64,000 nt of DNA. Origin: Methanothermobacter sp. (GTDB lineage: Archaea; Methanobacteriota; Methanobacteria; Methanobacteriales; Methanothermobacteraceae). Shown here in pieces: positions 1 to 64,000 of the stretch; the first letter of the stretch is position 1, and each line of letters begins with the position of its first letter. Below the pieces are notes generated by a model. The model saw only the letters and a program-made list of their open reading frames with translations, was not told the origin of the DNA and ran no database searches. The stretch spans positions 217,671-281,670 of the forward strand of contig NZ_JASFYG010000003.1 of assembly GCF_030055435.1 (NCBI RefSeq), given 5' to 3'. Both the position numbers and the translations under genes were made by a program.

Positions 1-195
1 ATTTTTTTTCAGTTATTATCGTATTTGAGCGGGTTGGATGACATCAGGTGTGTAGTCTGCAGTTTTTTTCAGTTATTATCGTATTTGAGCGGGTTGGATG
101 ACATCAGGTGTGTAGTCTGCAGTTTTTTTCAGTTATTATCGTATTTGAGCGGGTTGGATGACATCAGGTGTGTAGTCTGCAGTTTTTTTTCAGTT
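1..195. repeat. Tandem array of 60-bp repeats
   Basis: Three consecutive 60-bp units (1-60, 61-120, 121-180) are identical except for the second base of the first, and the start of a fourth unit runs into the 3' end of the next gene. Each unit begins with a run of seven or eight T and ends in GTCTGCAG. The array probably continues to the left of the window. Because 60 is a multiple of three, an open frame runs through it on the plus strand, but nothing suggests it is translated. Confidence 0.95.
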
Positions 196-420
196 CCTGG
201 CTATGAACCTCATGTAGATGAACTCCACGAGGCGCCCGTAGATCCAGGGTACCAGGATGAACATGATGACCCCTATTGCACCTGTGAGTATTCCCAGCAG
301 CCACTCAGGGTATTGTTCAGGTCTCCAGGTTCCTAGGATGTAGGTGAGGGTGTTCAGCATACCACCGGCAACGGCCATTATGAGTCCGGCCACCCAGTAC
401 CTTCCGAAGTCTTCAGCCAT
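190..420 (-). CDS. Small membrane protein, unknown function
   Basis: A 76-residue protein with two hydrophobic segments (about residues 9-29 and 40-60), separated by a short loop containing TWRPEQYPEW. It ends in a basic tail. No family is recognised. The stop codon lies just inside the last partial unit of the 60-bp repeat array, so the array forms the 3' flank of this gene. The next gene upstream on the same strand is msrB, whose 3' end is only 28 bp away, so the two may be co-transcribed. Confidence 0.6.
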   Translation of the reverse strand: MAEDFGRYWVAGLIMAVAGGMLNTLTYILGTWRPEQYPEWLLGILTGAIGVIMFILVPWIYGRLVEFIYMRFIARN

Positions 421-448
421 TAAATGCCCCCAGATTTTAATTTAAACA

Positions 449-904
449 TCAGCGTATCTGGTTCCTTGGGATGAATTTAAGTGCAGCTGAGTTCATACAG
501 TACCTCTTACCTGTTGGTTGGGGGCCGTCATCAAAGACGTGGCCAAGGTGGGCGCCGCACCTTGCACAGAGGACCTCACAGCGTACCATTCCAAGTCTCC
601 GGTCCTCCCTGAACTCCACATTGTACTCTGATATAGGGTCATAGAAGCTTGGCCATCCTGTGCCTGAATCAAATTTGGTTTCTGAGTCGAAAAGATCCGT
701 ACCGCAGCACACGCAGCGGTATATACCGTCACCATGGAAGTCATGGTATTTACCTGTGAATGGGGGTTCTGTGCCTCCGCACCTTGCAACACGGAAGGCC
801 TCGGGTTCGAGTATCTCCCTCCACTCCTCAACGGTTAACTGGATTTTTTCAACCATCTCAACCTTTCCAGTTGCAGCGGAAAATATGGGGATTTTTTCAC
901 TCAT
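449..904 (-). CDS. msrB: Peptide-methionine (R)-S-oxide reductase MsrB
   Basis: MsrB reduces methionine-R-sulfoxide in proteins, using thioredoxin-like donors. The 151-residue protein is one complete SelR domain. The zinc ligands are C64/C67 (YRCVCCG) and C113/C116 (CARCG), the substrate loop is GTGWPSF (81-87), and the catalytic cysteine is C136 in RYCMNSAAL. Cys is used where some animal enzymes have selenocysteine. An AT-rich TATA-like stretch lies upstream near 929-945. A thioredoxin reductase is encoded 3 kb away and could supply the reducing power, but that link is inference. Confidence 0.96.
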   Translation of the reverse strand: MSEKIPIFSAATGKVEMVEKIQLTVEEWREILEPEAFRVARCGGTEPPFTGKYHDFHGDGIYRCVCCGTDLFDSETKFDSGTGWPSFYDPISEYNVEFREDRRLGMVRCEVLCARCGAHLGHVFDDGPQPTGKRYCMNSAALKFIPRNQIR

Positions 905-1088
905 GACTGGAAATATGTTCTTAAATGTATATTAGATTATATTATAATCAGTCACTTTAGAGGAATCTCGGATCTATGACTTGCAGCGTCGCATCATAAC
1001 ACATGATAAAAGGAACTTTTATATGGGGACCTTACCTGGATGAAAGTAAAAATAAAAGAGGATGTTCCAAAAATTTCAAAAATCTGAT

Positions 1089-2015
1089 TCAGGCAAATTC
1101 AATGGTGCTTGGCGGCTTATCACTCACAGAAAGTGCCACATGTGTAACCTCAGGTATCTCAGAGGTTATACGCTTTGATATCCTCTTCACAAGGTCCCAG
1201 GGGAGTTCAGGGACACTTGCGGTCATTGCATCAAGGGATTCAACCATCCTTATGACCACTAGGTAGCCGAAGTCCCTCACATCACCCTTGACACCGGTCA
1301 CCATGGTGTCTGTGAGCACGGCAAAGTACTGCCAGAGGCTCTCATGGAGTCCACTTTCAAGGACCTCCTCCTCCACGATGGCGTTGGCCCTCCTGCATAT
1401 ATCTATTTTCTCCCTCGTTACTTCACCCACGATTCTAACGGCAAGTCCAGGACCGGGGAATGGCTGCCTCTGGATCATCTCACGGGGAAGGCCGAGTTCA
1501 AGGCCAATTTCCCGCACCTCATCCTTGTACAGTTCCCTTATGGGTTCCACTATCTGGAGTACCAGTCCATGGGGGAGTGCAACGTTGTGGTGGGATTTTA
1601 TCTTACCCTCACTCTCGATCCAGTCGGGGGCTATGGTACCCTGCACCAGATACTTTGCACCTATCTCCTCTGCCACCCGTTCAAAGACCTCAATGAAGAC
1701 CCTTCCGATTATCTTACGTTTCTCCTCAGGGTCCGTCACACCCTCAAGTTCCCTTAGGAACTCGTCTGATGCATCAATGTAGCGGAAGTTAAGCCTCTCA
1801 CTGAAGGTCTTCTTCACGTATTCTGCCTCACCCTCCCTGAGGAGTCCATGGTCAACGAAGACCGCTGTCAGGTTATCACCTATGGCCTTACCTGCAAGTA
1901 CAGAGGCCACGGAACTGTCAACTCCTCCTGAGAGTGCTATTATGGCCTTTTCATCACCCACAGTATTTCTTATCTCTTCCACAGCTTCCTGAATAAAATC
2001 AGATGGATTCAGCAT
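1089..2015 (-). CDS. guaAB: GMP synthase, ATP pyrophosphatase subunit
   Basis: This is the synthetase half of the split archaeal GMP synthetase. It adenylates XMP and aminates it to GMP with ammonia delivered by the GATase subunit. The PP-loop motif SGGVDSS is at residues 29-35, and the C-terminal GMP synthase dimerisation domain contains [13 protein letters not shown] and ends in [10 protein letters not shown] take the ATG at 2015 (308 residues) because GGTGAT lies 5 nt before it; an in-frame codon at 2024 would add three residues. The glutaminase subunit lies 128 bp upstream on the same strand. Confidence 0.95.
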
Positions 2016-2143
2016 TAATATCACCGGATAAAAATGATTGGTTTAATTATTTGTGTGGCTCCTATTTAATGTTAAGGTCACTCTTTTTCTGAAACCTTAC
2101 TCTTCGACTGATGTCGGGAGCTCCTGTCATGAAATAAATTTTC

Positions 2144-2701
2144 TTAGAGGTTCTTGCAGACCTCATGGAAGTTCTCAAAGACCCTGTGGCCATCCTGTGT
2201 ATGGTGGACCTCAGGGTGGAACTGTATACCATATACTGGCCTTTCATGGTGTTTCATGGCCTCCACCTCACATATACTAGAGGTTGCAAGCACATCGAAG
2301 TCCTCGGGGAGCCTTTTAACCTCATCCTTGTGGGAGGCCCACACGCTCATCCGAGGGCCGAGGCCCCTGAATATGTCGTCCTCGTCCAGTATCTCCAGTT
2401 CTATCTGGGCGTAACTCTCTGCCTCAGCGGTTGCAACTTCCCCACCATATGCAAGGGCTATGAGCTGGTGGCCCAGGCAGATACCCAGTATCGGGATATC
2501 AAGCTTCTGGATGTATTCAACACAGTTACCTGCCCTCTCGATTGATGGGCCGCCGCCGAGTATGAGGCCATCTGGTTCCATTGAGATTATCTCATCCAGT
2601 GGTGTCGTATTGGGCACGAGACTGGATGGTATCTGGAGATACCGGAGTGTCCTGTGTATTCTGTGGTTGTACTGGCCGTGATTGTTGATGATGAGTATCA
2701 T
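2144..2701 (-). CDS. guaAA: GMP synthase, glutamine amidotransferase subunit
   Basis: This class I glutamine amidotransferase produces ammonia from glutamine for GMP synthesis. It has about 185 residues. The nucleophile elbow is LGICLGHQ with C75, the GGGPS oxyanion region is at about 49-53, and the His-Glu pair is in QFHPEVHHT near the C-terminus. The ATG at 2701 is preferred over 2707 because GGGAGA sits at better spacing. Bacteria normally fuse this subunit to the ATP-pyrophosphatase; separate genes are the archaeal arrangement. Confidence 0.95.
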
Positions 2702-2761
2702 AAACATTCTCCCTGTCTGATTCTGAAAATCTATTTATATTTCATTGGATAATTAAATATT

Positions 2762-2905
2762 ATGGAGGCCATGGATATAATTTACATTCTGGTTGCACTT
2801 GTACTTGCGGTTGTGGCATTCTATGTTCTTGTCTGGCTGCTGCCGGTTATAGTGGTTCTTATAATCGCCTATGTGATATATGTCTTCCTCAGAGAGGGAA
2901 GATGA
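2762..2905 (+). CDS. 47-residue membrane peptide
   Basis: An open frame of 47 codons starts at an ATG about 25 bp after a TATA-like TTTATAT (about 2733-2740), so the message could be leaderless. The peptide is a hydrophobic stretch of about 35 residues (IIYILVALVLAVVAFY and on through VIVVLIIAYVIYV), bent by one proline and closed by LREGR. An internal ATG at 2771 has GGAG close before it and is an alternative start. It ends 9 bp before the Mrr-like gene. Function unknown. Confidence 0.55.
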   Translation: MEAMDIIYILVALVLAVVAFYVLVWLLPVIVVLIIAYVIYVFLREGR

Positions 2906-2914
2906 CACCGGAGG

Positions 2915-3835
2915 GTGCATATAGCCGTCCCTGATTTTCAGGATATAATGTTACCCCTCCTGAGGCTGGCAGGTGAGGGAGAGCAGAGTTTTAATGAATC
3001 CCTAGAAAAACTTGCAGAGGAGTTCCAGCTATCCCCGGACGATTTAAACGAACTCATGCCAAGCGGCTCCCCAAAGTTCAAAAGCAGGGTTTCCTGGGCC
3101 AAGACATACCTCAAGAAGGCGGGTCTTCTTGAATCAAGGAAAAGGGGATTTTTTAATATCACAGAGCGTGGACTGGAGGTTCTCAAAGAGGATCCATCCG
3201 TCATTGACGTTGATTTTCTGATGCAGTTCCCTGAATTTGCAGAGTTTCGCGAGGGATCAGGGAAACCAAGAAAGATCCGTAAAAGGCGTCGAAGAAGAAG
3301 CAGTTCGAGGAGGGAGAGACTTACCCCTGAGGAGAGACTTGAAAGGGCCCATGATGAACTCAGGAAGGGTCTCGCAGCTGAAATCCTTGATATGGTCAGG
3401 AACAGCTCACCTGAGTTCTTTGAACGACTTGTTGTGGATCTACTTGTGAGGATGGGTTACGGAGGCTCCAGGGAGGATGCAGGGAGTGCCATTGGCAGGC
3501 AGGGGGATGGTGGAGTCGATGGAATAATAAAGGAGGATCGACTCGGTCTTGACGTTATCTACATACAGGCAAAGCGGTGGAACAGTTCAGTGTCCCGTCC
3601 CGAGATCCAGAAATTTGTGGGTGCACTGCAGGGTAAGAGGGCGAAGAAGGGTATATTCATAACCACCTCCGATTTCACTGCTGGTGCAAGGGAATATGTT
3701 TCCAAAATTGATAGCAGGATAGTGGTCGTTGATGGTATGCAGATGGCGAACTATATGATTGAACATGGTGTGGGTGTAACTGAGGTTGCTTCCTATTCTG
3801 TTAAAAAGATTGATAATGATTATTTCTCTGAATGA
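2915..3835 (+). CDS. mrr: Mrr-like restriction endonuclease
   Basis: About 306 residues. The N-terminal part (PDFQDIMLPLLRLAGEG onward, residues 5-90) is the Mrr_N winged-helix type. It is followed by a very basic linker (KPRKIRKRRRRRSSSRR, about 117-133) and a C-terminal Mrr catalytic domain. Key residues of the PD-(D/E)xK fold are visible: GGVDGII supplies the Asp and YIQAKRW the Gln-x-Lys. Mrr enzymes cut methylated foreign DNA (type IV restriction). No methyltransferase lies nearby. The GTG at 2915 directly abuts GGAGG, so the exact start is uncertain. Confidence 0.88.
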   Translation: MHIAVPDFQDIMLPLLRLAGEGEQSFNESLEKLAEEFQLSPDDLNELMPSGSPKFKSRVSWAKTYLKKAGLLESRKRGFFNITERGLEVLKEDPSVIDVDFLMQFPEFAEFREGSGKPRKIRKRRRRRSSSRRERLTPEERLERAHDELRKGLAAEILDMVRNSSPEFFERLVVDLLVRMGYGGSREDAGSAIGRQGDGGVDGIIKEDRLGLDVIYIQAKRWNSSVSRPEIQKFVGALQGKRAKKGIFITTSDFTAGAREYVSKIDSRIVVVDGMQMANYMIEHGVGVTEVASYSVKKIDNDYFSE

Positions 3836-3844
3836 GGAGATCTT

Positions 3845-4756
3845 TTAGAGTCTCTGTATTTCACTGTAGGCGTAGGTTGCTGCAATCGCACCCTCTGCAC
3901 ATGCCGTTACCCACTGGTTCAGGCCCCCTGTGATATCCCCTGCGGCGTATACGAGGGGAATGTTTGTCCTCTGCCTTTTATCTGTTATGATGTAGCCACC
4001 ATCATCCACCTCAACACCCAGTTCAACTGCGAGCTGATTGAGGGGCTCTTCACCTATTGATATGAATATCCCATCCACCTTCAGGGTCTCATCCTCGCCT
4101 GTTACACGGTTGTGTATTATGACCTCCTCAACCCTTTCATCACCCCTTATCTCGGTTACCACAGAGTTCCATATCACAGGGATGTCCATTTCCTTCAGCT
4201 TATCCTGAAGGTACCTGTCAGCCCTCAGTTCATCCCTCCTGTGGACTATGCTAACGTCACATCCTATGTTTTTGAGGAACACTGCCTCCTGGGCTGCGCT
4301 GTTTCCTCCACCAACCATGAGGACCTTCCTTCCCTTGTAGAGTGGGCCGTCACAGGTTGCACAGTAACAAACCCCCCTTCCAAGGAGATCGTTCTCGCCG
4401 GGCACACCCAGCTGTCTGTGTTTGCTTCCTGTTGCAAATATCAGTGCGGAGGCTGTGTAGGTGTCCCTTGAGGTCCTGACTGTGAATAGGTCATCCTTTT
4501 CTATTTCCTTGACTTCCTCCATTTCCCTGAGCTCAGCAACCTTTGTGGCCTGTTTCTTCATTTTTGTGACAAGACTCATCCCGGCTATCATCTCAAAGCC
4601 AGGGTAATTCTCCATCATGGGGACCTCAAGTCCCCGTCCACCTGCAGGTCCCTTATCAAGCATCAGGACGCGGCTTCCCTGCCTTCCACCGTAGATACCT
4701 GCTGTTAGTCCTGCGGGGCCAGCTCCTATAACTATTATATCGTAATCGGTCATCAT
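3845..4756 (-). CDS. trxB: Thioredoxin reductase
   Basis: A 303-residue flavoprotein disulfide reductase that passes electrons through FAD to thioredoxin. The FAD-binding [10 protein letters not shown] is at 11-20 and the redox pair C132/C135 is in CYCATCDG. A second dinucleotide motif, [12 protein letters not shown], lies at about 147-158, and the C-terminal FAD motif contains YAAGDITGG. Either of two adjacent ATG codons could be the start; AAGGTGG precedes them. The gene is convergent with mrr (9 bp apart) and follows gatE on the same strand after 166 bp. The electron donor cannot be read from the sequence. Confidence 0.94.
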
Positions 4757-4922
4757 ACCACCTTCAAGATTTATCTTGGTTTTTGGTTGAGATAAAGATT
4801 TCAGTAAGGTTTATTGTAGGTTTCAGTAGATGACTCACCAGACTGTGCTGAGCTTTCAGTAGTAAGCGGATAACTGTAAAAAAGTAACTGGTCTTGAACT
4901 AAAAATGTAAAAGTTGAGGTTT

Positions 4923-6782
4923 TTAGAGTCTTTCGCGGATTTTTGAGTTCAGTATCCTGTTTACAACCTTACCATCGGCTCTACCACGCAGCCTACCCAT
5001 GGCCTGCCCCATCAGGGGCCCCATTGCACCCATACCCCTCTCCTGGATCATTTCGTGGTTGAGTTCAATAATCTCATCTATCACAGCCTCAACCTCATCC
5101 TCTGTGAGGAGCAGGAGATCCAGTTTCTCTGCAGCCTCCCCCGCTGTTACACCATCATCGGCCATACAGGCAACTATGTCCCTGAGGGCATCCTTTGACA
5201 CCTTACCCTCCTCAAGGAGTCTGATGACGTCTCTGAGTTCCTCAATGCCGATACTGTCAATATCATGGCCCTCCCTTCCAAGTTCCCTGAGGGTGTAGGC
5301 GAGGAGTGATGCTACCACGGTCACATCAACCCTGAACTCTGCGAGGGTCTCGAATTCCTCAACAAGGTTCCTCTTAACGAGCTGGGATGCCAGGTCCTCA
5401 CTGAGGCCGTATTCTTCTATGAGCCTCTCCTTTTTCTCTGATGGAAGTTCGGGGAGGTTCTCCCGGATCTTCTCAATGAATTCCTCTTCTATGCTGAAGA
5501 GCGGTATGTCTGTTTCAAGGTACATCCTGCTTGAGGTTGGAAGTGGCCTGAGGTACTGGGTGTTCCCGTCGGGGAGGGCCTTCCGGGTCTCCTCTGGCAC
5601 GCCCTCAATGGCCATCCTGGCACGTTTGATGACCTCCCTGAGGGCTTTCTCCGCTGTCTCCCTATCATGGGCCACCAGGACCACCGCATCATCCTCTGAG
5701 GCATCAACAGCATCCCTGAGGGATTCAACCTCCTCGGCGGCTATGCCGTAGGAGGGGAGTTCATCGGTGTGGAATATCCCCTTAACGCCCCTCTTCTTTG
5801 CATAATCAGCCATCTCTGTACCCAGACGTCTTCCTGGCTGTATTTCGGTTCCTATCAGTCCATTAAAGCCTCTTAGTTTAACAGCGAGTACTGACTCTGC
5901 CGAGGATATTATCTTTGACTCTGTCTCCCTGAAGACCTCTGAGACATCAATCAGGTCCTCCTCAACCGAGGCGCCCCTCTCCCTGAGGGTGTTTCTTATC
6001 TCAACCAGTTTCAGTTGCCTCCGGACCTCCCTCTCAACTATCTCGGGGATGAGGTCAAGGTCCTGGACACCCTTAACCTCGACCCTGGCCCCCTCACGTA
6101 TGGATATGTTGAGATCCTGTCTTATGGTTCCTAGGCCCCTCTTAACGCGGGTGCTCCTGAGCACCTGGCCTATCTGGTATGCGACGTCCCTCAGCTGCTG
6201 GGGGTCGCTGATGGATGGGTCTGTGGTTATCTCAACGAGGGGTATACCAAGGCGGTCCAGTCTGAATACAACACCATCCTCTGTCTCCCTGATCCTCCTT
6301 GCGGCGTCCTCCTCAAGGCAGAGGTTCTCTATTTTAACGGTCCCCTGTGGTGTTTCAAGGTGGCCGTCGGTTGCAACAAGTCCTGTCCTCTGGAACCCGC
6401 CGGTGTTGCTGCCATCGATGACCTGTTTTCTCATGGTGTGGAATTCATCCACAACCTTCATGTTGAGGAGGAGTGCGATTGTAACTGCAAGTTCAAGGGC
6501 CTCCCTGTTGAGGGGATGAGGTGGCTCCTCATCTGCCTCAACCAGACATGTTCCATCATCGTAGTTCTCGTAGTGGAAGTGGAGCTTCCTCATGGCCTCC
6601 TCGAAGGCTGCCCTGTCAAATTTCCCGAGTTCACTCTGGGTTGGCCTGAGGTTCCTCACTATAGCATGGTCAGGTTCTGAATCGATAAGTTCTGTTCTGC
6701 AAGGGCAGAAGAGTTTACTCTCTGTATCAAGCTGCTGGTGTATCTCGAGGCCCATTTTGAGTCCTATATCATCCCAGTTCAT
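4923..6782 (-). CDS. gatE: Glu-tRNA(Gln) amidotransferase subunit E
   Basis: GatE binds Glu-tRNA(Gln), phosphorylates the glutamate and amidates it with ammonia produced by GatD. The 619-residue protein begins with the GatB/GatE signature ([18 protein letters not shown]) and contains [19 protein letters not shown] and [11 protein letters not shown]. An AspRS-like insertion characteristic of GatE lies in the middle (near [16 protein letters not shown]), and the C-terminal YqeY-like tail contains [16 protein letters not shown]. The start lies 4 bp after gatD, so the two subunits are co-translated. This is the archaeal route to Gln-tRNA. Confidence 0.97.
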
Positions 6783-6786
6783 CTGA

Positions 6787-8094
6787 TCAACCCCTGAAGT
6801 ATGCTATTGATGTTCTTTCGTTGATTTCCCCTGCAATGTTATCCATCATCATTTCACGCACCCTTTCGGGTTCAGCTGTCTGTCCCAGGACCCAGCACAT
6901 CTTGACGTAGGCGACCTCCGGAAGCATATCTGCGCAGGGTATGACACCCGCCTGGAGGAGCCTCCTTCCTGTGCTGTAGACGTTCATGTTAACTCTTCCA
7001 TTGAGGCACTGGGATGTCATGGCAACAGGTACACCCCTCTCATGAGCCTCTCTGAGTACCGGTATCAGTGTGTCGGGGCAGTGCCCTAGGCCTGTACCCT
7101 CCATGACAAGTCCCCTGTAGCCCCTCTCCAGGTGCCATTCTATGATGTCAGGGGACATTCCAGGGTAACTCTTTATGAGGGCAACCCTCTTCTCCAGACT
7201 GTCATGGAGTTCCAGTTCAGCTGAACCCCTCTTCCTGTAGTCAGCGCCAAGTATTTTGATGTCCCCTGGTGTTACCTCTGCGAGGGGGAGGGCGTCTATG
7301 CTCCTGAAGGTGTCCCTCCTTGAGGTGTGCATCTTCCTCACCTTCACTCCCCTGTGGAGGTGGCAGGTGAGGTCATCCATGGTTGCATGCATGCATACAG
7401 TGACCTCCGCTATATCAGATGTGGCTGCTCTCACTGAGCACTGTATGTTGAGGCTTGCATCCGATGATGGCCTATCTGAACTCCTCTGGGCGCCTGTAAG
7501 AACTATAGGGACTGGAGTTTTGAGCATGAAGCTGAGGGCGGCGGATGTGTAGTGCATGGTGTCGGTTCCATGTGTAACAACAACGCCGTCTGCACCATCA
7601 TCTATCTCCCTGTAAACGGCCCTTGCGGTTTCAATCCAGTATTCGGGGTTCATGTTCTCACTGAGGATGTTGAGGACGGCCTTACCCCTTATGTTTGCCA
7701 TGTCCAGGAGTTCAGGGTTTGCCCTGAGGAGGTCGTCTGCGGTGAAGGCGGGGTGCACTGCACCGGTATGGTAGTCTATTATTGACGCAACGGTACCCCC
7801 CGTTGATATTATGGACACATCTGGCAGGTTGGGGTCTTCACTCACATCAACAGGGGGTAGCTCTATTTTTGGTTCTGAACCCCTCTCGATGAGCTCTATT
7901 TTTGCTTCACTTATTTCAACTCCAATATTGTATCCGTTTTTGAGTTTCAGGACGATGTGCCTGTCATCTGCATCATCTGCACGGTCCAGCACCATACCCT
8001 CATAGGTCACATCGGGTTTCTTTACCCTAACGGTGTCCCCCACATCTATGGAGGCTGATTCAAGGAATCTCCTGGCTGATCCACGGTATGTCAT
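6787..8094 (-). CDS. gatD: Glu-tRNA(Gln) amidotransferase subunit D
   Basis: GatD is the asparaginase-like glutaminase that supplies ammonia to GatE. The 435-residue protein has a GatD-specific N-terminal domain (about 1-90), then the L-asparaginase fold. The two catalytic threonine motifs are STGGTVAS and [11 protein letters not shown], and the downstream [14 protein letters not shown] is typical of the family. Its ATG shares one base with the vorA stop codon (TAATG), so translation is probably coupled to the Vor genes upstream. Confidence 0.97.
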
Positions 8095-9530
8095 TAAAAT
8101 TCCCCCTCAAGGTTCTTTCTTGCCCATTCTGCCCCTGCTTCCAGTATTTTAAGGTTGATGTCTATGATCTTATCCTTACCAGAGAAGGTGAACCTTATGG
8201 CCTCCCTGAAGGATTCCTCATCGAGGCCTGTGATTCCAAGGGCCATCATAACACCCAGCATTGCGGTGTTTGCGGCCCTTACTGTACCGTGTTCCTTTGC
8301 TATTTCAAGTGCCGGCACACCTATGGCCCTGATATTACCCTTTTTCCTGAAATCTGCGGTTGCAGTGTCGTAGAGGACAACACCACCCTCCCTGACATCA
8401 CCTGCAAATTCATCTATGGATGGCTGGTTGAAGGCCACCAGGATGTCTGGGGTGTCAACAGCCGGTGACCCCACCCTTTCACCTGATATAACCACTCCGC
8501 AGCTGGATGTACCACCCCTCTGTTCGGGTCCATAGGCGGGGTACCATGATGTGTGTCTTCCCTCACTGCAGGCTGCCTGTGCCAGTGTCAGCCCCATACT
8601 GAGGACTCCCTGGCCACCGAAACCCGCAATCTTAACCCTTACTTCCTTGAATTCAGGGTCATCCACAGGGTCTGGTACCGAGTCCTCCTTTATCTGGAAT
8701 ATGCGGTCCAGGCTCTCCTTTGAGAAGTCGCTCTCTGATCTTATGAGGGGTTCTGTCTCGGATGAGCGGTCCCTGAAGTTCTTCACGGGGAATTCTTTCT
8801 CCATTTCCTCCTTCAGGAACCTTTCGGCACCCTCGGCGTCCTGCCTGAGGTTTGTGGGGCATGGTGATAGTACTTCAACGAATGCGTAGCCCTTCCCGTC
8901 CCTCTGGATTTCAAGGGCTCTTTTAACAGCCCTTTTAGCTTTCCTTATGCTCTTTGGGTCTGCAAGGGATACCCGCTCTATGAAAACCGGGGCCTGGAGG
9001 TTGTCGAGGAGTTCACACATGTGGAGGGGGTAGCCTGCGTATCGGGGGTCCCTTCCACCGGGACAGGTAACTGTGACCTCACCTATGAGGGTTGTTGGTG
9101 CCATCTGACCGCCTGTCATACCGTAGACGGTGTTGTTGACAAAGAATACAGCCATTTTCTCGCCACGGTTTGCGGCCTGTATCGTCTCATTGAGGCCGAT
9201 GGATGCAAGGTCCCCGTCACCCTGGTAGAGTATTACAACGGCATCGTCCTCTGCACGTGATATTCCTGTCCCAACTGCAGGGGCCCTTCCGTGGGCCACC
9301 TGGACGTTTCCGCAGTCAAAGTAGTAGTAGGCGAACACTGCACAGCCAACCGGGCTTATCATGACTGAACGCTCCTGTATGCCCAGTTCGTCAATGGCCT
9401 CGCCTATGAGTTTGTGGAGTATTCCATGGCCGCAGCCTGCACAGTAGTGTGTGGCTGTGGGTGCGCTTCCACCCTTCCTCTCGAATACGTCGTGGAGTGA
9501 ATCTGGTTTCCTGATCACCTTTTTAGTCAT
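8094..9530 (-). CDS. vorA: 2-oxoisovalerate:ferredoxin oxidoreductase, fused beta-gamma subunit
   Basis: About 478 residues in two parts. Residues 1-270 are the thiamine-diphosphate beta subunit, with HYCAGCGHG near residue 30 and the TPP/Mg motif [12 protein letters not shown] followed by NN. Residues from about 295 form the gamma domain ([14 protein letters not shown]), which handles CoA. Vor interconverts branched-chain 2-oxoacids with acyl-CoA and CO2 using ferredoxin. The ATG at 9530 overlaps the vorB stop by 8 nt and matches family starts; an upstream codon at 9572 would add 14 unlikely residues. Confidence 0.93.
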
Positions 9531-10581
9531 TGGATTCCCCCGCGATTTCTCTGATCTTCCTGAGAATGTCATTCAGTTCTATGAGGTTTCCACCCATCCT
9601 GTTTACGAGTTCAACGTCCCTGCAGCCAGATGCCATCCTTATGTCCTCCCTCATCTGGCCGCTGCTCATCTCAACCGATATGAAAGTGCAGCCACGATCT
9701 GCAAGTTCCCTGATTCTTTCTGATGGGAATGGGAATAGCGTTATGGGTCTCAGAAGACCCACTTTTATACCATCTGCCCTTGCCATGTCAACTGCACTCT
9801 TCGCGACCCTGCTGCTTATACCATACGCCACGAGTACAATGTCAGCATCTTCAACCATGTATTCCTCGTATCTCACCTCATTCTCCTCTACCCTGGCGTA
9901 TTTTTCCTGGAGGTAGAAGTTGAACTCCTCGAGTTCATCGAAGTCCAGGAATATGGAGGTTACGAGGTTCTTCATTGTTTCCCTGCTACCGCAGACGGCC
10001 CATGATGTGTCCGGCCTGTGCTCAATGGCCCTTTCAGGGAAGCGGAGGGGCTCTGCCATCTGCCCCAGGACGGCATCTGCAAGTATTATAACGGGGTTTC
10101 TGTACTTATCTGCAAGTTCAAAGGCATCCATTGTGAGGTCGCACATCTCCTGTACACTGTTGGGTGCAAGGACGATGTTCCTGTAGTTTCCATGTCCACC
10201 ACCCTTCACCAGCTGGTTGTAGTCTGCCTGCTCTGGCCCAATGTTTCCGAGTCCTGGACCGGCCCTCATGACATCCACGATGACCGCAGGGAGTTCTGCA
10301 CCTGCAAGGAAGGATATGCCTTCCTGTTTGAGACTTATACCCGGCCCTGAGGATGCTGTCATGACCCTGTGGCCTGCTGCGGCTGCACCGTAGACCATGT
10401 TTATGGCTGCCTCCTCTGATTCTGCCTGCACAAACTTCCTCCCCACCATGGGGAAGTACCTTGAGGCCTCGTGGAGTATCTCGCTTGCTGGTGTTATTGG
10501 GTAGCCGAAGTAGCAGTCGCAGCCTGCATACATGGCCCCTATTATCACGGCGGTGTTACCCTTAACCATCTGTGTCGCCAT
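9523..10581 (-). CDS. vorB: 2-oxoisovalerate:ferredoxin oxidoreductase, alpha subunit
   Basis: About 352 residues, the alpha subunit of a 2-oxoacid:ferredoxin oxidoreductase. The pyrimidine-binding domain starts with [30 protein letters not shown] and continues through [19 protein letters not shown] and [12 protein letters not shown]. The C-terminal transketolase-like domain includes [11 protein letters not shown]. Start at ATG 10581 with GAGGTG before it; a GTG two codons earlier is less likely. The gene overlaps the end of vorC by 20 nt. In methanogens Vor serves branched-chain amino acid synthesis by reductive carboxylation. Confidence 0.94.
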
Positions 10582-10801
10582 CTTCACACCTCTCTATGTG
10601 GACCTCTATTGCATTGATCTCGGGGCAGGTGTAGTAGCAGTTCCCGCAGCCATTGCATCCCTCGCCACGGTACTCAACGTAGTGGTAGCCCCTCTCGTTG
10701 ATCTTATTGCTCATGTAGAGCACTTTCCTGGGACATGCGATTATACACCGTTCGCATGCCTTGCATTCGACCCTATTTATTACCGGGTAGGCCTTTTTCA
10801 T
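10562..10801 (-). CDS. vorC: 2-oxoisovalerate:ferredoxin oxidoreductase, ferredoxin-like delta subunit
   Basis: A 79-residue protein with two [4Fe-4S] clusters of the 2x CxxCxxCxxxC type: [12 protein letters not shown] and [12 protein letters not shown]. It carries electrons between the thiamine site and external ferredoxin. Its ATG overlaps the stop of the acyl-CoA synthetase by 4 nt (ATGA), and its 3' end overlaps the vorB start. The tight packing indicates one translationally coupled unit. Confidence 0.95.
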
Positions 10802-12477
10802 TGGTTTTCACCGTCTCCTTCAAGGTCATGCTGCCTGATCTCAACACGCCTTATCTTACCACTAATGGTCTTTGGTAGTTCATCAACAAATTCAACTATT
10901 CTGGGGTACTTGTAGGGTGCGGTCACCCTTTTCACGTGTTCCTGTATCTCCTTTTTCAGTTCCTCTGATGGTTCATATCCTTTTGCAAGCACCACGGTTG
11001 CCTTGACAACCTGTCCCCTTATGGGGTCAGGGTAGCCGGTAACTGCACATTCGAGGACCGATGGGTGGGATATGATGGCGCTTTCAACCTCAAAGGGTCC
11101 TATACGGTAACCTGAACTCTTTATTATGTCGTCGGTTCTACCGACGAACCACATGTATCCGTCCTCGTCCATCCAGGCTGTATCGCCTGTGTGGTAGTAA
11201 CCGTCGTACCATACCTCTGATGTCTTCTCCGGGTTCCTGTAGTAGCCGTTGAAGAGTCCTATCGGTTTACCATCCTCTGTTTTTATGACTATCTCACCCT
11301 CTTCACCCACATCGACGGGGTCACCGTTCCTGTCCACAAGTTCAACCTGGTAGACTGGTGATGGTTTGCCCATTGAGCCGGGTTTTGGCTCCATCCATGG
11401 GAAGTTTGCTATGCACACAACGCACTCTGTCTGGCCGAAGCCCTCCATGAGCTCCAGGCCTGTGTGTTCCTTGAACCTCTCAAAGACCTCTGGGTTAAGG
11501 GGTTCCCCTGCTGTTACCGCGTATTCTATGCCTGATAGGTCGTAGCGTGAGAGGTCTTCCTTTATGAGGAACCTGTAGATTGTTGGGGGGGCGCAGAAGG
11601 TTGTTATGTCATACTTTTCAAGCTTCTCAAGCATCTTCTCGGGGTCAAAGCGATCATAATCGTAGACAAAGACGGCGCTTCCAGCTATCCACTGTCCGTA
11701 GATTTGCCCCCACATGGCCTTGGCCCAGCCTGTGTCTGCGACCGTGTAGTGGAGGCCGTCTTCCCTGACGTTTTGCCAGTACTTTGCGGTTATTATGTGG
11801 CCGAGTGGATAGGTGTGGTCGTGCTCTATCATCTTGGGCATGCCTGTTGTACCTGATGAGAAGTACACAAGCAGTGTATCCCTTCCACCGGGGCGGTCTT
11901 CAGGGGCCTGGAAGTCCTCCTGGATATTACTGAGTTCCTTCCTTAGGTTTATCCATCCTTCCCTTTCTATGTCACCGACTATGACCCTTTTGACGTCTGC
12001 CCCCAGTTCATTAATGGCACTGTCAAATACATCAGGCACTCCGTCCTCTGCTATGCAGACAACCATTTTTATATCTGCTTCCCTTATACGGTAGATGACG
12101 TCCTTCTCCTTGAGCATGTGTGTGGCTGGTATTGCAATGGCGCCTATCTTGTGAAGTCCCAGGAGGGAGTACCAGAAGTCGTACCTTGCCTTGAGGGTCA
12201 GCATGACAGTATCACCCTTCTCTATACCCTCCCTGGTGAAGAAAGTGGCTGCCCTATCTGAGAATTCCTTGAGTTCACTGAAGGTTATTCTTTTTTCCTC
12301 TCCACTGTCGTTGCACCATAAGATGGCTGTCTTGTCAGGTTCAATCTCTGCGTAGCGGTCAACGACGTCGTATGCAAAGTTGAAGTTTTCAGGTATCTTT
12401 ATCTGGAAATTATCACGGAAATCCTCGTAGGAGTCAAATTCAACACGGTTAACGAATTCATGTATGAGAGCAGTCAT
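10798..12477 (-). CDS. AMP-forming acyl-CoA synthetase (ACSM-like)
   Basis: About 559 residues of the ANL superfamily: an acid plus ATP and CoA gives acyl-CoA. The P-loop is [11 protein letters not shown], the A5-type motif is EGFGQTE, the hinge region contains [14 protein letters not shown], and the C-terminal lysine is in [10 protein letters not shown]. The sequence is of the medium- and branched-chain acyl type rather than acetyl. Its place directly before vorCBA suggests it activates exogenous isobutyrate or 2-methylbutyrate, so that Vor can carboxylate the CoA ester to the 2-oxoacid precursors of Val and Ile. That substrate is inferred. Start ATG 12477 has GAGGTG nearby. Confidence 0.9.
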
Positions 12478-12487
12478 TGGCACACCT

Positions 12488-13036
12488 CTACATTATTATT
12501 GCAAGGAATCTAGCCCTTTTACCGTCCAGGGCCTCCATAGCATGTTCATATGATGAGTCAAAGAATATGGAGTCCCCCTCATTCAGTATTATCTCATTGT
12601 CGTGTATGTAGAACTTTATGCGCCCCTCCAGGACGTAGTTGAATTCCTGCCCTGGGTGGCTGTTGGTCTTTGGTTTTTCGTCCCGGGGCTCCACTGTAAC
12701 TATGAATGGTTCGGCCTTCTTGTGTATGAATTTCTCTGCCAGGTTCTCATAACGGTACTGTTTCCTCCTCTCAACCTCCACCCCTTTGCCCTTGCGGGTG
12801 ACGGTGAAGATGTGCATCCTTGTCTCCTCACCTGTGAGCAGAAGTCCCATGTCAACGCCCATCTTGTGGGCTATCTCAAAGAGTATGCTTGCCGGGATGT
12901 CCTCCTCGCCGGTCTCATAGCGGCGGTAGGTTTCCACGTCAATGTTCAGGTAACTGGCCATTTCATCTTCCGTGATTTCTGAGAGTTCCCTCAGTTCCCT
13001 TATACGGGAACCAATCTCCTTACTTTTCTCTTTCAT
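12488..13036 (-). CDS. XRE-type HTH regulator with C-terminal cupin domain
   Basis: A 182-residue protein. Residues 8-62 form an XRE helix-turn-helix ([10 protein letters not shown], then [16 protein letters not shown]) and residues about 110-182 a small cupin barrel ([14 protein letters not shown], then [15 protein letters not shown]). This architecture is that of regulators sensing a small molecule in the cupin. It is the first gene of the acyl-CoA synthetase/Vor operon, 10 bp before the synthetase, so it probably controls the operon and itself. A paralogue at 49730 also precedes an acyl-CoA synthetase. Confidence 0.88.
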
Positions 13037-13065
13037 GGTTACACCTCATAAGTGCCAGAAAAAAA

Positions 13066-13080
13066 TAATAATGATTATTA
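13066..13080. promoter_or_regulatory. Palindromic operator candidate in HTH-cupin promoter
   Basis: TAATAAT-G-ATTATTA is a perfect 7-1-7 palindrome about 30-45 bp upstream of the HTH-cupin start. Read on the minus strand, it lies just downstream of an ATATTTATC TATA-like element (about 13083-13091). A protein bound there would block transcription start. It is a plausible autoregulatory site for the HTH-cupin protein, but AT-rich palindromes also arise by chance in archaeal intergenic DNA. Confidence 0.45.
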
Positions 13081-13171
13081 ATGATAAATATCTTCTGACT
13101 TAAATACATTTCTCCTCCTTTAATGATTTAAGTTACACATAATAAAAAATATATGGAAGGGAGGTCTTTTC

Positions 13172-13654
13172 ATGGAGATAAAAAAGGTGAGAATAGAGCC
13201 CCGGGAGGACCTGAACCTGATACTCGGGCAGAGCCACTTCATAAAGACTGTTGAGGACATCTATGAGGCCATTGTGAACACGGTTCCCCAGGCAAAGTTT
13301 GGGGTGGCATTTGCCGAGGCATCCGGGGACTGCCTTGTGAGGCATGCAGGAAATGATGAGGAACTTGAGGAACTTGCAGCAGAGACCATGCTTGAAATTG
13401 GAGCCGGACACTCGTTTCTCGTGTTTCTCAGGGAAGCCTTCCCCATAAACGTGCTGCAGAGGATAAAGGATGTACCTGAGGTTGTTAACATCTACTGTGC
13501 CACTGCAAACCCTGTTGAAGTCATCATCGCCGAGACAGATCAGGGAAGGGGGATCCTGGGAGTCATAGATGGCAGCAGACCTGAGGGCATAGAGGATGAG
13601 GAGGATATCGCCGAGAGAAAGAGGTTCCTCCGCCTTATTGGATACAAGTTTTAG
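13172..13654 (+). CDS. Adenosine-specific kinase family protein
   Basis: A 160-residue protein of the compact archaeal/thermophile family annotated as adenosine-specific kinase. Family-typical stretches include [44 protein letters not shown] and [11 protein letters not shown]. Length matches the family. GGGAGGT lies before the ATG. It is monocistronic between the divergent HTH-cupin operon and an uncharacterised gene. The true reaction in methanogens is not clear. Confidence 0.85.
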
Positions 13655-13723
13655 TGAGCCACATAACAGAAGGCCAAAATTATATTAAACACCCCACCCA
13701 ATAATAGTACGGGGGTTGTTTAA

Positions 13724-14050
13724 ATGTCAGATACAGTGGTTTTTGTTAAGGAGAGCGGAAACAAGAATAAGGGCGAAAACATATTTGAAATAAACCAGAA
13801 CAGGGTCCGGATGAAGGAAAAACAGAAGGGTACACTATCAATAACCTTTGAAAGTCCAGATAAGGGGGACATAGAGGCTGCAATGGCATTTTTTGAATCA
13901 ATGACCGACATGGAGCCTCTAACAATGAATATAGCAGATACTGGTGAGGTTAAGGCCTACTTCAAGGGGACAGCACCTTTCAGTCAGACTGAAGAGGAGG
14001 GAATGACGGTCTACACCTACGGTGTGACCATCCAGGAACTCCAGGAGTAA
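13724..14050 (+). CDS. Conserved hypothetical protein
   Basis: A 108-residue soluble acidic protein without signal peptide or membrane segment. It has alternating beta-like stretches (GTLSITFESPD, GEVKAYFKGTAPF, VYTYGVTIQELQE) and resembles a small alpha/beta fold. I do not recognise a functional family. GGGGGT precedes the ATG. The gene is convergent with the AfpA gene, 25 bp apart. Confidence 0.75.
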   Translation: MSDTVVFVKESGNKNKGENIFEINQNRVRMKEKQKGTLSITFESPDKGDIEAAMAFFESMTDMEPLTMNIADTGEVKAYFKGTAPFSQTEEEGMTVYTYGVTIQELQE

Positions 14051-14075
14051 CAATTTAAATCCACCCTTTAAATTT

Positions 14076-14648
14076 TCATTGATCCTTAGGGTAGGTCCAC
14101 TCCTCAAAGATCTTGTAGATTTTGTCAGGGTCACTGAAAACCTCTGTTTTATCCATCCTTGATATCCTCTTCACGTGTTCAACATCCTCCCGGGTTATTT
14201 TGAGTTCCAGTTTCTTACCGTTTGGAAGTGTCGTGATAACCTTCCCTTCACTGTAATCCGATGGCATGATGTAGACAGGGACAGATGCCTTCTGGGCCAT
14301 TATGACGGCATTTGTAACCAGGGTATCCCCTATCCTCAGGGATATCTTGGCTGTGCTGTTGGAGGTGCAGGGAGCCACAAGTATGAAGTCATATTTACCA
14401 AGCTGGACCTGACCGGCAAGGAAGGGTGAATTGGCGTTTATCTCAACCCATTTTCTGTCAAAGCTGGTCTCAAGGTCCCTGTAGAGTCCATAGTACTTGA
14501 CAACCTGGTCACCTGCCTTGGATATGAAGACGTCGATTTTGATACGGTCCCCATATATCTTTTTGATATCCTTCATTATTTCGTAGGTTTCAGTCAGTTT
14601 CTCCCCGGCCCCGGTTATACACCAGGCAACAGTCAGTTTTTCAGTCAT
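14076..14648 (-). CDS. afpA: Archaeoflavoprotein AfpA-like
   Basis: A 190-residue protein of the flavoprotein superfamily (Dfp/UbiX-like fold). The N-terminus VAWCITGAGEKL gives the first beta strand and flavin phosphate loop, and the family motif APCTSNSTAKISLRIGDTLVTNA lies near residues 92-114. AfpA proteins are FMN-containing electron carriers of methanogens and Archaeoglobus, thought to take electrons from ferredoxin. The 249 bp upstream (14649-14897) hold no gene I can support. Confidence 0.85.
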   Translation of the reverse strand: MTEKLTVAWCITGAGEKLTETYEIMKDIKKIYGDRIKIDVFISKAGDQVVKYYGLYRDLETSFDRKWVEINANSPFLAGQVQLGKYDFILVAPCTSNSTAKISLRIGDTLVTNAVIMAQKASVPVYIMPSDYSEGKVITTLPNGKKLELKITREDVEHVKRISRMDKTEVFSDPDKIYKIFEEWTYPKDQ

Positions 14649-14897
14649 GGATCATAATATGTTGGAACTTATTAATCAAATTTGGGTTACAGATGATGAC
14701 ATCCTGACAATATCGACCTCTGATTTGGAGGGTAATTGGGATGATATCACGGCAATCAAAATCTAAAAATAATTGACGGCACCTTAAAAATGGCTTTCTG
14801 GAGCAGAGGTACTTTATTTTTCCAGTACCATCCTGTGTCCAGCTAAGGTCACCCTACTGTAAATTCCAGAGACTAAGAGGCCTTGGATACGCTTACC

Positions 14898-15551
14898 TCA
14901 ATCCACGATCACACCATCAAGTATTCTTATGGTCCTTGAGGCCATTTTGGCCACATGGGGCTCATGGGTGACAACAACAAGGGTAACCCCCTCCTCATCC
15001 TGAAGCTTCTGGAGCATCTGGAGTATGTTTCTGCTTGTCTTTGAGTCAAGTGCCCCCGTAGGTTCGTCTGCAAGGATTATTGACGGGTTATTGGCCAGGG
15101 CCCTGGCAATTGCAACCCTCTGGCGTTCACCACCAGAGAGTTCCGTGGGCTTCCGGTCAGCCTTATCCCCCAGACCCACCTGTTCAAGGAGCTCCATTGC
15201 ACGCTCCTCCATGTTAGCGTGCTTCACAGCAAACATGGGTATCTCAACGTTCTCGAGGGCGGTGAGGCTGGGTATGAGGTTATGCAGCTGGAACACGAAG
15301 CCTATCTCCTCGGCCCTTAAACGGCTCAGGTCTCTCTCCTCTGAGAGATCCCTTCCAGCAACTTTGATGGTGCCTGAGTCAGGGACATCGAGGGCGCCTA
15401 TCATGTTGAGGAGGGTGGATTTACCTGAACCTGATGGCCCCATGATTGAGATGAACTCACCCATCTCAACTTCAAGGTCAACACCATTAAGGGCCCTTAT
15501 CTTACCCCCGTCAAAGCTCTTCTTAAGGTTTCTCACCTCTATGGCCTTCAT
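14898..15551 (-). CDS. ABC transporter ATPase, MacB/LolD type
   Basis: A 217-residue ATPase. Walker A GPSGSGKS is at 38-45, the Q-loop is FVFQLHNLIPSLTA, the signature is LSGGERQRVAIARAL, and Walker B is IILADEPTGALD followed by the H-loop in VVVTHEP. The LolD/MacB subfamily powers extraction or export from the membrane rather than uptake. It starts 8 bp after its permease partner, so the two form an operon. Confidence 0.93.
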   Translation of the reverse strand: MKAIEVRNLKKSFDGGKIRALNGVDLEVEMGEFISIMGPSGSGKSTLLNMIGALDVPDSGTIKVAGRDLSEERDLSRLRAEEIGFVFQLHNLIPSLTALENVEIPMFAVKHANMEERAMELLEQVGLGDKADRKPTELSGGERQRVAIARALANNPSIILADEPTGALDSKTSRNILQMLQKLQDEEGVTLVVVTHEPHVAKMASRTIRILDGVIVD

Positions 15552-15559
15552 GGAACCAC

Positions 15560-16672
15560 CTACTCGTACCTCAGTGCCTCTGTGGGGGCGAGCCGTGATG
15601 CCCGGTAGGCCGGGTAGAGTCCGCCGAGAACACCTACGCTGAAGGCGACTGCAAAGGCCCTCATGAAGATCTCAGGGCTGTACACTGGCTCTATGAATCC
15701 CCTCATTCCAAGCTCAAGGAGCACCTGTATGGCTGCAACACCAAGCACTGAACCCACAATACCTGCGATCACAGTCAGAACCACAGATTCCCCGAGTATC
15801 ATGATGAGAATCCTACGGTCCCTCCAGCCGACTGCCTTCAGCACTCCAATCTCCCTTGTCCTCTCAAATACAGACATTATCATGGTGTTTATAACTCCAA
15901 TTCCACCTATTATTATGGCGAGGAGTGATATGGCCCAGGTTGCTGTGTCTATGGTCTTCAGGCCCTGGTCAACGCTCTGAAGGTCCTCAAGTGAGGCTAT
16001 GGTTGTGAGGTCACTGTAACGTTTCTCGATGCGGTCTGTGACGTCCTCCACCCTTGAATTCCTGGTCATCTTAACGTAGATCATGGTGACCTTACCCTCC
16101 TTATCCTCTATTTTCTGGAGTTTTTTGAGTGAAATAAAGGCTCCTCCGTCCTGCTGCATGTCACCGGATTCAAATATCCCGACGATACGGTACTCACGGT
16201 TCTTTATCTTTATTGTATCACCAACGCCCTTGCCATGGTTCTCTGAGGCCACCTTACCGATTATGACCTCATCTGCATCTGGATCCCTGAGGGCCCTGCC
16301 ATCAGTTATCCTTATCTGGCTCATGTTTATCTTGGCGGGGTCTATACCTATCAGTACAAAGTAGGGGTTGTCGTCAAGGGGCTGTACAGCCATGAGTATT
16401 CCAACCGCGTCCTCAACCCCGCTCACGTTCCGCACCTTATCCACGTATTCCTCATCTATCTTGCTGAAGAACATGTCCGAGACATTGGACTCCACAATCG
16501 TGAAGTCGGCGCCACCCGCCTTGAGGGTGTTCTCTGTTGATGTCTTCAGGCCCTCGGTTATCACGCCGAGGGTTACAATGGTTGCAATTCCAATTGCGAT
16601 ACCTGTTATTGCAAGTAGACTCCTTGCACGGCTTCTGAACGGATTCTTCAGAATGAGTGTTATGAACCTCAT
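15560..16672 (-). CDS. FtsX/MacB-type ABC transporter permease
   Basis: A 370-residue membrane protein. One N-terminal helix (residues about 15-40, after the basic KNPFRSRARS) is followed by a large extracytoplasmic MacB periplasmic-core-like domain (about 45-240). Three C-terminal helices of the FtsX domain follow (ISLLAIIIGGIGVINTMIMS, then TREIGVLKAVG and ALGGLYPAYRASRLAPTEALR-like ending). It pairs with the ATPase immediately downstream. The substrate is unknown; related archaeal systems export lipoproteins, peptides or antibiotics. Confidence 0.92.
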   Translation of the reverse strand: MRFITLILKNPFRSRARSLLAITGIAIGIATIVTLGVITEGLKTSTENTLKAGGADFTIVESNVSDMFFSKIDEEYVDKVRNVSGVEDAVGILMAVQPLDDNPYFVLIGIDPAKINMSQIRITDGRALRDPDADEVIIGKVASENHGKGVGDTIKIKNREYRIVGIFESGDMQQDGGAFISLKKLQKIEDKEGKVTMIYVKMTRNSRVEDVTDRIEKRYSDLTTIASLEDLQSVDQGLKTIDTATWAISLLAIIIGGIGVINTMIMSVFERTREIGVLKAVGWRDRRILIMILGESVVLTVIAGIVGSVLGVAAIQVLLELGMRGFIEPVYSPEIFMRAFAVAFSVGVLGGLYPAYRASRLAPTEALRYE

Positions 16673-16799
16673 GTTTAGGTATATGAATCCGAACCTTAAT
16701 AATGTTGACTAATCCAAAAATAAATAATTTGAGGGGTTTCAGGACACTTTTTCTGCTTTCAGGGATCAAAATGGCAAATATTAAAAAATAGGTGGATTT

Positions 16800-17198
16800 T
16801 CAGGACATCTTGCCTGCCCTTAGAACCTCAAATGCGTCCAGGTCCACAGTGCCTATGGTGCTGTAACATTCAGCCTCTGGCATCTTCTCAAGATCTTCCA
16901 GGCTTATGTACTTCATTTTATCAAGGCCACGGACAAAGTACTTGAACTGGGATCCAAGCCTCTCCTTCAACCTGTAACCCTTTCCAATGTTTATGAAGTA
17001 CCTTCTTTTCACCTCATATTCGCCGGTGAGCTCATGGATTCTGCTAAGGAGCCTCCTTGTGGGGTGCCTGTAGGTGCCGTTCTCCATCGCTATTACAATG
17101 TCCACAGGGACACCGAGTTCATCTGCAAGTTCCCTCTGGGTTTTGCCCTCACTGATCCTGTAACCCAGCACAAGGAATTTCAGTTCATCTTCACTCAT
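16800..17198 (-). CDS. HTH transcriptional regulator, XRE-like
   Basis: A 132-residue protein whose first 60 residues form an XRE-type helix-turn-helix (KTQRELADELGVPVDIVIAMENG). The rest is a short unrecognised domain ending in EVLRAGKMS. The ATG follows GGTGGAA. It is divergent from the nfeD/stomatin pair, across a 225-bp AT-rich region with strong palindromes, so it may regulate itself or those genes. Confidence 0.75.
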   Translation of the reverse strand: MSEDELKFLVLGYRISEGKTQRELADELGVPVDIVIAMENGTYRHPTRRLLSRIHELTGEYEVKRRYFINIGKGYRLKERLGSQFKYFVRGLDKMKYISLEDLEKMPEAECYSTIGTVDLDAFEVLRAGKMS

Positions 17199-17264
17199 AA
17201 TTCCACCTCCGTTGAATTATATTATGAGATCCAGCTTATAAATACTTTTTCATAAAAAAATATT

Positions 17265-17306
17265 ATTGAAATTTCAATTAAGTGAATAAATATAATAATT
17301 ATATTT
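17265..17306. promoter_or_regulatory. Two palindromes in divergent promoter region
   Basis: Within the 225 bp between the divergent HTH gene and nfeD are a perfect 14-bp palindrome ATTGAAATTTCAAT (17265-17278) and a 9-1-9 palindrome AAATATAAT-A-ATTATATTT (17288-17306). They lie about 70-110 bp upstream of the HTH start. Either could bind a dimeric regulator, the adjacent XRE protein being the obvious candidate. Confidence 0.4.
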
Positions 17307-17423
17307 AAAATTATATTATAAATGATTATATCCATTACTGTGACAATATTATAATAATTGAATAACACTGGGTAACAGTAAATAATATAAACATGGAGTA
17401 GATTATTAACTGGTGGTGGGATC

Positions 17424-17846
17424 ATGGGACCTGGGTCATGGGTGATAATAGCCGCCATATGCCTCATAGGCGAAATGCTGACGGCGGGATTCTTTCTTCT
17501 CTGGTTCGCCTTCGGGGCACTGGCAGCAGCGGCACTTGGATATATTGGATTCGATACAACGGCACAGTTTGTTACATTCATCGTTGTTTCAGTTATCCTC
17601 CTTGCTATTTCAAGGCCATTCGCCGCGCGCATAACCGGAGAACCATCAAAGAAGGCGGCGGCAGATAGACTCATAGGAAGAGAGGGAACCGTGACAGAGG
17701 CAATCACACCCCAAAGCTCTGGTCTTGTGAGGGTCGACGGTGAAACCTGGAGGGCAAGGTCAGACGCGGCTCTTAAAGAGGGTGACCTTGTGAAGGTGAA
17801 GGCAATTGAGGGAGTTAAACTCGTCGTTGAAAAAGTGGAGGAATGA
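17424..17846 (+). CDS. nfeD: NfeD-family membrane protein
   Basis: A 140-residue protein with two to three hydrophobic segments in residues 5-65 and a C-terminal OB-fold domain ([12 protein letters not shown], then [16 protein letters not shown] and [17 protein letters not shown]). Short NfeD proteins partner with stomatin/SPFH proteins in membrane microdomains. The stomatin gene begins 3 bp after the stop. GGTGGTGG lies upstream of the ATG. Confidence 0.92.
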
Positions 17847-17849
17847 AAG

Positions 17850-18830
17850 ATGCTTCTTGAAATAATAATTGTACTCGTACTCCTTGTACTGGCGTTCAAG
17901 AGCCTGAAAATACTCAGACCCTACGAAAAGGGTGTTGTTGAAAGGCTCGGTAAATATCAGAGGACAGTCGAAAGCGGCCTTGTGGTTATAATACCCTTCA
18001 TAGAGGCCATAAAGAAGGTTGACATGAGGGAGCAGGTGGTTGATGTACCACCACAGGAGGTCATAACCAAGGACAACACAGTCGTTGTGGTGGACTGTGT
18101 CATCTTCTATGAGGTGGTTGACCCCTTCAATGCAGTCTACAACGTGGTTGACTTCTACCAGGCCATAACCAAACTGGCCCAGACGAACCTCAGGAACATA
18201 ATAGGGGACCTTGAACTGGACCAGACCCTCACATCAAGGGAGATGATAAACACTCAGCTCCGTGAGGTCCTAGATGAGGCCACAGACAAGTGGGGTACCA
18301 GGGTTGTACGTGTTGAGATACAGCGCATAGAGCCACCGGGAGACATAGTTGAGGCCATGTCAAAGCAGATGAAGGCCGAACGTATGAAGAGGGCCGCAAT
18401 CCTTGAGGCAGAGGGTTACAAGCAGTCAGAGATAAAGAGGGCTGAGGGTGATAAACAGGCAGCCATTCTCGAAGCTGAGGGTAAGGCAGAGGCCATAAAG
18501 AAGGTTGCAGACGCCAACAAGTACCGGGAGATAGCCATAGCAGAGGGTCAGGCCAAGGCCATACTCTCGATTTTCAGGGCAATGCACGAGGGGGACCCGA
18601 CGAATGATATAATAGCACTCAAGTACCTTGAGGCCCTTGAGAAGGTTGCCGATGGAAGGGCCACAAAGATACTTCTCCCTGTGGAGGCCACAGGTATTCT
18701 GGGTTCAATCGCAGGGATCTCAGAGATGCTCTCTGACACCTCAAGGGCATCTGAAAAAACATGTAAAGAATCTGAGACATCAGAAGCAGATAAAAAACAT
18801 AAATCCCCGGAATTTCAGGAAAAACAGTGA
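17850..18830 (+). CDS. SPFH/stomatin-like protein
   Basis: A 326-residue protein with an N-terminal membrane hairpin ([15 protein letters not shown]). The Band 7 domain contains [21 protein letters not shown] and [13 protein letters not shown], and a long Ala/Glu-rich coiled coil ([20 protein letters not shown], about 190-235) follows. The tail of about 45 residues is charged and low-complexity. Stomatins oligomerise on the cytoplasmic face and organise membrane proteases and lipids. It is co-transcribed with nfeD. Confidence 0.94.
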
Positions 18831-18909
18831 ATAATCACCTTTTATTTTTCAGCTGGTGTTAGTTATAAATATCAAGCTGAACATAGATAAGATGCGGGAG
18901 GTGTAAGGT

Positions 18910-19233
18910 ATGAAAGAGGATGTTTTCTATGGAAAGGGCATGGTCCATGTGAAGGAGGACTATCCTGACATCTATGAGGCAGTTGTTAAACTCAACGAGG
19001 CCGCCTACACAGGGAAGGTTCTTGACTACAAGACACAGAAACTCATAGCCCTCGGGATAACAGCTGCAAACTCAGATGACCGCGCAGTTAAAAAGCAGAT
19101 ACAGAGTGCCATAAATGAATTTGGTGTTACAAGGGATGAGATTGTTGACGTTCTCCGTGTTGTTCTCCTCACATCAGGTAACCCGCCCTTTGTGAAGGCA
19201 ATGAGGATACTTTATGAGGTCCTTGGGGACTGA
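18910..19233 (+). CDS. Carboxymuconolactone decarboxylase-like (AhpD fold) protein
   Basis: A 107-residue all-alpha protein of the CMD/AhpD fold (VKLNEAAYTGKVLDYKTQKLIALGITAAN). It lacks the CxxC pair of peroxidase-coupled AhpD proteins, so a redox role is unlikely; related small archaeal proteins have no assigned function. GGAGGTG lies about 10 nt before the ATG. Its stop codon opens a hairpin shared with the convergent beta-helix gene. Confidence 0.8.
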   Translation: MKEDVFYGKGMVHVKEDYPDIYEAVVKLNEAAYTGKVLDYKTQKLIALGITAANSDDRAVKKQIQSAINEFGVTRDEIVDVLRVVLLTSGNPPFVKAMRILYEVLGD

Positions 19234-19280
19234 TTAAATTCTTTTTTTAAATTAAGGTATTTAGTTTTTTAATTAATCAG
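19230..19280. terminator. Convergent terminator hairpin
   Basis: CTGATTAA (19230-19237) and TTAATCAG (19273-19280) are perfect 8-bp inverted arms around an AT-rich loop with runs of seven and six T. The element lies between convergent genes and begins in the stop codon of the left gene. T-runs suit archaeal termination on the plus strand. Confidence 0.45.
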
Positions 19281-19355
19281 ATCTTGAAAATCACCTTTTG
19301 CAAAATATAATAGAGATAAGTATTCTTAAATTAAAAATAGAAAAGAAGTATTTTT

Positions 19356-21407
19356 TTATCTTGTTGTGAATGCTGATTTGAAATCCGCTGCCATCATGTT
19401 ACCGCTGCCGGTCTTAACTGCAGTCCTTGGAACAGTTATGATGTACCTTGTACGGGCACTCCAGCTTCCAACTGGTTTTATGTAGAGCCTGTTGCCGATT
19501 ATTCTCTTACTGATGGATTTCAGTCGTCCAGTAGATGTTCTTACAGCTATTGATCTGTAGGTGGGGCCGGCGAGTATGCTGTTACTGAATGTTATGACAA
19601 TTACTTTGGTCCTTAAAACACCTGTTGCACCATTTCTGGGATCAATGGCTGTTACTGCAATGGCAGACGTGAAATTTGATGTGAAATCCACTCCAAGGGT
19701 GACTCCTGCAATGTTTTCTATGGCCCCCACAGGTATTGTTACTGTGAACCTGAAACCGGGATCCCAGCCCCCAATGGGTGTTATGGTGAGTCTGTTGCCG
19801 CTTATATTTTTTATGATTGATTTCAGAGCACCTGTAGATTTTCTGACTGTTATGCTAGAATAGTTAGTTCCAGCTATTATAATGGAGCTGAAGGTTATTA
19901 CAAGGCTTTTTGTCCTTGAAATGCTCATGGAACCATTTGGGGGATCCATGGATACCACTTTAAGTTTCTGCAGAGGATCTCTGATGAGGGGAAGGCTGTC
20001 GGATCCATTACTGAATATATATGGTGTGTCACCGAAGTTATCCCCATTTTCATCCTTCCCGGTGTAGTTGCTCCAGTAGTTACCTCCAGTGGGCCGCGTG
20101 AGATTGAACACATTGGTTAAACCGCCTTCATTTTCCGCCTGAATACCATTGTCTATGAAGCTGTTTCCATAGATCCTGTTACTCCTGCTGTAGGATGGTA
20201 TATATAATCCCACGGAATTGTTCAGTATAAGGTTGCCGTAGATTGTATTGTATGAACCGGTGACCTGTATGCCCCTACTGTTGCTACAGCTTATTTTATT
20301 TCCTGAAATGGTGTTGTTACTGGAATAGTGTATGAAAACACCATCATACCTGGCCATGTGTATCCTGTTGCTCTGAATGGTGTTTTTAGTGGACTGCAGC
20401 AGGAAGATACCATAGTCATCATCGCTTATGTTGCAGTTCTCTATCCTTGAACTGCTTGTATTTGCCAGTATTATTCCGTTACCACATTTTGAGAGGGCAA
20501 CATTTTTTATGGTTACGTTCCTGCAGCCCACGAGTGCAAGGTAGCCCATTGGGATTCCGTCATAGACCCTGTTGGAGATTCCAGTGAGATAGTAGACTGG
20601 TTTACCGTCAACGGTATTTGAGGTATCTATGTTCTGGATAAAATGGTCAACTGAGTTGTCCCCTCCACCAATTTTAATGGCTGCAGATGCGTTATTGATG
20701 GAGTTATTCCTTAAAACACTTTTGAGGGAGGTCAGAAGGTAAATAGCATTCTCTGTTATGTCCTCTATCCGGTTTTCTCTGATTACATTTGAGGGTGAGA
20801 ACCCAGCTGTGATTCCATTGAGACAGTTTCTTATGATGTTACTGGAAATTGTGTTTTCAGATGAGGATTCAAGAGAAATTCCAGATCCCTCACTGCTTAT
20901 ATTATTTCTGGAAATATTGTTCCTGTTTGATGATATTAGGACTATTCCACCGGTGTTATCAGTTATTTCATTTTCCTGAATCACGCTGTTATCGGAATCA
21001 ATTAACCATATCGCTATATCGTTGTGTCTTATGACATTCTTTGTCAGGTTACACCAGCCAGCAGATGAATATATCCCATGAGTACCATTGATCAGCGTAA
21101 ACCCATTTATTTTCGATCCGTTGGCAATTATATTTATTACAGGTTCTCTGTCACGCCATCCATCTATTATTACGGTTCCATTTGCTTTCAGAGTTAAATT
21201 TTCTTTGTGTATAACTATGTTTTCTTCGTAAGTTCCAGCGTCCACCACTATAGTATCCTGAACTTCACTGTCGTCTATAGCCTCCTGGATGGTCATATAA
21301 GTTTTTCCGGTCCTTTCATTCCTTGAAACAGCCGCAGAAATTCCAGAAAAAAGCAAAACAAACAAAAAAACCACGACTAGCAAAGAGCAAAGTTTCAGGT
21401 ATTTCAC
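19356..21407 (-). CDS. Secreted parallel beta-helix surface protein
   Basis: About 683 residues. A Sec signal peptide (KLCSLLVVVFLFVLLFSGISAA) is followed by many NosD/PbH1-type beta-helix coils (NNISRNNISSEGSGISL, NTISSNIIRNCLNGI, NTISGNKISCSNSRGI). Two tandem C-terminal Ig-like modules of the SbsA/Big_5 type follow, each opening with D-P-x-N-G and ending in a phrase like TRYIITVP. It should sit on or near the pseudomurein wall as an adhesin or carbohydrate-binding protein. I prefer the GTG at 21407 because GGGGGTTGA lies before it; a TTG at 21425 would add six residues. Confidence 0.88.
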   Translation of the reverse strand: MKYLKLCSLLVVVFLFVLLFSGISAAVSRNERTGKTYMTIQEAIDDSEVQDTIVVDAGTYEENIVIHKENLTLKANGTVIIDGWRDREPVINIIANGSKINGFTLINGTHGIYSSAGWCNLTKNVIRHNDIAIWLIDSDNSVIQENEITDNTGGIVLISSNRNNISRNNISSEGSGISLESSSENTISSNIIRNCLNGITAGFSPSNVIRENRIEDITENAIYLLTSLKSVLRNNSINNASAAIKIGGGDNSVDHFIQNIDTSNTVDGKPVYYLTGISNRVYDGIPMGYLALVGCRNVTIKNVALSKCGNGIILANTSSSRIENCNISDDDYGIFLLQSTKNTIQSNRIHMARYDGVFIHYSSNNTISGNKISCSNSRGIQVTGSYNTIYGNLILNNSVGLYIPSYSRSNRIYGNSFIDNGIQAENEGGLTNVFNLTRPTGGNYWSNYTGKDENGDNFGDTPYIFSNGSDSLPLIRDPLQKLKVVSMDPPNGSMSISRTKSLVITFSSIIIAGTNYSSITVRKSTGALKSIIKNISGNRLTITPIGGWDPGFRFTVTIPVGAIENIAGVTLGVDFTSNFTSAIAVTAIDPRNGATGVLRTKVIVITFSNSILAGPTYRSIAVRTSTGRLKSISKRIIGNRLYIKPVGSWSARTRYIITVPRTAVKTGSGNMMAADFKSAFTTR

Positions 21408-21481
21408 ATTCAACCCCCGCAACAAATATCATATTATATATCTAACTCCATTTAGATATAAGATTATACCAAAATCAATAG

Positions 21482-21547
21482 CCGGTAAGATATGTGATGA
21501 TATCATGATTTTCTGATTTCATGAATTATCTGCATCATGTTTACCGG
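21482..21547. ncRNA. Structured intergenic element, possible small RNA
   Basis: In the 347-bp gap between the divergent surface-protein and L15e genes, CCGGTAA (21482-21488) pairs with TTACCGG (21541-21547). Inside, TGATG pairs with CATCA, giving a two-part stem. A GTGATGA box followed by 12 nt and CTGA also resembles the C/D' half of a C/D guide RNA, but no good C'/D half follows. It could be an RNA gene, a cruciform or a chance structure. Confidence 0.3.
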
Positions 21548-21609
21548 ATATCAAATTCCAGCTTACTCTAACTTAAATCCAGACATACACAGATGGTTAA
21601 TGACACTAA

Positions 21610-21627
21610 AATCTGTATAAACAGATT
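21610..21627. promoter_or_regulatory. Palindrome upstream of L15e gene
   Basis: AATCTGT-ATAA-ACAGATT is a perfect 7-4-7 inverted repeat about 130 bp before the L15e start. A TATA-like CTATTTTTAAGG lies between it and the gene at about 21692-21703. It may bind a regulator; no partner is evident. Confidence 0.3.
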
Positions 21628-21754
21628 CATTCATGGAACCAACAGTAAACTTTTTAAGTGACCACATGAAATGTAGTAGTACATAAACCGCTATTTTTAA
21701 GGGATACGATCCCATGGATGTGGCGTAAAGCCGAACAGAATAGAGGTGTAAACA

Positions 21755-22300
21755 ATGTACAAATATGTTAAAGACGCATGGAAAAATCCAAAGGACTCCT
21801 ATGTAAGGGAGCTTATGTGGGAAAGGGCCCCAAAATGGAGAAGGGACCCTGTAATTAAAAGAATTGAAAGGCCAACAAGAATAGACCGTGCAAGATCACT
21901 TGGTTACAAGGCAAAACCTGGATACATAGTTGTGAGGACGCGTGTAAGGCGTGGTAGCCAGAGAAAACCCAGGTTCAAGGCAGGTAGAAGACCCAAAAGA
22001 ATGGGTGTTAGGAAGATCACAACTGCAAAGAGCATAAAGAGGATCGCAGAGGAAAGAGTTGCAAGGAAATACCCAAACATGGAGGTCCTCAACTCCTACT
22101 GGGTCTGGGAGGACGGAAAATACAAGTTCTATGAGGTCATCCTTGTTGATCCAAACCACCCTGCAATAAAGAATGACCCCAAAATAAACTGGATCTGCGA
22201 AAAGCAGCACCGGGGACGTGTTTTCAGGGGCCTCACAAGTGAAGGTAAGAAGAACAGGGGCCTGAGAAACAAAGGTAAGGGGGCTGAAAAGGTAAGGTAA
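21755..22300 (+). CDS. rpl15e: Ribosomal protein L15e
   Basis: A 181-residue, strongly basic protein of the archaeal/eukaryotic large subunit. The N-terminal [20 protein letters not shown] and the internal [19 protein letters not shown] and [20 protein letters not shown] are family hallmarks. GAGGTG lies 9 nt before the ATG. It leads a long plus-strand run of RNA-processing and translation genes. Confidence 0.97.
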
Positions 22301-22329
22301 AGCCCCACTCAATTAATTTTTAGAGGAAA

Positions 22330-22737
22330 ATGATACACAACATCTCCTACCGCCTAATGGTTTACGGTACCGAGGACGAGGAAAAGGTCCTCGAGGCCCT
22401 CAGAAACATAATACCCGGCGCAGCACCTGAAAGAGAAATGGCAGAGGGCTACCATGGAAACCCCATCACAGTTTTAAGGGGCAGGGTGGACCACAGAAGG
22501 GCTCTTAGAGAATTCATGGAAAAATTCATTGAGGTCTTCAGGGGCAGAATGGATGAACTCGAGGATCGATTCGATGAAAACGGTAACCTGTTCATCCGCC
22601 TGGATAAACAGGAAGCCCTTGAGGGAATATGGAAACCTGTAAGGCACGGTGATGCAATACACCTCAAGATTAAGGTGGAGGCATACCCTGCAAAGAGGGA
22701 TGTTGCAACTGAGAATATAAGGAAATTACTTGAATAA
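22330..22737 (+). CDS. Exosome-associated RNA-binding protein
   Basis: A 135-residue protein of the archaeal RNA-binding family formerly described as an exosome subunit (ISYRLMVYGTEDEEKVLEALRNIIPG at the start; LFIRLDKQEALEG later). It begins 29 bp after L15e, and orthologues sit in the same exosome/RNase P superoperon. It is probably a cytoplasmic RNA-binding accessory factor. Confidence 0.88.
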   Translation: MIHNISYRLMVYGTEDEEKVLEALRNIIPGAAPEREMAEGYHGNPITVLRGRVDHRRALREFMEKFIEVFRGRMDELEDRFDENGNLFIRLDKQEALEGIWKPVRHGDAIHLKIKVEAYPAKRDVATENIRKLLE

Positions 22738-22753
22738 CTGGTCATATAGCAAG

Positions 22754-22881
22754 ATGAATCCTTTAACTTCCATAGATGCTTAAATAACTGATTCCAGCAG
22801 GGTTCAGATGAAATCCTTTGACTCCAAGGAGGATGCTCGAATAAGTGAGTCCTCCAGGCAGATGAAATTCTTTGACTTCCA
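22754..22881 (+). repeat. 54-bp tandem duplication of the rnp3 start region
   Basis: Three ATG-headed copies are spaced exactly 54 bp apart (22754, 22808, 22862). Each starts with a form of ATGAAATYCTTTGACTYCCA, and the first two also share a GATGCT...AATAA...TCC tail. The third is the true start of rnp3. Copy one has a stop after nine codons; copy two stays in frame with rnp3 and could add 18 residues. Confidence 0.85.
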
Positions 22882-23578
22882 CATCCAGGCAGGTGACCAT
22901 GATTCCACTCTTAGACTTCTCTCTGAGGCTTCCCGCCTCGGCTATCATGGGGCTGTCCTTGTATACCCTGATGAGGCCTACAGCAGCCTTCAGCCAGAGA
23001 TTGAACTCCTGATGGATAACCCTGAAATCAGGGGCCTTGAGGTGGCAGCCGGTGTCATGATAAACGCATCGAACCCCCAGGATATGAGGCGCAGAGTTAA
23101 CCGATTCAGGAAGAAGGCCGAGGTTGTATACGTTTCAGGGGGGGACCTTAAGGTGAACCGCGCCGCCTGTGAGAATCCCCGGGTGGATGTCCTCTCTGCA
23201 CCCTACTCCTCAAGGAGGGACGCTGGAATGAACCATGTCCTTGCAAGGGAGGCTGCAAGGAACAGGGTTGCAGTTGAACTTGTCACCACCGATATCATGG
23301 GCTCATGGCTCAAGGTAAGGGCGAGGGTTCTTGAGCACTTCAGGGAGATCCTTAAACTCCACAGAAAATTCGATTTTCCACTATTACTCTCAAGCAGGGC
23401 ATCATCAATATATGATCTCCGCACACCCCGTGACCTCATGAACCTTGCAGGTTGCTTTGGCATGAGTACCCATGAGGCCAGGAGGGCTCTCTCATCAACA
23501 CCATCCTCCATAATCGAATACTCACGTAAACGCCCCCTTATGATTGCAGATGGTGTGAGGCTTGTGGATGATGAATAA
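22862..23578 (+). CDS. rnp3: RNase P protein component 3 (Rpp30)
   Basis: About 238 residues with a PHP-like TIM barrel: FFDFHIQAGDH at the start, then LGYHGAVLVYPDEA, and SSIYDLRTPRDLMNLAGCFG near the end. Rpp30 with Pop5 (next gene) activates the catalytic RNA of RNase P in tRNA 5' maturation. Family members start at MKFFDFH, so I chose ATG 22862. An in-frame ATG at 22808, within a duplicated copy of the same start, could give an 18-residue extension. Neither start has a strong ribosome site. Confidence 0.93.
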   Translation: MKFFDFHIQAGDHDSTLRLLSEASRLGYHGAVLVYPDEAYSSLQPEIELLMDNPEIRGLEVAAGVMINASNPQDMRRRVNRFRKKAEVVYVSGGDLKVNRAACENPRVDVLSAPYSSRRDAGMNHVLAREAARNRVAVELVTTDIMGSWLKVRARVLEHFREILKLHRKFDFPLLLSSRASSIYDLRTPRDLMNLAGCFGMSTHEARRALSSTPSSIIEYSRKRPLMIADGVRLVDDE

Positions 23579-23651
23579 CAAGGACTGAACAGAGCCAGAT
23601 GGAAGAGCTGTAATATAACAGACGTGTGATGATGAATAACAAGAACTGAAC
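23567..23651 (+). repeat. Direct repeat across the rnp3 stop codon
   Basis: A 24-bp block starting GATGATGAATAACAAG covers the last codons and stop of rnp3 (23567-23590). It recurs with one mismatch 61 bp later (23628-23651), just before rnp2. The second copy is noncoding, so a duplication of the gene end is the simplest explanation. ATGATGA followed by about 10 nt and CTGA in each copy superficially resembles C/D boxes. Confidence 0.8.
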
Positions 23652-23663
23652 CCCGGTGAAGAC

Positions 23664-24044
23664 ATGAGGATGAAGATACTCCCTCCCACCCTCAGGAACC
23701 CAAAGAGGTACATAGCCTTTGAACTGATATCCGAGAGGGAGTTCTCAAGGGATGAAATCGTATCCCTCATTTGGGACAGCTGCCTCAAACTCCACGGTGA
23801 ATGTGAGACATCAAATTTCCGTTTATGGCTCATGAAACTCTGGCGATGTGATTTCCTGGATGCAGTAAGGATCAGGGGGGTGCTTCAGTGCCAGAGGGGT
23901 TACGAGAGAAAGGTTATGGCTGCCCTCACGGCGGCACACCACCACAGCGGGGCAAGGGTGGTATTCCATATACTGGGACTCTCAGGGACGGTGCGCTCTG
24001 CAACACAAAAGTTTATTAAACCTTCCAAGATAGATAAATACTGA
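23664..24044 (+). CDS. rnp2: RNase P protein component 2 (Pop5)
   Basis: About 124-126 residues of the Pop5/Rpp14 family (ILPPTLRNPKRYIAFELISE, then GECETSNFRLWLMKLW and QCQRGYERKVMAALTAAHHH). It forms a heterotetramer core with Rpp30 on RNase P RNA. GGTGA lies before two possible ATG codons, 23664 and 23670; family members often begin MKILPP, which favours 23670. Confidence 0.95.
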   Translation: MRMKILPPTLRNPKRYIAFELISEREFSRDEIVSLIWDSCLKLHGECETSNFRLWLMKLWRCDFLDAVRIRGVLQCQRGYERKVMAALTAAHHHSGARVVFHILGLSGTVRSATQKFIKPSKIDKY

Positions 24045-24107
24045 CTGATTTGTATCACATGTCTCATGATTACCAGATTTATCCATCAATAAAGAGAGGT
24101 TAGAAAA

Positions 24108-24854
<747 letters not shown>

Positions 24855-24857
24855 AAA

Positions 24858-25556
24858 ATGGTCAGCCTTGAAGATGCGGTTATCGCCCGGCTCGAATCCC
24901 ATGGCGAGCGATTCGAAATTCTAGTGGATCCTGACCTGGCAGCTGAATTCCGGCGAGAGAATTCAGAGGTCAGTGTGGAGGATGTGCTGGCGGTCCAGGA
25001 GGTCTTCAGGGACGCCAGAAAGGGTGATAGGGCATCTGAGGAGGCCATGAGGAAGGTCTTTGAAACAACAGATCCTCTTGAGGTAACACCCATAATACTT
25101 CAGAGGGGGACAATACAGCTCACTGCAGAACAGAGAAGACAGATGATAGAGGATAAACGCAAAAAAATCATCAGTAAGATTTCACGTGAAGCTATAAACC
25201 CCCAGAACGGACTTCCTCACCCTCCAAAGAGAATTGAAAAGGCAATGGAGGAAGCAAGGGTTCAAGTTGATCCATTCAAAACAGTTGATGAGCAGGTCAA
25301 TATTGTCCTGAAGGCCATAAAGACCAAGATACCCATAAAATTCGAGAAGGTCACCGTTGCCATAAAGATACCAGGCGACAGGGCCGGCCCAGCCTACGGC
25401 GTGATATCCAATTTCGGGAAAATAAAGAATGAAGAATGGCAGAGTGATGGGTCATGGATAGCGGTGGTTGAGATACCAGGGGGTCTTCAGGATAGTTTCT
25501 ACCAGAAGATCAATGAACTCACCGGCGGTAACGTTGAGACAAGGATTATCAAGTAA
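24858..25556 (+). CDS. Ribosome maturation protein SBDS
   Basis: A 232-residue protein with the three SBDS domains: an N-terminal FYSH domain (to about residue 90), a central helical domain, and a C-terminal ferredoxin-like domain ([18 protein letters not shown], then GNVETRIIK at the end). SBDS helps release the anti-association factor aIF6 from the large subunit. It is embedded between psmA and the exosome genes, the usual archaeal context. Confidence 0.95.
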
Positions 25557-25600
25557 ACCCTCCTCTCCTTTTTTGCCTTCAAAAAACAGGGAGGCATAAT

Positions 25601-26410
25601 GTGTTAATCGTAAATGAAAAGGACCTGGTTGTTCCAGGTCAGGTTCTGGCAGAAAATGATTACTACCCAGGCAGGGGAACCTTCAAAGAGGGTAAAAAAA
25701 TATGTTCATCATTTGTTGGACTTGTTTCTGTCAGAAATAAGAAGATAAACGTGATACCACTTCAGAGCAAATACATCCCCAAGAGGGGGGATGTGGTGAT
25801 CGGTGAAATCACGGATATAAGGTTCTCAATGTGGGTCCTTGATATAAATTCCCCCTACAGCGGACTCCTGCCGGCATCAGAGGTTTTTGGCAAGGAGAAA
25901 AGGGAACTTGAGAACGTCTTTGACATAGGCGACGTGCTCCTTTTAAGAGTAGTTGATGTGGACGAGGTCAAGAAGGTTAAACTAGGCCTGAAAGGCCGGG
26001 GGCTTGGAAAGTTCAGGGACGGAATTCTGGTATACATAACACCCACGAAGGTCCCAAGGCTCATAGGCAAAAGGGGATCCATGATAAACATGGTCAAGGA
26101 GAAGACCCACTGTGATATAGTTGTGGGTCAGAATGGAGTCGTCTGGATAAAGGGCGAACCTGACATGGAGCGGATAGCCGAGAGGGTTATCCTCATGATA
26201 GACCGTGAGGCCCACACATCAGGACTCACAGATCGTGTCAGGGAACTGCTGGACAGACTTACCGGCGCGGAACCCACAACCAGGAATGAGGTTAATGGGT
26301 CTGAAGTGGCTGAACTGGAGGCTGCAGTTAAGGATGCCGGGGAACTTGAAGAAGAAACAGAAACCCCTGAGAAAACCAAAGAAGATGAAGAAGAATTATC
26401 CGAGGGGTGA
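25601..26410 (+). CDS. rrp4: Exosome subunit Rrp4
   Basis: About 269 residues: an N-terminal domain ([20 protein letters not shown]), an S1 domain ([19 protein letters not shown] onward, about 65-135), a KH domain ([19 protein letters not shown], about 148-205), and a long acidic Glu-rich tail after residue 225. Rrp4 forms the RNA-binding cap on the Rrp41/Rrp42 ring. The start codon is GTG with GGGAGG before it. The acidic tail is longer than the ordered part of the family. Confidence 0.96.
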
Positions 26411-26458
26411 AGAATCAGGGGATGAAGAAGTTAAGGATGAAAATTCCCAGGAACAGAG

Positions 26459-27181
26459 GTGATTGGTATCATCACACAGGATCAGTTGAAAACACCCCCC
26501 CTTGTCAGGGAGGATGGAAGGGCATTTGATGAACTCAGGCCCCTGAAAATTGAGGCAGGAATACTTGAAAGGGCTGACGGTTCATCCTACCTTGAATTTG
26601 GAGGTAACAAGATACTCGTAGCTGTTTATGGACCAAGGGAGGCACAGATAAGGAAGCTGCAGCGACCTGACCGGGCAGTTATAAGGTGCAGGTACAATAT
26701 GGCACCATTCTCTGTTGAGGAGAGGAAGAGGCCGGGTCCCGACAGGCGCTCTGTCGAAATTTCCAAGATAACCGCGGAGGCCCTGAGACCTGCACTGATA
26801 CTTGAAAAGTTTCCAAGGTCCGTCATAGACGTCTTCATAGAGGTTCTTGAGGCAGAGGGTGGTACAAGGTGCGCAGGCATCACAGCGGCATCGGTGGCCC
26901 TTGCAGATGCAGGTATACCCATGAGGGACATGGTTGTTGCCTGCGCCGCAGGTAAGGTTAACGATCAGGTTGTCCTTGATCTATCTGAGGAGGAGGATAA
27001 GGCCGGGCAGGCGGATGTGCCGGTTGCAATCCTACCAAGGACACGTGAAATCACACTTCTCCAGAGCGATGGAAACCTCTCAGAGGATGAATTTGAAAGG
27101 GCCCTTGAGCTGGCAATGGATGGTTGCCTCAGAATACATGAGGTTCAGAAAGAGGCCCTCAGAAAAAAGTATGGTGAATAG
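26459..27181 (+). CDS. rrp41: Exosome catalytic subunit Rrp41
   Basis: A 240-residue RNase PH-fold protein, the catalytic 3'-5' phosphorolytic subunit of the archaeal exosome. Visible motifs are [36 protein letters not shown] and [20 protein letters not shown], with the phosphate and metal ligands around DVPVAILP. The start is GTG preceded by CAGAGGT. An open frame encoded just before it continues the acidic Rrp4 tail in another frame and is not a gene. Confidence 0.97.
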
Positions 27182-27182
27182 A

Positions 27183-27986
27183 ATGGATATAATACCTGAA
27201 ATTACAAGAAAAAGCATAACTGACCTTATAAATAACAAGGAGCGAATTGATGGAAGGTCACTCCATGAGTTCAGGGACATATCCATTGAAACAGGGGTGA
27301 TATCCAAGGCTGAGGGTTCCTCAAGGGTCAAACTCGGCAACACACAGATAATAGTTGGTGTAAAGCCACAGATAGGCGAACCATTCCCTGACACCCCTGA
27401 GATGGGAGTGATACTCACAAACTCCGAACTACTACCAATGGCATCACCAACCTTTGAGCCGGGACCCCCCGATGAGCGTTCGGTTGAACTCTCAAGGGTT
27501 GTTGATCGCTGCATAAGGGAGAGTCAGATGATAGACCTTGAAAAGCTCTGCATAATAGAGGGCAGCAAGGTCTGGATGCTCTTCCTGGACCTCCACATAA
27601 TCGACTACGACGGCAACCTCTTTGATGCGGCGGTACTTGCAACTGTGGCAGCTCTCCTCGATACAAGGATACCCGTCGCGGAGGTTGAGGATGGTGAGGT
27701 TGTGGTTGACAGGGAAAACAGGCAGCCACTCCCCATCAACAGGAAAGCCCTCATGTGCACCTTTGCAAAGATTGGTGATGAGATAATACTGGACCCATGC
27801 CTTGAGGAGGAGGACATACTCACCGCAAGGCTGTCCATAGGGGTGACAGAGGATGGCTCCATATGCGCCATGCAGAAGGGCGGTGAGGGAGCCCTCACAA
27901 GGGATGATGTCCTTAGGGCGGTTTCCATTGCAAGGGAGAAGGTGCCCCAGCTCATCGAGTACCTTGATAAGTCAATGGCACCCTGA
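27183..27986 (+). CDS. rrp42: Exosome subunit Rrp42
   Basis: A 267-residue RNase PH-fold protein, the structural partner of Rrp41 in the hexameric ring. It has [40 protein letters not shown] and [22 protein letters not shown]. It lacks the full set of catalytic residues. It begins one base after the rrp41 stop. A longer frame opening at 26934 is an artefact of reading through rrp41 in another phase. Confidence 0.96.
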
Positions 27987-28139
27987 ATCCCTGGAGGAAT
28001 CATAGACTATCTCTTCCAGCGTGGCTATCTTCCATATGTATAAGTATACTTGAGAGAGACCACTATGGTTTTCTGACTCCCCAAATCTTAAATACTCGCC
28101 TTACGATACCTATAACATCATATTTACTGGAGTGATAAA

Positions 28140-28409
28140 ATGGCAAGAACAAAGAAAGTTGGTATTACAGGACGTTTCGGTCCACGTTACGGTCGTAAAG
28201 CTAAAAGAGCTGTCAAGAAGATTGAAGAAGAGATGAAGAGGAAGCATGTATGCCCCAGCTGTGACAGGCCAGGTGTTAAAAGGGAGAGTAGGGGCATATG
28301 GAAGTGCAGAAAGTGTGGCTCTGTATTCACAGGCGGCGCGTACCTGCCTGTGACCCCGATGGGTAAGACAGCAGCCCGTAACATCAAAAGGATAGTTGGA
28401 GGTAAGTAG
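28140..28409 (+). CDS. rpl37ae: Ribosomal protein L37Ae
   Basis: An 89-residue zinc-ribbon protein of the large subunit. It starts with [19 protein letters not shown] and has the [12 protein letters not shown] / [10 protein letters not shown] Cys2-Cys2 pair. The 153 bp before it contain a TATA-like CTTAAATACTC at about 28087. The stop codon is immediately followed by rpoP. Confidence 0.96.
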
Positions 28410-28410
28410 A

Positions 28411-28542
28411 TTGTACCGCTGCGCCCAGTGCGGAACCCTGATCGACCCCAAGAAGTACATGGAGAATAAGTGCCCCAGGTGCAGGTACAGGATTCTCTTC
28501 AAGGAGGTGCCTCCTGTTAAGAGGACCATAAGGGCACGGTAG
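28411..28542 (+). CDS. rpoP: DNA-directed RNA polymerase subunit P (Rpb12)
   Basis: A 43-residue protein starting at TTG one base after the L37Ae stop, with GGAGGTAAG before it. It carries the Rpb12/RpoP zinc ribbon YRCAQCG and [13 protein letters not shown] and ends in the basic VKRTIRAR. Length and Cys spacing (CxxC-x13-CxxC) match the subunit, which bridges the polymerase core subunits. It is small and easily missed, but the frame, ribosome site and motif agree. Confidence 0.93.
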
Positions 28543-28543
28543 G

Positions 28544-29011
28544 ATGCTTCTTACAACATCCAGGAAGCCTTCCCAGCGAACAAGATCGTTTTCCCAGAGG
28601 CTTTCCAGGATAATGGGCTGGAGGTATGTCAACAGGGGCAAGATGAGTATCAGGGACGTGCTCATTGAGGCATCTGGACCCGTGGCTCTTGTATCTGAAA
28701 GACATGGAAACCCTTCCAGGATAACGTTCCTTGGTGAGAGGGGAGACGAGATGGGATACATCCTTTTCAACCCATCCTTTGACATCAGGGGATCAGAGAG
28801 GGATTATCCTGCTGCAGGGGTAAGATCATGCCCCCCTGAACTTAAAGGCGTCTGCAGGCTCATGGGCCTTGAAGTTGATCCCAAGGCATCCGGGAGCGTC
28901 TGGGAATTCAGGGAGGGTGATGATTACCCATGGGTTATGGAGTTTCTTGATGCCACTGGAGAGCCTGCAGGATTCAAACTCCTGATAAGGGACTTTAAGA
29001 CCGGTGATTGA
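28544..29011 (+). CDS. Brix-domain ribosome biogenesis protein
   Basis: A 155-residue minimal archaeal Brix/IMP4-like protein. It begins LLTTSRKPSQRTRSFSQRL, typical of the sigma70-like RNA-binding motif, followed by GKMSIRDVLIEA and ITFLGERGDEMG. Such proteins assist rRNA processing and large-subunit assembly. The ATG starts two bases after the rpoP stop. Confidence 0.9.
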   Translation: MLLTTSRKPSQRTRSFSQRLSRIMGWRYVNRGKMSIRDVLIEASGPVALVSERHGNPSRITFLGERGDEMGYILFNPSFDIRGSERDYPAAGVRSCPPELKGVCRLMGLEVDPKASGSVWEFREGDDYPWVMEFLDATGEPAGFKLLIRDFKTGD

Positions 29012-29285
29012 TTTGGGTCTTAAGAGAATCCAGGGATCCATTGACATATCCATGGGGAACCCTGAATCCGCTTCAGTGGTTTACAGGGCAGTTAACCCGG
29101 AGTTCATGGATTCCCCATCAGATAGGTCTTCCGTTTCAGTGGACCTTGAGGATGACAGGATAACCATAAAAATCAGTGCCCGGGACACGGCATCATTCAG
29201 GGCAGCTCTAAACTCATCTTTCCGCTGGGTGAGGCTCTCATTGGATATGATAGAGCTCGTTACTCCCGATCAACAGGATTCATGA
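29004..29285 (+). CDS. KEOPS complex Pcc1-like subunit
   Basis: A 93-residue protein with Pcc1 features: a beta strand pair, then the hallmark ISARDTASFRAALNSSFRWVRLSLDMIEL at the C-terminus. Pcc1 dimerises the KEOPS complex that makes t6A in tRNA. The GTG start at 29004 overlaps the Brix stop; a TTG at 29013 is an alternative. The position between Brix and prefoldin is common in Methanobacteriales. Confidence 0.82.
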   Translation: MIDLGLKRIQGSIDISMGNPESASVVYRAVNPEFMDSPSDRSSVSVDLEDDRITIKISARDTASFRAALNSSFRWVRLSLDMIELVTPDQQDS

Positions 29286-29308
29286 TTGAATTAATGAAAG
29301 GTGATAGT

Positions 29309-29674
29309 ATGGAACTTCCACAGAATGTACAGCACCAGCTGGCCCAGTTCCAGCAGCTGCAGCAGCAGGCACAGGCAATATCTGTGCAGAAACAGACGGT
29401 TGAAATGCAGATTAATGAAACACAGAAAGCCCTTGATGAACTCTCAAAGGCTGCAGATGACGCTGAGGTATTTAAGAGTTCAGGAAACATCCTTATAAAG
29501 GTAGATAAGGGTGAAATCACAGCTGAACTTGAGGAAAAACTTGAAACTCTCCAGTTAAGGGAGAAAACCATCCAGCGACAGGAAGAACGTGTGATGAAAA
29601 AACTGCAGGAGATGCAGGTTAACATCCAGGAAGCCATGAAGGGCGCCGGGATCAATCCAGGGATGGGTAACTAA
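29309..29674 (+). CDS. pfdB: Prefoldin beta subunit
   Basis: A 121-residue beta-type prefoldin: an N-terminal coiled-coil helix (QHQLAQFQQLQQQAQAIS), a beta hairpin region (FKSSGNILIKVDKGE), and a C-terminal coiled-coil helix (EKTIQRQEERVMKKLQEMQ). Two alpha and four beta subunits form a jellyfish-like chaperone that hands unfolded protein to the thermosome. The start is ATG 29309, preceded by GGTGAT; nine upstream in-frame residues are unlikely to be used. Confidence 0.97.
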   Translation: MELPQNVQHQLAQFQQLQQQAQAISVQKQTVEMQINETQKALDELSKAADDAEVFKSSGNILIKVDKGEITAELEEKLETLQLREKTIQRQEERVMKKLQEMQVNIQEAMKGAGINPGMGN

Positions 29675-29950
29675 TTGAGCCTTAAAAAACTCAGTGACAG
29701 GGATCTGGATGAGATATCCAGTTTCCTTTATAACACCATTTCTGATTTTATACTTGAAAGGGTCTCAGCAAAGGAGATAGTTGATATTGAGATAACGGTG
29801 AGCGTTGAATACACCGACAGGCTGGATGTTGATATCACCGCCGAGCTTCATCTCGACGAACTCTCAGATGCAGACCCCCGAATTGTTGAAGAGGCAGTGG
29901 ATGCTGCCTATGAGGCACTAGAGTCCTTCCTTGAAGGTTACAGGGAATGA
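29675..29950 (+). CDS. Conserved archaeal protein following prefoldin (DUF3194-like)
   Basis: A 91-residue acidic protein starting with TTG immediately after the prefoldin stop. It has KKLSDRDLDEISSFLYNTISDFILE and ends in a helical AVDAAYEALESFLEGYRE. The family (DUF3194-like) is restricted to methanogens and relatives and has no known function. Position suggests a link to protein folding or ribosome assembly. Confidence 0.78.
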   Translation: MSLKKLSDRDLDEISSFLYNTISDFILERVSAKEIVDIEITVSVEYTDRLDVDITAELHLDELSDADPRIVEEAVDAAYEALESFLEGYRE

Positions 29951-30044
29951 TTAGACTACAGGATTTCCATAATTATTGGGGTTGATTGATTAATACTAAT
30001 ATCAGGATAATTTAAATATGAGTAATAATTTTTTTTCAAAAAGT

Positions 30045-30195
30045 ATTTATATATCCTCTGCCAATCATCATATGAGCATGAATTCCTCCTAGCTTACCAG
30101 AGTAAGTCAGCTCAACAGGGCATCCATCTACAATCCTTTCGCTCAAAAAAATGTCATCTGATGCCCTGTTCCTCCTCCTCCTCCTTTTTCCTGAT
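30045..30195 (+). ncRNA. Candidate small RNA or bidirectional terminator
   Basis: The 271 bp between convergent genes hold a TATA-like TTTATATA (about 30046-30053). Next is a 6-bp hairpin with a CAGA loop (GCTTAC/GTAAGT, 30092-30107), then a perfect 11-bp stem AACAGGGCATC (30114-30124) / GATGCCCTGTT (30160-30170) with a 35-nt loop, then CTTTTTC. Promoter, two stems and T-run fit a short RNA of roughly 110 nt. A terminator serving the two converging genes would look similar. No C/D or H/ACA signature is clear. Confidence 0.35.
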
Positions 30196-30221
30196 CAAAA
30201 GATTGATATCTACTCCGGGCA

Positions 30222-30803
30222 TCAGTATTGAAGTACTCTTTGGGTTTTAAAGGGTTTCTGCGTGTGGATTGTGCGGACTTTATCTGCACTTTCAGGAGGT
30301 TTAAGGGGTTTTTCCATGTGGACAGTGTTGAGTTCGTTCCCGGTGTCAAGGGTCACCCGGTAACCCATTGAGAGCCAGAATTCAAGTGCACCCCCCACAT
30401 GCTTGTGCGTATGGAGGTACATCCTTCTATACCCCATTCTGGCTGCATGGGCCTCTGCGATACCAACAAGGAGTGATGCAATCCCCCGTCTCCTGTAGTC
30501 CTCATGCACGAAGACCCTCCAGAGACCTGCTGTTGTATCTGGATCATAACTGAGGCCCTCAAATTCACGGTCATAGGCGCGGAGTCCCAGGGTCCCGATT
30601 ACCTTTCCACCCAGCGAGGCAGAGATGAATGTGTTTCCCGGTGGATTGAGATAGTGTTCCCTGAATTCAATGATGTCCCGGTGGTAGTCGGGTATGTACC
30701 CGTAGCCAAATTCCCGCCTGATCATATCAAACAGGAATCTTCTTATGGATTCAATTTCACTTTCTGTTTGGGGAATGGTAACCAGAATAATATCAACCAC
30801 CAT
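30222..30803 (-). CDS. GNAT-family N-acetyltransferase
   Basis: A 193-residue GNAT acetyltransferase. The acetyl-CoA loop is VHEDYRRRGIASLLVG (R/Q-x-x-G-x-A), preceded by IGTLGLRAYD, and the last strands contain GYRRMYLHTHKHVGGALEFWLSMGY. About 35 C-terminal residues are extra. A TATA-like stretch lies about 22 bp before the ATG, so the message may be leaderless. It is divergent from the nicotianamine-synthase-like gene across 124 bp. The substrate is unknown. Confidence 0.88.
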   Translation of the reverse strand: MVVDIILVTIPQTESEIESIRRFLFDMIRREFGYGYIPDYHRDIIEFREHYLNPPGNTFISASLGGKVIGTLGLRAYDREFEGLSYDPDTTAGLWRVFVHEDYRRRGIASLLVGIAEAHAARMGYRRMYLHTHKHVGGALEFWLSMGYRVTLDTGNELNTVHMEKPLKPPESADKVRTIHTQKPFKTQRVLQY

Positions 30804-30805
30804 TC

Positions 30806-30892
30806 AGTATTAATTTTTAAGGATATATATGCCTCATAGTAATACATGATTCCATACACATATTATATATGCTGTGAAGTCTTATAAAGACT
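30806..30892 (+). promoter_or_regulatory. Divergent promoter with palindromes before nicotianamine-synthase-like gene
   Basis: GTATTA (30807-30812) and TAATAC (30840-30845) form an inverted pair flanking a GGATATATATG TATA-like stretch. A perfect AGTCTT-ATA-AAGACT palindrome (30878-30892) straddles a second TATA-like TTATAAAG, 36-50 bp before the ATG. Occupancy of the latter would block TBP. The AGTAATAC at 30838 resembles the AGTAATAAT motif found before the following surface genes. Confidence 0.45.
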
Positions 30893-30927
30893 GCTGTTTA
30901 ATTAATTACCATCATGGAGAACTCCAC

Positions 30928-31725
30928 ATGAGCTGTTACATCTACTGGAATAAGATAAAGAGGATAGCATCCAGGCTTGAGGGGATGGACTACCACTTCG
31001 ACAGGATGGATACATCCAGGGTCATACCCCTCCTGGATGAGATCGAGGAGATAGCCCATGATTCATCCATTGACTTTGAATCAGCCAGGCACATACTTGA
31101 CGATGCTGAGATGAACCATGCGCTGAGGCTCATAAGAACCTTCTATGTTAACCTTGGCATGAAACTTGAACTGGAGAAGGCAGAGGAGGTTAGAAATTCA
31201 GACTCTCCATGGAAAACCCTGAAATCGTTCTATTTCTACCCAAGGTACCTCCAGCTCCTCAAAAATGAGGCTGCCCTTGGTAGATTCAGGAGGGGGGAGC
31301 GCGCTGTATTCATTGGGGGCGGGCCACTACCCCTCACAGGGATACTCCTTGCACATATATATGGCATGAGCGTACATGTTGTTGAAATTGAACCTGAAAT
31401 AGCTGATATATCCCGCCAAGTGATAGAAAAACTTGAACCAGGAGATGTGGATGTGGTCACTGGTGATGAGACCGCACTGGCGGATCTTGATTTTGACGTT
31501 GTTATGGTGGCTGCCCTTGCAGAACCAAAGAGGAGGGTCTTCAGAAATATACACAGGTACGTGGACCCTGATACCAGGGTTATATACAGGACTTACACAG
31601 GAATGAGGGCGATTCTCTACGCCCCCGTGACTGATGAGGATGTTACTGGATTCAGAAGGGCGGGGATTGTTCTGCCTTCAGGTAAGGTTAACAATACCTC
31701 AGTGCTTGTTTTTAAGTGCCCGTGA
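30928..31725 (+). CDS. Nicotianamine synthase-like (thermonicotianamine synthase)
   Basis: About 265 residues of the NAS family. A helical N-terminal domain (1-115) is followed by a Rossmann SAM-binding domain (AVFIGGGPLPLTGILLA, 126-142; VVEIEPEIADIS, 151-162; VVTGDE). The archaeal enzyme condenses aminopropyl groups from SAM with glutamate to a nicotianamine-like chelator, thermonicotianamine. E81 and Y107, which I recall as active-site residues of the studied Methanothermobacter enzyme, are both present. The start ATG 30928 is chosen by homology and GGAG spacing; an upstream GTG at 30874 is less likely. It opens the metal-related surface cluster. Confidence 0.93.
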   Translation: MSCYIYWNKIKRIASRLEGMDYHFDRMDTSRVIPLLDEIEEIAHDSSIDFESARHILDDAEMNHALRLIRTFYVNLGMKLELEKAEEVRNSDSPWKTLKSFYFYPRYLQLLKNEAALGRFRRGERAVFIGGGPLPLTGILLAHIYGMSVHVVEIEPEIADISRQVIEKLEPGDVDVVTGDETALADLDFDVVMVAALAEPKRRVFRNIHRYVDPDTRVIYRTYTGMRAILYAPVTDEDVTGFRRAGIVLPSGKVNNTSVLVFKCP

Positions 31726-32086
31726 TGTTTCTGTTATGATCAAATCAGAAACATCTGAATTTTTTTAAGGATCGCCTTATCTTTTATTACCATTCCGGCA
31801 CTCCAGACCCGATAATTATTATGAATATTAAAATAGAAAATATTAAATATGCTTGGTTTTCAATTTTAAATATAACACCATTATGGTGTTTGATAATAAA
31901 TTTCCCTCCAGCAATCAGTTCATGGGACCTTCCCATGAATCCCCTCTTTTTTAACTGAAACTAAGTATTACATTTTGCCTTTTATCAGCCTCTAAAGTAT
32001 TAACAAAATAATTATATATGTTATTACTCCTACTACATTCTGTACATTATTAAACATTACAGAAATTAAAGGAGGTGAAAAATGTT
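31726..32086 (+). promoter_or_regulatory. Long AT-rich leader and promoter region of the FmdE-like gene
   Basis: 361 bp without a gene. It holds a perfect 8-1-8 palindrome AACACCAT-T-ATGGTGTT (31874-31890), a perfect 9-3-9 hairpin TTCATGGGA-CCT-TCCCATGAA (31919-31939) followed by CTCTTTTTT, and several copies of AATTATTA/GTTATTAC (31813-31821, 32007-32027). A TATA-like ATTATATATG is at 32011-32020. A strong GGAGGTGA (32071-32078) precedes the start. The hairpin with T-run may terminate the upstream transcript. Confidence 0.5.
31919..31953 (+). terminator. Hairpin with T-run after the NAS-like gene
   Basis: A perfect 9-bp stem with a 3-nt loop is followed within 8 nt by a run of six T. It lies 194 bp after the NAS-like stop and 134 bp before the next start. 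It fits an intrinsic-type terminator, but could also be an operator for the FmdE-like gene. Confidence 0.4.
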
Positions 32087-34996
32087 ATGAGAAGGCAGTA
32101 TTTCATGGTTTTCATGGCTCTTCTCGTTGCTATCGCACTGACGGGTTCAGTGAGCGCAGTAGACACAGCATGTGAAGTGGGGGTTAAGGTGACCTACGAG
32201 TACGCAGACGACAACCCCCGCATCAACCCTGACATAAACTGTATCACCGATGCAAACGGATCAAAGATCAACTTCACAAAGACCTTTGACCCGGCAGCCA
32301 ACATGACAAAGATCATCTTCAATTACCAGAACATCACAAACACCACTAAATTCCGGATAAAGGTAACGGCACCGGGCTACAGGGACCTAGTACATGAATT
32401 CACCCTATCAACCAACCCGGCGAATCCACTGGATACCAAATACTACGCACTGCTTTCACTCAAAATGAACGCCACAGACGCCTACAAACTGGGAAGGGAG
32501 ATCACCAGGAGGGCAGATCAGATCCTGAACTTCTCGAAGGGAAACGTCCTCGTCATAACAACTGCAGGTATTGTCAAGTACAAAAACAATACCACAGAGG
32601 ACGTTATTGAGGGGATACTAAACCAGGCAGGTGGCCGTGTAACCTATGGTAAGGGGAACCTGCTTGTAATAAGGAAGTCACCTGTTGACCCGCTGGACAC
32701 ATTCTTCATACTACAGAGGGGCAGCACACTGGTGGGTGTTTACTTCAAGAATGCAAGCACATCACCGGTTGTAATCAAAACAGTCAACGGAAAACCAGTT
32801 TACACAATCGACCTTCTAAAGAACATGACTGAGGCAAACTGGAACCTTCTGGTAAGCAAATACGGAAACTACGCGTTCCCGGTTGCAAGTCTTGCAAACG
32901 CATGGATGCAGGGCGCACCATCTGATCTCCTCAGGGCCGCATCATTCCATGGTCACATGTGCCTCGGTACCATCAGCGGATATGCAATGAGCCTCACACT
33001 GTTAAAGTACTACCCACCGGTCATGGACTTCACCAACCCTGGATCACCAGGTGAGATAACAAGTTACGTGACAGTGGGTGTCCCAGGGGACTCAGATGAC
33101 GATGCACTCCTGATGTTCCTTGACACCACACCAGGTAAGGGAGGATCCTACAGCGGATTCAACACCACGGCTACAGGTGCTGACACAAACCTTGTTGGTT
33201 TCATAAGGTGGAACCCCAACACCCTCAAGGGTGACCTCATAGTGATGAAGTTCGACAAGGAGGCACTCAGGAAACAGTTCCAGCAGCAGACAGGCAAAAA
33301 AACAGAACTCGAATTCAACGCATGGCTCATATCCAGGGTGAAACAGGACCCAACATCCCTTGTGACAATAGTGAGGGAACTTAAGGGCCTCAATGCGACC
33401 CACTACTACTATCTCCTGGGAAGTGAAAACGGTGCCAACGTGACAGATAAAGTCAACAACATAACCTACCAGATTCCACCACAGGTAGCCCATGGACTTG
33501 ACATGGCATACATAGACAGCCTTGGACTTCCAAATGCAACCCGTGAAAACGGAACCTTCACATGGGGTAACCTGACATACGAGCAGATCAGGAAGATCGG
33601 TGCTGACGCAGCCAACCTTGCAAAGCAGTTATTCCTTACAGAGAAAGGTATAAACCTTGAAAGGGACGACAGGGACCTGGTGGTGCTCACATCAGCCGGT
33701 TACTCAAGGGTTAACGGTCAGGATATGAGTGCTGCCTGGGACGGAGTATTTGATGTTCTTGGTTCAAGGTTAAGTAGGGCAACACTTCTCCCGGTTCACA
33801 GACCTCTCTGGAAACCACTCTGGTTCACATTCGTCCTCAGGGGCTATGATGGGGTGACAATGGATGCGGTCTACATCTACTATGACCCAACAACCGGGCA
33901 GCTGATTGCAAGCAATGCATCAGACGGTAAATTTGTGAATGACATCGGACCAAGAACCCTTAACAGCACACAGCTCAGCAGCAAGGTCTCAAAGGTCTTT
34001 GCAAAGGATGGCTGGTTCAACATACAGAGCATAGCAAATGCATGGAGACACGACCCACCATATGACCAGATACTGACATTCCTCTTCCACGACCATGCAT
34101 GTCCAGGCGTCTCACCAGGTTACCTGATAACAGAGTACATATTCAAGAACTACCCCCTCAAGGAAAACGAGAACTACATCTACCTGGGTAACACCATCTA
34201 CTGCAAGGACGACGCCATAGTCTACCGCCTCGGGGTCTCACCTGGACAGGGAACCTACTTCAACCTGCGTGTTCCTGGATCAGAGAACGACCCTGAGGAT
34301 AAGTATGCATCTGGAGGTAACATTGAGGGAATCCTTGTTATTTGGGACAACAAGAACAAGGTTGGTAAGGCAGTGGTCCTGGACTTCAAATGGCCGAACT
34401 TTGATGTGAGCGACTGCGTCACCAGCGATGCGAAGAGGGAAAAACAGATAGCAGGTTTCATAAGCCTCTACAAGGGTGAAACACCAAGTTATCTGATCTC
34501 GGGACCTGTCGTAACCTATGACGCTGAGAGGTACATAACTGAGAGTGAACTTCAGATGATCCTCTCAGGTGCCGGTGGTCAGAACCCCATCGCCTATGTG
34601 AAGGGGCTACCTGCAAACAGGACACTTGAGGACCTCATTCCTGTGAACAATGGTGGAAGTCAGAACGGAAACCAGGGTGGTATACCTGGTGGTTCAACAG
34701 GTGGCTCCACAGGTGGTTCAACCGGTGGTTTACCCTCAGGTTCCCATGGTAATGCAGGCCATGCAGGTTACACACCAGGTGTTGATTACAGTGCTTCACC
34801 GGCTGATGTGAGTGCAGCATCTGAAGTTTCAGAGGAACCTGCAACAACTGAGGGTAAGAAGGCCTATGAGGTTACAAATGCAACCTCCACTTCTGGCGGC
34901 GCTGACTCCTCATGGTACGTCTATGGTATCGTGGGTGTCCTTGTGGCTGCTGGACTTGTGGCCTTCGGATTCCTCAGGGGCGTAGCAGGAAAATAA
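32087..34996 (+). CDS. Secreted, anchored protein with two FmdE-type modules
   Basis: About 969 residues. The signal peptide is FMVFMALLVAIALTGSVSA. An N-terminal region of about 265 residues is unrecognised. Two FmdE-like modules follow, each with an HxHxC motif: FHGHMCLG (H288, H290, C292) and FHDHACPG (H668, H670, C672). Each is followed by the family's D-D-A and GKG/GQG elements (DDDALLMF...TPGKGG; KDDAIVYR...SPGQGT). A Gly/Ser/Thr-rich linker and one C-terminal helix (YGIVGVLVAAGLVAFGFL) anchor it outside the membrane. FmdE modules bind zinc or other metals. ATG 32087 is 9 nt after GGAGGTG. The role as extracytoplasmic metal carrier is inferred from neighbours. Confidence 0.82.
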   Translation: MRRQYFMVFMALLVAIALTGSVSAVDTACEVGVKVTYEYADDNPRINPDINCITDANGSKINFTKTFDPAANMTKIIFNYQNITNTTKFRIKVTAPGYRDLVHEFTLSTNPANPLDTKYYALLSLKMNATDAYKLGREITRRADQILNFSKGNVLVITTAGIVKYKNNTTEDVIEGILNQAGGRVTYGKGNLLVIRKSPVDPLDTFFILQRGSTLVGVYFKNASTSPVVIKTVNGKPVYTIDLLKNMTEANWNLLVSKYGNYAFPVASLANAWMQGAPSDLLRAASFHGHMCLGTISGYAMSLTLLKYYPPVMDFTNPGSPGEITSYVTVGVPGDSDDDALLMFLDTTPGKGGSYSGFNTTATGADTNLVGFIRWNPNTLKGDLIVMKFDKEALRKQFQQQTGKKTELEFNAWLISRVKQDPTSLVTIVRELKGLNATHYYYLLGSENGANVTDKVNNITYQIPPQVAHGLDMAYIDSLGLPNATRENGTFTWGNLTYEQIRKIGADAANLAKQLFLTEKGINLERDDRDLVVLTSAGYSRVNGQDMSAAWDGVFDVLGSRLSRATLLPVHRPLWKPLWFTFVLRGYDGVTMDAVYIYYDPTTGQLIASNASDGKFVNDIGPRTLNSTQLSSKVSKVFAKDGWFNIQSIANAWRHDPPYDQILTFLFHDHACPGVSPGYLITEYIFKNYPLKENENYIYLGNTIYCKDDAIVYRLGVSPGQGTYFNLRVPGSENDPEDKYASGGNIEGILVIWDNKNKVGKAVVLDFKWPNFDVSDCVTSDAKREKQIAGFISLYKGETPSYLISGPVVTYDAERYITESELQMILSGAGGQNPIAYVKGLPANRTLEDLIPVNNGGSQNGNQGGIPGGSTGGSTGGSTGGLPSGSHGNAGHAGYTPGVDYSASPADVSAASEVSEEPATTEGKKAYEVTNATSTSGGADSSWYVYGIVGVLVAAGLVAFGFLRGVAGK

Positions 34997-35058
34997 ACAC
35001 CCCAATTATTTATTTTTTTATCCGCAGGATTATTACTTTTCCTCGATTGATATTTAAA

Positions 35059-35126
35059 TTAAGTAATATTTCAAGTTAAGTAATAATTTATTTTTAAAGT
35101 ATTCTGTATAATGTAATAATAATTTA
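35059..35126 (+). promoter_or_regulatory. Repeated AGTAATAAT-type motifs before the CobN-like gene
   Basis: The 193 bp between the two surface genes hold TTAAGTAATA twice with a 17-bp offset (35059-35068, 35076-35085), extended to AGTAATAATTTA at 35079-35090. A third related copy, GTAATAATAATTTA, is at 35113-35126. AAAGGAGGTGA precedes the gene start at 35190. The same core occurs before the other units of this cluster. Confidence 0.5.
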
Positions 35127-35189
35127 TTTTAATGACATAACTCAGAGGGGTTACTGTAAATTTAAAAAAATAAAAGGAGGTGAAAAGTC

Positions 35190-38100
35190 ATGAGAAAACA
35201 GCTCTTTACACTGACAGCAGTTCTCTTCATGATCATGCTCTGCCAGACAGTGGCAGCTGCAGATAACAGCACCGCAGGAGGTGATCCCGGAAACCTAACA
35301 GTGAACAACACACAGGAGATCAGGGATCCTGTCGTACTTGTCATACACTCGTCAACCAGTTCCAAGATGACCAATGATGCGGCAAAGAAGGTCATGGACC
35401 TCATAAACCCCTCACAGCCAGGATACAACCCACAGAATAAGTCAACATGGACGGTCAGGTTTGAGGTAAGGACCACCACACAGATATCAAGGATGAACCC
35501 CTCTGAACTTAAAAGCCTCATTGAGTCTGCGGATATCGTTATCGCAGAGTGGCTCTTTGACTCAGGTAACTTCAGGAATGTTATGCGTGATTACCCTGAA
35601 ATTGCATCTAACAGACCAAACAAGATATTCATTGTCCTTGAAAGTGACCCGGATCTCACAAACATGTCACAGATCAACGGTGTACGCATATTCCAGGGTA
35701 TAGATGCCTCGGTTATCGGTAACACAGATACAAAGAACACTATCCTCTATGACCTCAAAAACTCCAACGAGGCACGCCTGAAGGCCTATGTTAATACGTA
35801 CCCGCAGCTTGCACCCTGGGTGACCTATGGTCTCTACTATGCAAAGAAGGGAACCGTGAACTATGAAAACCAGTTCAAGCTGCTTCTTAAGAACTTCACG
35901 GTGATGAATGGGGGCACCTGGCCATCTGAATGGGAACCTGCAGCACCTATAACCATTCCAGCGGAGATGCTCTACCGTGACGGCAGGGTCTTTACCAGCC
36001 TCGCTGATTACCTTGCAGCATACCCACTCAACGCATCACGGCCCACCATTGGAATAGCTGGCCTTGATAGCGTTCTCCTTTCAGGGGATATGGCCCACTT
36101 TGACAGCATAATAGCCAGGCTCACAGCAAGCGGAATGAACGTGATACCCGTTGTCGGGGCGTATTCCGGTGTTAACGGTACACAGCCACTCAACATCTAT
36201 TCGGCGATGGTCAAGTTCTTCGTCTATGACCCTGCAAACCCATCAAGGGTTATCACAGCAGCGGAGTATGAGGCCAACCCCTCAGCCTACAGGTACAGGA
36301 TAGACGCCCTTGTGAGTTTCACAACATTCACACTGGGGTCTGGCTTCGTGAATCAGACCGCAGCTCTCCTTGAGAGAATGAATGTGCCTGTATTCAGGGC
36401 AATGATATCAACAAAGAGGGAAGAGGGTGAATGGTTAGTATCAGAGGACGGGCTTCTCTGGAGTGACACCTACTACCAGATAGCCATTCCAGAGACCCAG
36501 GGGATAATAGAGCCCATATTCGTTGCCGCGCCAGCAAAGAGTATTGACAGTATAACAGGGGTTGAGATAGTCGCATACACGCCGATAGATGAGCAGATGA
36601 ATTACCTGGTACAGCGAATCAGCAACTGGGTCAGGCTCAGATACCTGGCAAACTCCCAGAAAAGAATAGCACTCATCTACTACAATTACCCGCCGGGTAA
36701 GGGTAACATAGGTGCCAGTTACCTCAACGTACCTGAAACTCTCGTTGAAATACTAAGGGCACTCCAGAGCTCAGGGTACAATGTTTCAGGTTTTCCTCAG
36801 AGTGCAGATGACCTTGTGAAGCTCCTCACCGAGAGGGGAATAAACGTTGCAACATGGGCACCGGGGGAACTGGAAAAACTTGCAAATAAAACCTCAATCA
36901 TCCTCTGGGATGCAGAGGAATACTATGCATGGTTCCAGACCCTGAACCCGATTGCAAGAAAACAGGTCGTGGAGGGTCCTGTGGGTTACATTGAGGAGAT
37001 GGTTAAGCTAGCGCTCAGCTACGTTTCCAGTGACACCGCATACACCGCAGCCCTGAATACCCTTGATAAGTGGTCCTCTGAGATGATATCACTTGCAAAT
37101 ACCTACCCTGAGAAGTCACAGCAGGCATCAGTTCTAATAAGAAACATGACAGAAGCACTGAAGGCAGTTCTCAACAATGCAAGGACAGGTCAGAGCACAG
37201 ATGCGCCGTGGAGCATGTTCTATAACTTCAAAAATGAATTCCAGAGCCTGGCAGTCCCTGGGTTCAATGGATGGGGCGCCCCGCCAGGTAATGTCATGAC
37301 AGTGGAGAGAAACGGCAGAAAGTACATCGTCATACCAGGTATAATATTTGGCAACGTTTTCATTGGCCCTGAACCCCAGAGGGGATGGGAGGCAGACGTT
37401 GATAAACTCTACCACAGCACGGTCGTGGCACCACCACACCAGTACCTTGCCTGGTATGCATGGGTTAACACGGTGTTCAATGCGGATGCCCAGGTCCACA
37501 TAGGAAGACATGCAACATACGAGTGGCTTCCAAGAAAGCAGGTCGCACTCAGCAACTTTGACTTCTCACAGATATGTGCCGGTACAAAGCCCTCAGTCTA
37601 CATCTACATCATGGACGGTGTTGGTGAGGGGATACAGTCCAAGAGGAGGGGCTATGCGGTTATAGTGGACCACCTCACACCCCCAATGAAGACAACACAG
37701 CTCTACGGGGACCTCTCAGAACTCAGAGCCCTCATTGATGATTATACAAAGACACCCGATGCAAGCCCACTAAAACAGGAGTACTTCAATTCAATAAGGA
37801 ACATGGTCATAAAGCTCAATGTAGCAGCAGAGATTGGTATCAGTCCAGATAACTTCACTGCAGAGGACATTGAAAGGGTTGAGGATTACCTTGTGGTCCT
37901 CCAGCAGACACTCATGCCTGTCGGTCTCCATACCTTCGGGTTAAGGTGGACCGATGAGGAGATAGCCCTCCTTGCAGCTGCAATGGTATCCTCTGATGGC
38001 GGCCCATCAAGTCCCTCACTGCAGAGGCTCATAGCATCTCTGAAGGGATGGAACTTTGACAACCTCACGGCACTGCAGGCAGAGGAGCTCAACAATATCA

Positions 38101-40130
38101 CCATAAGCTGGGTACTCCAGGTCATGGGTGGCACACCACCAGCGGACCTTACAAACAATTCACAGGTAATTGAGCTTCTCAACAGGGCACGTGAGTACGC
38201 AGCACTGATAAGTCAGAGCTTCAGTTCAGAGATGAACTCACTTCTCGATGCACTGAACGGTGGATTTATAACACCAAGACCAGGAAATGACCCTGTAAGG
38301 AACCCCTCAGCTCTTCCAACAGGCAGCAACTTCTATGCGGTATCAGAGAACCTGATGCCAACAAAGACAGCATGGAATCTGGGTAAACGCCTGGCTGACA
38401 TGGCACTTGCACAGTTTGACAGGATCCCTGAGAAGGTGGCAGCGGTTGTCTGGTGTGTTGAGACGGTGCGTGACGACGGTACCATGGTCTCATTTGTGCT
38501 GAGGCTGATGGGTGTGGAGCCAACATGGTCATCCACGGGGTCGGCTTCCAACCTTAAGGCGACGCCACTCTCACAGCTACTCGCAGATATCAATGCAGTA
38601 AGATCTGCATCTGGACTTTCAAACTTCACAGAAAGGCCCAGGGTGGATCCGATTGTAACAACAAGTGGACTCTTCAGGGATCTGTTCCCGAGGCTCCTCA
38701 TCAACATGGACAGGGCCTACAGGATTGCCCTTGCCGCTTCATACACTGAGATCGTCGCGTCCTATCCGTCACTTAAAACCTCACTTGACCATGTGCTGCA
38801 GACACTTGTGTATGCCAAGTATACAAACTTCAGGGGAAGCGAGCCCCTCACAACCAACTACATTGCACTCCACTGGATCAATGATACCCTTAGGTACATG
38901 CAGGCTGGTCTTAACGCCACGGATGCAGGTGAAATCGCCATAACAAGGATCTTTGCACCACCTGTTGGTGATTACGGTGCAGGTGTCAGTAAGGGTACAG
39001 AGGTATCATGGACCTGGAACGACAGAAGCGAACTTGCAGACATCTACTTCAACAGAATGAGCCATGCATACAGTGAACGTTCCTGGGGCGTTTCAATGCC
39101 CGAAACCTTTAAGGAACTCCTCAGGGGTATTCAGACGGCCTACCACAGCAGAAACACCAACCTGTATGGGGTTGTTGATAACGACGACTACTTCGACTAC
39201 TTCGGCGGTCTTTCAATGGCCATCGAGATGATGAACAATGGAAGGGCCCCGGAACTCTACGTACTGAGATATGCAAACCCAGGCAATCCCAGGGTCATGT
39301 CACTGAAGCAGTTCATAGCCATTGAATACAGAACAAGGTACCTGAATCCCGAGTGGATCAGGGCAATCATGAATGAGGGGTATCAGGGGCCAAGGACCAT
39401 AGCAAAGTACACATCCCACCTGGTGGGATGGGAATACACGGTGCCTGAACTCCTTGACAGTGGCTTCTGGGACGAGTACTATGACGCTGTGGTTGCAGAT
39501 AAATACAATCTCGGACTGAAGACAGCCTATTCAAAGAACCCCTACGCTGCCATGGACATACTGGCACACTTTGCAGAGATGGCAAACAGGGGCCAGTGGA
39601 ATGCCAGGAGTGAGCAGCTTGCATTCATCGCAGAGTGCCTTGGAAATTACGTTGCTGAGAATGGTGTTTCATGTTCAGGGTCAGTCTGCGGTGACAGGGA
39701 ACTGATGAAGTGGATCAGCCAGTACATGTCCTCTGATCTCAGGAAAAAATTCACTGCAGCCCTCTACGCGGCAACAGGGGCGTCGGTGTTTGCACCTGAA
39801 CCATCCGGTGATGTGAATCCAGGTGAGAATCCATCCACAGGGCCCACGACAGGTCCTTCAGGCCCTTCAGCCAGGGGTGGCGGATCCTCTGGAAGAACCA
39901 CCGCTGATGGTTCTGCTGGAAGAACCGCTGCGGCTTCCCAGGCAGCTGTTTCAGCATCTTCACAGGATTCAGCCGGTGAAGAGGCCGGTCAGCAGAAATC
40001 CTATGAGGTGAAAGAGACACCTTCAGCGGTTAATCAGAGAACAGAGTTCCCGTTATATGGAGTAGCGGGCATAGTGGCCATACTGGTACTTGTGGGTGTG
40101 GGATACTTCCTTGGACCTGGAAGGAGGTAG
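35190..40130 (+). CDS. Giant secreted CobN/Mg-chelatase H-like protein
   Basis: A 1646-residue protein with a signal peptide (LFTLTAVLFMIMLCQTVAAA), so the chelatase-like body is predicted outside the cell. CobN/BchH hallmarks are ALIYYNYPPGKGNIGASYLNVPET (about 491-514), the His-containing HIGRHATYEWLPRK (H770, H774), and KRRGYAVIVDHLTPP. Classical CobN reads VHxGTHGTxEWLPGK, so two glycines are replaced here. The C-terminus is a Pro/Gly/Ser linker plus one membrane helix (YGVAGIVAILVLVGVGYFLG). CobN inserts cobalt into corrin rings in the cytoplasm with ATPase partners; an anchored exported form more likely binds or exchanges a metal or tetrapyrrole. Confidence 0.88.
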   Translation: MRKQLFTLTAVLFMIMLCQTVAAADNSTAGGDPGNLTVNNTQEIRDPVVLVIHSSTSSKMTNDAAKKVMDLINPSQPGYNPQNKSTWTVRFEVRTTTQISRMNPSELKSLIESADIVIAEWLFDSGNFRNVMRDYPEIASNRPNKIFIVLESDPDLTNMSQINGVRIFQGIDASVIGNTDTKNTILYDLKNSNEARLKAYVNTYPQLAPWVTYGLYYAKKGTVNYENQFKLLLKNFTVMNGGTWPSEWEPAAPITIPAEMLYRDGRVFTSLADYLAAYPLNASRPTIGIAGLDSVLLSGDMAHFDSIIARLTASGMNVIPVVGAYSGVNGTQPLNIYSAMVKFFVYDPANPSRVITAAEYEANPSAYRYRIDALVSFTTFTLGSGFVNQTAALLERMNVPVFRAMISTKREEGEWLVSEDGLLWSDTYYQIAIPETQGIIEPIFVAAPAKSIDSITGVEIVAYTPIDEQMNYLVQRISNWVRLRYLANSQKRIALIYYNYPPGKGNIGASYLNVPETLVEILRALQSSGYNVSGFPQSADDLVKLLTERGINVATWAPGELEKLANKTSIILWDAEEYYAWFQTLNPIARKQVVEGPVGYIEEMVKLALSYVSSDTAYTAALNTLDKWSSEMISLANTYPEKSQQASVLIRNMTEALKAVLNNARTGQSTDAPWSMFYNFKNEFQSLAVPGFNGWGAPPGNVMTVERNGRKYIVIPGIIFGNVFIGPEPQRGWEADVDKLYHSTVVAPPHQYLAWYAWVNTVFNADAQVHIGRHATYEWLPRKQVALSNFDFSQICAGTKPSVYIYIMDGVGEGIQSKRRGYAVIVDHLTPPMKTTQLYGDLSELRALIDDYTKTPDASPLKQEYFNSIRNMVIKLNVAAEIGISPDNFTAEDIERVEDYLVVLQQTLMPVGLHTFGLRWTDEEIALLAAAMVSSDGGPSSPSLQRLIASLKGWNFDNLTALQAEELNNITISWVLQVMGGTPPADLTNNSQVIELLNRAREYAALISQSFSSEMNSLLDALNGGFITPRPGNDPVRNPSALPTGSNFYAVSENLMPTKTAWNLGKRLADMALAQFDRIPEKVAAVVWCVETVRDDGTMVSFVLRLMGVEPTWSSTGSASNLKATPLSQLLADINAVRSASGLSNFTERPRVDPIVTTSGLFRDLFPRLLINMDRAYRIALAASYTEIVASYPSLKTSLDHVLQTLVYAKYTNFRGSEPLTTNYIALHWINDTLRYMQAGLNATDAGEIAITRIFAPPVGDYGAGVSKGTEVSWTWNDRSELADIYFNRMSHAYSERSWGVSMPETFKELLRGIQTAYHSRNTNLYGVVDNDDYFDYFGGLSMAIEMMNNGRAPELYVLRYANPGNPRVMSLKQFIAIEYRTRYLNPEWIRAIMNEGYQGPRTIAKYTSHLVGWEYTVPELLDSGFWDEYYDAVVADKYNLGLKTAYSKNPYAAMDILAHFAEMANRGQWNARSEQLAFIAECLGNYVAENGVSCSGSVCGDRELMKWISQYMSSDLRKKFTAALYAATGASVFAPEPSGDVNPGENPSTGPTTGPSGPSARGGGSSGRTTADGSAGRTAAASQAAVSASSQDSAGEEAGQQKSYEVKETPSAVNQRTEFPLYGVAGIVAILVLVGVGYFLGPGRR

Positions 40131-40205
40131 GCCCACCATAATTTATTTTTTAGAAAACATTAAATATCAGATTTAGTTTAATTTTAATAAAAATTGTTTG
40201 AATGA

Positions 40206-40306
40206 ATTATTACTCATAGGGGGCTAATAGTAATAAGAAATCTGGTATTAAAATAATGCTTTAATACTGCAGAATAGTAATAATTTAATTTATATAGTAA
40301 TTATTA
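40206..40306 (+). promoter_or_regulatory. AT-rich operator-like region before the CPCC/TolQ/ExbD-like operon
   Basis: Copies of the AGTAATAAT core occur at 40228-40237 and 40276-40287, with inverted copies at 40206-40214 (ATTATTACT) and AGTAATTATTA at 40296-40306. TAATAATT (40278-40285) and AATTATTA (40299-40306) form a perfect 8-13-8 inverted repeat, 28 bp before the start codon. The geometry recalls ribbon-helix-helix metal regulators such as NikR, but that identity is a guess. Confidence 0.45.
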
Positions 40307-40333
40307 TAAAGTTAAAAAGAGAAGGTGTGGAAC

Positions 40334-41044
40334 ATGGACATGGCAAACCTACTGTGGCAGGCGGGAATCCTATCGGTTTTACTGATATTTGGCGTGAAGA
40401 TTGGACTGGCAATGGGTTTTGCGGGGCTATCAAGGAAGATGGCAGCCTTGATAACTGCGGGTTACGGTCTGGGTATATATGGCCTCTCGGCACTTGCAAA
40501 TGCCTACATGAACTCGATTCAGGGCTTCTTCAACACCTACAGTTCACTGATAACAATCATAATGGCATCTATCCTCATATTTGCCGGTGTGCACACCCTC
40601 CGTGAGTGGAAGGAACACAGGAGGGATACAGCAAAGACTGCGTGCGTTGCAATGGTGGCGCCCTGTCCCTGCTGCTTCGGGGCGGTGATAGTCAGCATAA
40701 TACTTGTATCGCCCATAATCGGTGTATCAGCAATCACAATCGGCAAATATTCCGGGATAATTCTGGCAGCCTTCATAGCGTTATTCTATGTATTCGCCAA
40801 TGGAGTTGCATCAGCAATCAACAAACCCTACCCTGTTCTGCTGGGCAACTTCATGCTTTTTGCCGGTCTCTACTTCCTGACAGCTGCCATTGTGCTTCCA
40901 AATGTGAACAGCGCCATGAGCATGAAGATGACGCCACTGACGGTTCCAGGCATAAACACCATAATATATGTTGCGCTGGGGACACTGGCGCTCATGGGAC
41001 TTGGAATTTACCTTAACAAGAGAAAGAGCACTTTCATAGAATAA
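40334..41044 (+). CDS. Polytopic membrane protein with CPCC motif (DUF2162-like)
   Basis: A 236-residue protein with about six to seven membrane segments. A conspicuous APCPCCFGAVIVS motif (C111, C113, C114) starts the fourth segment, and C104 is just before it. The family is found in methanogens beside CobN-like, TolQ-like and DUF2149 genes. The Cys cluster in the membrane could bind a metal ion or do thiol redox. ATG 40334 is preferred over GTG 40325 because GAAGGTG lies at proper spacing. First gene of a three-gene operon. Confidence 0.78.
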   Translation: MDMANLLWQAGILSVLLIFGVKIGLAMGFAGLSRKMAALITAGYGLGIYGLSALANAYMNSIQGFFNTYSSLITIIMASILIFAGVHTLREWKEHRRDTAKTACVAMVAPCPCCFGAVIVSIILVSPIIGVSAITIGKYSGIILAAFIALFYVFANGVASAINKPYPVLLGNFMLFAGLYFLTAAIVLPNVNSAMSMKMTPLTVPGINTIIYVALGTLALMGLGIYLNKRKSTFIE

Positions 41045-41060
41045 GGAGAGGTGATATGAT

Positions 41061-41741
41061 ATGGTTGCAGTACCCGGCAGTGAAATACTGAGCGGCGCAC
41101 TACACGTTGTCTCCCAGAGTCTCCTAATACCTGTTATAGCGGGGCTCCTGTTATTCATGGTCTATGCAATAATAACCCTTGGCGGGCTAATGTCAGAGTA
41201 CTCTGGAAGAATAAGGACTGACATCAGGGAACTGGAATCAGCTATAAAGTCAATTTCCAATCCAGGAACCCCTGAGAGGATAATTGAGGTTGTAAATTCA
41301 ATGGAGATACCGCAGAGCCAGAAGGAGGTCCTTACAAATATTGTGGAGACTTCAGAACTGGGACCCAAATCAAGGGAGGCTCTTGCAAGGAAACTCATAG
41401 AGAACGAGGAGCTCAGGGCTGCAAAGAGCCTCGAGAAGACGGATATCGTGACAAGGCTCGGACCAACCCTTGGTCTCATGGGGACACTCATACCCATGGG
41501 GCCCGGCCTGGCAGCCCTCGGTGCAGGGGATATAAATACACTGGCCCAGGCCATCATCATAGCCTTTGACACAACAGTCGTGGGCCTCGCATCAGGGGGT
41601 ATAGCCTACGTAATCTCAAAGGTCAGGCGCAGATGGTATGAGGAGTACCTCTCAAACCTTGAGACCATGGCCGAGGCAGTGCTGGAGGTGATGGATAATG
41701 CCGCTCAGACGCCGGCGAAAACTCCTGTCGGATCAAAATGA
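41061..41741 (+). CDS. MotA/TolQ/ExbB-type proton channel protein
   Basis: A 226-residue protein with three predicted membrane segments (about 20-42, 132-153, 163-186) and a cytoplasmic loop between the first two. The last two segments carry the family pattern [15 protein letters not shown] and [19 protein letters not shown], with the Thr pair T171-T172 at the position of the conserved TolQ/ExbB threonine. Such proteins form pentamers around a dimeric ExbD-like peptide and convert ion flow into mechanical work. The next gene overlaps its 3' end by 44 bp. Confidence 0.9.
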
Positions 41742-42036
41742 AGAGGACCCGATGGCCGGAAGCGCAAACCTGGTTGATGCCATGCTGGTCCTGTCTGTGG
41801 GTTTCCTCATATTCCTGGTACTCTCATGGAACATGCAGAATGTTGTATTTGCTGACATGACCCCACAGGAGCGTCAGGAAACCATGGAGGCAATGAAAAG
41901 GGCAGTTGAGGTTCAGAAGGGCCAGGAACTCAACAACACTCCCGAGACCAGTTCGGGGTCCGGCCAGGGGTACGTTGAGATGGGAACCGTTTACAGGGAT
42001 CCCAAGACGGGTAAGCTGATAATGGTTCAGGGGTAG
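41698..42036 (+). CDS. One-helix ExbD/TolR-like partner (DUF2149)
   Basis: A 112-residue protein with a basic cytoplasmic N-terminus (PLRRRRKLL), one membrane helix (about 25-44, [20 protein letters not shown]) and an external domain of about 65 residues. D27 at the start of the helix, followed by MLVL, resembles ExbD/TolR, where IDVMLVLL carries the essential proton-binding Asp. The domain family is DUF2149, without assigned function. Overlap with the TolQ-like gene supports complex formation. Ends in GKLIMVQG. Confidence 0.82.
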
Positions 42037-42175
42037 CTTACCTTCTGATTTTCAGTTTTTTCCTGGAAAGTTTGATGGTAATGGTTCATGGATTAGTTTA
42101 GTCGTTCCCATTTTCTTTCTTAAAACTTCAAATGATGATGGTGGCTTACCCTTCTTATTTTTCTCTGAAAACTTT
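42033..42175 (+). repeat. Degenerate direct repeat in the 42.0-42.2 kb gap
   Basis: A stretch starting GTAGCTTACCTTCTGATTTT at 42033, inside the DUF2149 stop, recurs as GTGGCTTACCCTTCTTATTT at 42141, 108 bp later. A related pyrimidine-rich tail and AAACTTT-like end follow both. A TATA-like CTTTAAATACC (about 42172-42182) for the next gene lies at the end of the second copy. It looks like an old local duplication. Confidence 0.45.
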
Positions 42176-42232
42176 AAATACCCCAAACCCAAAATGAGTT
42201 CTGATATTTCACTTCTTCTTAGAGGTATCCAT

Positions 42233-42916
42233 ATGATTGAAGTCATACCTGTTATTGATCTGAGGGGAGGTATAGCGGTAGCCGGCAAATCCGGTGAACG
42301 TGAAAATTACAGGCCCCTCGAGACGGTGTTCTCGTCATCCCCCGACCCTGTGAACATAGCACTCTCCCTGAGGGCAGCCGGGGCGCGGTCAATCTACATA
42401 GCCGACCTTGACGCCATTGAGGGCACAGGATCCAATCTTGATCTCACAGGAAGGGTTAACCATGTGCTGCCGGTGACCCTCGACGCAGGGGTAAAAAACA
42501 GGGAGACATTCCGATTCATGCTCCAGTTTGCATCAAGGGTTGTTGCCGCGACAGAGACCCTTGAGAGTACAGAGGAACTTGAATACATCCTTAAAACCTA
42601 CCCACCCGAGAGGACCGTTGTGAGCGTGGATGTTAAGGACATGAAGCTCCACTCAGAGAACATTGACCTTGAACTTGAAGAATTCAGGGACCTCCTCCTT
42701 GGCTATGAGTCTGATGTCATACTCCTTGACCTGGGGGCTGTTGGCACATCCTCAGGGTTCAACAGGAAACTCCTTGAACTCTTCAGACCACTCATCAGGA
42801 GGATTATACCCGGCGGCGGCGTTCTACCCAGTGAGATACCTGAACTTGAGGCAATGGGTGTGGGGAAGGTTCTTGTTGGAAGGGCTCTCCATGAGGGGAT
42901 GGTGAGGCCCGGGTGA
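42233..42916 (+). CDS. HisA-related TIM-barrel protein
   Basis: About 227 residues with a HisA/HisF-like half-barrel pattern: EVIPVIDLRGGIAVAG at the N-terminus, YIADLDAIEG in the middle, RIIPGGGVLPSEI and GVGKVLVGRALHEG at the end. True HisA acts in histidine synthesis, but this is a divergent archaeal paralogue of unknown substrate. GAGGT precedes ATG 42233. It overlaps the PfkB-like gene by 4 bp, so the two may act in one pathway. Confidence 0.83.
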   Translation: MIEVIPVIDLRGGIAVAGKSGERENYRPLETVFSSSPDPVNIALSLRAAGARSIYIADLDAIEGTGSNLDLTGRVNHVLPVTLDAGVKNRETFRFMLQFASRVVAATETLESTEELEYILKTYPPERTVVSVDVKDMKLHSENIDLELEEFRDLLLGYESDVILLDLGAVGTSSGFNRKLLELFRPLIRRIIPGGGVLPSEIPELEAMGVGKVLVGRALHEGMVRPG

Positions 42917-43737
42917 ACACAGAAAGGTACCTCCTTATAGGTCCTGTTAGCAGGGATCGTATAGTGAGGGGGAACTGGACAGAGTCCAGGGTGGGTGGAG
43001 CCGTTTACTACTATTCCCGGCTACTCTCACACCTTGGGGTTGACCACACGGCACTTGTAACCCTGTCAGAGGCTGACAAGTACCTTCTCGGCGAATTCCC
43101 GTCCAATACAAACATAATACCACTTTACAGGGACTCAACGGTTGAATTTGAGAATATCTATGATAACGGGGATACCTCAAGGAGGATTCAGAGGTCCAAT
43201 TTTGCCAGTAACCCCATTGAAATTGGGGATATTGAAACAATTGCAGGGGAGGAGTGGACCGCCGTCCTTGCAGGTCCTCTTTTGCCTTCAGACATACCAC
43301 TGGAGACGCTGGAGTTCCTGGGAAAAATGCACAGACTCTACACAGGACTTCAGGGCTACCTGAGATACCCTGCTGGAGAGATGGTCAGACTCAAATTCAA
43401 TAAGGAAATTCCGCGAGTCCTGGGGGCAGGGAACGGAGCTTTTCTTGACATCAACGAACTTCGAACAGTTTCCAGTGACATTATGGGGGCTCTTGGAATA
43501 CTCAGTGAACACTGCGCTGAGGTCATAGTAACCTGTGGACCCCGGGGCTCCCTGATATCCCATAAGGGGTCCCTCATAAGGATAATGGCTGTTACTGCGG
43601 AAAGGGAACTTGACCCAACCGGGCTTGGGGATACATACATGGCTGCCTACGTCCATATGAGGAGAGCTTCTGATCCTGAGGCTGCTGGAAACTTTGCATC
43701 TCTTATGGCAACAAGAAAGCTTGAGGGAAAAATTTAA
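42913..43737 (+). CDS. PfkB-family sugar or nucleoside kinase-like protein
   Basis: A 274-residue ribokinase-superfamily protein. The N-terminal RVGGAVYYYSRLLSHLG corresponds to the substrate-binding GG motif, and DPTGLGDTYMAAY is the catalytic PfkB signature with the general-base Asp. It is shorter than many PfkB kinases and lacks an obvious lid of standard length. The start is GTG, overlapping the HisA-like stop (GTGA). The substrate is unknown. Confidence 0.82.
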   Translation: MNTERYLLIGPVSRDRIVRGNWTESRVGGAVYYYSRLLSHLGVDHTALVTLSEADKYLLGEFPSNTNIIPLYRDSTVEFENIYDNGDTSRRIQRSNFASNPIEIGDIETIAGEEWTAVLAGPLLPSDIPLETLEFLGKMHRLYTGLQGYLRYPAGEMVRLKFNKEIPRVLGAGNGAFLDINELRTVSSDIMGALGILSEHCAEVIVTCGPRGSLISHKGSLIRIMAVTAERELDPTGLGDTYMAAYVHMRRASDPEAAGNFASLMATRKLEGKI

Positions 43738-43762
43738 GGGAATCGCTTCCCATGGAATGGTT

Positions 43763-43966
43763 TCAGATACCTAGAATCAGGGGCAGTATGATGAATGGAA
43801 GCAGACCTGCTGCAAAGAATAAACCGAGACCTGCAATCACCTGGTCCCTCTTATCATCCATCATACCGTTACATATGAGTATCATTCCTGTGAATCCAAG
43901 AAGTGCGGGTACAGCATGTGAGTAAATCACAGACCCTGTGAATGTTCCTGCCACCATTTTTATCAC
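43763..43966 (-). CDS. Small membrane protein
   Basis: A 67-residue hydrophobic protein with two to three short membrane segments (GSVIYSHAVPALLGFTGMILIC and GLGLFFAAGLLPFIILPLILG), separated by NGMMDDKRDQ. The start is GTG 43966 or ATG 43957. A TATA-like AAATATTTAAG lies upstream on the minus strand near 44025-44035. Unknown function. Confidence 0.6.
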   Translation of the reverse strand: MIKMVAGTFTGSVIYSHAVPALLGFTGMILICNGMMDDKRDQVIAGLGLFFAAGLLPFIILPLILGI

Positions 43967-44119
43967 GAAAAACCTGCTCTTTTAGCTAATTCATCATCCT
44001 CTGCTTATGTTATGATTCATCATCTTAAATATTTTCGGGAGCGGCAACCCGGGCAAGATATTTAACAGTTGTTTTTCAGATATAAATATGTTGTTTATTC
44101 TAACAGGAGGAGATTGATC

Positions 44120-45001
44120 ATGCTGCATGGTACAGAAGTACTCAAGAAGGGATTTGCAAAGATGACCAAGGGTGGCGTTATAATGGACGTTGTCAATGCT
44201 GAACAGGCTGCAATTGCAGAGGACTCAGGGGCAGTCGCTGTAATGGCCCTTGAGAAGGTACCCGCTGATATAAGGGCCTCTGGAGGAGTTGCAAGGATGG
44301 CTGATCCCAACAAGGTCCAGGAGATAATGGACGCAGTGTCCATACCCGTGATGGCCAAGGTCAGGATAGGACACTTTGTTGAGGCCCAGGTCCTTGAGGC
44401 CCTGGGGGTCGATATGATAGATGAGAGCGAGGTTCTAACCCCTGCAGATGAACGCTTCCACATAGATAAGAGGAAGTTCACTGTTCCATTTGTGTGTGGT
44501 GCAAGAAACCTTGGCGAGGCCCTCAGGAGGATAGATGAGGGCGCGGCAATGATAAGGACCAAGGGGGAACCTGGAACTGGTAACATCGTTGAAGCCGTGA
44601 GGCACATGAGGATAATGATGAGTGAGATCAGGGAGATCCAGAACAAGGAGGAAGAGGAACTCTGGGAATTCGCAAGGAAGATTGAGGCTCCCCTTGAACT
44701 TGTAAGGGAAACAGCCCGTCTTGGAAAGCTCCCGGTGGTCAACTTCGCAGCGGGTGGTGTCGCAACACCAGCAGACGCAGCACTCATGATGCAGCTTGGT
44801 GCCGACGGCGTGTTTGTTGGTTCAGGTATATTCAAGTCAGATAACCCTGAGGGATATGCGAGGGCCATTGTTGAGGCCACAGCCCACTACGACGAACCTG
44901 AGGTCATAGCGGATGTTTCAAGGGGCCTTGGCACAGCCATGAGGGGACTTGAAATCAGTGAGATTCCTGAAGAGGGTAGAATGCAGGATAGGGGATGGTG
45001 A
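44120..45001 (+). CDS. pdxS: Pyridoxal 5'-phosphate synthase subunit PdxS
   Basis: A 293-residue TIM barrel that makes PLP from ribose 5-phosphate, glyceraldehyde 3-phosphate and ammonia from PdxT. The family start [16 protein letters not shown], the catalytic [20 protein letters not shown] and the [11 protein letters not shown]-like stretch ([15 protein letters not shown]) are present. Start ATG 44120 follows AGGAGGAG; 17 upstream in-frame residues are noncoding. pdxT is not in this window. Confidence 0.97.
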
Positions 45002-45028
45002 ACCCCCTTCAATTGATTAATTTTTAGT

Positions 45029-45553
45029 TTAAACTGCCACGTAGGTTATGGTGACTCTGTATGTGCCGGGGTCCGTGTAGAGGGGTACGGTTAAGTAGTA
45101 ATTAATTGGAATCACTACATTAACAGCGCCCACGTATGTCCATATAGTATAATAGGTGGTTGTAAAACTTCTTTTCGGAACCTGGATTGGCCCATATGGA
45201 CTATCATATTTTATACTGTATTTCAGATTTGAGAGGGGTATGATGTTTGAACTGTTGTTGATACTTATGAGGTCGCCGCTGGCACTTACAGAAACTCTCA
45301 GTCTCCCACCACCTGTTTTTATGGCTACATTGGTGGCAGTATAATACTCCCTTTCTATCCCATCAGGCTCTATTGTCCCTAGGTTAAGGTTTGTGGGGTT
45401 TACAGATAAACTAACACCTATTGCAAGTGGTTCTACTGCTGACTGGTTTGCTAATGTGGTGTTCACAGTTGTGTTGTTTGTTACATCTGCAGATGCGCAT
45501 CCAAGAAGGAATACTGACATTATGAGTGTTATGAGCATTATCTGACCCTTCAA
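45029..45553 (-). CDS. Secreted surface protein with lipobox-like signal
   Basis: A 174-residue protein with an N-terminal signal (LITLIMSVFLLGCASA) whose LLGC resembles a lipobox, and a Thr/Asn-rich spacer (NNTTVNTTLANQ). A predicted beta-sandwich domain follows (IGVSLSVNPTNLNLGTIEPDG, then GTYRVTITYVAV at the end). Many N-x-S/T sites suggest glycosylation. The fold resembles Ig-like surface modules. No enzymatic motif is seen. It is convergent with pdxS. Confidence 0.75.
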   Translation of the reverse strand: MKGQIMLITLIMSVFLLGCASADVTNNTTVNTTLANQSAVEPLAIGVSLSVNPTNLNLGTIEPDGIEREYYTATNVAIKTGGGRLRVSVSASGDLISINNSSNIIPLSNLKYSIKYDSPYGPIQVPKRSFTTTYYTIWTYVGAVNVVIPINYYLTVPLYTDPGTYRVTITYVAV

Positions 45554-45690
45554 GAACCCCCAACTCCTCTTTTTTCTGATTAGGGATATTGTATCAAAAT
45601 TATAAATAGTTATTGATCAAATCAGAGAAAAATCAGTAGTTCATAAAGATAAAATTTAAAAAAATATTAAAAAAACAAAAATTTGTGATT

Positions 45691-47263
<1,573 letters not shown>

Positions 47264-47335
47264 CAGAGTCATCCTCCATATAGTTGTTGTTATTATTCTG
47301 TTTTTTCACAATCTTATACTTCAATGCCGGAAGGC

Positions 47336-47349
47336 GGAAATCAACTTCC
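47336..47349. promoter_or_regulatory. NrpR-type operator upstream of amt copy 1
   Basis: GGAA-ATCAAC-TTCC matches the GGAA-N6-TTCC operator of the methanogen nitrogen repressor NrpR. On the minus strand it is followed by a TATA-like AAGTATAAGAT (about 47309-47320). A wider CGGAAG...CTTCCG inverted pair surrounds it (47328-47350). Repression under ammonium excess is expected. Confidence 0.8.
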
Positions 47350-47570
47350 GACACTATCACTTAGATGATGCTCATATATAAAGATTTCGGTTAAAATTTC
47401 AGGTAAAGTGGGTGAAACTAAAATAAGTTCAAATAAGAATGTAACTTACAGAAAAATGTTAAATAAATATCAGGGGGGCTGAATTCTGGATTAATTGGTC
47501 ACTGGACAGCCTTTCCCCCCTTTTCTCTCATTATCCTTAAAAAAGGGGGTTTTATATGATTTTTGATCCA

Positions 47571-47915
<345 letters not shown>

Positions 47916-47973
47916 TCACCTCTCTGTGAAAAGCTTTTTATGTATATTCTCTTGTCTCTATTTAAATCATTGA

Positions 47974-49194
47974 TTATGTCAGTCTGTAACCGGTTTCCTC
48001 ATGGAGGTTTATGTCGAGACCCTGAATCTCATCCTCCCTTTCAACACGAAGCCCTCTCCATTTCTTAAGCAAGCTGGCAAGAATATATGTAACTGTGAAG
48101 GTGTAGATGACCACAGTAACAACACCGATAACCTGACTGGTGAACAGTGCGGTGCTTCCTGTTATGAGGCCACCACCACTAAGGGCGGGATTAAGTGATG
48201 GTATTGCAAAGAGGCCCACCCCTATTGTTCCTATAACACCTGAAACTCCGTGAATTCCAAAAACATCCAGGGCGTCATCATACCCGAGGAGGGGCTTGAG
48301 CCAGGACACAGCAAGGTAACAGATCACGGCGGCCAGAAACCCAATGAAAATCGATGCACCTATATCCACGAAGCCAGCTGCAGGGGTTATTGATGCAAGG
48401 CCTGCAACTGCACCTGAAAGGGCTCCGAGGAGGGTTGGTTTTCCGGTTTTAATTCTGTCCATCAGCATCCAGCCAAGCATACCTGCGGCAGCAGAGGTGT
48501 TTGTTACAATCATTGCATCTGTGGCAAGGTTACCTGCTGAAAGGGCTGAACCTGCGTTGAATCCAAACCATCCAAACCATAGAAGACCGGTGCCTATCAC
48601 CGAGTATCCAAGGTGGTGTGGCATCAGTTTCTGGTCATACCTTGGCCCAATGACCAGTGCAAGTGCAAGTGCAGCAATACCACTTGTAAGGTGCACAACC
48701 AGTCCGCCTGCAAAATCATAGACACCGAGGTTCTGGAGGAATCCACCGCCCCATACCCAGTGGGCCACAGGCACATAAACGAATGTGAACCAGAGGGGAA
48801 TGAAGATGATCCACGATGAAAATCTGATCCTCTCAACCACAGCACCTGATATCAGGGCAACGGTTATGGCAGCAAATGTCATCTGGAAAATTGCAAAAAG
48901 GCCCCCTGGAATTGTGGGAGCATACTCTGACGCTGAGTTAAGGGCTGTAAGACTTATGCTGCTGATCTGGCTCCCTATTATCCCTGAAATGTCGCCTCCA
49001 AAGATAAGGCCATAGCCAAATAGAAACCACAGCAGACTGACCACGCCAAAGGATACAAACGATAGAAAAATTGTATTGAGAACATTTTCCCGTTTTGTGA
49101 GGCCTGAATAGAACATTGCAACGCCTGGTATGGTCATCAGGATTACCAGGGCCGTTGATATCAGCATCCAGGCTGTATCACCAGAATTTAACAT
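47974..49194 (-). CDS. amt: Ammonium transporter, copy 2
   Basis: A 406-residue Amt protein paralogous to copy 1, with the same [20 protein letters not shown] start, [26 protein letters not shown] and [11 protein letters not shown] segments. The tandem amt-glnK pairs read in the same direction. The C-terminal tail [18 protein letters not shown] resembles the GlnK-binding tail of copy 1. Upstream TATA and NrpR-like half-sites point to nitrogen control. Confidence 0.95.
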
Positions 49195-49237
49195 TCATTA
49201 TCACACTCCTTTTTTTGATACCCATATAATAAACCTG

Positions 49238-49267
49238 ACTATATAAGGATGCCGGTAACTTCTTTCC
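49238..49267. promoter_or_regulatory. Promoter of amt copy 2 with degenerate NrpR site
   Basis: On the minus strand GGAA-AGAAGT-TACC (49254-49267), a one-mismatch form of GGAA-N6-TTCC, is followed by CCTTATATAG (about 49238-49248), a clear BRE/TATA-like box. The start codon lies about 45 bp downstream. A weaker operator than that of amt copy 1 could give graded control. Confidence 0.55.
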
Positions 49268-49326
49268 GAATGCCATGCCAACATTAAAATATCAGAAAAA
49301 TGAGAAAAACAGTAAGAGGTGTTTCA

Positions 49327-49632
49327 TTGAACTCAACAAAAAAGGGAAGGCTCTTTGCAGTGCTCATGATAGCTCTTGTTGCATATGGCTTCTCATCCAC
49401 AGTATGCATCTTCATAAAACCATCCTTTGCAGTTGAATTCCCCACAGACATCCTTCCCTCCGATGAGAAGATAGAACCCATGGGAAACCCTGATTTCCAG
49501 CCGGTAATCCTGAAGAAACACATAATGAACGTCACCAACAACACAACCAATGAGACAGAGGTCATATTCTATACTGATAACAGAACAAACAGAACAGCGC
49601 CGGCCAGCAGGGACCAGAACCAGGATCAGTAA
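49327..49632 (+). CDS. Small secreted or membrane-anchored protein
   Basis: About 101 residues with an N-terminal membrane segment (RLFAVLMIALVAYGFSSTVCIF) and a short polar exterior part with several N-x-T sites (NVTNNTTNETE, NRTNRT). The TTG at 49327 lies shortly after GAGGTG and is the likely start; an ATG at 49300 without ribosome site would add nine residues. Function unknown. It is divergent from amt copy 2. Confidence 0.6.
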   Translation: MNSTKKGRLFAVLMIALVAYGFSSTVCIFIKPSFAVEFPTDILPSDEKIEPMGNPDFQPVILKKHIMNVTNNTTNETEVIFYTDNRTNRTAPASRDQNQDQ

Positions 49633-49729
49633 TCCACAGCCAGATTATGTTCATGAACACTTTTAAACAGCAATTTTTTTAAACTGAAATTTTAGAAATA
49701 GATACATATGACCATATTAAGGTGATCAC

Positions 49730-50302
49730 GTGCCAGCAAACACTGTGGGAGAAAGAATAAAACAGCTCAGGGATAACCAGAACATCACACTGGAGGAACT
49801 TGCAGAAAGAAGTGGAATTAATAGGGAACTCATCAAGAAAATAGAGGAAGGAGACATTCTACCATCACTCACACCCCTCATAAAGATCTCAAGGACACTT
49901 GGAGTAAGGCTCGGCACACTCCTTGATGATAGGGTTCAGGATGGACCTGTTATAGTCAGGAAGGGAAAAACCCAGAGGGTCATACACTTCTCAGGCTATG
50001 AGGAGAGGGCAGATACAAGCAACCTCAACTTCCACTCCCTCGGTGCCGGCAAAAGCGACAGGCACATGGAGCCGTTCCTGATCGACGTTGAACTCCACAG
50101 CGACGACTTCGAACTATCGTCCCATGAGGGGGAGGAGTTCATATACGTCCTGGAGGGTGAAATAGAGGTCATCTATGGACAGGAGAAGTACAGGCTCGGT
50201 GAAGGGGACAGCATATACTATGACTCTGTTGTACCCCACCACCTCCACGCAGCAGGGAAAAATGATGCAAGGATACTGGCAGTTGTCTACACACCATTCT
50301 AG
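49730..50302 (+). CDS. XRE-type HTH regulator with cupin domain, second copy
   Basis: A 190-residue protein. The HTH ([24 protein letters not shown]) is followed by a C-terminal cupin ([20 protein letters not shown], then [19 protein letters not shown]). Architecture and length match the regulator at 12488. It heads a run with a thioesterase and an acyl-CoA synthetase and probably regulates them in response to an acid or acyl-CoA. The start is GTG with AAGGTGATC before it. Confidence 0.88.
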
Positions 50303-50313
50303 CGGCTGATAGG

Positions 50314-50718
50314 ATGTTCAGAATCACGGTGACACCACGTTTTGGGGATATAGATGGTCTCAGACACGTTAACAACACTGTCCTGGCGGTCTGGTTCGAG
50401 AAGGGCAGGAACCCCATCTTCAGGATGTTCACACCCGACCTTGACCTCAGCTATGAGAAGTGGAAACTCATCCTTGTAAGGACAGAATTCGACTTCCTTG
50501 CACAGATGTACTATGGGAGTGACGTGGAGATAAGAAGCTACATAACACACATAGGAAACTCATCCTTCACCATAGGCCACGAGGCATGGCAGGACGGGGA
50601 ACTCAAGGCAAAGGGTAAGGCTGTCCTGGTCCACTACGATTTCATTGAACAGAGGAAAAAACCAATACCCCCGGATATAAGGTCAAAGCTTGAAGAACAT
50701 CTTGTGGAAGAGGATTAA
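50314..50718 (+). CDS. Hotdog-fold acyl-CoA thioesterase
   Basis: A 134-residue 4HBT-type hotdog protein with [22 protein letters not shown], in which the Asp of the [11 protein letters not shown] segment is the usual catalytic acid. It begins 11 bp after the regulator. Together with the following synthetase, it could cycle or proofread an acyl-CoA pool. Substrate unknown. Confidence 0.87.
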
Positions 50719-50735
50719 CATACAAAGGTGGATTT

Positions 50736-52385
50736 ATGGTTTTCACTGAGGAAACAATAGGGGAATTCTTTGAGAAACAGGTTGAAAGGTACGCTGATAA
50801 GGAGTTCATAGTATACCCTGACAGGGATTTAAGGTTCACCTACCGGGAGTTCAATGAGAGGGTCAACCTCCTTGCAAAGGGCCTGTTATCCATCGGCATA
50901 AAAAGGGGCGACCACGTGGGTATCTGGGCCACCAACGTACCGGACTGGCTGACATTCCTCTTTGCAACAGCAAAGATAGGAGCGGTTCTTGTAACGGTGA
51001 ACACCGCCTACAAGAGCCATGAACTTGAATATGTCATGAAACAGTCAGACATGAAGGCAATAGCCATCATAGATGGCTTCAGGGATGTTGACTACGTCCA
51101 GACACTCTATGAACTGGTACCTGAACTCAAAACACAGGAAAGGGGCCACCTCCGGAGTGAAAGGTTCCCTGAACTTCGAAGCGTCATATACATAGGGGCC
51201 CAGAAGCACAGGGGGATGTACAACACCAATGAACTGATCCTCCTGGGTAAACACGTCCCTGACAGTGAACTCCGCAGTGTGATATCAACCCTCAAGAACA
51301 CCGATGTCATAAACATGCAGTACACCTCTGGGACCACGGGTTTCCCCAAAGGGGTAATGCTCACCCACAGGAACATACTCAACAACGGCTACTACATCGG
51401 TGAGAGACAGAAATTCACCGAGGAGGACCGTCTCTGTCTACCGGTACCACTATTCCACTGCTTTGGAATAGTTCTGGGCGTGCTGGCCATCCTTACACAT
51501 GGCGGGACACTTGTCATGATAGAACTCTTCGACCCCCTCCTGGTACTTGCAGCGGTGGAAAAGGAGAGGTGCACCGCACTCTACGGCGTGCCAACCATGT
51601 TCATAGCAGAGTTCACACACCCCATGTTTGACATGTTCGACCTTTCATCCCTCAGAACAGGTATCATGGCGGGGTCACCCTGCCCCATAGAGGCAATGAA
51701 GCGCGTCATGAATGACATGAACATGAAGGAGATCACCATAGCCTACGGCCTCACAGAGGCATCCCCGGTAATCACACAGACAAGTGTGGATGACCCCATA
51801 GAGAAGCGTGTCGAAACCGTTGGAACACCCCTACCACACATCGAGGTCAAGATAGTGGACCCTGAAACAGGCGAGGAGCTGGGCCCCGGCGAACCCGGCG
51901 AGATATGCTGCAGGGGCTACAACGTCATGAAGGGCTACTACAAGATGCCTGAGATGACAGCTGAGGCCATAGATGAGGACGGCTGGCTCCACAGCGGAGA
52001 CCTTGCGGTGATGGATGAGGACGGATACTACTCAATCGTTGGAAGGATAAAGGACATGATCATCCGGGGCGGCGAGAACATCTACCCGAGGGAGATCGAG
52101 GAGTTCCTCCACACAATGCCAGGTATAAAGGACGTGCAGGTTGTGGGGATACCCGATGAGAAGTACGGTGAAATAGTCGGTGCCTTTGTGATCAGGGAGG
52201 ACGGTGCAGACATACTGGAGGAGGATGTCAGGGACTATGCAATCCAGAGGATAGCAAGGTACAAGGTCCCGAAACACGTTTTCTTTGTTGACGAGTTCCC
52301 GCTCACCGCAAGCGGGAAGGTCCAGAAGTTCAAACTCAGGGAGCTGGCAGTTGAACTCCTCAAGAAGAGGAAGGAAGGCTCCTGA
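50736..52385 (+). CDS. AMP-forming acyl-CoA synthetase (fatty-acid type)
   Basis: A 549-residue ANL enzyme. The P-loop is [18 protein letters not shown], the A5 motif is [10 protein letters not shown], the A7/A8 region contains [20 protein letters not shown] and [17 protein letters not shown], and the catalytic Lys is in [15 protein letters not shown]. It is more like long- or medium-chain acyl-CoA ligases than the synthetase at 10798. It starts 17 bp after the thioesterase. Methanogens do not degrade fatty acids, so salvage of exogenous acids is likely. Confidence 0.9.
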
Positions 52386-52409
52386 CCCTTAATTTTTTTG
52401 AGAGATATA

Positions 52410-54887
52410 ATGATAGTCCTGAATCGAAGGAAAAGATCAGTTGATTTTATACCCGCCGGAAGTCCCAGGGGCGCCCTCAACACCCGTAGAAAGCCCGGGT
52501 ACTGGGGGAAGCTGAAAATCAAAAAAACCTCCTCTGGCCCCAGAATAGCAAGGTTCACTGTGGAGAAAAATGAAAGGGAAACCCTTAGAAAACCCTCAGA
52601 GGCCATAAAACTCCTCAGGAAACAGGCCGTGTTTCTAACGGGACGTGATGAGGAACTTGAAGAACTACTAGGGAATCACGGTATCAGGTACAGGTATGCA
52701 AGGGTATGCCAGCACTGCCTCCATGAGGGCTATGTGACCCTTGTGAGCTCAAGGGCATCAACGAAGCATGAAGGCCAGATCATATGCTCAAGGTGCGTTG
52801 ATGAGGTAATAAGAAGGGAGCTCAAACTGGCGGGCATGGATAAATCAGCCTTCAGAAACTTCAGGAGGCTGATCAGGAGGGGTGTAAGCCTTGAGAGGGT
52901 CCTTGAGATGATGTCACCCAGATTCGACCCGTTGGCGAACCATGAACTGACGCTCTATGATATGGTAACGGCAACAGCAGACAGAACCCCGAAGGTGCCC
53001 ATTGATCGCCTTGAGCTTCCTGAGAAATTTAAGCGGATTCTCAGAAGGGAGGGTAGCAGGGTGCTGAGGCCAGTGCAGGTCCTTGCAGTTGATGCTGGTC
53101 TCCTTGAGGGCGCTAGTCTTATGGTTGTATCTGCAACCGCAAGTGGAAAGACCCTTGTGGGGGAACTTGCAGGTATCCCCCGGGCAATGAGGGGTGAAAG
53201 GTTCATCTACCTCACACCACTCGTTGCCCTTGCAAACCAGAAATACAGGGACTTCAAGAAGAGATACTCTGCACTTGGACTTAAAACAGCCATAAAGGTT
53301 GGTATGAGCAGGATAAAGGCAAAGGGTGAGCTACGGATTCCAGATACCGATGTGGCTGACGCAGATATAATAGTTGGTACCTACGAGGGGATCGACTACA
53401 TCCTCAGGTCAGGGAAGGCAGGTATCCTCGGCGATGTGGGTGTGGTTGTTGTTGATGAGATACATACCCTTGAGGATGAGGAGAGGGGGGCAAGGCTCAA
53501 CGGGATGATATGGAGGATAAAAAGGTTATTCCCCAACGCCCAGGTCATAGCGCTCTCTGCAACAGTGAAGAACTCCGCGGAAATAGCATCAGATTTTGGA
53601 TTAAAGCTGGTTGAATACGATAAAAGGCCCGTCCCACTTGAAAGACACCTCATATTCTCAAGGAGCGGTGAGGAAAAGAAGAACATTATACTGAGGCTTG
53701 CAGCACGTGAGTTCTCCTTGAAGTCAAGGAAGGGGTTCCATGGACAGACAATAATATTCACAAATTCCCGCAGGAAAACCAGGCTCATTGCAGAGTACCT
53801 CACAAGGAATAGGGTCAGTGCAGCAGCATATCATGCAGGCTTATCCTACTCTGAAAGGCATCGGATAGAGAAGGCCTTCGCATCCCAGAAACTCGCCGCA
53901 GTTGTCACCACAGCGGCACTTGCAGCTGGAGTGGACTTTCCGGCATCACAGGTTATATTTGAAACGCTCCTCATGGGTAACCGCTGGCTCACCCCCAATG
54001 AGTTCTCACAGATGCTTGGACGTGCTGGCAGACCATCCTATCATGACCGGGGTGCTGTCTATGTTCTTGCAGAAATTGGGATGGAATTTGATGGTGATTC
54101 CGAGGAGTCTGTGGCCCTTGAGCTCCTTGAAAGCGGCCCGGAACCTGTTGAAGTTCACTATACAGAGGAGAAGGTTCTTGAACATGTACTTGCAGATATA
54201 ACCTCAGGCGCCTTCAATGGGGATTATAAAAATAATGGATGGCTTATGGATACCGAAGAGGCCATTGATATCCTTGAATCCTATGGAATGGTATCAGGGG
54301 ATAAAATGACCCCGACAAAATACGGGCGGGCTGTTTCCAGGTCATTCATAGGACCCCATGAGGCAGAGTACATAAGATCCAATCTTTCAGGCAGCGTCAT
54401 TGATACTGTCATCAGACTTGAACCCTTTCAGTCAGCCTACCTTTCCAGCAGGCTCCACAGAAGGCTCAGCCAGGTCCTTGGCACAAATTTCTCAACAAGG
54501 CTGCTTGCTGACTCAACACTGGATATAATTTCAACCGGGGATAACCTGGTGAAACTGGATTCCAGGCTTCAGGAGGCCCTATTAAATATCCAGATGGATT
54601 TCTTATCATGTGAATGTAGCGATAGACCCTTCTGTGGATGCATTCAGAGAAAACTATCGGCACACATAATCAATGAGAGGGTGAGGGGGAGAGATCCAGC
54701 TGATATAAGCAAACAATTACTATCAAAGTATCATGTGCAGACATACCCTGGTGACATCTTCAGCTGGCTTGATTCGGTCGTGAGAATGCTTGAGGCTGTG
54801 AGGAGGATTGCAGGGGCTTTCAAAAAGAGCGGCGCTGTAAGGGAATCCTCCAGACTTATAAGGGGAATTGAGAGGGGCCGACTTTGA
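52410..54887 (+). CDS. Ski2-like DEAD/DEAH helicase with zinc motifs
   Basis: About 825 residues. An N-terminal zinc motif (CQHC...CSRC, near residues 108-140) is followed by a RecA core with Walker A SATASGKTLVGEL, motif II VVDEIHTLEDEE, motif III LSATVKNS, motif IV-like TIIFTNSRRKT, and motif VI QMLGRAGRP. The C-terminal region has CECSDRPFCGC. It is an archaeal-specific relative of Hel308/Ski2 (DUF5814-type), probably acting on RNA or DNA. ATG 52410 is preferred over TTG 52398. Its stop codon lies in a tandem repeat array. Confidence 0.9.
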   Translation: MIVLNRRKRSVDFIPAGSPRGALNTRRKPGYWGKLKIKKTSSGPRIARFTVEKNERETLRKPSEAIKLLRKQAVFLTGRDEELEELLGNHGIRYRYARVCQHCLHEGYVTLVSSRASTKHEGQIICSRCVDEVIRRELKLAGMDKSAFRNFRRLIRRGVSLERVLEMMSPRFDPLANHELTLYDMVTATADRTPKVPIDRLELPEKFKRILRREGSRVLRPVQVLAVDAGLLEGASLMVVSATASGKTLVGELAGIPRAMRGERFIYLTPLVALANQKYRDFKKRYSALGLKTAIKVGMSRIKAKGELRIPDTDVADADIIVGTYEGIDYILRSGKAGILGDVGVVVVDEIHTLEDEERGARLNGMIWRIKRLFPNAQVIALSATVKNSAEIASDFGLKLVEYDKRPVPLERHLIFSRSGEEKKNIILRLAAREFSLKSRKGFHGQTIIFTNSRRKTRLIAEYLTRNRVSAAAYHAGLSYSERHRIEKAFASQKLAAVVTTAALAAGVDFPASQVIFETLLMGNRWLTPNEFSQMLGRAGRPSYHDRGAVYVLAEIGMEFDGDSEESVALELLESGPEPVEVHYTEEKVLEHVLADITSGAFNGDYKNNGWLMDTEEAIDILESYGMVSGDKMTPTKYGRAVSRSFIGPHEAEYIRSNLSGSVIDTVIRLEPFQSAYLSSRLHRRLSQVLGTNFSTRLLADSTLDIISTGDNLVKLDSRLQEALLNIQMDFLSCECSDRPFCGCIQRKLSAHIINERVRGRDPADISKQLLSKYHVQTYPGDIFSWLDSVVRMLEAVRRIAGAFKKSGAVRESSRLIRGIERGRL

Positions 54888-54992
54888 TTCTTCCATAGGA
54901 TCTATGGATATTATAATTACTTTGATTCTTCCATAGGATCTATGGATATTATAATTACTTTGATTCTTCCATAGGATCTATGGATATTATAA
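54881..54992. repeat. Three tandem 38-bp repeats with palindromic core
   Basis: Units start at 54881, 54919 and 54957 and are identical until the third diverges after about 36 bp. Each holds CCATAG-GAT-CTATGG, a perfect 6-3-6 palindrome, and GATATTATAA. The first unit begins within the last codons of the helicase gene. The array sits between convergent genes. No CRISPR spacers are present. Confidence 0.93.
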
Positions 54993-55022
54993 ATTTATAA
55001 GGCACGATTTAAAGATCAGATA

Positions 55023-55075
55023 ATGGAGGATTCAAGGTCATATGGTGTCCATTTTATCACCTTGAACTCCTCCAT
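55023..55075. terminator. Long hairpin between convergent helicase and nrdJ genes
   Basis: ATGGAGGATTCAAGGT (55023-55038) pairs with ACCTTGAACTCCTCCAT (55059-55075), with a single bulged base and a loop of about 20 nt. Its place directly after the repeat array and 8 bp before the nrdJ stop suggests a shared transcription terminator or mRNA 3'-end structure. Confidence 0.55.
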
Positions 55076-55082
55076 ATAATAT

Positions 55083-57206
55083 TCAATTGGGGCAGCTCAT
55101 ATCCCGGCATGACCCTGCATATTCAGGAAACCTCAGAACCTCATTCATTTTGCTTCCATACCTGTAGATGGTGATGCCCTTGCACCCCAGTTCATATGCT
55201 GCTCTGAATACCCTCTCAGCGTCCTTTATGGATGCATCAGGCGGCAGATTAACGGTTTTTGAGACGGCGTTATCCACATGGCGCTGGAAGGCGGCCTGCA
55301 TCCTAACATGAAAGACAGGGTCGATCTCATGGGCGGTTACAAAGAGCCTCCTGATTTTATCTGGAACCCCTGACACTCCCTCCAGATTTCCCTTTGACAT
55401 TATCATTTCAAGTGTATCCCTTTTCAGCTGCCCCCTGGCGATTCTTTCAAAAAGGGGATTGGTTTCGGTGAATTTTCTGCCCAGAATGTTTCTTGTGAAT
55501 GAAACCGCGAATAGGGGTTCGATCCCGCTACTTGTACCTGCTATTATGCTGAGGGAGCCTGTGGGTGCAATGGTTGTCAGTGTGGCGTTTCTCATCCCCT
55601 CAAAGCCCATTTCATCCCACCTGCTTCCTGAAAATGCAGGGAACGATCCCCTTTCATCTGCAAGATTCGATGAGGCTCTCCTCGCTTCACACTCTATGAA
55701 GGACATGATCCGCTCAGCCACCCCAAGGGCCTCCCCTGAATTGTAGGGGACACCCAGCTTTATGAGCATATCAGCGAATCCCATGACGCCAAGGCCGATC
55801 TTCCTTGTCCTGAGTGTCATCTCCCTGACCTCTGGTAGCGGGTAGTTGTTGACGTCTATGACGTTGTCAAGGAAGTGCACCGCCGTATGGACGGTTCTTC
55901 TGAGTCTTTCCCAGTTCACACCTGAAGCTGACACCATTAATGAGAGGTTGATTGAGCCGAGGTTACATGACTCATAGGGGAGGAGGGGCTGCTCACCGCA
56001 GTTGTGCACAATGAAACCGTTGGCAGTGAAGGCATTTGCACCTGCAACACTTGCGTCGTATACATCCTCATAACCCTTACTTTTAAGGGAAAGAAAGGTG
56101 GAGAATCTCTCCCCTGAGTTAAAACTGCTCCCTGAATCCATAACAAGCATATCACCCCTTTCAAGGTCAGAGGCGGCCTTCCACACTGGTTTATCTTCCA
56201 TTACGAGCACCGGGTGATCATGGGTCAACTTTAAACTGTAACCTTCCCTGGTTCTGAGCTCAAAAACCTCTCTGTAACCTGTTTTAAAGAAACCTGAAGT
56301 GGAGAGATACTCTGAGCCATTGACAACCGCCATGAATGCTCTGCCCTCCAGTTCCTTTACTGGAACTGGTCCCTCTGAGGTCATTATGAGCGCATCACGG
56401 GATATGCATGGGTTAGTTGCCTCTATCCTTCCAAGGGAGGGTGTCGGGTTGTACTGGTTTATCCTGTCCTCGAATATCATGCCGGGGTCCCCTGATCTCC
56501 ACGCTGCCTTTACAATCCTCCTGAATATCCCCATGGAGGGAACTGAGTCAACGGTTTCACCGGTTCTGGGGTTTATGAGGTCAATCTTTCCGTCCTCCAT
56601 GAACCTGTCAGGGACCGAAACAGAGAGGTTGAAGTTTCTGAGGGGACCCTCTGATGTCTTGGCATCTATAAATTTGAATATGTCGGGGTGGCTGACATGG
56701 AGCACCCCCATATTTGCCCCGCGTCTCCGTCCACCCTGCTTTATAACCTCAACTGCAACGTCAAATATCCTCATGAATGATACGGGACCTGAAGCCACAC
56801 CCATCGTTGATGCAACGGTGTCACCCTCTGGTCTGAGTCTGGAAAATGAGAATCCAACGCCCCCACCTGATTTGTGGATTATTGCCATGTTCCTGAGGGA
56901 TTCAAATATGCTCTCAATTGAATCATCAACAGGGAGAACGAAACATGCTGAGAGCTGATTTATCGGCGTACCTGCATTCATGAGTGTGGGTGAATTCGGG
57001 AGGAACTCAAGATTTCGCATAACCGAATAGAAGAGTTCCTCTGCCCTATGTCTGTTGAAACCATAAATCTCATCTGCAGATGCAACTGCCCGGGCAACCC
57101 TCCTTAACATTTCCTCAGGGGTCTCTACAACCTTACCCCTTTCATTCTTCAGGAGGTACCTCTCCTCAAGCACCCTCCGGCCGGTTTTTGTTAAATTTAT
57201 CATCAT
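55083..57206 (-). CDS. nrdJ: Class II (B12-dependent) ribonucleotide reductase with intein
   Basis: A 707-residue precursor: residues 1-266 N-extein, 267-402 intein, 403-707 C-extein, giving a mature enzyme of about 571 residues. Reductase motifs are FLPNSPTLMNAGTP, SGGGVGFSFSRLRP, the catalytic NPC/GEQPLLPYESCNLGSINLS joined on splicing, and a C-terminal CRDMSC pair for re-reduction. It makes deoxynucleotides with adenosylcobalamin as radical source and works in or out of oxygen. The catalytic loop Cys is the first residue after the intein. It lies 20 bp after arfB on the same strand. Confidence 0.95.
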   Translation of the reverse strand: MMINLTKTGRRVLEERYLLKNERGKVVETPEEMLRRVARAVASADEIYGFNRHRAEELFYSVMRNLEFLPNSPTLMNAGTPINQLSACFVLPVDDSIESIFESLRNMAIIHKSGGGVGFSFSRLRPEGDTVASTMGVASGPVSFMRIFDVAVEVIKQGGRRRGANMGVLHVSHPDIFKFIDAKTSEGPLRNFNLSVSVPDRFMEDGKIDLINPRTGETVDSVPSMGIFRRIVKAAWRSGDPGMIFEDRINQYNPTPSLGRIEATNPCISRDALIMTSEGPVPVKELEGRAFMAVVNGSEYLSTSGFFKTGYREVFELRTREGYSLKLTHDHPVLVMEDKPVWKAASDLERGDMLVMDSGSSFNSGERFSTFLSLKSKGYEDVYDASVAGANAFTANGFIVHNCGEQPLLPYESCNLGSINLSLMVSASGVNWERLRRTVHTAVHFLDNVIDVNNYPLPEVREMTLRTRKIGLGVMGFADMLIKLGVPYNSGEALGVAERIMSFIECEARRASSNLADERGSFPAFSGSRWDEMGFEGMRNATLTTIAPTGSLSIIAGTSSGIEPLFAVSFTRNILGRKFTETNPLFERIARGQLKRDTLEMIMSKGNLEGVSGVPDKIRRLFVTAHEIDPVFHVRMQAAFQRHVDNAVSKTVNLPPDASIKDAERVFRAAYELGCKGITIYRYGSKMNEVLRFPEYAGSCRDMSCPN
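56001..56408 (-). mobile_element. Mini-intein in nrdJ (no endonuclease domain)
   Basis: A 136-residue Hint-fold intein. It starts at Cys267 (CISRDALIMTSEGPVPVKEL), has the block B Thr/His in LTHDHPVLV, block F VYDASVAGANAFTANGF, and ends FIVHN before Cys403. No LAGLIDADG endonuclease is present: blocks C-E are replaced by a linker of about 30 residues (SGSSFNSGERFSTFLS). It should splice but cannot home. M. thermautotrophicus deltaH carries a known mini-intein at this site; this one differs at many positions. Confidence 0.95.
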
Positions 57207-57226
57207 TAAGAATTATATGAAGCCAT

Positions 57227-57922
57227 TTATGGTAGCGTATCCAGGAGCTCCCTGACATCGGATACGACACTCTCGATGGCATCATCAAGTATTCTCTGGC
57301 CAAGAACAGGGTCAGGGTTTATGCCCTCCTTTTCACAGATTCTTGCGGCTCTATCAATCCCCTTATTGGCCTCCCTGGCCTCTCTGAGGCCTATCATTCC
57401 TATTTCAGGATAGATTTCTGGTCTGCATTCCCCGAGTTTCGTGAGGTCCGCTATGCCCAGTATTATTCCAGCGGACACCTCACCGCTTCCTGCGTGGGGA
57501 CCCTCAATCTCAACGATCCTGTTATTCCATATGATCTCCATGTCAAGTTCATCCATGAGATCATCAATGCAGTCCTCAAGCTGATTTCCGCCATGACCAT
57601 TTACGATAACAGCAGCGTCGATGTTCAGGCGTTTCCTGGCCTTTCTCAGAACCGGTTTGAGGTCGCCTTCCAGGAGTTCATCCCTCTCAATGTGGATGCC
57701 ATGCTTAACGTATGGAAATTCGGTTGCACCGTAGATTATCCCCAGGAACTTCGCCCCTGTTCTGAGAGAGGCCTCCAGGGCCACGTAGGATGCTATCTTG
57801 GCATCGGTGTCTATGGGGAGTGCCGGGCCGTGGTTCTCAAGGTGTGACCCCAGGGCGAGTATACCCACCCTGTGGACATCCCCTGAGATTACGTTACCTG
57901 CATCAAGGTTGAGTTCAACCAC
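57227..57922 (-). CDS. arfB: FAPy deformylase ArfB (creatininase family)
   Basis: A 231-residue creatininase-family metalloenzyme. Metal ligands are in LGSHLENHGPALPIDTDAKI, the family NGHGGNQ motif lies in the middle, and GPHAGSGEVSAGI follows. ArfB removes the formyl group from the product of archaeal GTP cyclohydrolase III, an early step to riboflavin and F420. Its start overlaps no neighbour; the PUA gene ends 3 bp before it on the same strand. Confidence 0.9.
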   Translation of the reverse strand: MVELNLDAGNVISGDVHRVGILALGSHLENHGPALPIDTDAKIASYVALEASLRTGAKFLGIIYGATEFPYVKHGIHIERDELLEGDLKPVLRKARKRLNIDAAVIVNGHGGNQLEDCIDDLMDELDMEIIWNNRIVEIEGPHAGSGEVSAGIILGIADLTKLGECRPEIYPEIGMIGLREAREANKGIDRAARICEKEGINPDPVLGQRILDDAIESVVSDVRELLDTLP

Positions 57923-57925
57923 CCT

Positions 57926-58411
57926 TCACACCTCAAGGTTCCATATTGCATCTCCAATATGGTGGATGGTTTTGATGGCCTTTCCAGAGTCATTTTCTAT
58001 CATTTCAGGTCCGCTTATGAGGCTTATTCCCACTGCGAGGGGTTTTCGGTGTTTTTCGTCCACCACGATGACGATGTCATCTCTCTCAATTTCAGGGTCA
58101 GCATCAACTATACCCGGACTCATCACATCGGCCCCGTTTGCAAGGAACCTCACGGCCCCCATATCAACCACCACATAGCCCTTCTCTATTTTCTTCATAT
58201 TGATGGCTCCCCTCAGGGTGGGAACGACCCTTTCGTCCATCAACATGAGGAGGGGCTCTCCATTGACGAGGATTATGTCGTTTTTATCTGTCTCTATTAT
58301 CTCAAAGGTGGCCTTTCTGGGTATGATAGGGGAGCACTCCCCTATCTGATTAAGAATCTCCTTCATTCTCTTTTTCTTTATATGGTACCTCTTTTTGATC
58401 TTCACATTCAC
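57926..58411 (-). CDS. PUA-domain RNA-binding protein
   Basis: A 161-residue protein with an N-terminal archaeal PUA-associated region (KKRYHIKKKRMKEILNQIG) and a C-terminal PUA domain (GAVRFLANGADVMSPGIVDAD, then DDIVIVVDEKHRKPLAVGIS). It resembles the MCT-1/Tma20-like archaeal family, which binds ribosomes or tRNA. It is probably co-transcribed with arfB. Precise role unknown. Confidence 0.88.
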   Translation of the reverse strand: MNVKIKKRYHIKKKRMKEILNQIGECSPIIPRKATFEIIETDKNDIILVNGEPLLMLMDERVVPTLRGAINMKKIEKGYVVVDMGAVRFLANGADVMSPGIVDADPEIERDDIVIVVDEKHRKPLAVGISLISGPEMIENDSGKAIKTIHHIGDAIWNLEV

Positions 58412-58628
58412 ACCCTGGAAATTTCATGAGGACTGTATTTTATTATGTTCTAATCCATTAAACCAGTTTACCCTTTATCATCTTATTTTAAAGGGGAGGA
58501 TTTCTGCCTATTATCGTTGTGAGAAAACTTATATATTAGTAAAATAGAAAAATGGAGTATCTGACTGGAAGATTCTGGCTTGTTAGTTAGATTTAAATAT
58601 AATCTGACCATATTTTAATTTAGGATAG

Positions 58629-58874
<246 letters not shown>

Positions 58875-58972
58875 GGTAATTCGGGAATACAGCTTTGATT
58901 TATATATGAATAAATGAAGGATATATTATATTAAATTGACAAGTTTTAACTGATTTTCAGGAGGATTAAAAC

Positions 58973-59155
58973 ATGAAAGGTACTCCATCATTTGGTAAGC
59001 GTAACAAGAATCTCCATATAAGGTGCAGGCGCTGCGGTAAGAACTCATACCACGTCCGTAAGAAGGTATGTGCAGCATGCGGCTTCGGGAAATCACGCCG
59101 TATAAGGCGTTACAGCTGGCAGAATAAAAAAATTACAGGCCAAAGGTTGAAATAA
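58973..59155 (+). CDS. rpl37e: Ribosomal protein L37e
   Basis: A 60-residue zinc-finger protein of the large subunit ([20 protein letters not shown], then [20 protein letters not shown]). CxxC pairs are at about 18/21 and 33/36. GGAGG precedes the ATG. Immediately followed by the Toprim protein. The LSm-L37e pair is conserved across archaea and in eukaryotic gene neighbourhoods. Confidence 0.96.
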
Positions 59156-59998
59156 ATGGACAATAAGGGCCCTGTTGATGTGCGGATAATTGTTGAGGGA
59201 GCCTCCGACGTTGAGAGTGTTTCAAGGGCACTTCAGAAGGTATCCCTCGGCGCCAAGTACCATATAACCATATCATCCATAGTGCCAACAACAAGCCTTG
59301 AAATCGCCATGAGGGCTGTTGAGGGTGCGGATATTGTCCTCATAGCCACTGATGTTGACCAGACAGGGCGTGAACTTGCTGATAAATTCCGTGAAGCCCT
59401 TAAGGGTCACGTTGGACATATTGAGAGGATGAAACTCCCCTACGGTCATGACGTCGAGTACCTCGACCCTGACATCATAAGGGAGGAAATAGAAAACGCC
59501 ATCATAAGGGCCGGACTCCAGACACTCTCAAGTGTGAAAAATCTGAGGAACATAAAGGAAAGCCTTGAAGAGTGTCAGGAAAGGCTTAATGAACTGGTAG
59601 CCGAAAACAGTACCCTCAGGGATGAAAATATTAAACTCCTCAGCAAAGTTGAGGATGGTGAGAGGGAAGCGGAATCCCTAAAAGAGGAGATAAAGGTCCT
59701 CGAGGAGAAATCAAAGGCCCTCGAGGAGGATTATTCCCGACTCAAAACTCGTTTTTCTGAAATTGAAGATAAGGAACTACTTGAGACCTTCTCAATAGGG
59801 GAACTCTGGAGAGAAACCTTTGGAGAGGAACCAGATGACCCTGAGAAGATTTATTTTGTAACTGATCACATCAAACCTGAAGGCATAATCCTTGGCCAGG
59901 GCTTTATCGCGGCACCATCAAGGGAGGATGCTGTTGAGTGGCTTAAAATAGTTAAATCGGCTCTGGTCTTCACTGAAACCGATGATGAATCATCCTAG
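59156..59998 (+). CDS. Toprim-domain coiled-coil protein
   Basis: A 280-residue protein starting at the base after the L37e stop. An N-terminal Toprim domain (1-115) has the catalytic Glu in IIVEGASD (E14) and DxD in ATDVDQTGRE. It is followed by a long coiled coil (about 128-215, heptads rich in Glu/Lys/Leu, LEECQERLNELVAENSTLRD), and a C-terminal region ends in EWLKIVKSALVFTET. Toprim folds occur in topoisomerases, primases, OLD and RNase M5 nucleases. Position beside L37e hints at RNA maturation. The function is unknown to me. Confidence 0.78.
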   Translation: MDNKGPVDVRIIVEGASDVESVSRALQKVSLGAKYHITISSIVPTTSLEIAMRAVEGADIVLIATDVDQTGRELADKFREALKGHVGHIERMKLPYGHDVEYLDPDIIREEIENAIIRAGLQTLSSVKNLRNIKESLEECQERLNELVAENSTLRDENIKLLSKVEDGEREAESLKEEIKVLEEKSKALEEDYSRLKTRFSEIEDKELLETFSIGELWRETFGEEPDDPEKIYFVTDHIKPEGIILGQGFIAAPSREDAVEWLKIVKSALVFTETDDESS

Positions 59999-60037
59999 AC
60001 CCGGGAACTTAAAACCTTCTTGTTGGGAGAATCTGAA

Positions 60038-61441
60038 GTGAGAGACAAATGTGGTATTGTAGGGATTTACTCACAGGATAAAAACATCAATGTGGCCTCC
60101 CAGATCTACTATGCACTCTATGCCCTCCAGCACAGGGGACAGGAATCCGCAGGGATCTCAACGTTCAACGGAAGCGACATGCTGACCCACAGGGGCATGG
60201 GACTTGTCTGTGACGTCTTCAGCCCTGAAAAACTGGATGAACTCGAGGGGAATGTCGGTATAGGTCATGTTCGTTATTCAACCACTGGTGAATCCAGAAT
60301 TGAGAATTCCCAGCCATTCTGGAGCGAATTCCAGGGAGGTAAAATCGCCATAGCCCACAACGGTGACATAATAAATTCAATGGAACTTCGGGATGAACTG
60401 GAGGATGAGGGCCACTCATTCATATCAACCACAGATTCAGAGGTGATATGTCACCTTCTGAGCAGGGAATATGGAAAAAAACCCAACATGATAGGTGCCA
60501 TAAAGAGGGTTTCAGAGCAGCTTGTCGGGTCCTACTCCCTCGTAGTCCTCTTCAATGGGGACCTCTATGTCATAAGGGACCCTGTTGGTATAAAGCCCCT
60601 GGCATTTGCAAGGAAGGGAAACACCCAGATGGTTGCCTCTGAAACCGTGGCCTTTGATGTTATAGGAGCTGAGCATGTGAGGGATGTTCAGCCAGGGGAG
60701 ATACTGCACCTCAACAGGGGCAAGTCCTACTGGGTTGCCAACGCACCCAACACCAGGAGGGCCCACTGCATGTTTGAGTACGTCTACTTTGCAAGACCCG
60801 ACAGTGTCATAGACGGCCGGAACGTCTACAGAGTCAGGCTCAGTATAGGGGAGGCCCTCTACCGTGAACACCCCGCCGATGCCGATGTGGTTGTACCGGT
60901 ACCTGACTCCTCCATCCCGGCGGCCATAGGCTACTCCCGCGCTTCAGGGATACCCTACGGTGAGGGGCTCATAAAGAACAGGTACGTTGGCCGCACGTTC
61001 ATAATGCCCACACAGGAGGAACGCGAAACAGCGGTTAGACTCAAGATGAACCCCATAAGGTCTGAGCTTGAGGGTAAGCGGATAGTGCTCATCGATGACA
61101 GCATAGTGAGGGGAACGACCTCCAGGGCACTCATCGATATAATCAGGGATGCGGGGGCAGAGGAGATACACCTACGTATAGGATGCCCACCCATAAAGTC
61201 CCCCTGCTACTATGGTATAGCCATGGCAACCAAGAAGGAGCTTATAGCATCGAGCAGGGATGTTGAGGAGATAAGGAAGATAATAGGGGTTGAGTCCCTG
61301 GGTTACCTGAGTATTGAGGCACTCGTTGAATCCATAGGTATCAAGAAGGGTTTCCTGTGCACGGGTTGCCTGGACGGGGACTACCCGACACCTCTCCCCT
61401 CCGATATAGAGGAATATGAGGCACTGAGGTCCTGCCTCTAG
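60038..61441 (+). CDS. purF: Amidophosphoribosyltransferase PurF
   Basis: About 467 residues. PurF catalyses the first step of purine synthesis. The start GTG 60038 gives a short propeptide MRDK before the nucleophile Cys5 (CGIVGIYSQ). GGGAGA lies 7 nt upstream. The glutaminase domain has [12 protein letters not shown] and [11 protein letters not shown]. The phosphoribosyltransferase domain has the PRPP loop [19 protein letters not shown]-terminal Cys residues ([16 protein letters not shown]) are typical of Fe-S-type PurF. Confidence 0.96.
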
Positions 61442-61521
61442 TTAAGCATAAAAAGATTTAACGTGGACATGATGTCTGATTTCACTTTTTCTGTTTCAAT
61501 AAATCCTTCAGCGTGATCTAA

Positions 61522-62712
61522 ATGCCTGAGCTTCTATCACCTGCAGGTGACTTCCCATCCCTGATGGCAGCCCTTAAGTCGGGTGCTGATGCGGTTTACG
61601 TGGGCCTTGAGGGCTGTAACATGAGGGCAAGGGCGGGTAATTTCAGTATCGGTGAAGTCGTTGAGGCAGTGGAGATAGCCCACAGCTACGATGCAGGACT
61701 CTATGTATGCACAAACACGGCCCTCAGGGACTCTGATATTGAGAAACTCGAGAAATTATTCCCTGAGCTTTACTCTGCGGGTGCTGATGCGGTGATAGCC
61801 TCCGACCTTGCAGCTGTGGAGCTTGCATCTGAATGCGGCCTGGACGTCCATGTCAGTGTACAGGCGAATGTCACAAATACGAGGACGCTGAGGATACTGG
61901 GGGAGATGGGCGCCAGCAGGGCCATACTATCCAGGGAGCTCTCCCTTCGTGAAATCGCCAGCATTGCGGCAGAATCACCCATTGAAACCGAGGTTTTTGT
62001 CCATGGTGCCCTCTGCACAGCAATATCAGGTAGATGCTACCTCAGCTCATACCTTTATGGTAGAAGCGCCAACTGCGGTGATTGCCTTCAGCCATGCAGG
62101 AAGAGGTGGAGGCTGGTATCTGAGGATGAGGAATTCGACCTTGAGGTGACCCCTGGCGGTGATATAAGGAGTTACATTCTGAGTCCCCGGGATCTGTGTA
62201 TGGTTGAACATATACCTGAACTCCTTGATGCCGGTGTCGACGCCCTCAAGATAGAGGGACGTGGAAGGGCAGCGGATTACGTTGCAACCGTTACCTCAGT
62301 CTACCGGGAGGCCATTGACACTTACCTTTCAGGTGATTGGAGCTTTGATTCCCGGTGGCTTGAGAGACTCGAGGGTGTCTTTAACCGGGGCTTTGGCACC
62401 GGTTTTTACTTCTCTGAGCCAGATACCTGTAGCAGTGGTAATGTATCCACTTATGTGAAGCAGGATGTGGGGGAGGTTGTTAACTACTACAGGAAGGTGG
62501 GGGCCGCTGAGGTGAGACTGTGGAGACCACTTGAGGTTGGAGATGAGATCATAATACAGGGTAGAACAACGGGGGCCCTCATACAGCGTGTTGAATCCCT
62601 TCAGGTTGATGGCGACCCCGTGGAGAGGGTTGAATCTGGCAGGGCTGGTATCCTAGTGGAGGATAGGGTCCGCCCGGGGGACCTTGTATACCGCAGGGTT
62701 AGAAGGGGTTGA
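61522..62712 (+). CDS. Peptidase U32-family protein
   Basis: A 396-residue protein. The N-terminal PELLSPAGDFPSLMAALKSGADAVYVGLEG and central EVFVHGALCTAISGRCYLSSYLYGRSANCGDCLQPCRKRW (shown as family landmarks) mark the U32 signature with a Cys cluster. The C-terminal part is a beta-barrel-like domain. U32 members are linked to collagen cleavage and to RNA hydroxylation (RlhA, TrhP); the latter type is more likely in an archaeon. The substrate is unknown. Confidence 0.85.
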   Translation: MPELLSPAGDFPSLMAALKSGADAVYVGLEGCNMRARAGNFSIGEVVEAVEIAHSYDAGLYVCTNTALRDSDIEKLEKLFPELYSAGADAVIASDLAAVELASECGLDVHVSVQANVTNTRTLRILGEMGASRAILSRELSLREIASIAAESPIETEVFVHGALCTAISGRCYLSSYLYGRSANCGDCLQPCRKRWRLVSEDEEFDLEVTPGGDIRSYILSPRDLCMVEHIPELLDAGVDALKIEGRGRAADYVATVTSVYREAIDTYLSGDWSFDSRWLERLEGVFNRGFGTGFYFSEPDTCSSGNVSTYVKQDVGEVVNYYRKVGAAEVRLWRPLEVGDEIIIQGRTTGALIQRVESLQVDGDPVERVESGRAGILVEDRVRPGDLVYRRVRRG

Positions 62713-62913
62713 TGTTATCAGGGTTCAGAATCATTTCTTTGGTGGGCGTGACTGTGCTGGTGATTCCGGTATGCTTTCCGTGCATTAAATGTCTTTGATG
62801 TACTCCTCTAATCTGGGAACAGGGTTACGGCTCTATCCTCTTATTTTCATGGAATGCCTCAGTAACTGTTATTTTTAAAAGTGATGCTCCACATATTAAA
62901 GAGGGGTGAGTTA

Positions 62914-63384
62914 ATGATAAGGGTAAAGGATGCCATGCAGACCGATGTAATAACAGTTAATAGGAACAGTAAGATACATGATGCTGCACGTGTACTGAGG
63001 GAGAACAGGATCAGCGGGGCCCCTGTTGTTGATGATGAGGGTAAACTCGTGGGTGTTATCAGTGAGGGTGATATAATGAGGCTGATTGAGGTCCATTCAC
63101 CCAGCCTGAACCTCCTCATGCCATCCCCCCTGGACCTGCTTGAGCTTCCAGTTAGGATGAAACATGAATACGATGAAATAGCAAAGGGTATCAGGAAGGC
63201 GGCCATGATGCTTGTGGAGGAGATAATGAGTGATAGGGTTGTAACGGTGCACCCTGATGCATCCATCTCTGATGCGGCGGAACTCATGGACCGGCATGAT
63301 GTAAAGAGGCTTCCTGTGGTTGAGGACGGTGAACTGGTGGGTATCATAACAAGGGGCGATATAATAGGCGCATTTGTTAAGTGA
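62914..63384 (+). CDS. Protein with paired CBS domains
   Basis: A 156-residue protein made of two CBS motifs: DAMQTDVITVNRNSKIHDAARVL...EGDIMRL and IMSDRVVTVHPDASISDAAEL...ITRGDIIGA. CBS pairs bind adenine nucleotides and act as energy sensors. ATG 62914 follows GAGGGGTGAG; an upstream GTG at 62881 is unlikely. The 201 bp before it show nothing but a TATA-like TTATTTTTAAAAG. Confidence 0.92.
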   Translation: MIRVKDAMQTDVITVNRNSKIHDAARVLRENRISGAPVVDDEGKLVGVISEGDIMRLIEVHSPSLNLLMPSPLDLLELPVRMKHEYDEIAKGIRKAAMMLVEEIMSDRVVTVHPDASISDAAELMDRHDVKRLPVVEDGELVGIITRGDIIGAFVK

Positions 63385-63406
63385 TGAAATCTGAGCCGGT
63401 GTCTCA

Positions 63407-64000
63407 ATGAAGCGGATAGCAATCTATGGTAAGGGTGGTATAGGGAAGTCCACGATTGTATCGAATATGGCTGCCGCCTATTCCTCCAAGTACAGGGTAC
63501 TCGTTATAGGCTGTGATCCAAAGGCAGATACAACGAGGACACTCTACGGTGAAAGGCTCCCTGCGGTACTTGATATCCTCAAGGAGAACCGTAAACCTGA
63601 CGCCTCTGAGGTTATCCATGAGGGCTTTGGCGGTGTCAGGTGTGTGGAGTCAGGGGGCCCTGAACCCGGTGTTGGATGCGCAGGGAGGGGTGTGATCGTT
63701 GCAATGAACCTCCTTGAAAAACTTGGAGTATTCGAGGAGGAGATTGATGTCATCATATACGATGTGCTCGGGGACGTGGTCTGCGGGGGATTCGCGGTGC
63801 CACTACGTGAGGAATTTGCAGATGAGGTCTATATAGTAACTTCAGGGGAGTACATGTCCCTTTATGCGGCAAACAACATTGCAAGGGGCATAAAGAAACT
63901 GAGGGGTAAACTTGGCGGTGTCATCTGTAACTGCCGTGGCATCAGAAATGAGGTTGAAATTGTCTCTGAATTCGCCTCAAGGATAGGTTCACGTGTTATT
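63407..64000 (+). CDS. NifH-like (CfbC/group IV) ATPase, partial
   Basis: The first 198 residues of a NifH-family P-loop protein that continues off the right edge. The deviant Walker [15 protein letters not shown], the switch regions [11 protein letters not shown] and [16 protein letters not shown], and the Fe-S cluster cysteines GVGCAGRG and DVVCGG are present. Group IV NifH proteins such as CfbC reduce the nickel-sirohydrochlorin precursor of F430 with ATP; nitrogenase reductase is the alternative. No nif genes are visible nearby. Confidence 0.85.

Follow-up and report, generated by a model that had tools for sequence, protein, structure and literature searches.

The 64,000-nucleotide stretch of Methanothermobacter sp. 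DNA analysed here (the window) encodes what we judge, with a modest lean in its favour, to be an archaeal surface system for acquiring metal, most likely nickel, whose parts would share a metal regulon and be energised by a motor of the ExbB/ExbD type. The architecture and predicted co-regulation of this system are supported by the sequences, while the metal, the substrate, transport, proton conduction and coupling are parts of the reading that we infer. The initial annotation, which had proposed a proton-driven surface apparatus for capturing nickel, cobalt or a metal-chelator complex, is partly supported as a whole. How active methyl-coenzyme M reductase and the [NiFe] hydrogenases are is set by nickel supply. 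Motors of the ExbB/ExbD type usually serve an outer membrane, which archaea do not have. Because these cells lack an outer membrane, an ExbB/ExbD-like pair must work on a target other than a TonB receptor, and a long-standing question on such motors can be put to the test in an organism suited to mass culture.

Organization of the locus

The six genes recognised in the initial annotation lie at the coordinates and in the order it gave, all on the + strand, with assignments borne out by Pfam matches and, for the first, by comparison with PDB.

30919 to 31725, + strand: NAS, nicotianamine-synthase-like enzyme, ortholog of archaeal MtNAS (PF03059; PDB 3fpe/3o31, E~1e-150)
32075 to 34996, + strand: FmdE2, secreted and membrane-anchored, carrying two FmdE modules (PF02663; alignment; model and Foldseek)
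35190 to 40130, + strand: CobN-like member of the class I chelatase superfamily, secreted, with a C-terminal anchor (PF02514)
40325 to 41044, + strand: DUF2162, polytopic membrane protein with an APCPCC motif (PF09930)
41061 to 41741, + strand: ExbB/TolQ/MotA-type channel subunit, HmuU homolog (PF01618)
41698 to 42036, + strand: DUF2149, HmuV homolog, ExbD-like (PF09919)

The intergenic gaps (about 350, 194 and 195 bp, after which DUF2162, ExbB and DUF2149 are closely spaced) point to four transcription units rather than one operon, namely NAS, FmdE2, CobN and DUF2162-ExbB-DUF2149. NAS, whose start is most likely 30919, matches PF03059 at 3.5e-25 (89 bits against a curated cut-off of 27) and its alignment with the archaeal (thermo)nicotianamine synthase of known structure spans 265 residues (E=3e-151). 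FmdE2 has two PF02663 stretches (5e-25), each module carrying an HxHxC that is invariant in the alignment (H292/H294/C296 and H672/H674/C676); Foldseek with its structural model (pLDDT 68) placed the FmdE structure 2glz among the top ranks, a weak match at E=0.056. The second FmdE2 paralog of the genome is divided into two frames. The surface location proposed earlier for FmdE2 and the CobN-like protein is corroborated: each begins with a hydrophobic signal and has, near its C terminus, a membrane helix after which the chain ends in basic residues.

A predicted operator shared with nickel transport genes

Inverted repeats lie upstream of these genes, and a dyad search placed them as follows.

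30808 to 30844, unstranded: dyad TATTAA-N25-GTAATA between NAS and GNAT, 1 mismatch
31966 to 32002, unstranded: dyad TATTAC-N25-GTATTA upstream of FmdE2, 1 mismatch
35031 to 35068, unstranded: exact dyad TATTAC-N26-GTAATA upstream of CobN
40208 to 40282, unstranded: two dyads upstream of DUF2162, an exact TATTAC-N16-GTAATA at 40208-40235 and TATTAA-N25-GTAATA at 40246-40282

The half-site AGTAATA/TATTACT is common upstream of CobN-like genes (9/12, against a mean of 1.0 and a maximum of 4 in shuffles), a count superseded by the dyad test. Exact TATTAC-N25/26-GTAATA occurs at five sites in the genome, with none for the reversed control; these precede the window CobN, two further CobN-like genes (L011 and L014) and a CbiM operon (C1:360440), or lie in the interval between nikM and CO dehydrogenase. 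With at most one mismatch the dyad is carried by each of the window's four transcription units, that of NAS among them, and by 7/12 targets as against 4/232 background genes (p=2.6e-8); the four include the gene divergent from NAS and one truncated target copy. Exact dyads number 46 in a set of about 116 loci and none is intragenic, compared with four for the reversed control, all intragenic; most of the 46 lie 30-230 bp upstream of CobN, FmdE2, DUF2162, CbiM-operon or large secreted-protein genes. The dyad upstream of DUF2162 is kept in a second family within the order (G003 and G009, with G006 and G012 by position). Genome-wide counts in AT-rich genera are no higher than those of the reversed control, so that the dyad is supported there by position alone.

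The transporter beside CO dehydrogenase corresponds to the proposed NikMNQO (MTH1704-1707, PMC3087415). The genome has three NikR genes, and we take the dyad to be a predicted nickel operator, presumably read by NikR. CbiM is the S-component of Ni/Co ECF importers, and a CbiM gene (PF01891) lies within 12 kb at 10 of the 20 loci with FmdE2 and at 1 of the 80 without it (Fisher p=1e-7). The link to nickel drawn in the initial annotation gains support from the predicted operator in common with nikMNQO and from the CbiM genes within FmdE2 clusters.

The place of NAS in this neighbourhood is less regular. The initial annotation listed it with the other genes, and close linkage is found in few genera (NAS is near the motor in just 5/100 motor loci), which would fit a variant of the favoured reading, and one compatible with it, in which NAS is a bystander and the system consists of CobN, FmdE2 and the motor alone. 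In G034 the order is NAS-FmdE2-x-CbiM-x-CobN-CobN-DUF2162-ExbB-DUF2149, and in G071 it is FmdE2-x-CbiM-x-[GNAT]-NAS-CobN-DUF2162-ExbB-DUF2149. Against the bystander variant, NAS appears to come under this predicted regulon also in genomes that keep it elsewhere: an imperfect N25 dyad (1-2 mismatches) lies upstream of it in Methanothermobacter and in g16, and in two g7 genomes an exact dyad lies roughly 350 bp upstream of a NAS gene unlinked to the motor. We regard the variant as rather unlikely. In the literature searched, no account was found of NAS in a genomic or regulatory context with a surface motor system.

The motor unit and its proposed surface partners

The proposal of an ExbB/ExbD-type pair is strengthened by the presence of conserved pore residues. 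The ExbB-like protein matches MotA_ExbB (PF01618, 1.8e-10), has the expected hydrophobic segments and, in the alignment, shows an invariant G-x-x-x-G-L-x-G-T-x-I-P-x-G and a pore-helix TT. DUF2149 (PF09919, 2e-24), single-copy in this genome, where the window holds the only copy, has a single helix, in which an Asp is invariant (NLVDAMLVL), and has no PDB match by sequence. In Pfam it hits DUF2149 only and not ExbD/TolR (PF02472); its likeness to ExbD is one of architecture and the transmembrane Asp alone. DUF2162 (PF09930, 1e-72) has no PDB relative by sequence, and Foldseek returned no significant fold for its model (pLDDT 78).

The unit CobN-like-DUF2162-ExbB-like-DUF2149 is conserved across Methanobacteriales. 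DUF2149 is found in 83/90 genomes of the order, in one to five or six copies per genome, and the same directon holds ExbB at all 100 DUF2149 loci, DUF2162 at 80, CobN at 29 and FmdE2 at 17. Where CobN shares the directon the usual order is CobN-DUF2162-ExbB-DUF2149, and CobN lies within 8 kb of only 32/100 motors. Co-occurrence of the neighbourhood, singled out in the initial annotation as a check, is kept across genera.

The two anchored proteins have unrelated ectodomains and a common tail, K-[AS]-Y-E-[VI], which precedes the C-terminal helix by about 20-25 residues.

34850 to 34993, + strand: FmdE2 tail KAYEV and C-terminal membrane helix
39987 to 40127, + strand: CobN tail KSYEV and C-terminal membrane helix

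A profile of this tail run against the whole genome, on which the claim for the tail is based, gave 11 matches at 3e-17 or better, the next standing at 0.025; the 11 are the nine CobN-like proteins, FmdE2 and the frame-split second FmdE2 paralog, with no other protein types among them. We read the tail as a candidate box at which the motor would dock, much as a TonB box serves, although it may instead be a sorting signal. At HmuS the related K-K-E-E-[IML] at the same place in most, not all, copies is suggestive only as a counterpart.

An alternative reading is that the motor serves surface proteins in general, with many wall-facing clients (in adhesion, passage through the wall or gliding-like movement) and metal the business of one of them. 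Motors of other genera adjoin surface proteins of beta-helix, Ig-like, DUF11 or propeller type that have no link to metal, and the motor is therefore not confined to metal; several of these motor-linked proteins, whose ectodomains differ, bear a comparable YE[VIL] tail. This tail is not significantly more frequent within 3.5 kb of a motor than on other proteins of the same loci (p=0.19), in part because many of the "far" proteins belong to the same clusters. In the genome studied here, however, the tail is found only on CobN-like proteins and FmdE2, and the operator links these to nikMNQO, which makes a general motor distinctly unlikely as an account of this locus.

The CobN-like protein and its relatives

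The CobN-like protein of the window (1646 aa; CobN-Mg_chel PF02514, 2e-274) carries the superfamily His in HIGRHAT (aa 770-776), which aligns with HFGTHG of HmuS, and the CobN-type motif DNDDYFDYFGG at aa 1330. It is one of nine CobN-like genes in a genome with one motor. All nine proteins have the signal and C-terminal anchor, so that none appears cytoplasmic; a cytoplasmic CobN-like protein is what the initial annotation had said would count against its proposal. Two same-genus genomes (G010 and G017) have both NAS and this CobN broken, with FmdE2 and the motor intact; these genomes can therefore do without both genes, whose loss together fits a common role. The entry of MTBMA_c10550-10570 as three CDS (PMC3087415) agrees with these broken genes. 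An apparent frameshift in L014 falls within a run of N, and that gene is not counted as broken.

The best PDB match of the window protein is HmuS (4e-117), with CobN and ChlH behind, and this match, together with the hmu-like operon order and an HmuS-like LDxDHNxEFLGG, second His included, in three paralogs (L010, L013 and L014), would suit an archaeal HmuS-type de-chelatase acting on heme or another tetrapyrrole for iron. The window protein itself has DNDDYFDYFGG where HmuS has LSLDHxxEFMGG, with Asp for His1209, and lacks the heme site Met79/His254 and the Met-rich insertion. In the tree, to which the plasmid search contributed only ordinary CobN and BchH, it forms a separate clade outside HmuS, CobN and BchH, and on these grounds it is a relative of HmuS and not a member. 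The operator, moreover, indicates nickel rather than iron, and a de-chelatase of the HmuS type is very unlikely here.

Acquisition of cobalt or a corrinoid, in keeping with CobN ancestry and with FmdE2-linked S-components that match CbiM models at scores under the equivalog cut-offs, is scarcely probable, as the cobalt-type cbiM (TIGR00123) of this genome has no dyad whereas nikM beside CO dehydrogenase has one. A cobalto- or nickel-chelatase working in the cytoplasm towards B12 or F430, the role suggested for MTH673 (Kaster 2011, PMC3087415) and one that superfamily membership would suit, is extremely improbable given the signal peptide and anchor in 9/9 copies and the broken gene in M. marburgensis-like genomes. 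Nor does the protein fit a working CobN cobaltochelatase, which would be expected in the cytoplasm alongside cob genes and CobST, as it is secreted and anchored and no cob genes are adjacent. A search of the genome for ChlI/CobS-type ATPases gave partial AAA+ matches only.

Proposed mechanism

Under the favoured reading of a nickel acquisition system, the surface-anchored CobN-like and FmdE-like proteins would bind metal or metal complexes outside the membrane, possible ligands being Ni-tetrapyrroles or the Ni complex of a nicotianamine-like chelator made by NAS. The predicted ExbB-like/DUF2149 proton channel, with DUF2162, would use the ion gradient to exert force on the outward-facing proteins, presumably docking through their conserved juxtamembrane tail, and its action may change their conformation or bring about de-chelation or release. 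The metal set free would be taken in by the Nik/CbiM-type ECF transporters of the same predicted regulon. A bolder form of this proposal, which we hold to be unlikely, is that the ExbB/DUF2149 stator docks directly on the juxtamembrane box of the anchored chelatase-like proteins, replaces the AAA+ ATPase of the Mg and Co chelatases and strips nickel from extracellular complexes such as F430, and that this same coupling, rather than service to TonB receptors, was the ancestral job of HmuU/HmuV.

Comparison with known systems

The window NAS is the ortholog of archaeal nicotianamine synthase (MtNAS, PDB 3fpe and 3o31). Cobaltochelatase CobN and Mg-chelatase ChlH share with the window protein their superfamily and catalytic-core His, whereas the latter is secreted and anchored, has no adjoining cob genes and falls in a separate clade. 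The NikMNQO/CbiMNQO ECF transporters and the NikR regulon share the predicted operator with the window genes, and CbiM is found inside FmdE2-motor clusters; these transporters are ATP-driven importers, to which the window system would add a surface layer. TonB-ExbB-ExbD and TolQRA resemble the window system in their proton-channel pair, with a Thr in the pore helix and an Asp in the membrane, which would drive work beyond the membrane; the archaeon, however, has one membrane, no TonB or TolA and no outer-membrane receptor, and its DUF2149, for which Pfam gives no ExbD match, is the shorter protein of the two.

The closest parallel is the hmu operon of Bacteroidota (PMC12583661, PMC10434189), which has the same order as the archaeal unit, chelatase - polytopic - ExbB - DUF2149, and whose ectoenzyme HmuS is likewise anchored and belongs to the class I chelatase superfamily, with a basic C-terminal membrane tail after a short conserved motif as in the archaeal CobN-like protein. 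In the 55 hmuS loci fetched for comparison, hmuS is followed by polytopic HmuT, ExbB-type HmuU and DUF2149-type HmuV. HmuU is found by the archaeal ExbB profile at about 1e-41, and HmuV, described as a protein without known relatives in a 2026 paper (PMC13227078), is DUF2149 by Pfam (8e-35) and hhalign (2e-10), the two being homologous to the archaeal pair. A relationship between DUF2162 and HmuT was sought and not detected (hhalign probability 0.95%). The archaeal system differs in having neither outer membrane nor HmuY/HmuR (no such receptor or hemophore was found in the window neighbourhood) and in its association with FmdE2, NAS, CbiM and a nickel-type operator. The TonB-like principle without an outer membrane that the initial annotation put forward would not be unprecedented, since hmuS-U-V, which went unnamed there, is the same module. 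The 2025 HmuS paper (PMC12583661) left open the role of archaeal HmuS/CobN/ChlH homologs and recorded complete hmu operons as lacking in archaea; Methanobacteriales do carry the S-x-U-V core, here tied to nickel, and because the module is the same in both groups the present system can be regarded as its single-membrane archaeal version.

Possible accessory genes of the surface system

The nicotianamine-synthase-like (NAS) gene is neighboured in three genera by a GNAT acetyltransferase gene, divergent or adjoining, which might act in metallophore modification, and in two of the three the intergenic dyad is common to both genes. A single TATTACT half-site lies immediately upstream of one of three NikR genes. 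A CbiM without a neighbouring ATPase is bracketed by two small anchored proteins of about 140-190 aa, possibly new accessory parts of a nickel ECF transporter.

Window 30222-30803, minus strand: GNAT gene beside NAS
Locus L047:11921-12397: GNAT gene beside NAS
L048:3607-4146: GNAT gene beside NAS
L257:7007-7459, minus strand: NikR gene with upstream half-site
L254:7957-9544, L048:8840-10518, L063:6833-8475: CbiM with both flanking proteins

Paralogs and related motors

Frameshifts or stops disrupt both NAS and the ortholog of the window CobN in L066 (genome G017) and L259 (G010), where the FmdE2 and motor genes are still open. The window's genome carries a second FmdE2 paralog, split into two frames of 600 and 219 aa, on which the tail of the window FmdE2 is also present.

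L272:6172-8861, minus strand: second FmdE2 paralog, two frames

Where ExbB-DUF2149 motors occur without CobN (L052, L053, L054, L055, L061, L062, L070 and others), their neighbours are large surface proteins of beta-helix, Ig-like or propeller type, a hint that motor-driven surface systems of archaea form a broader family. The HmuS-type motif LDxDHNxEFLGG, including the second active-site His, is present in three CobN paralogs of the window's genome (L010, L013, L014).
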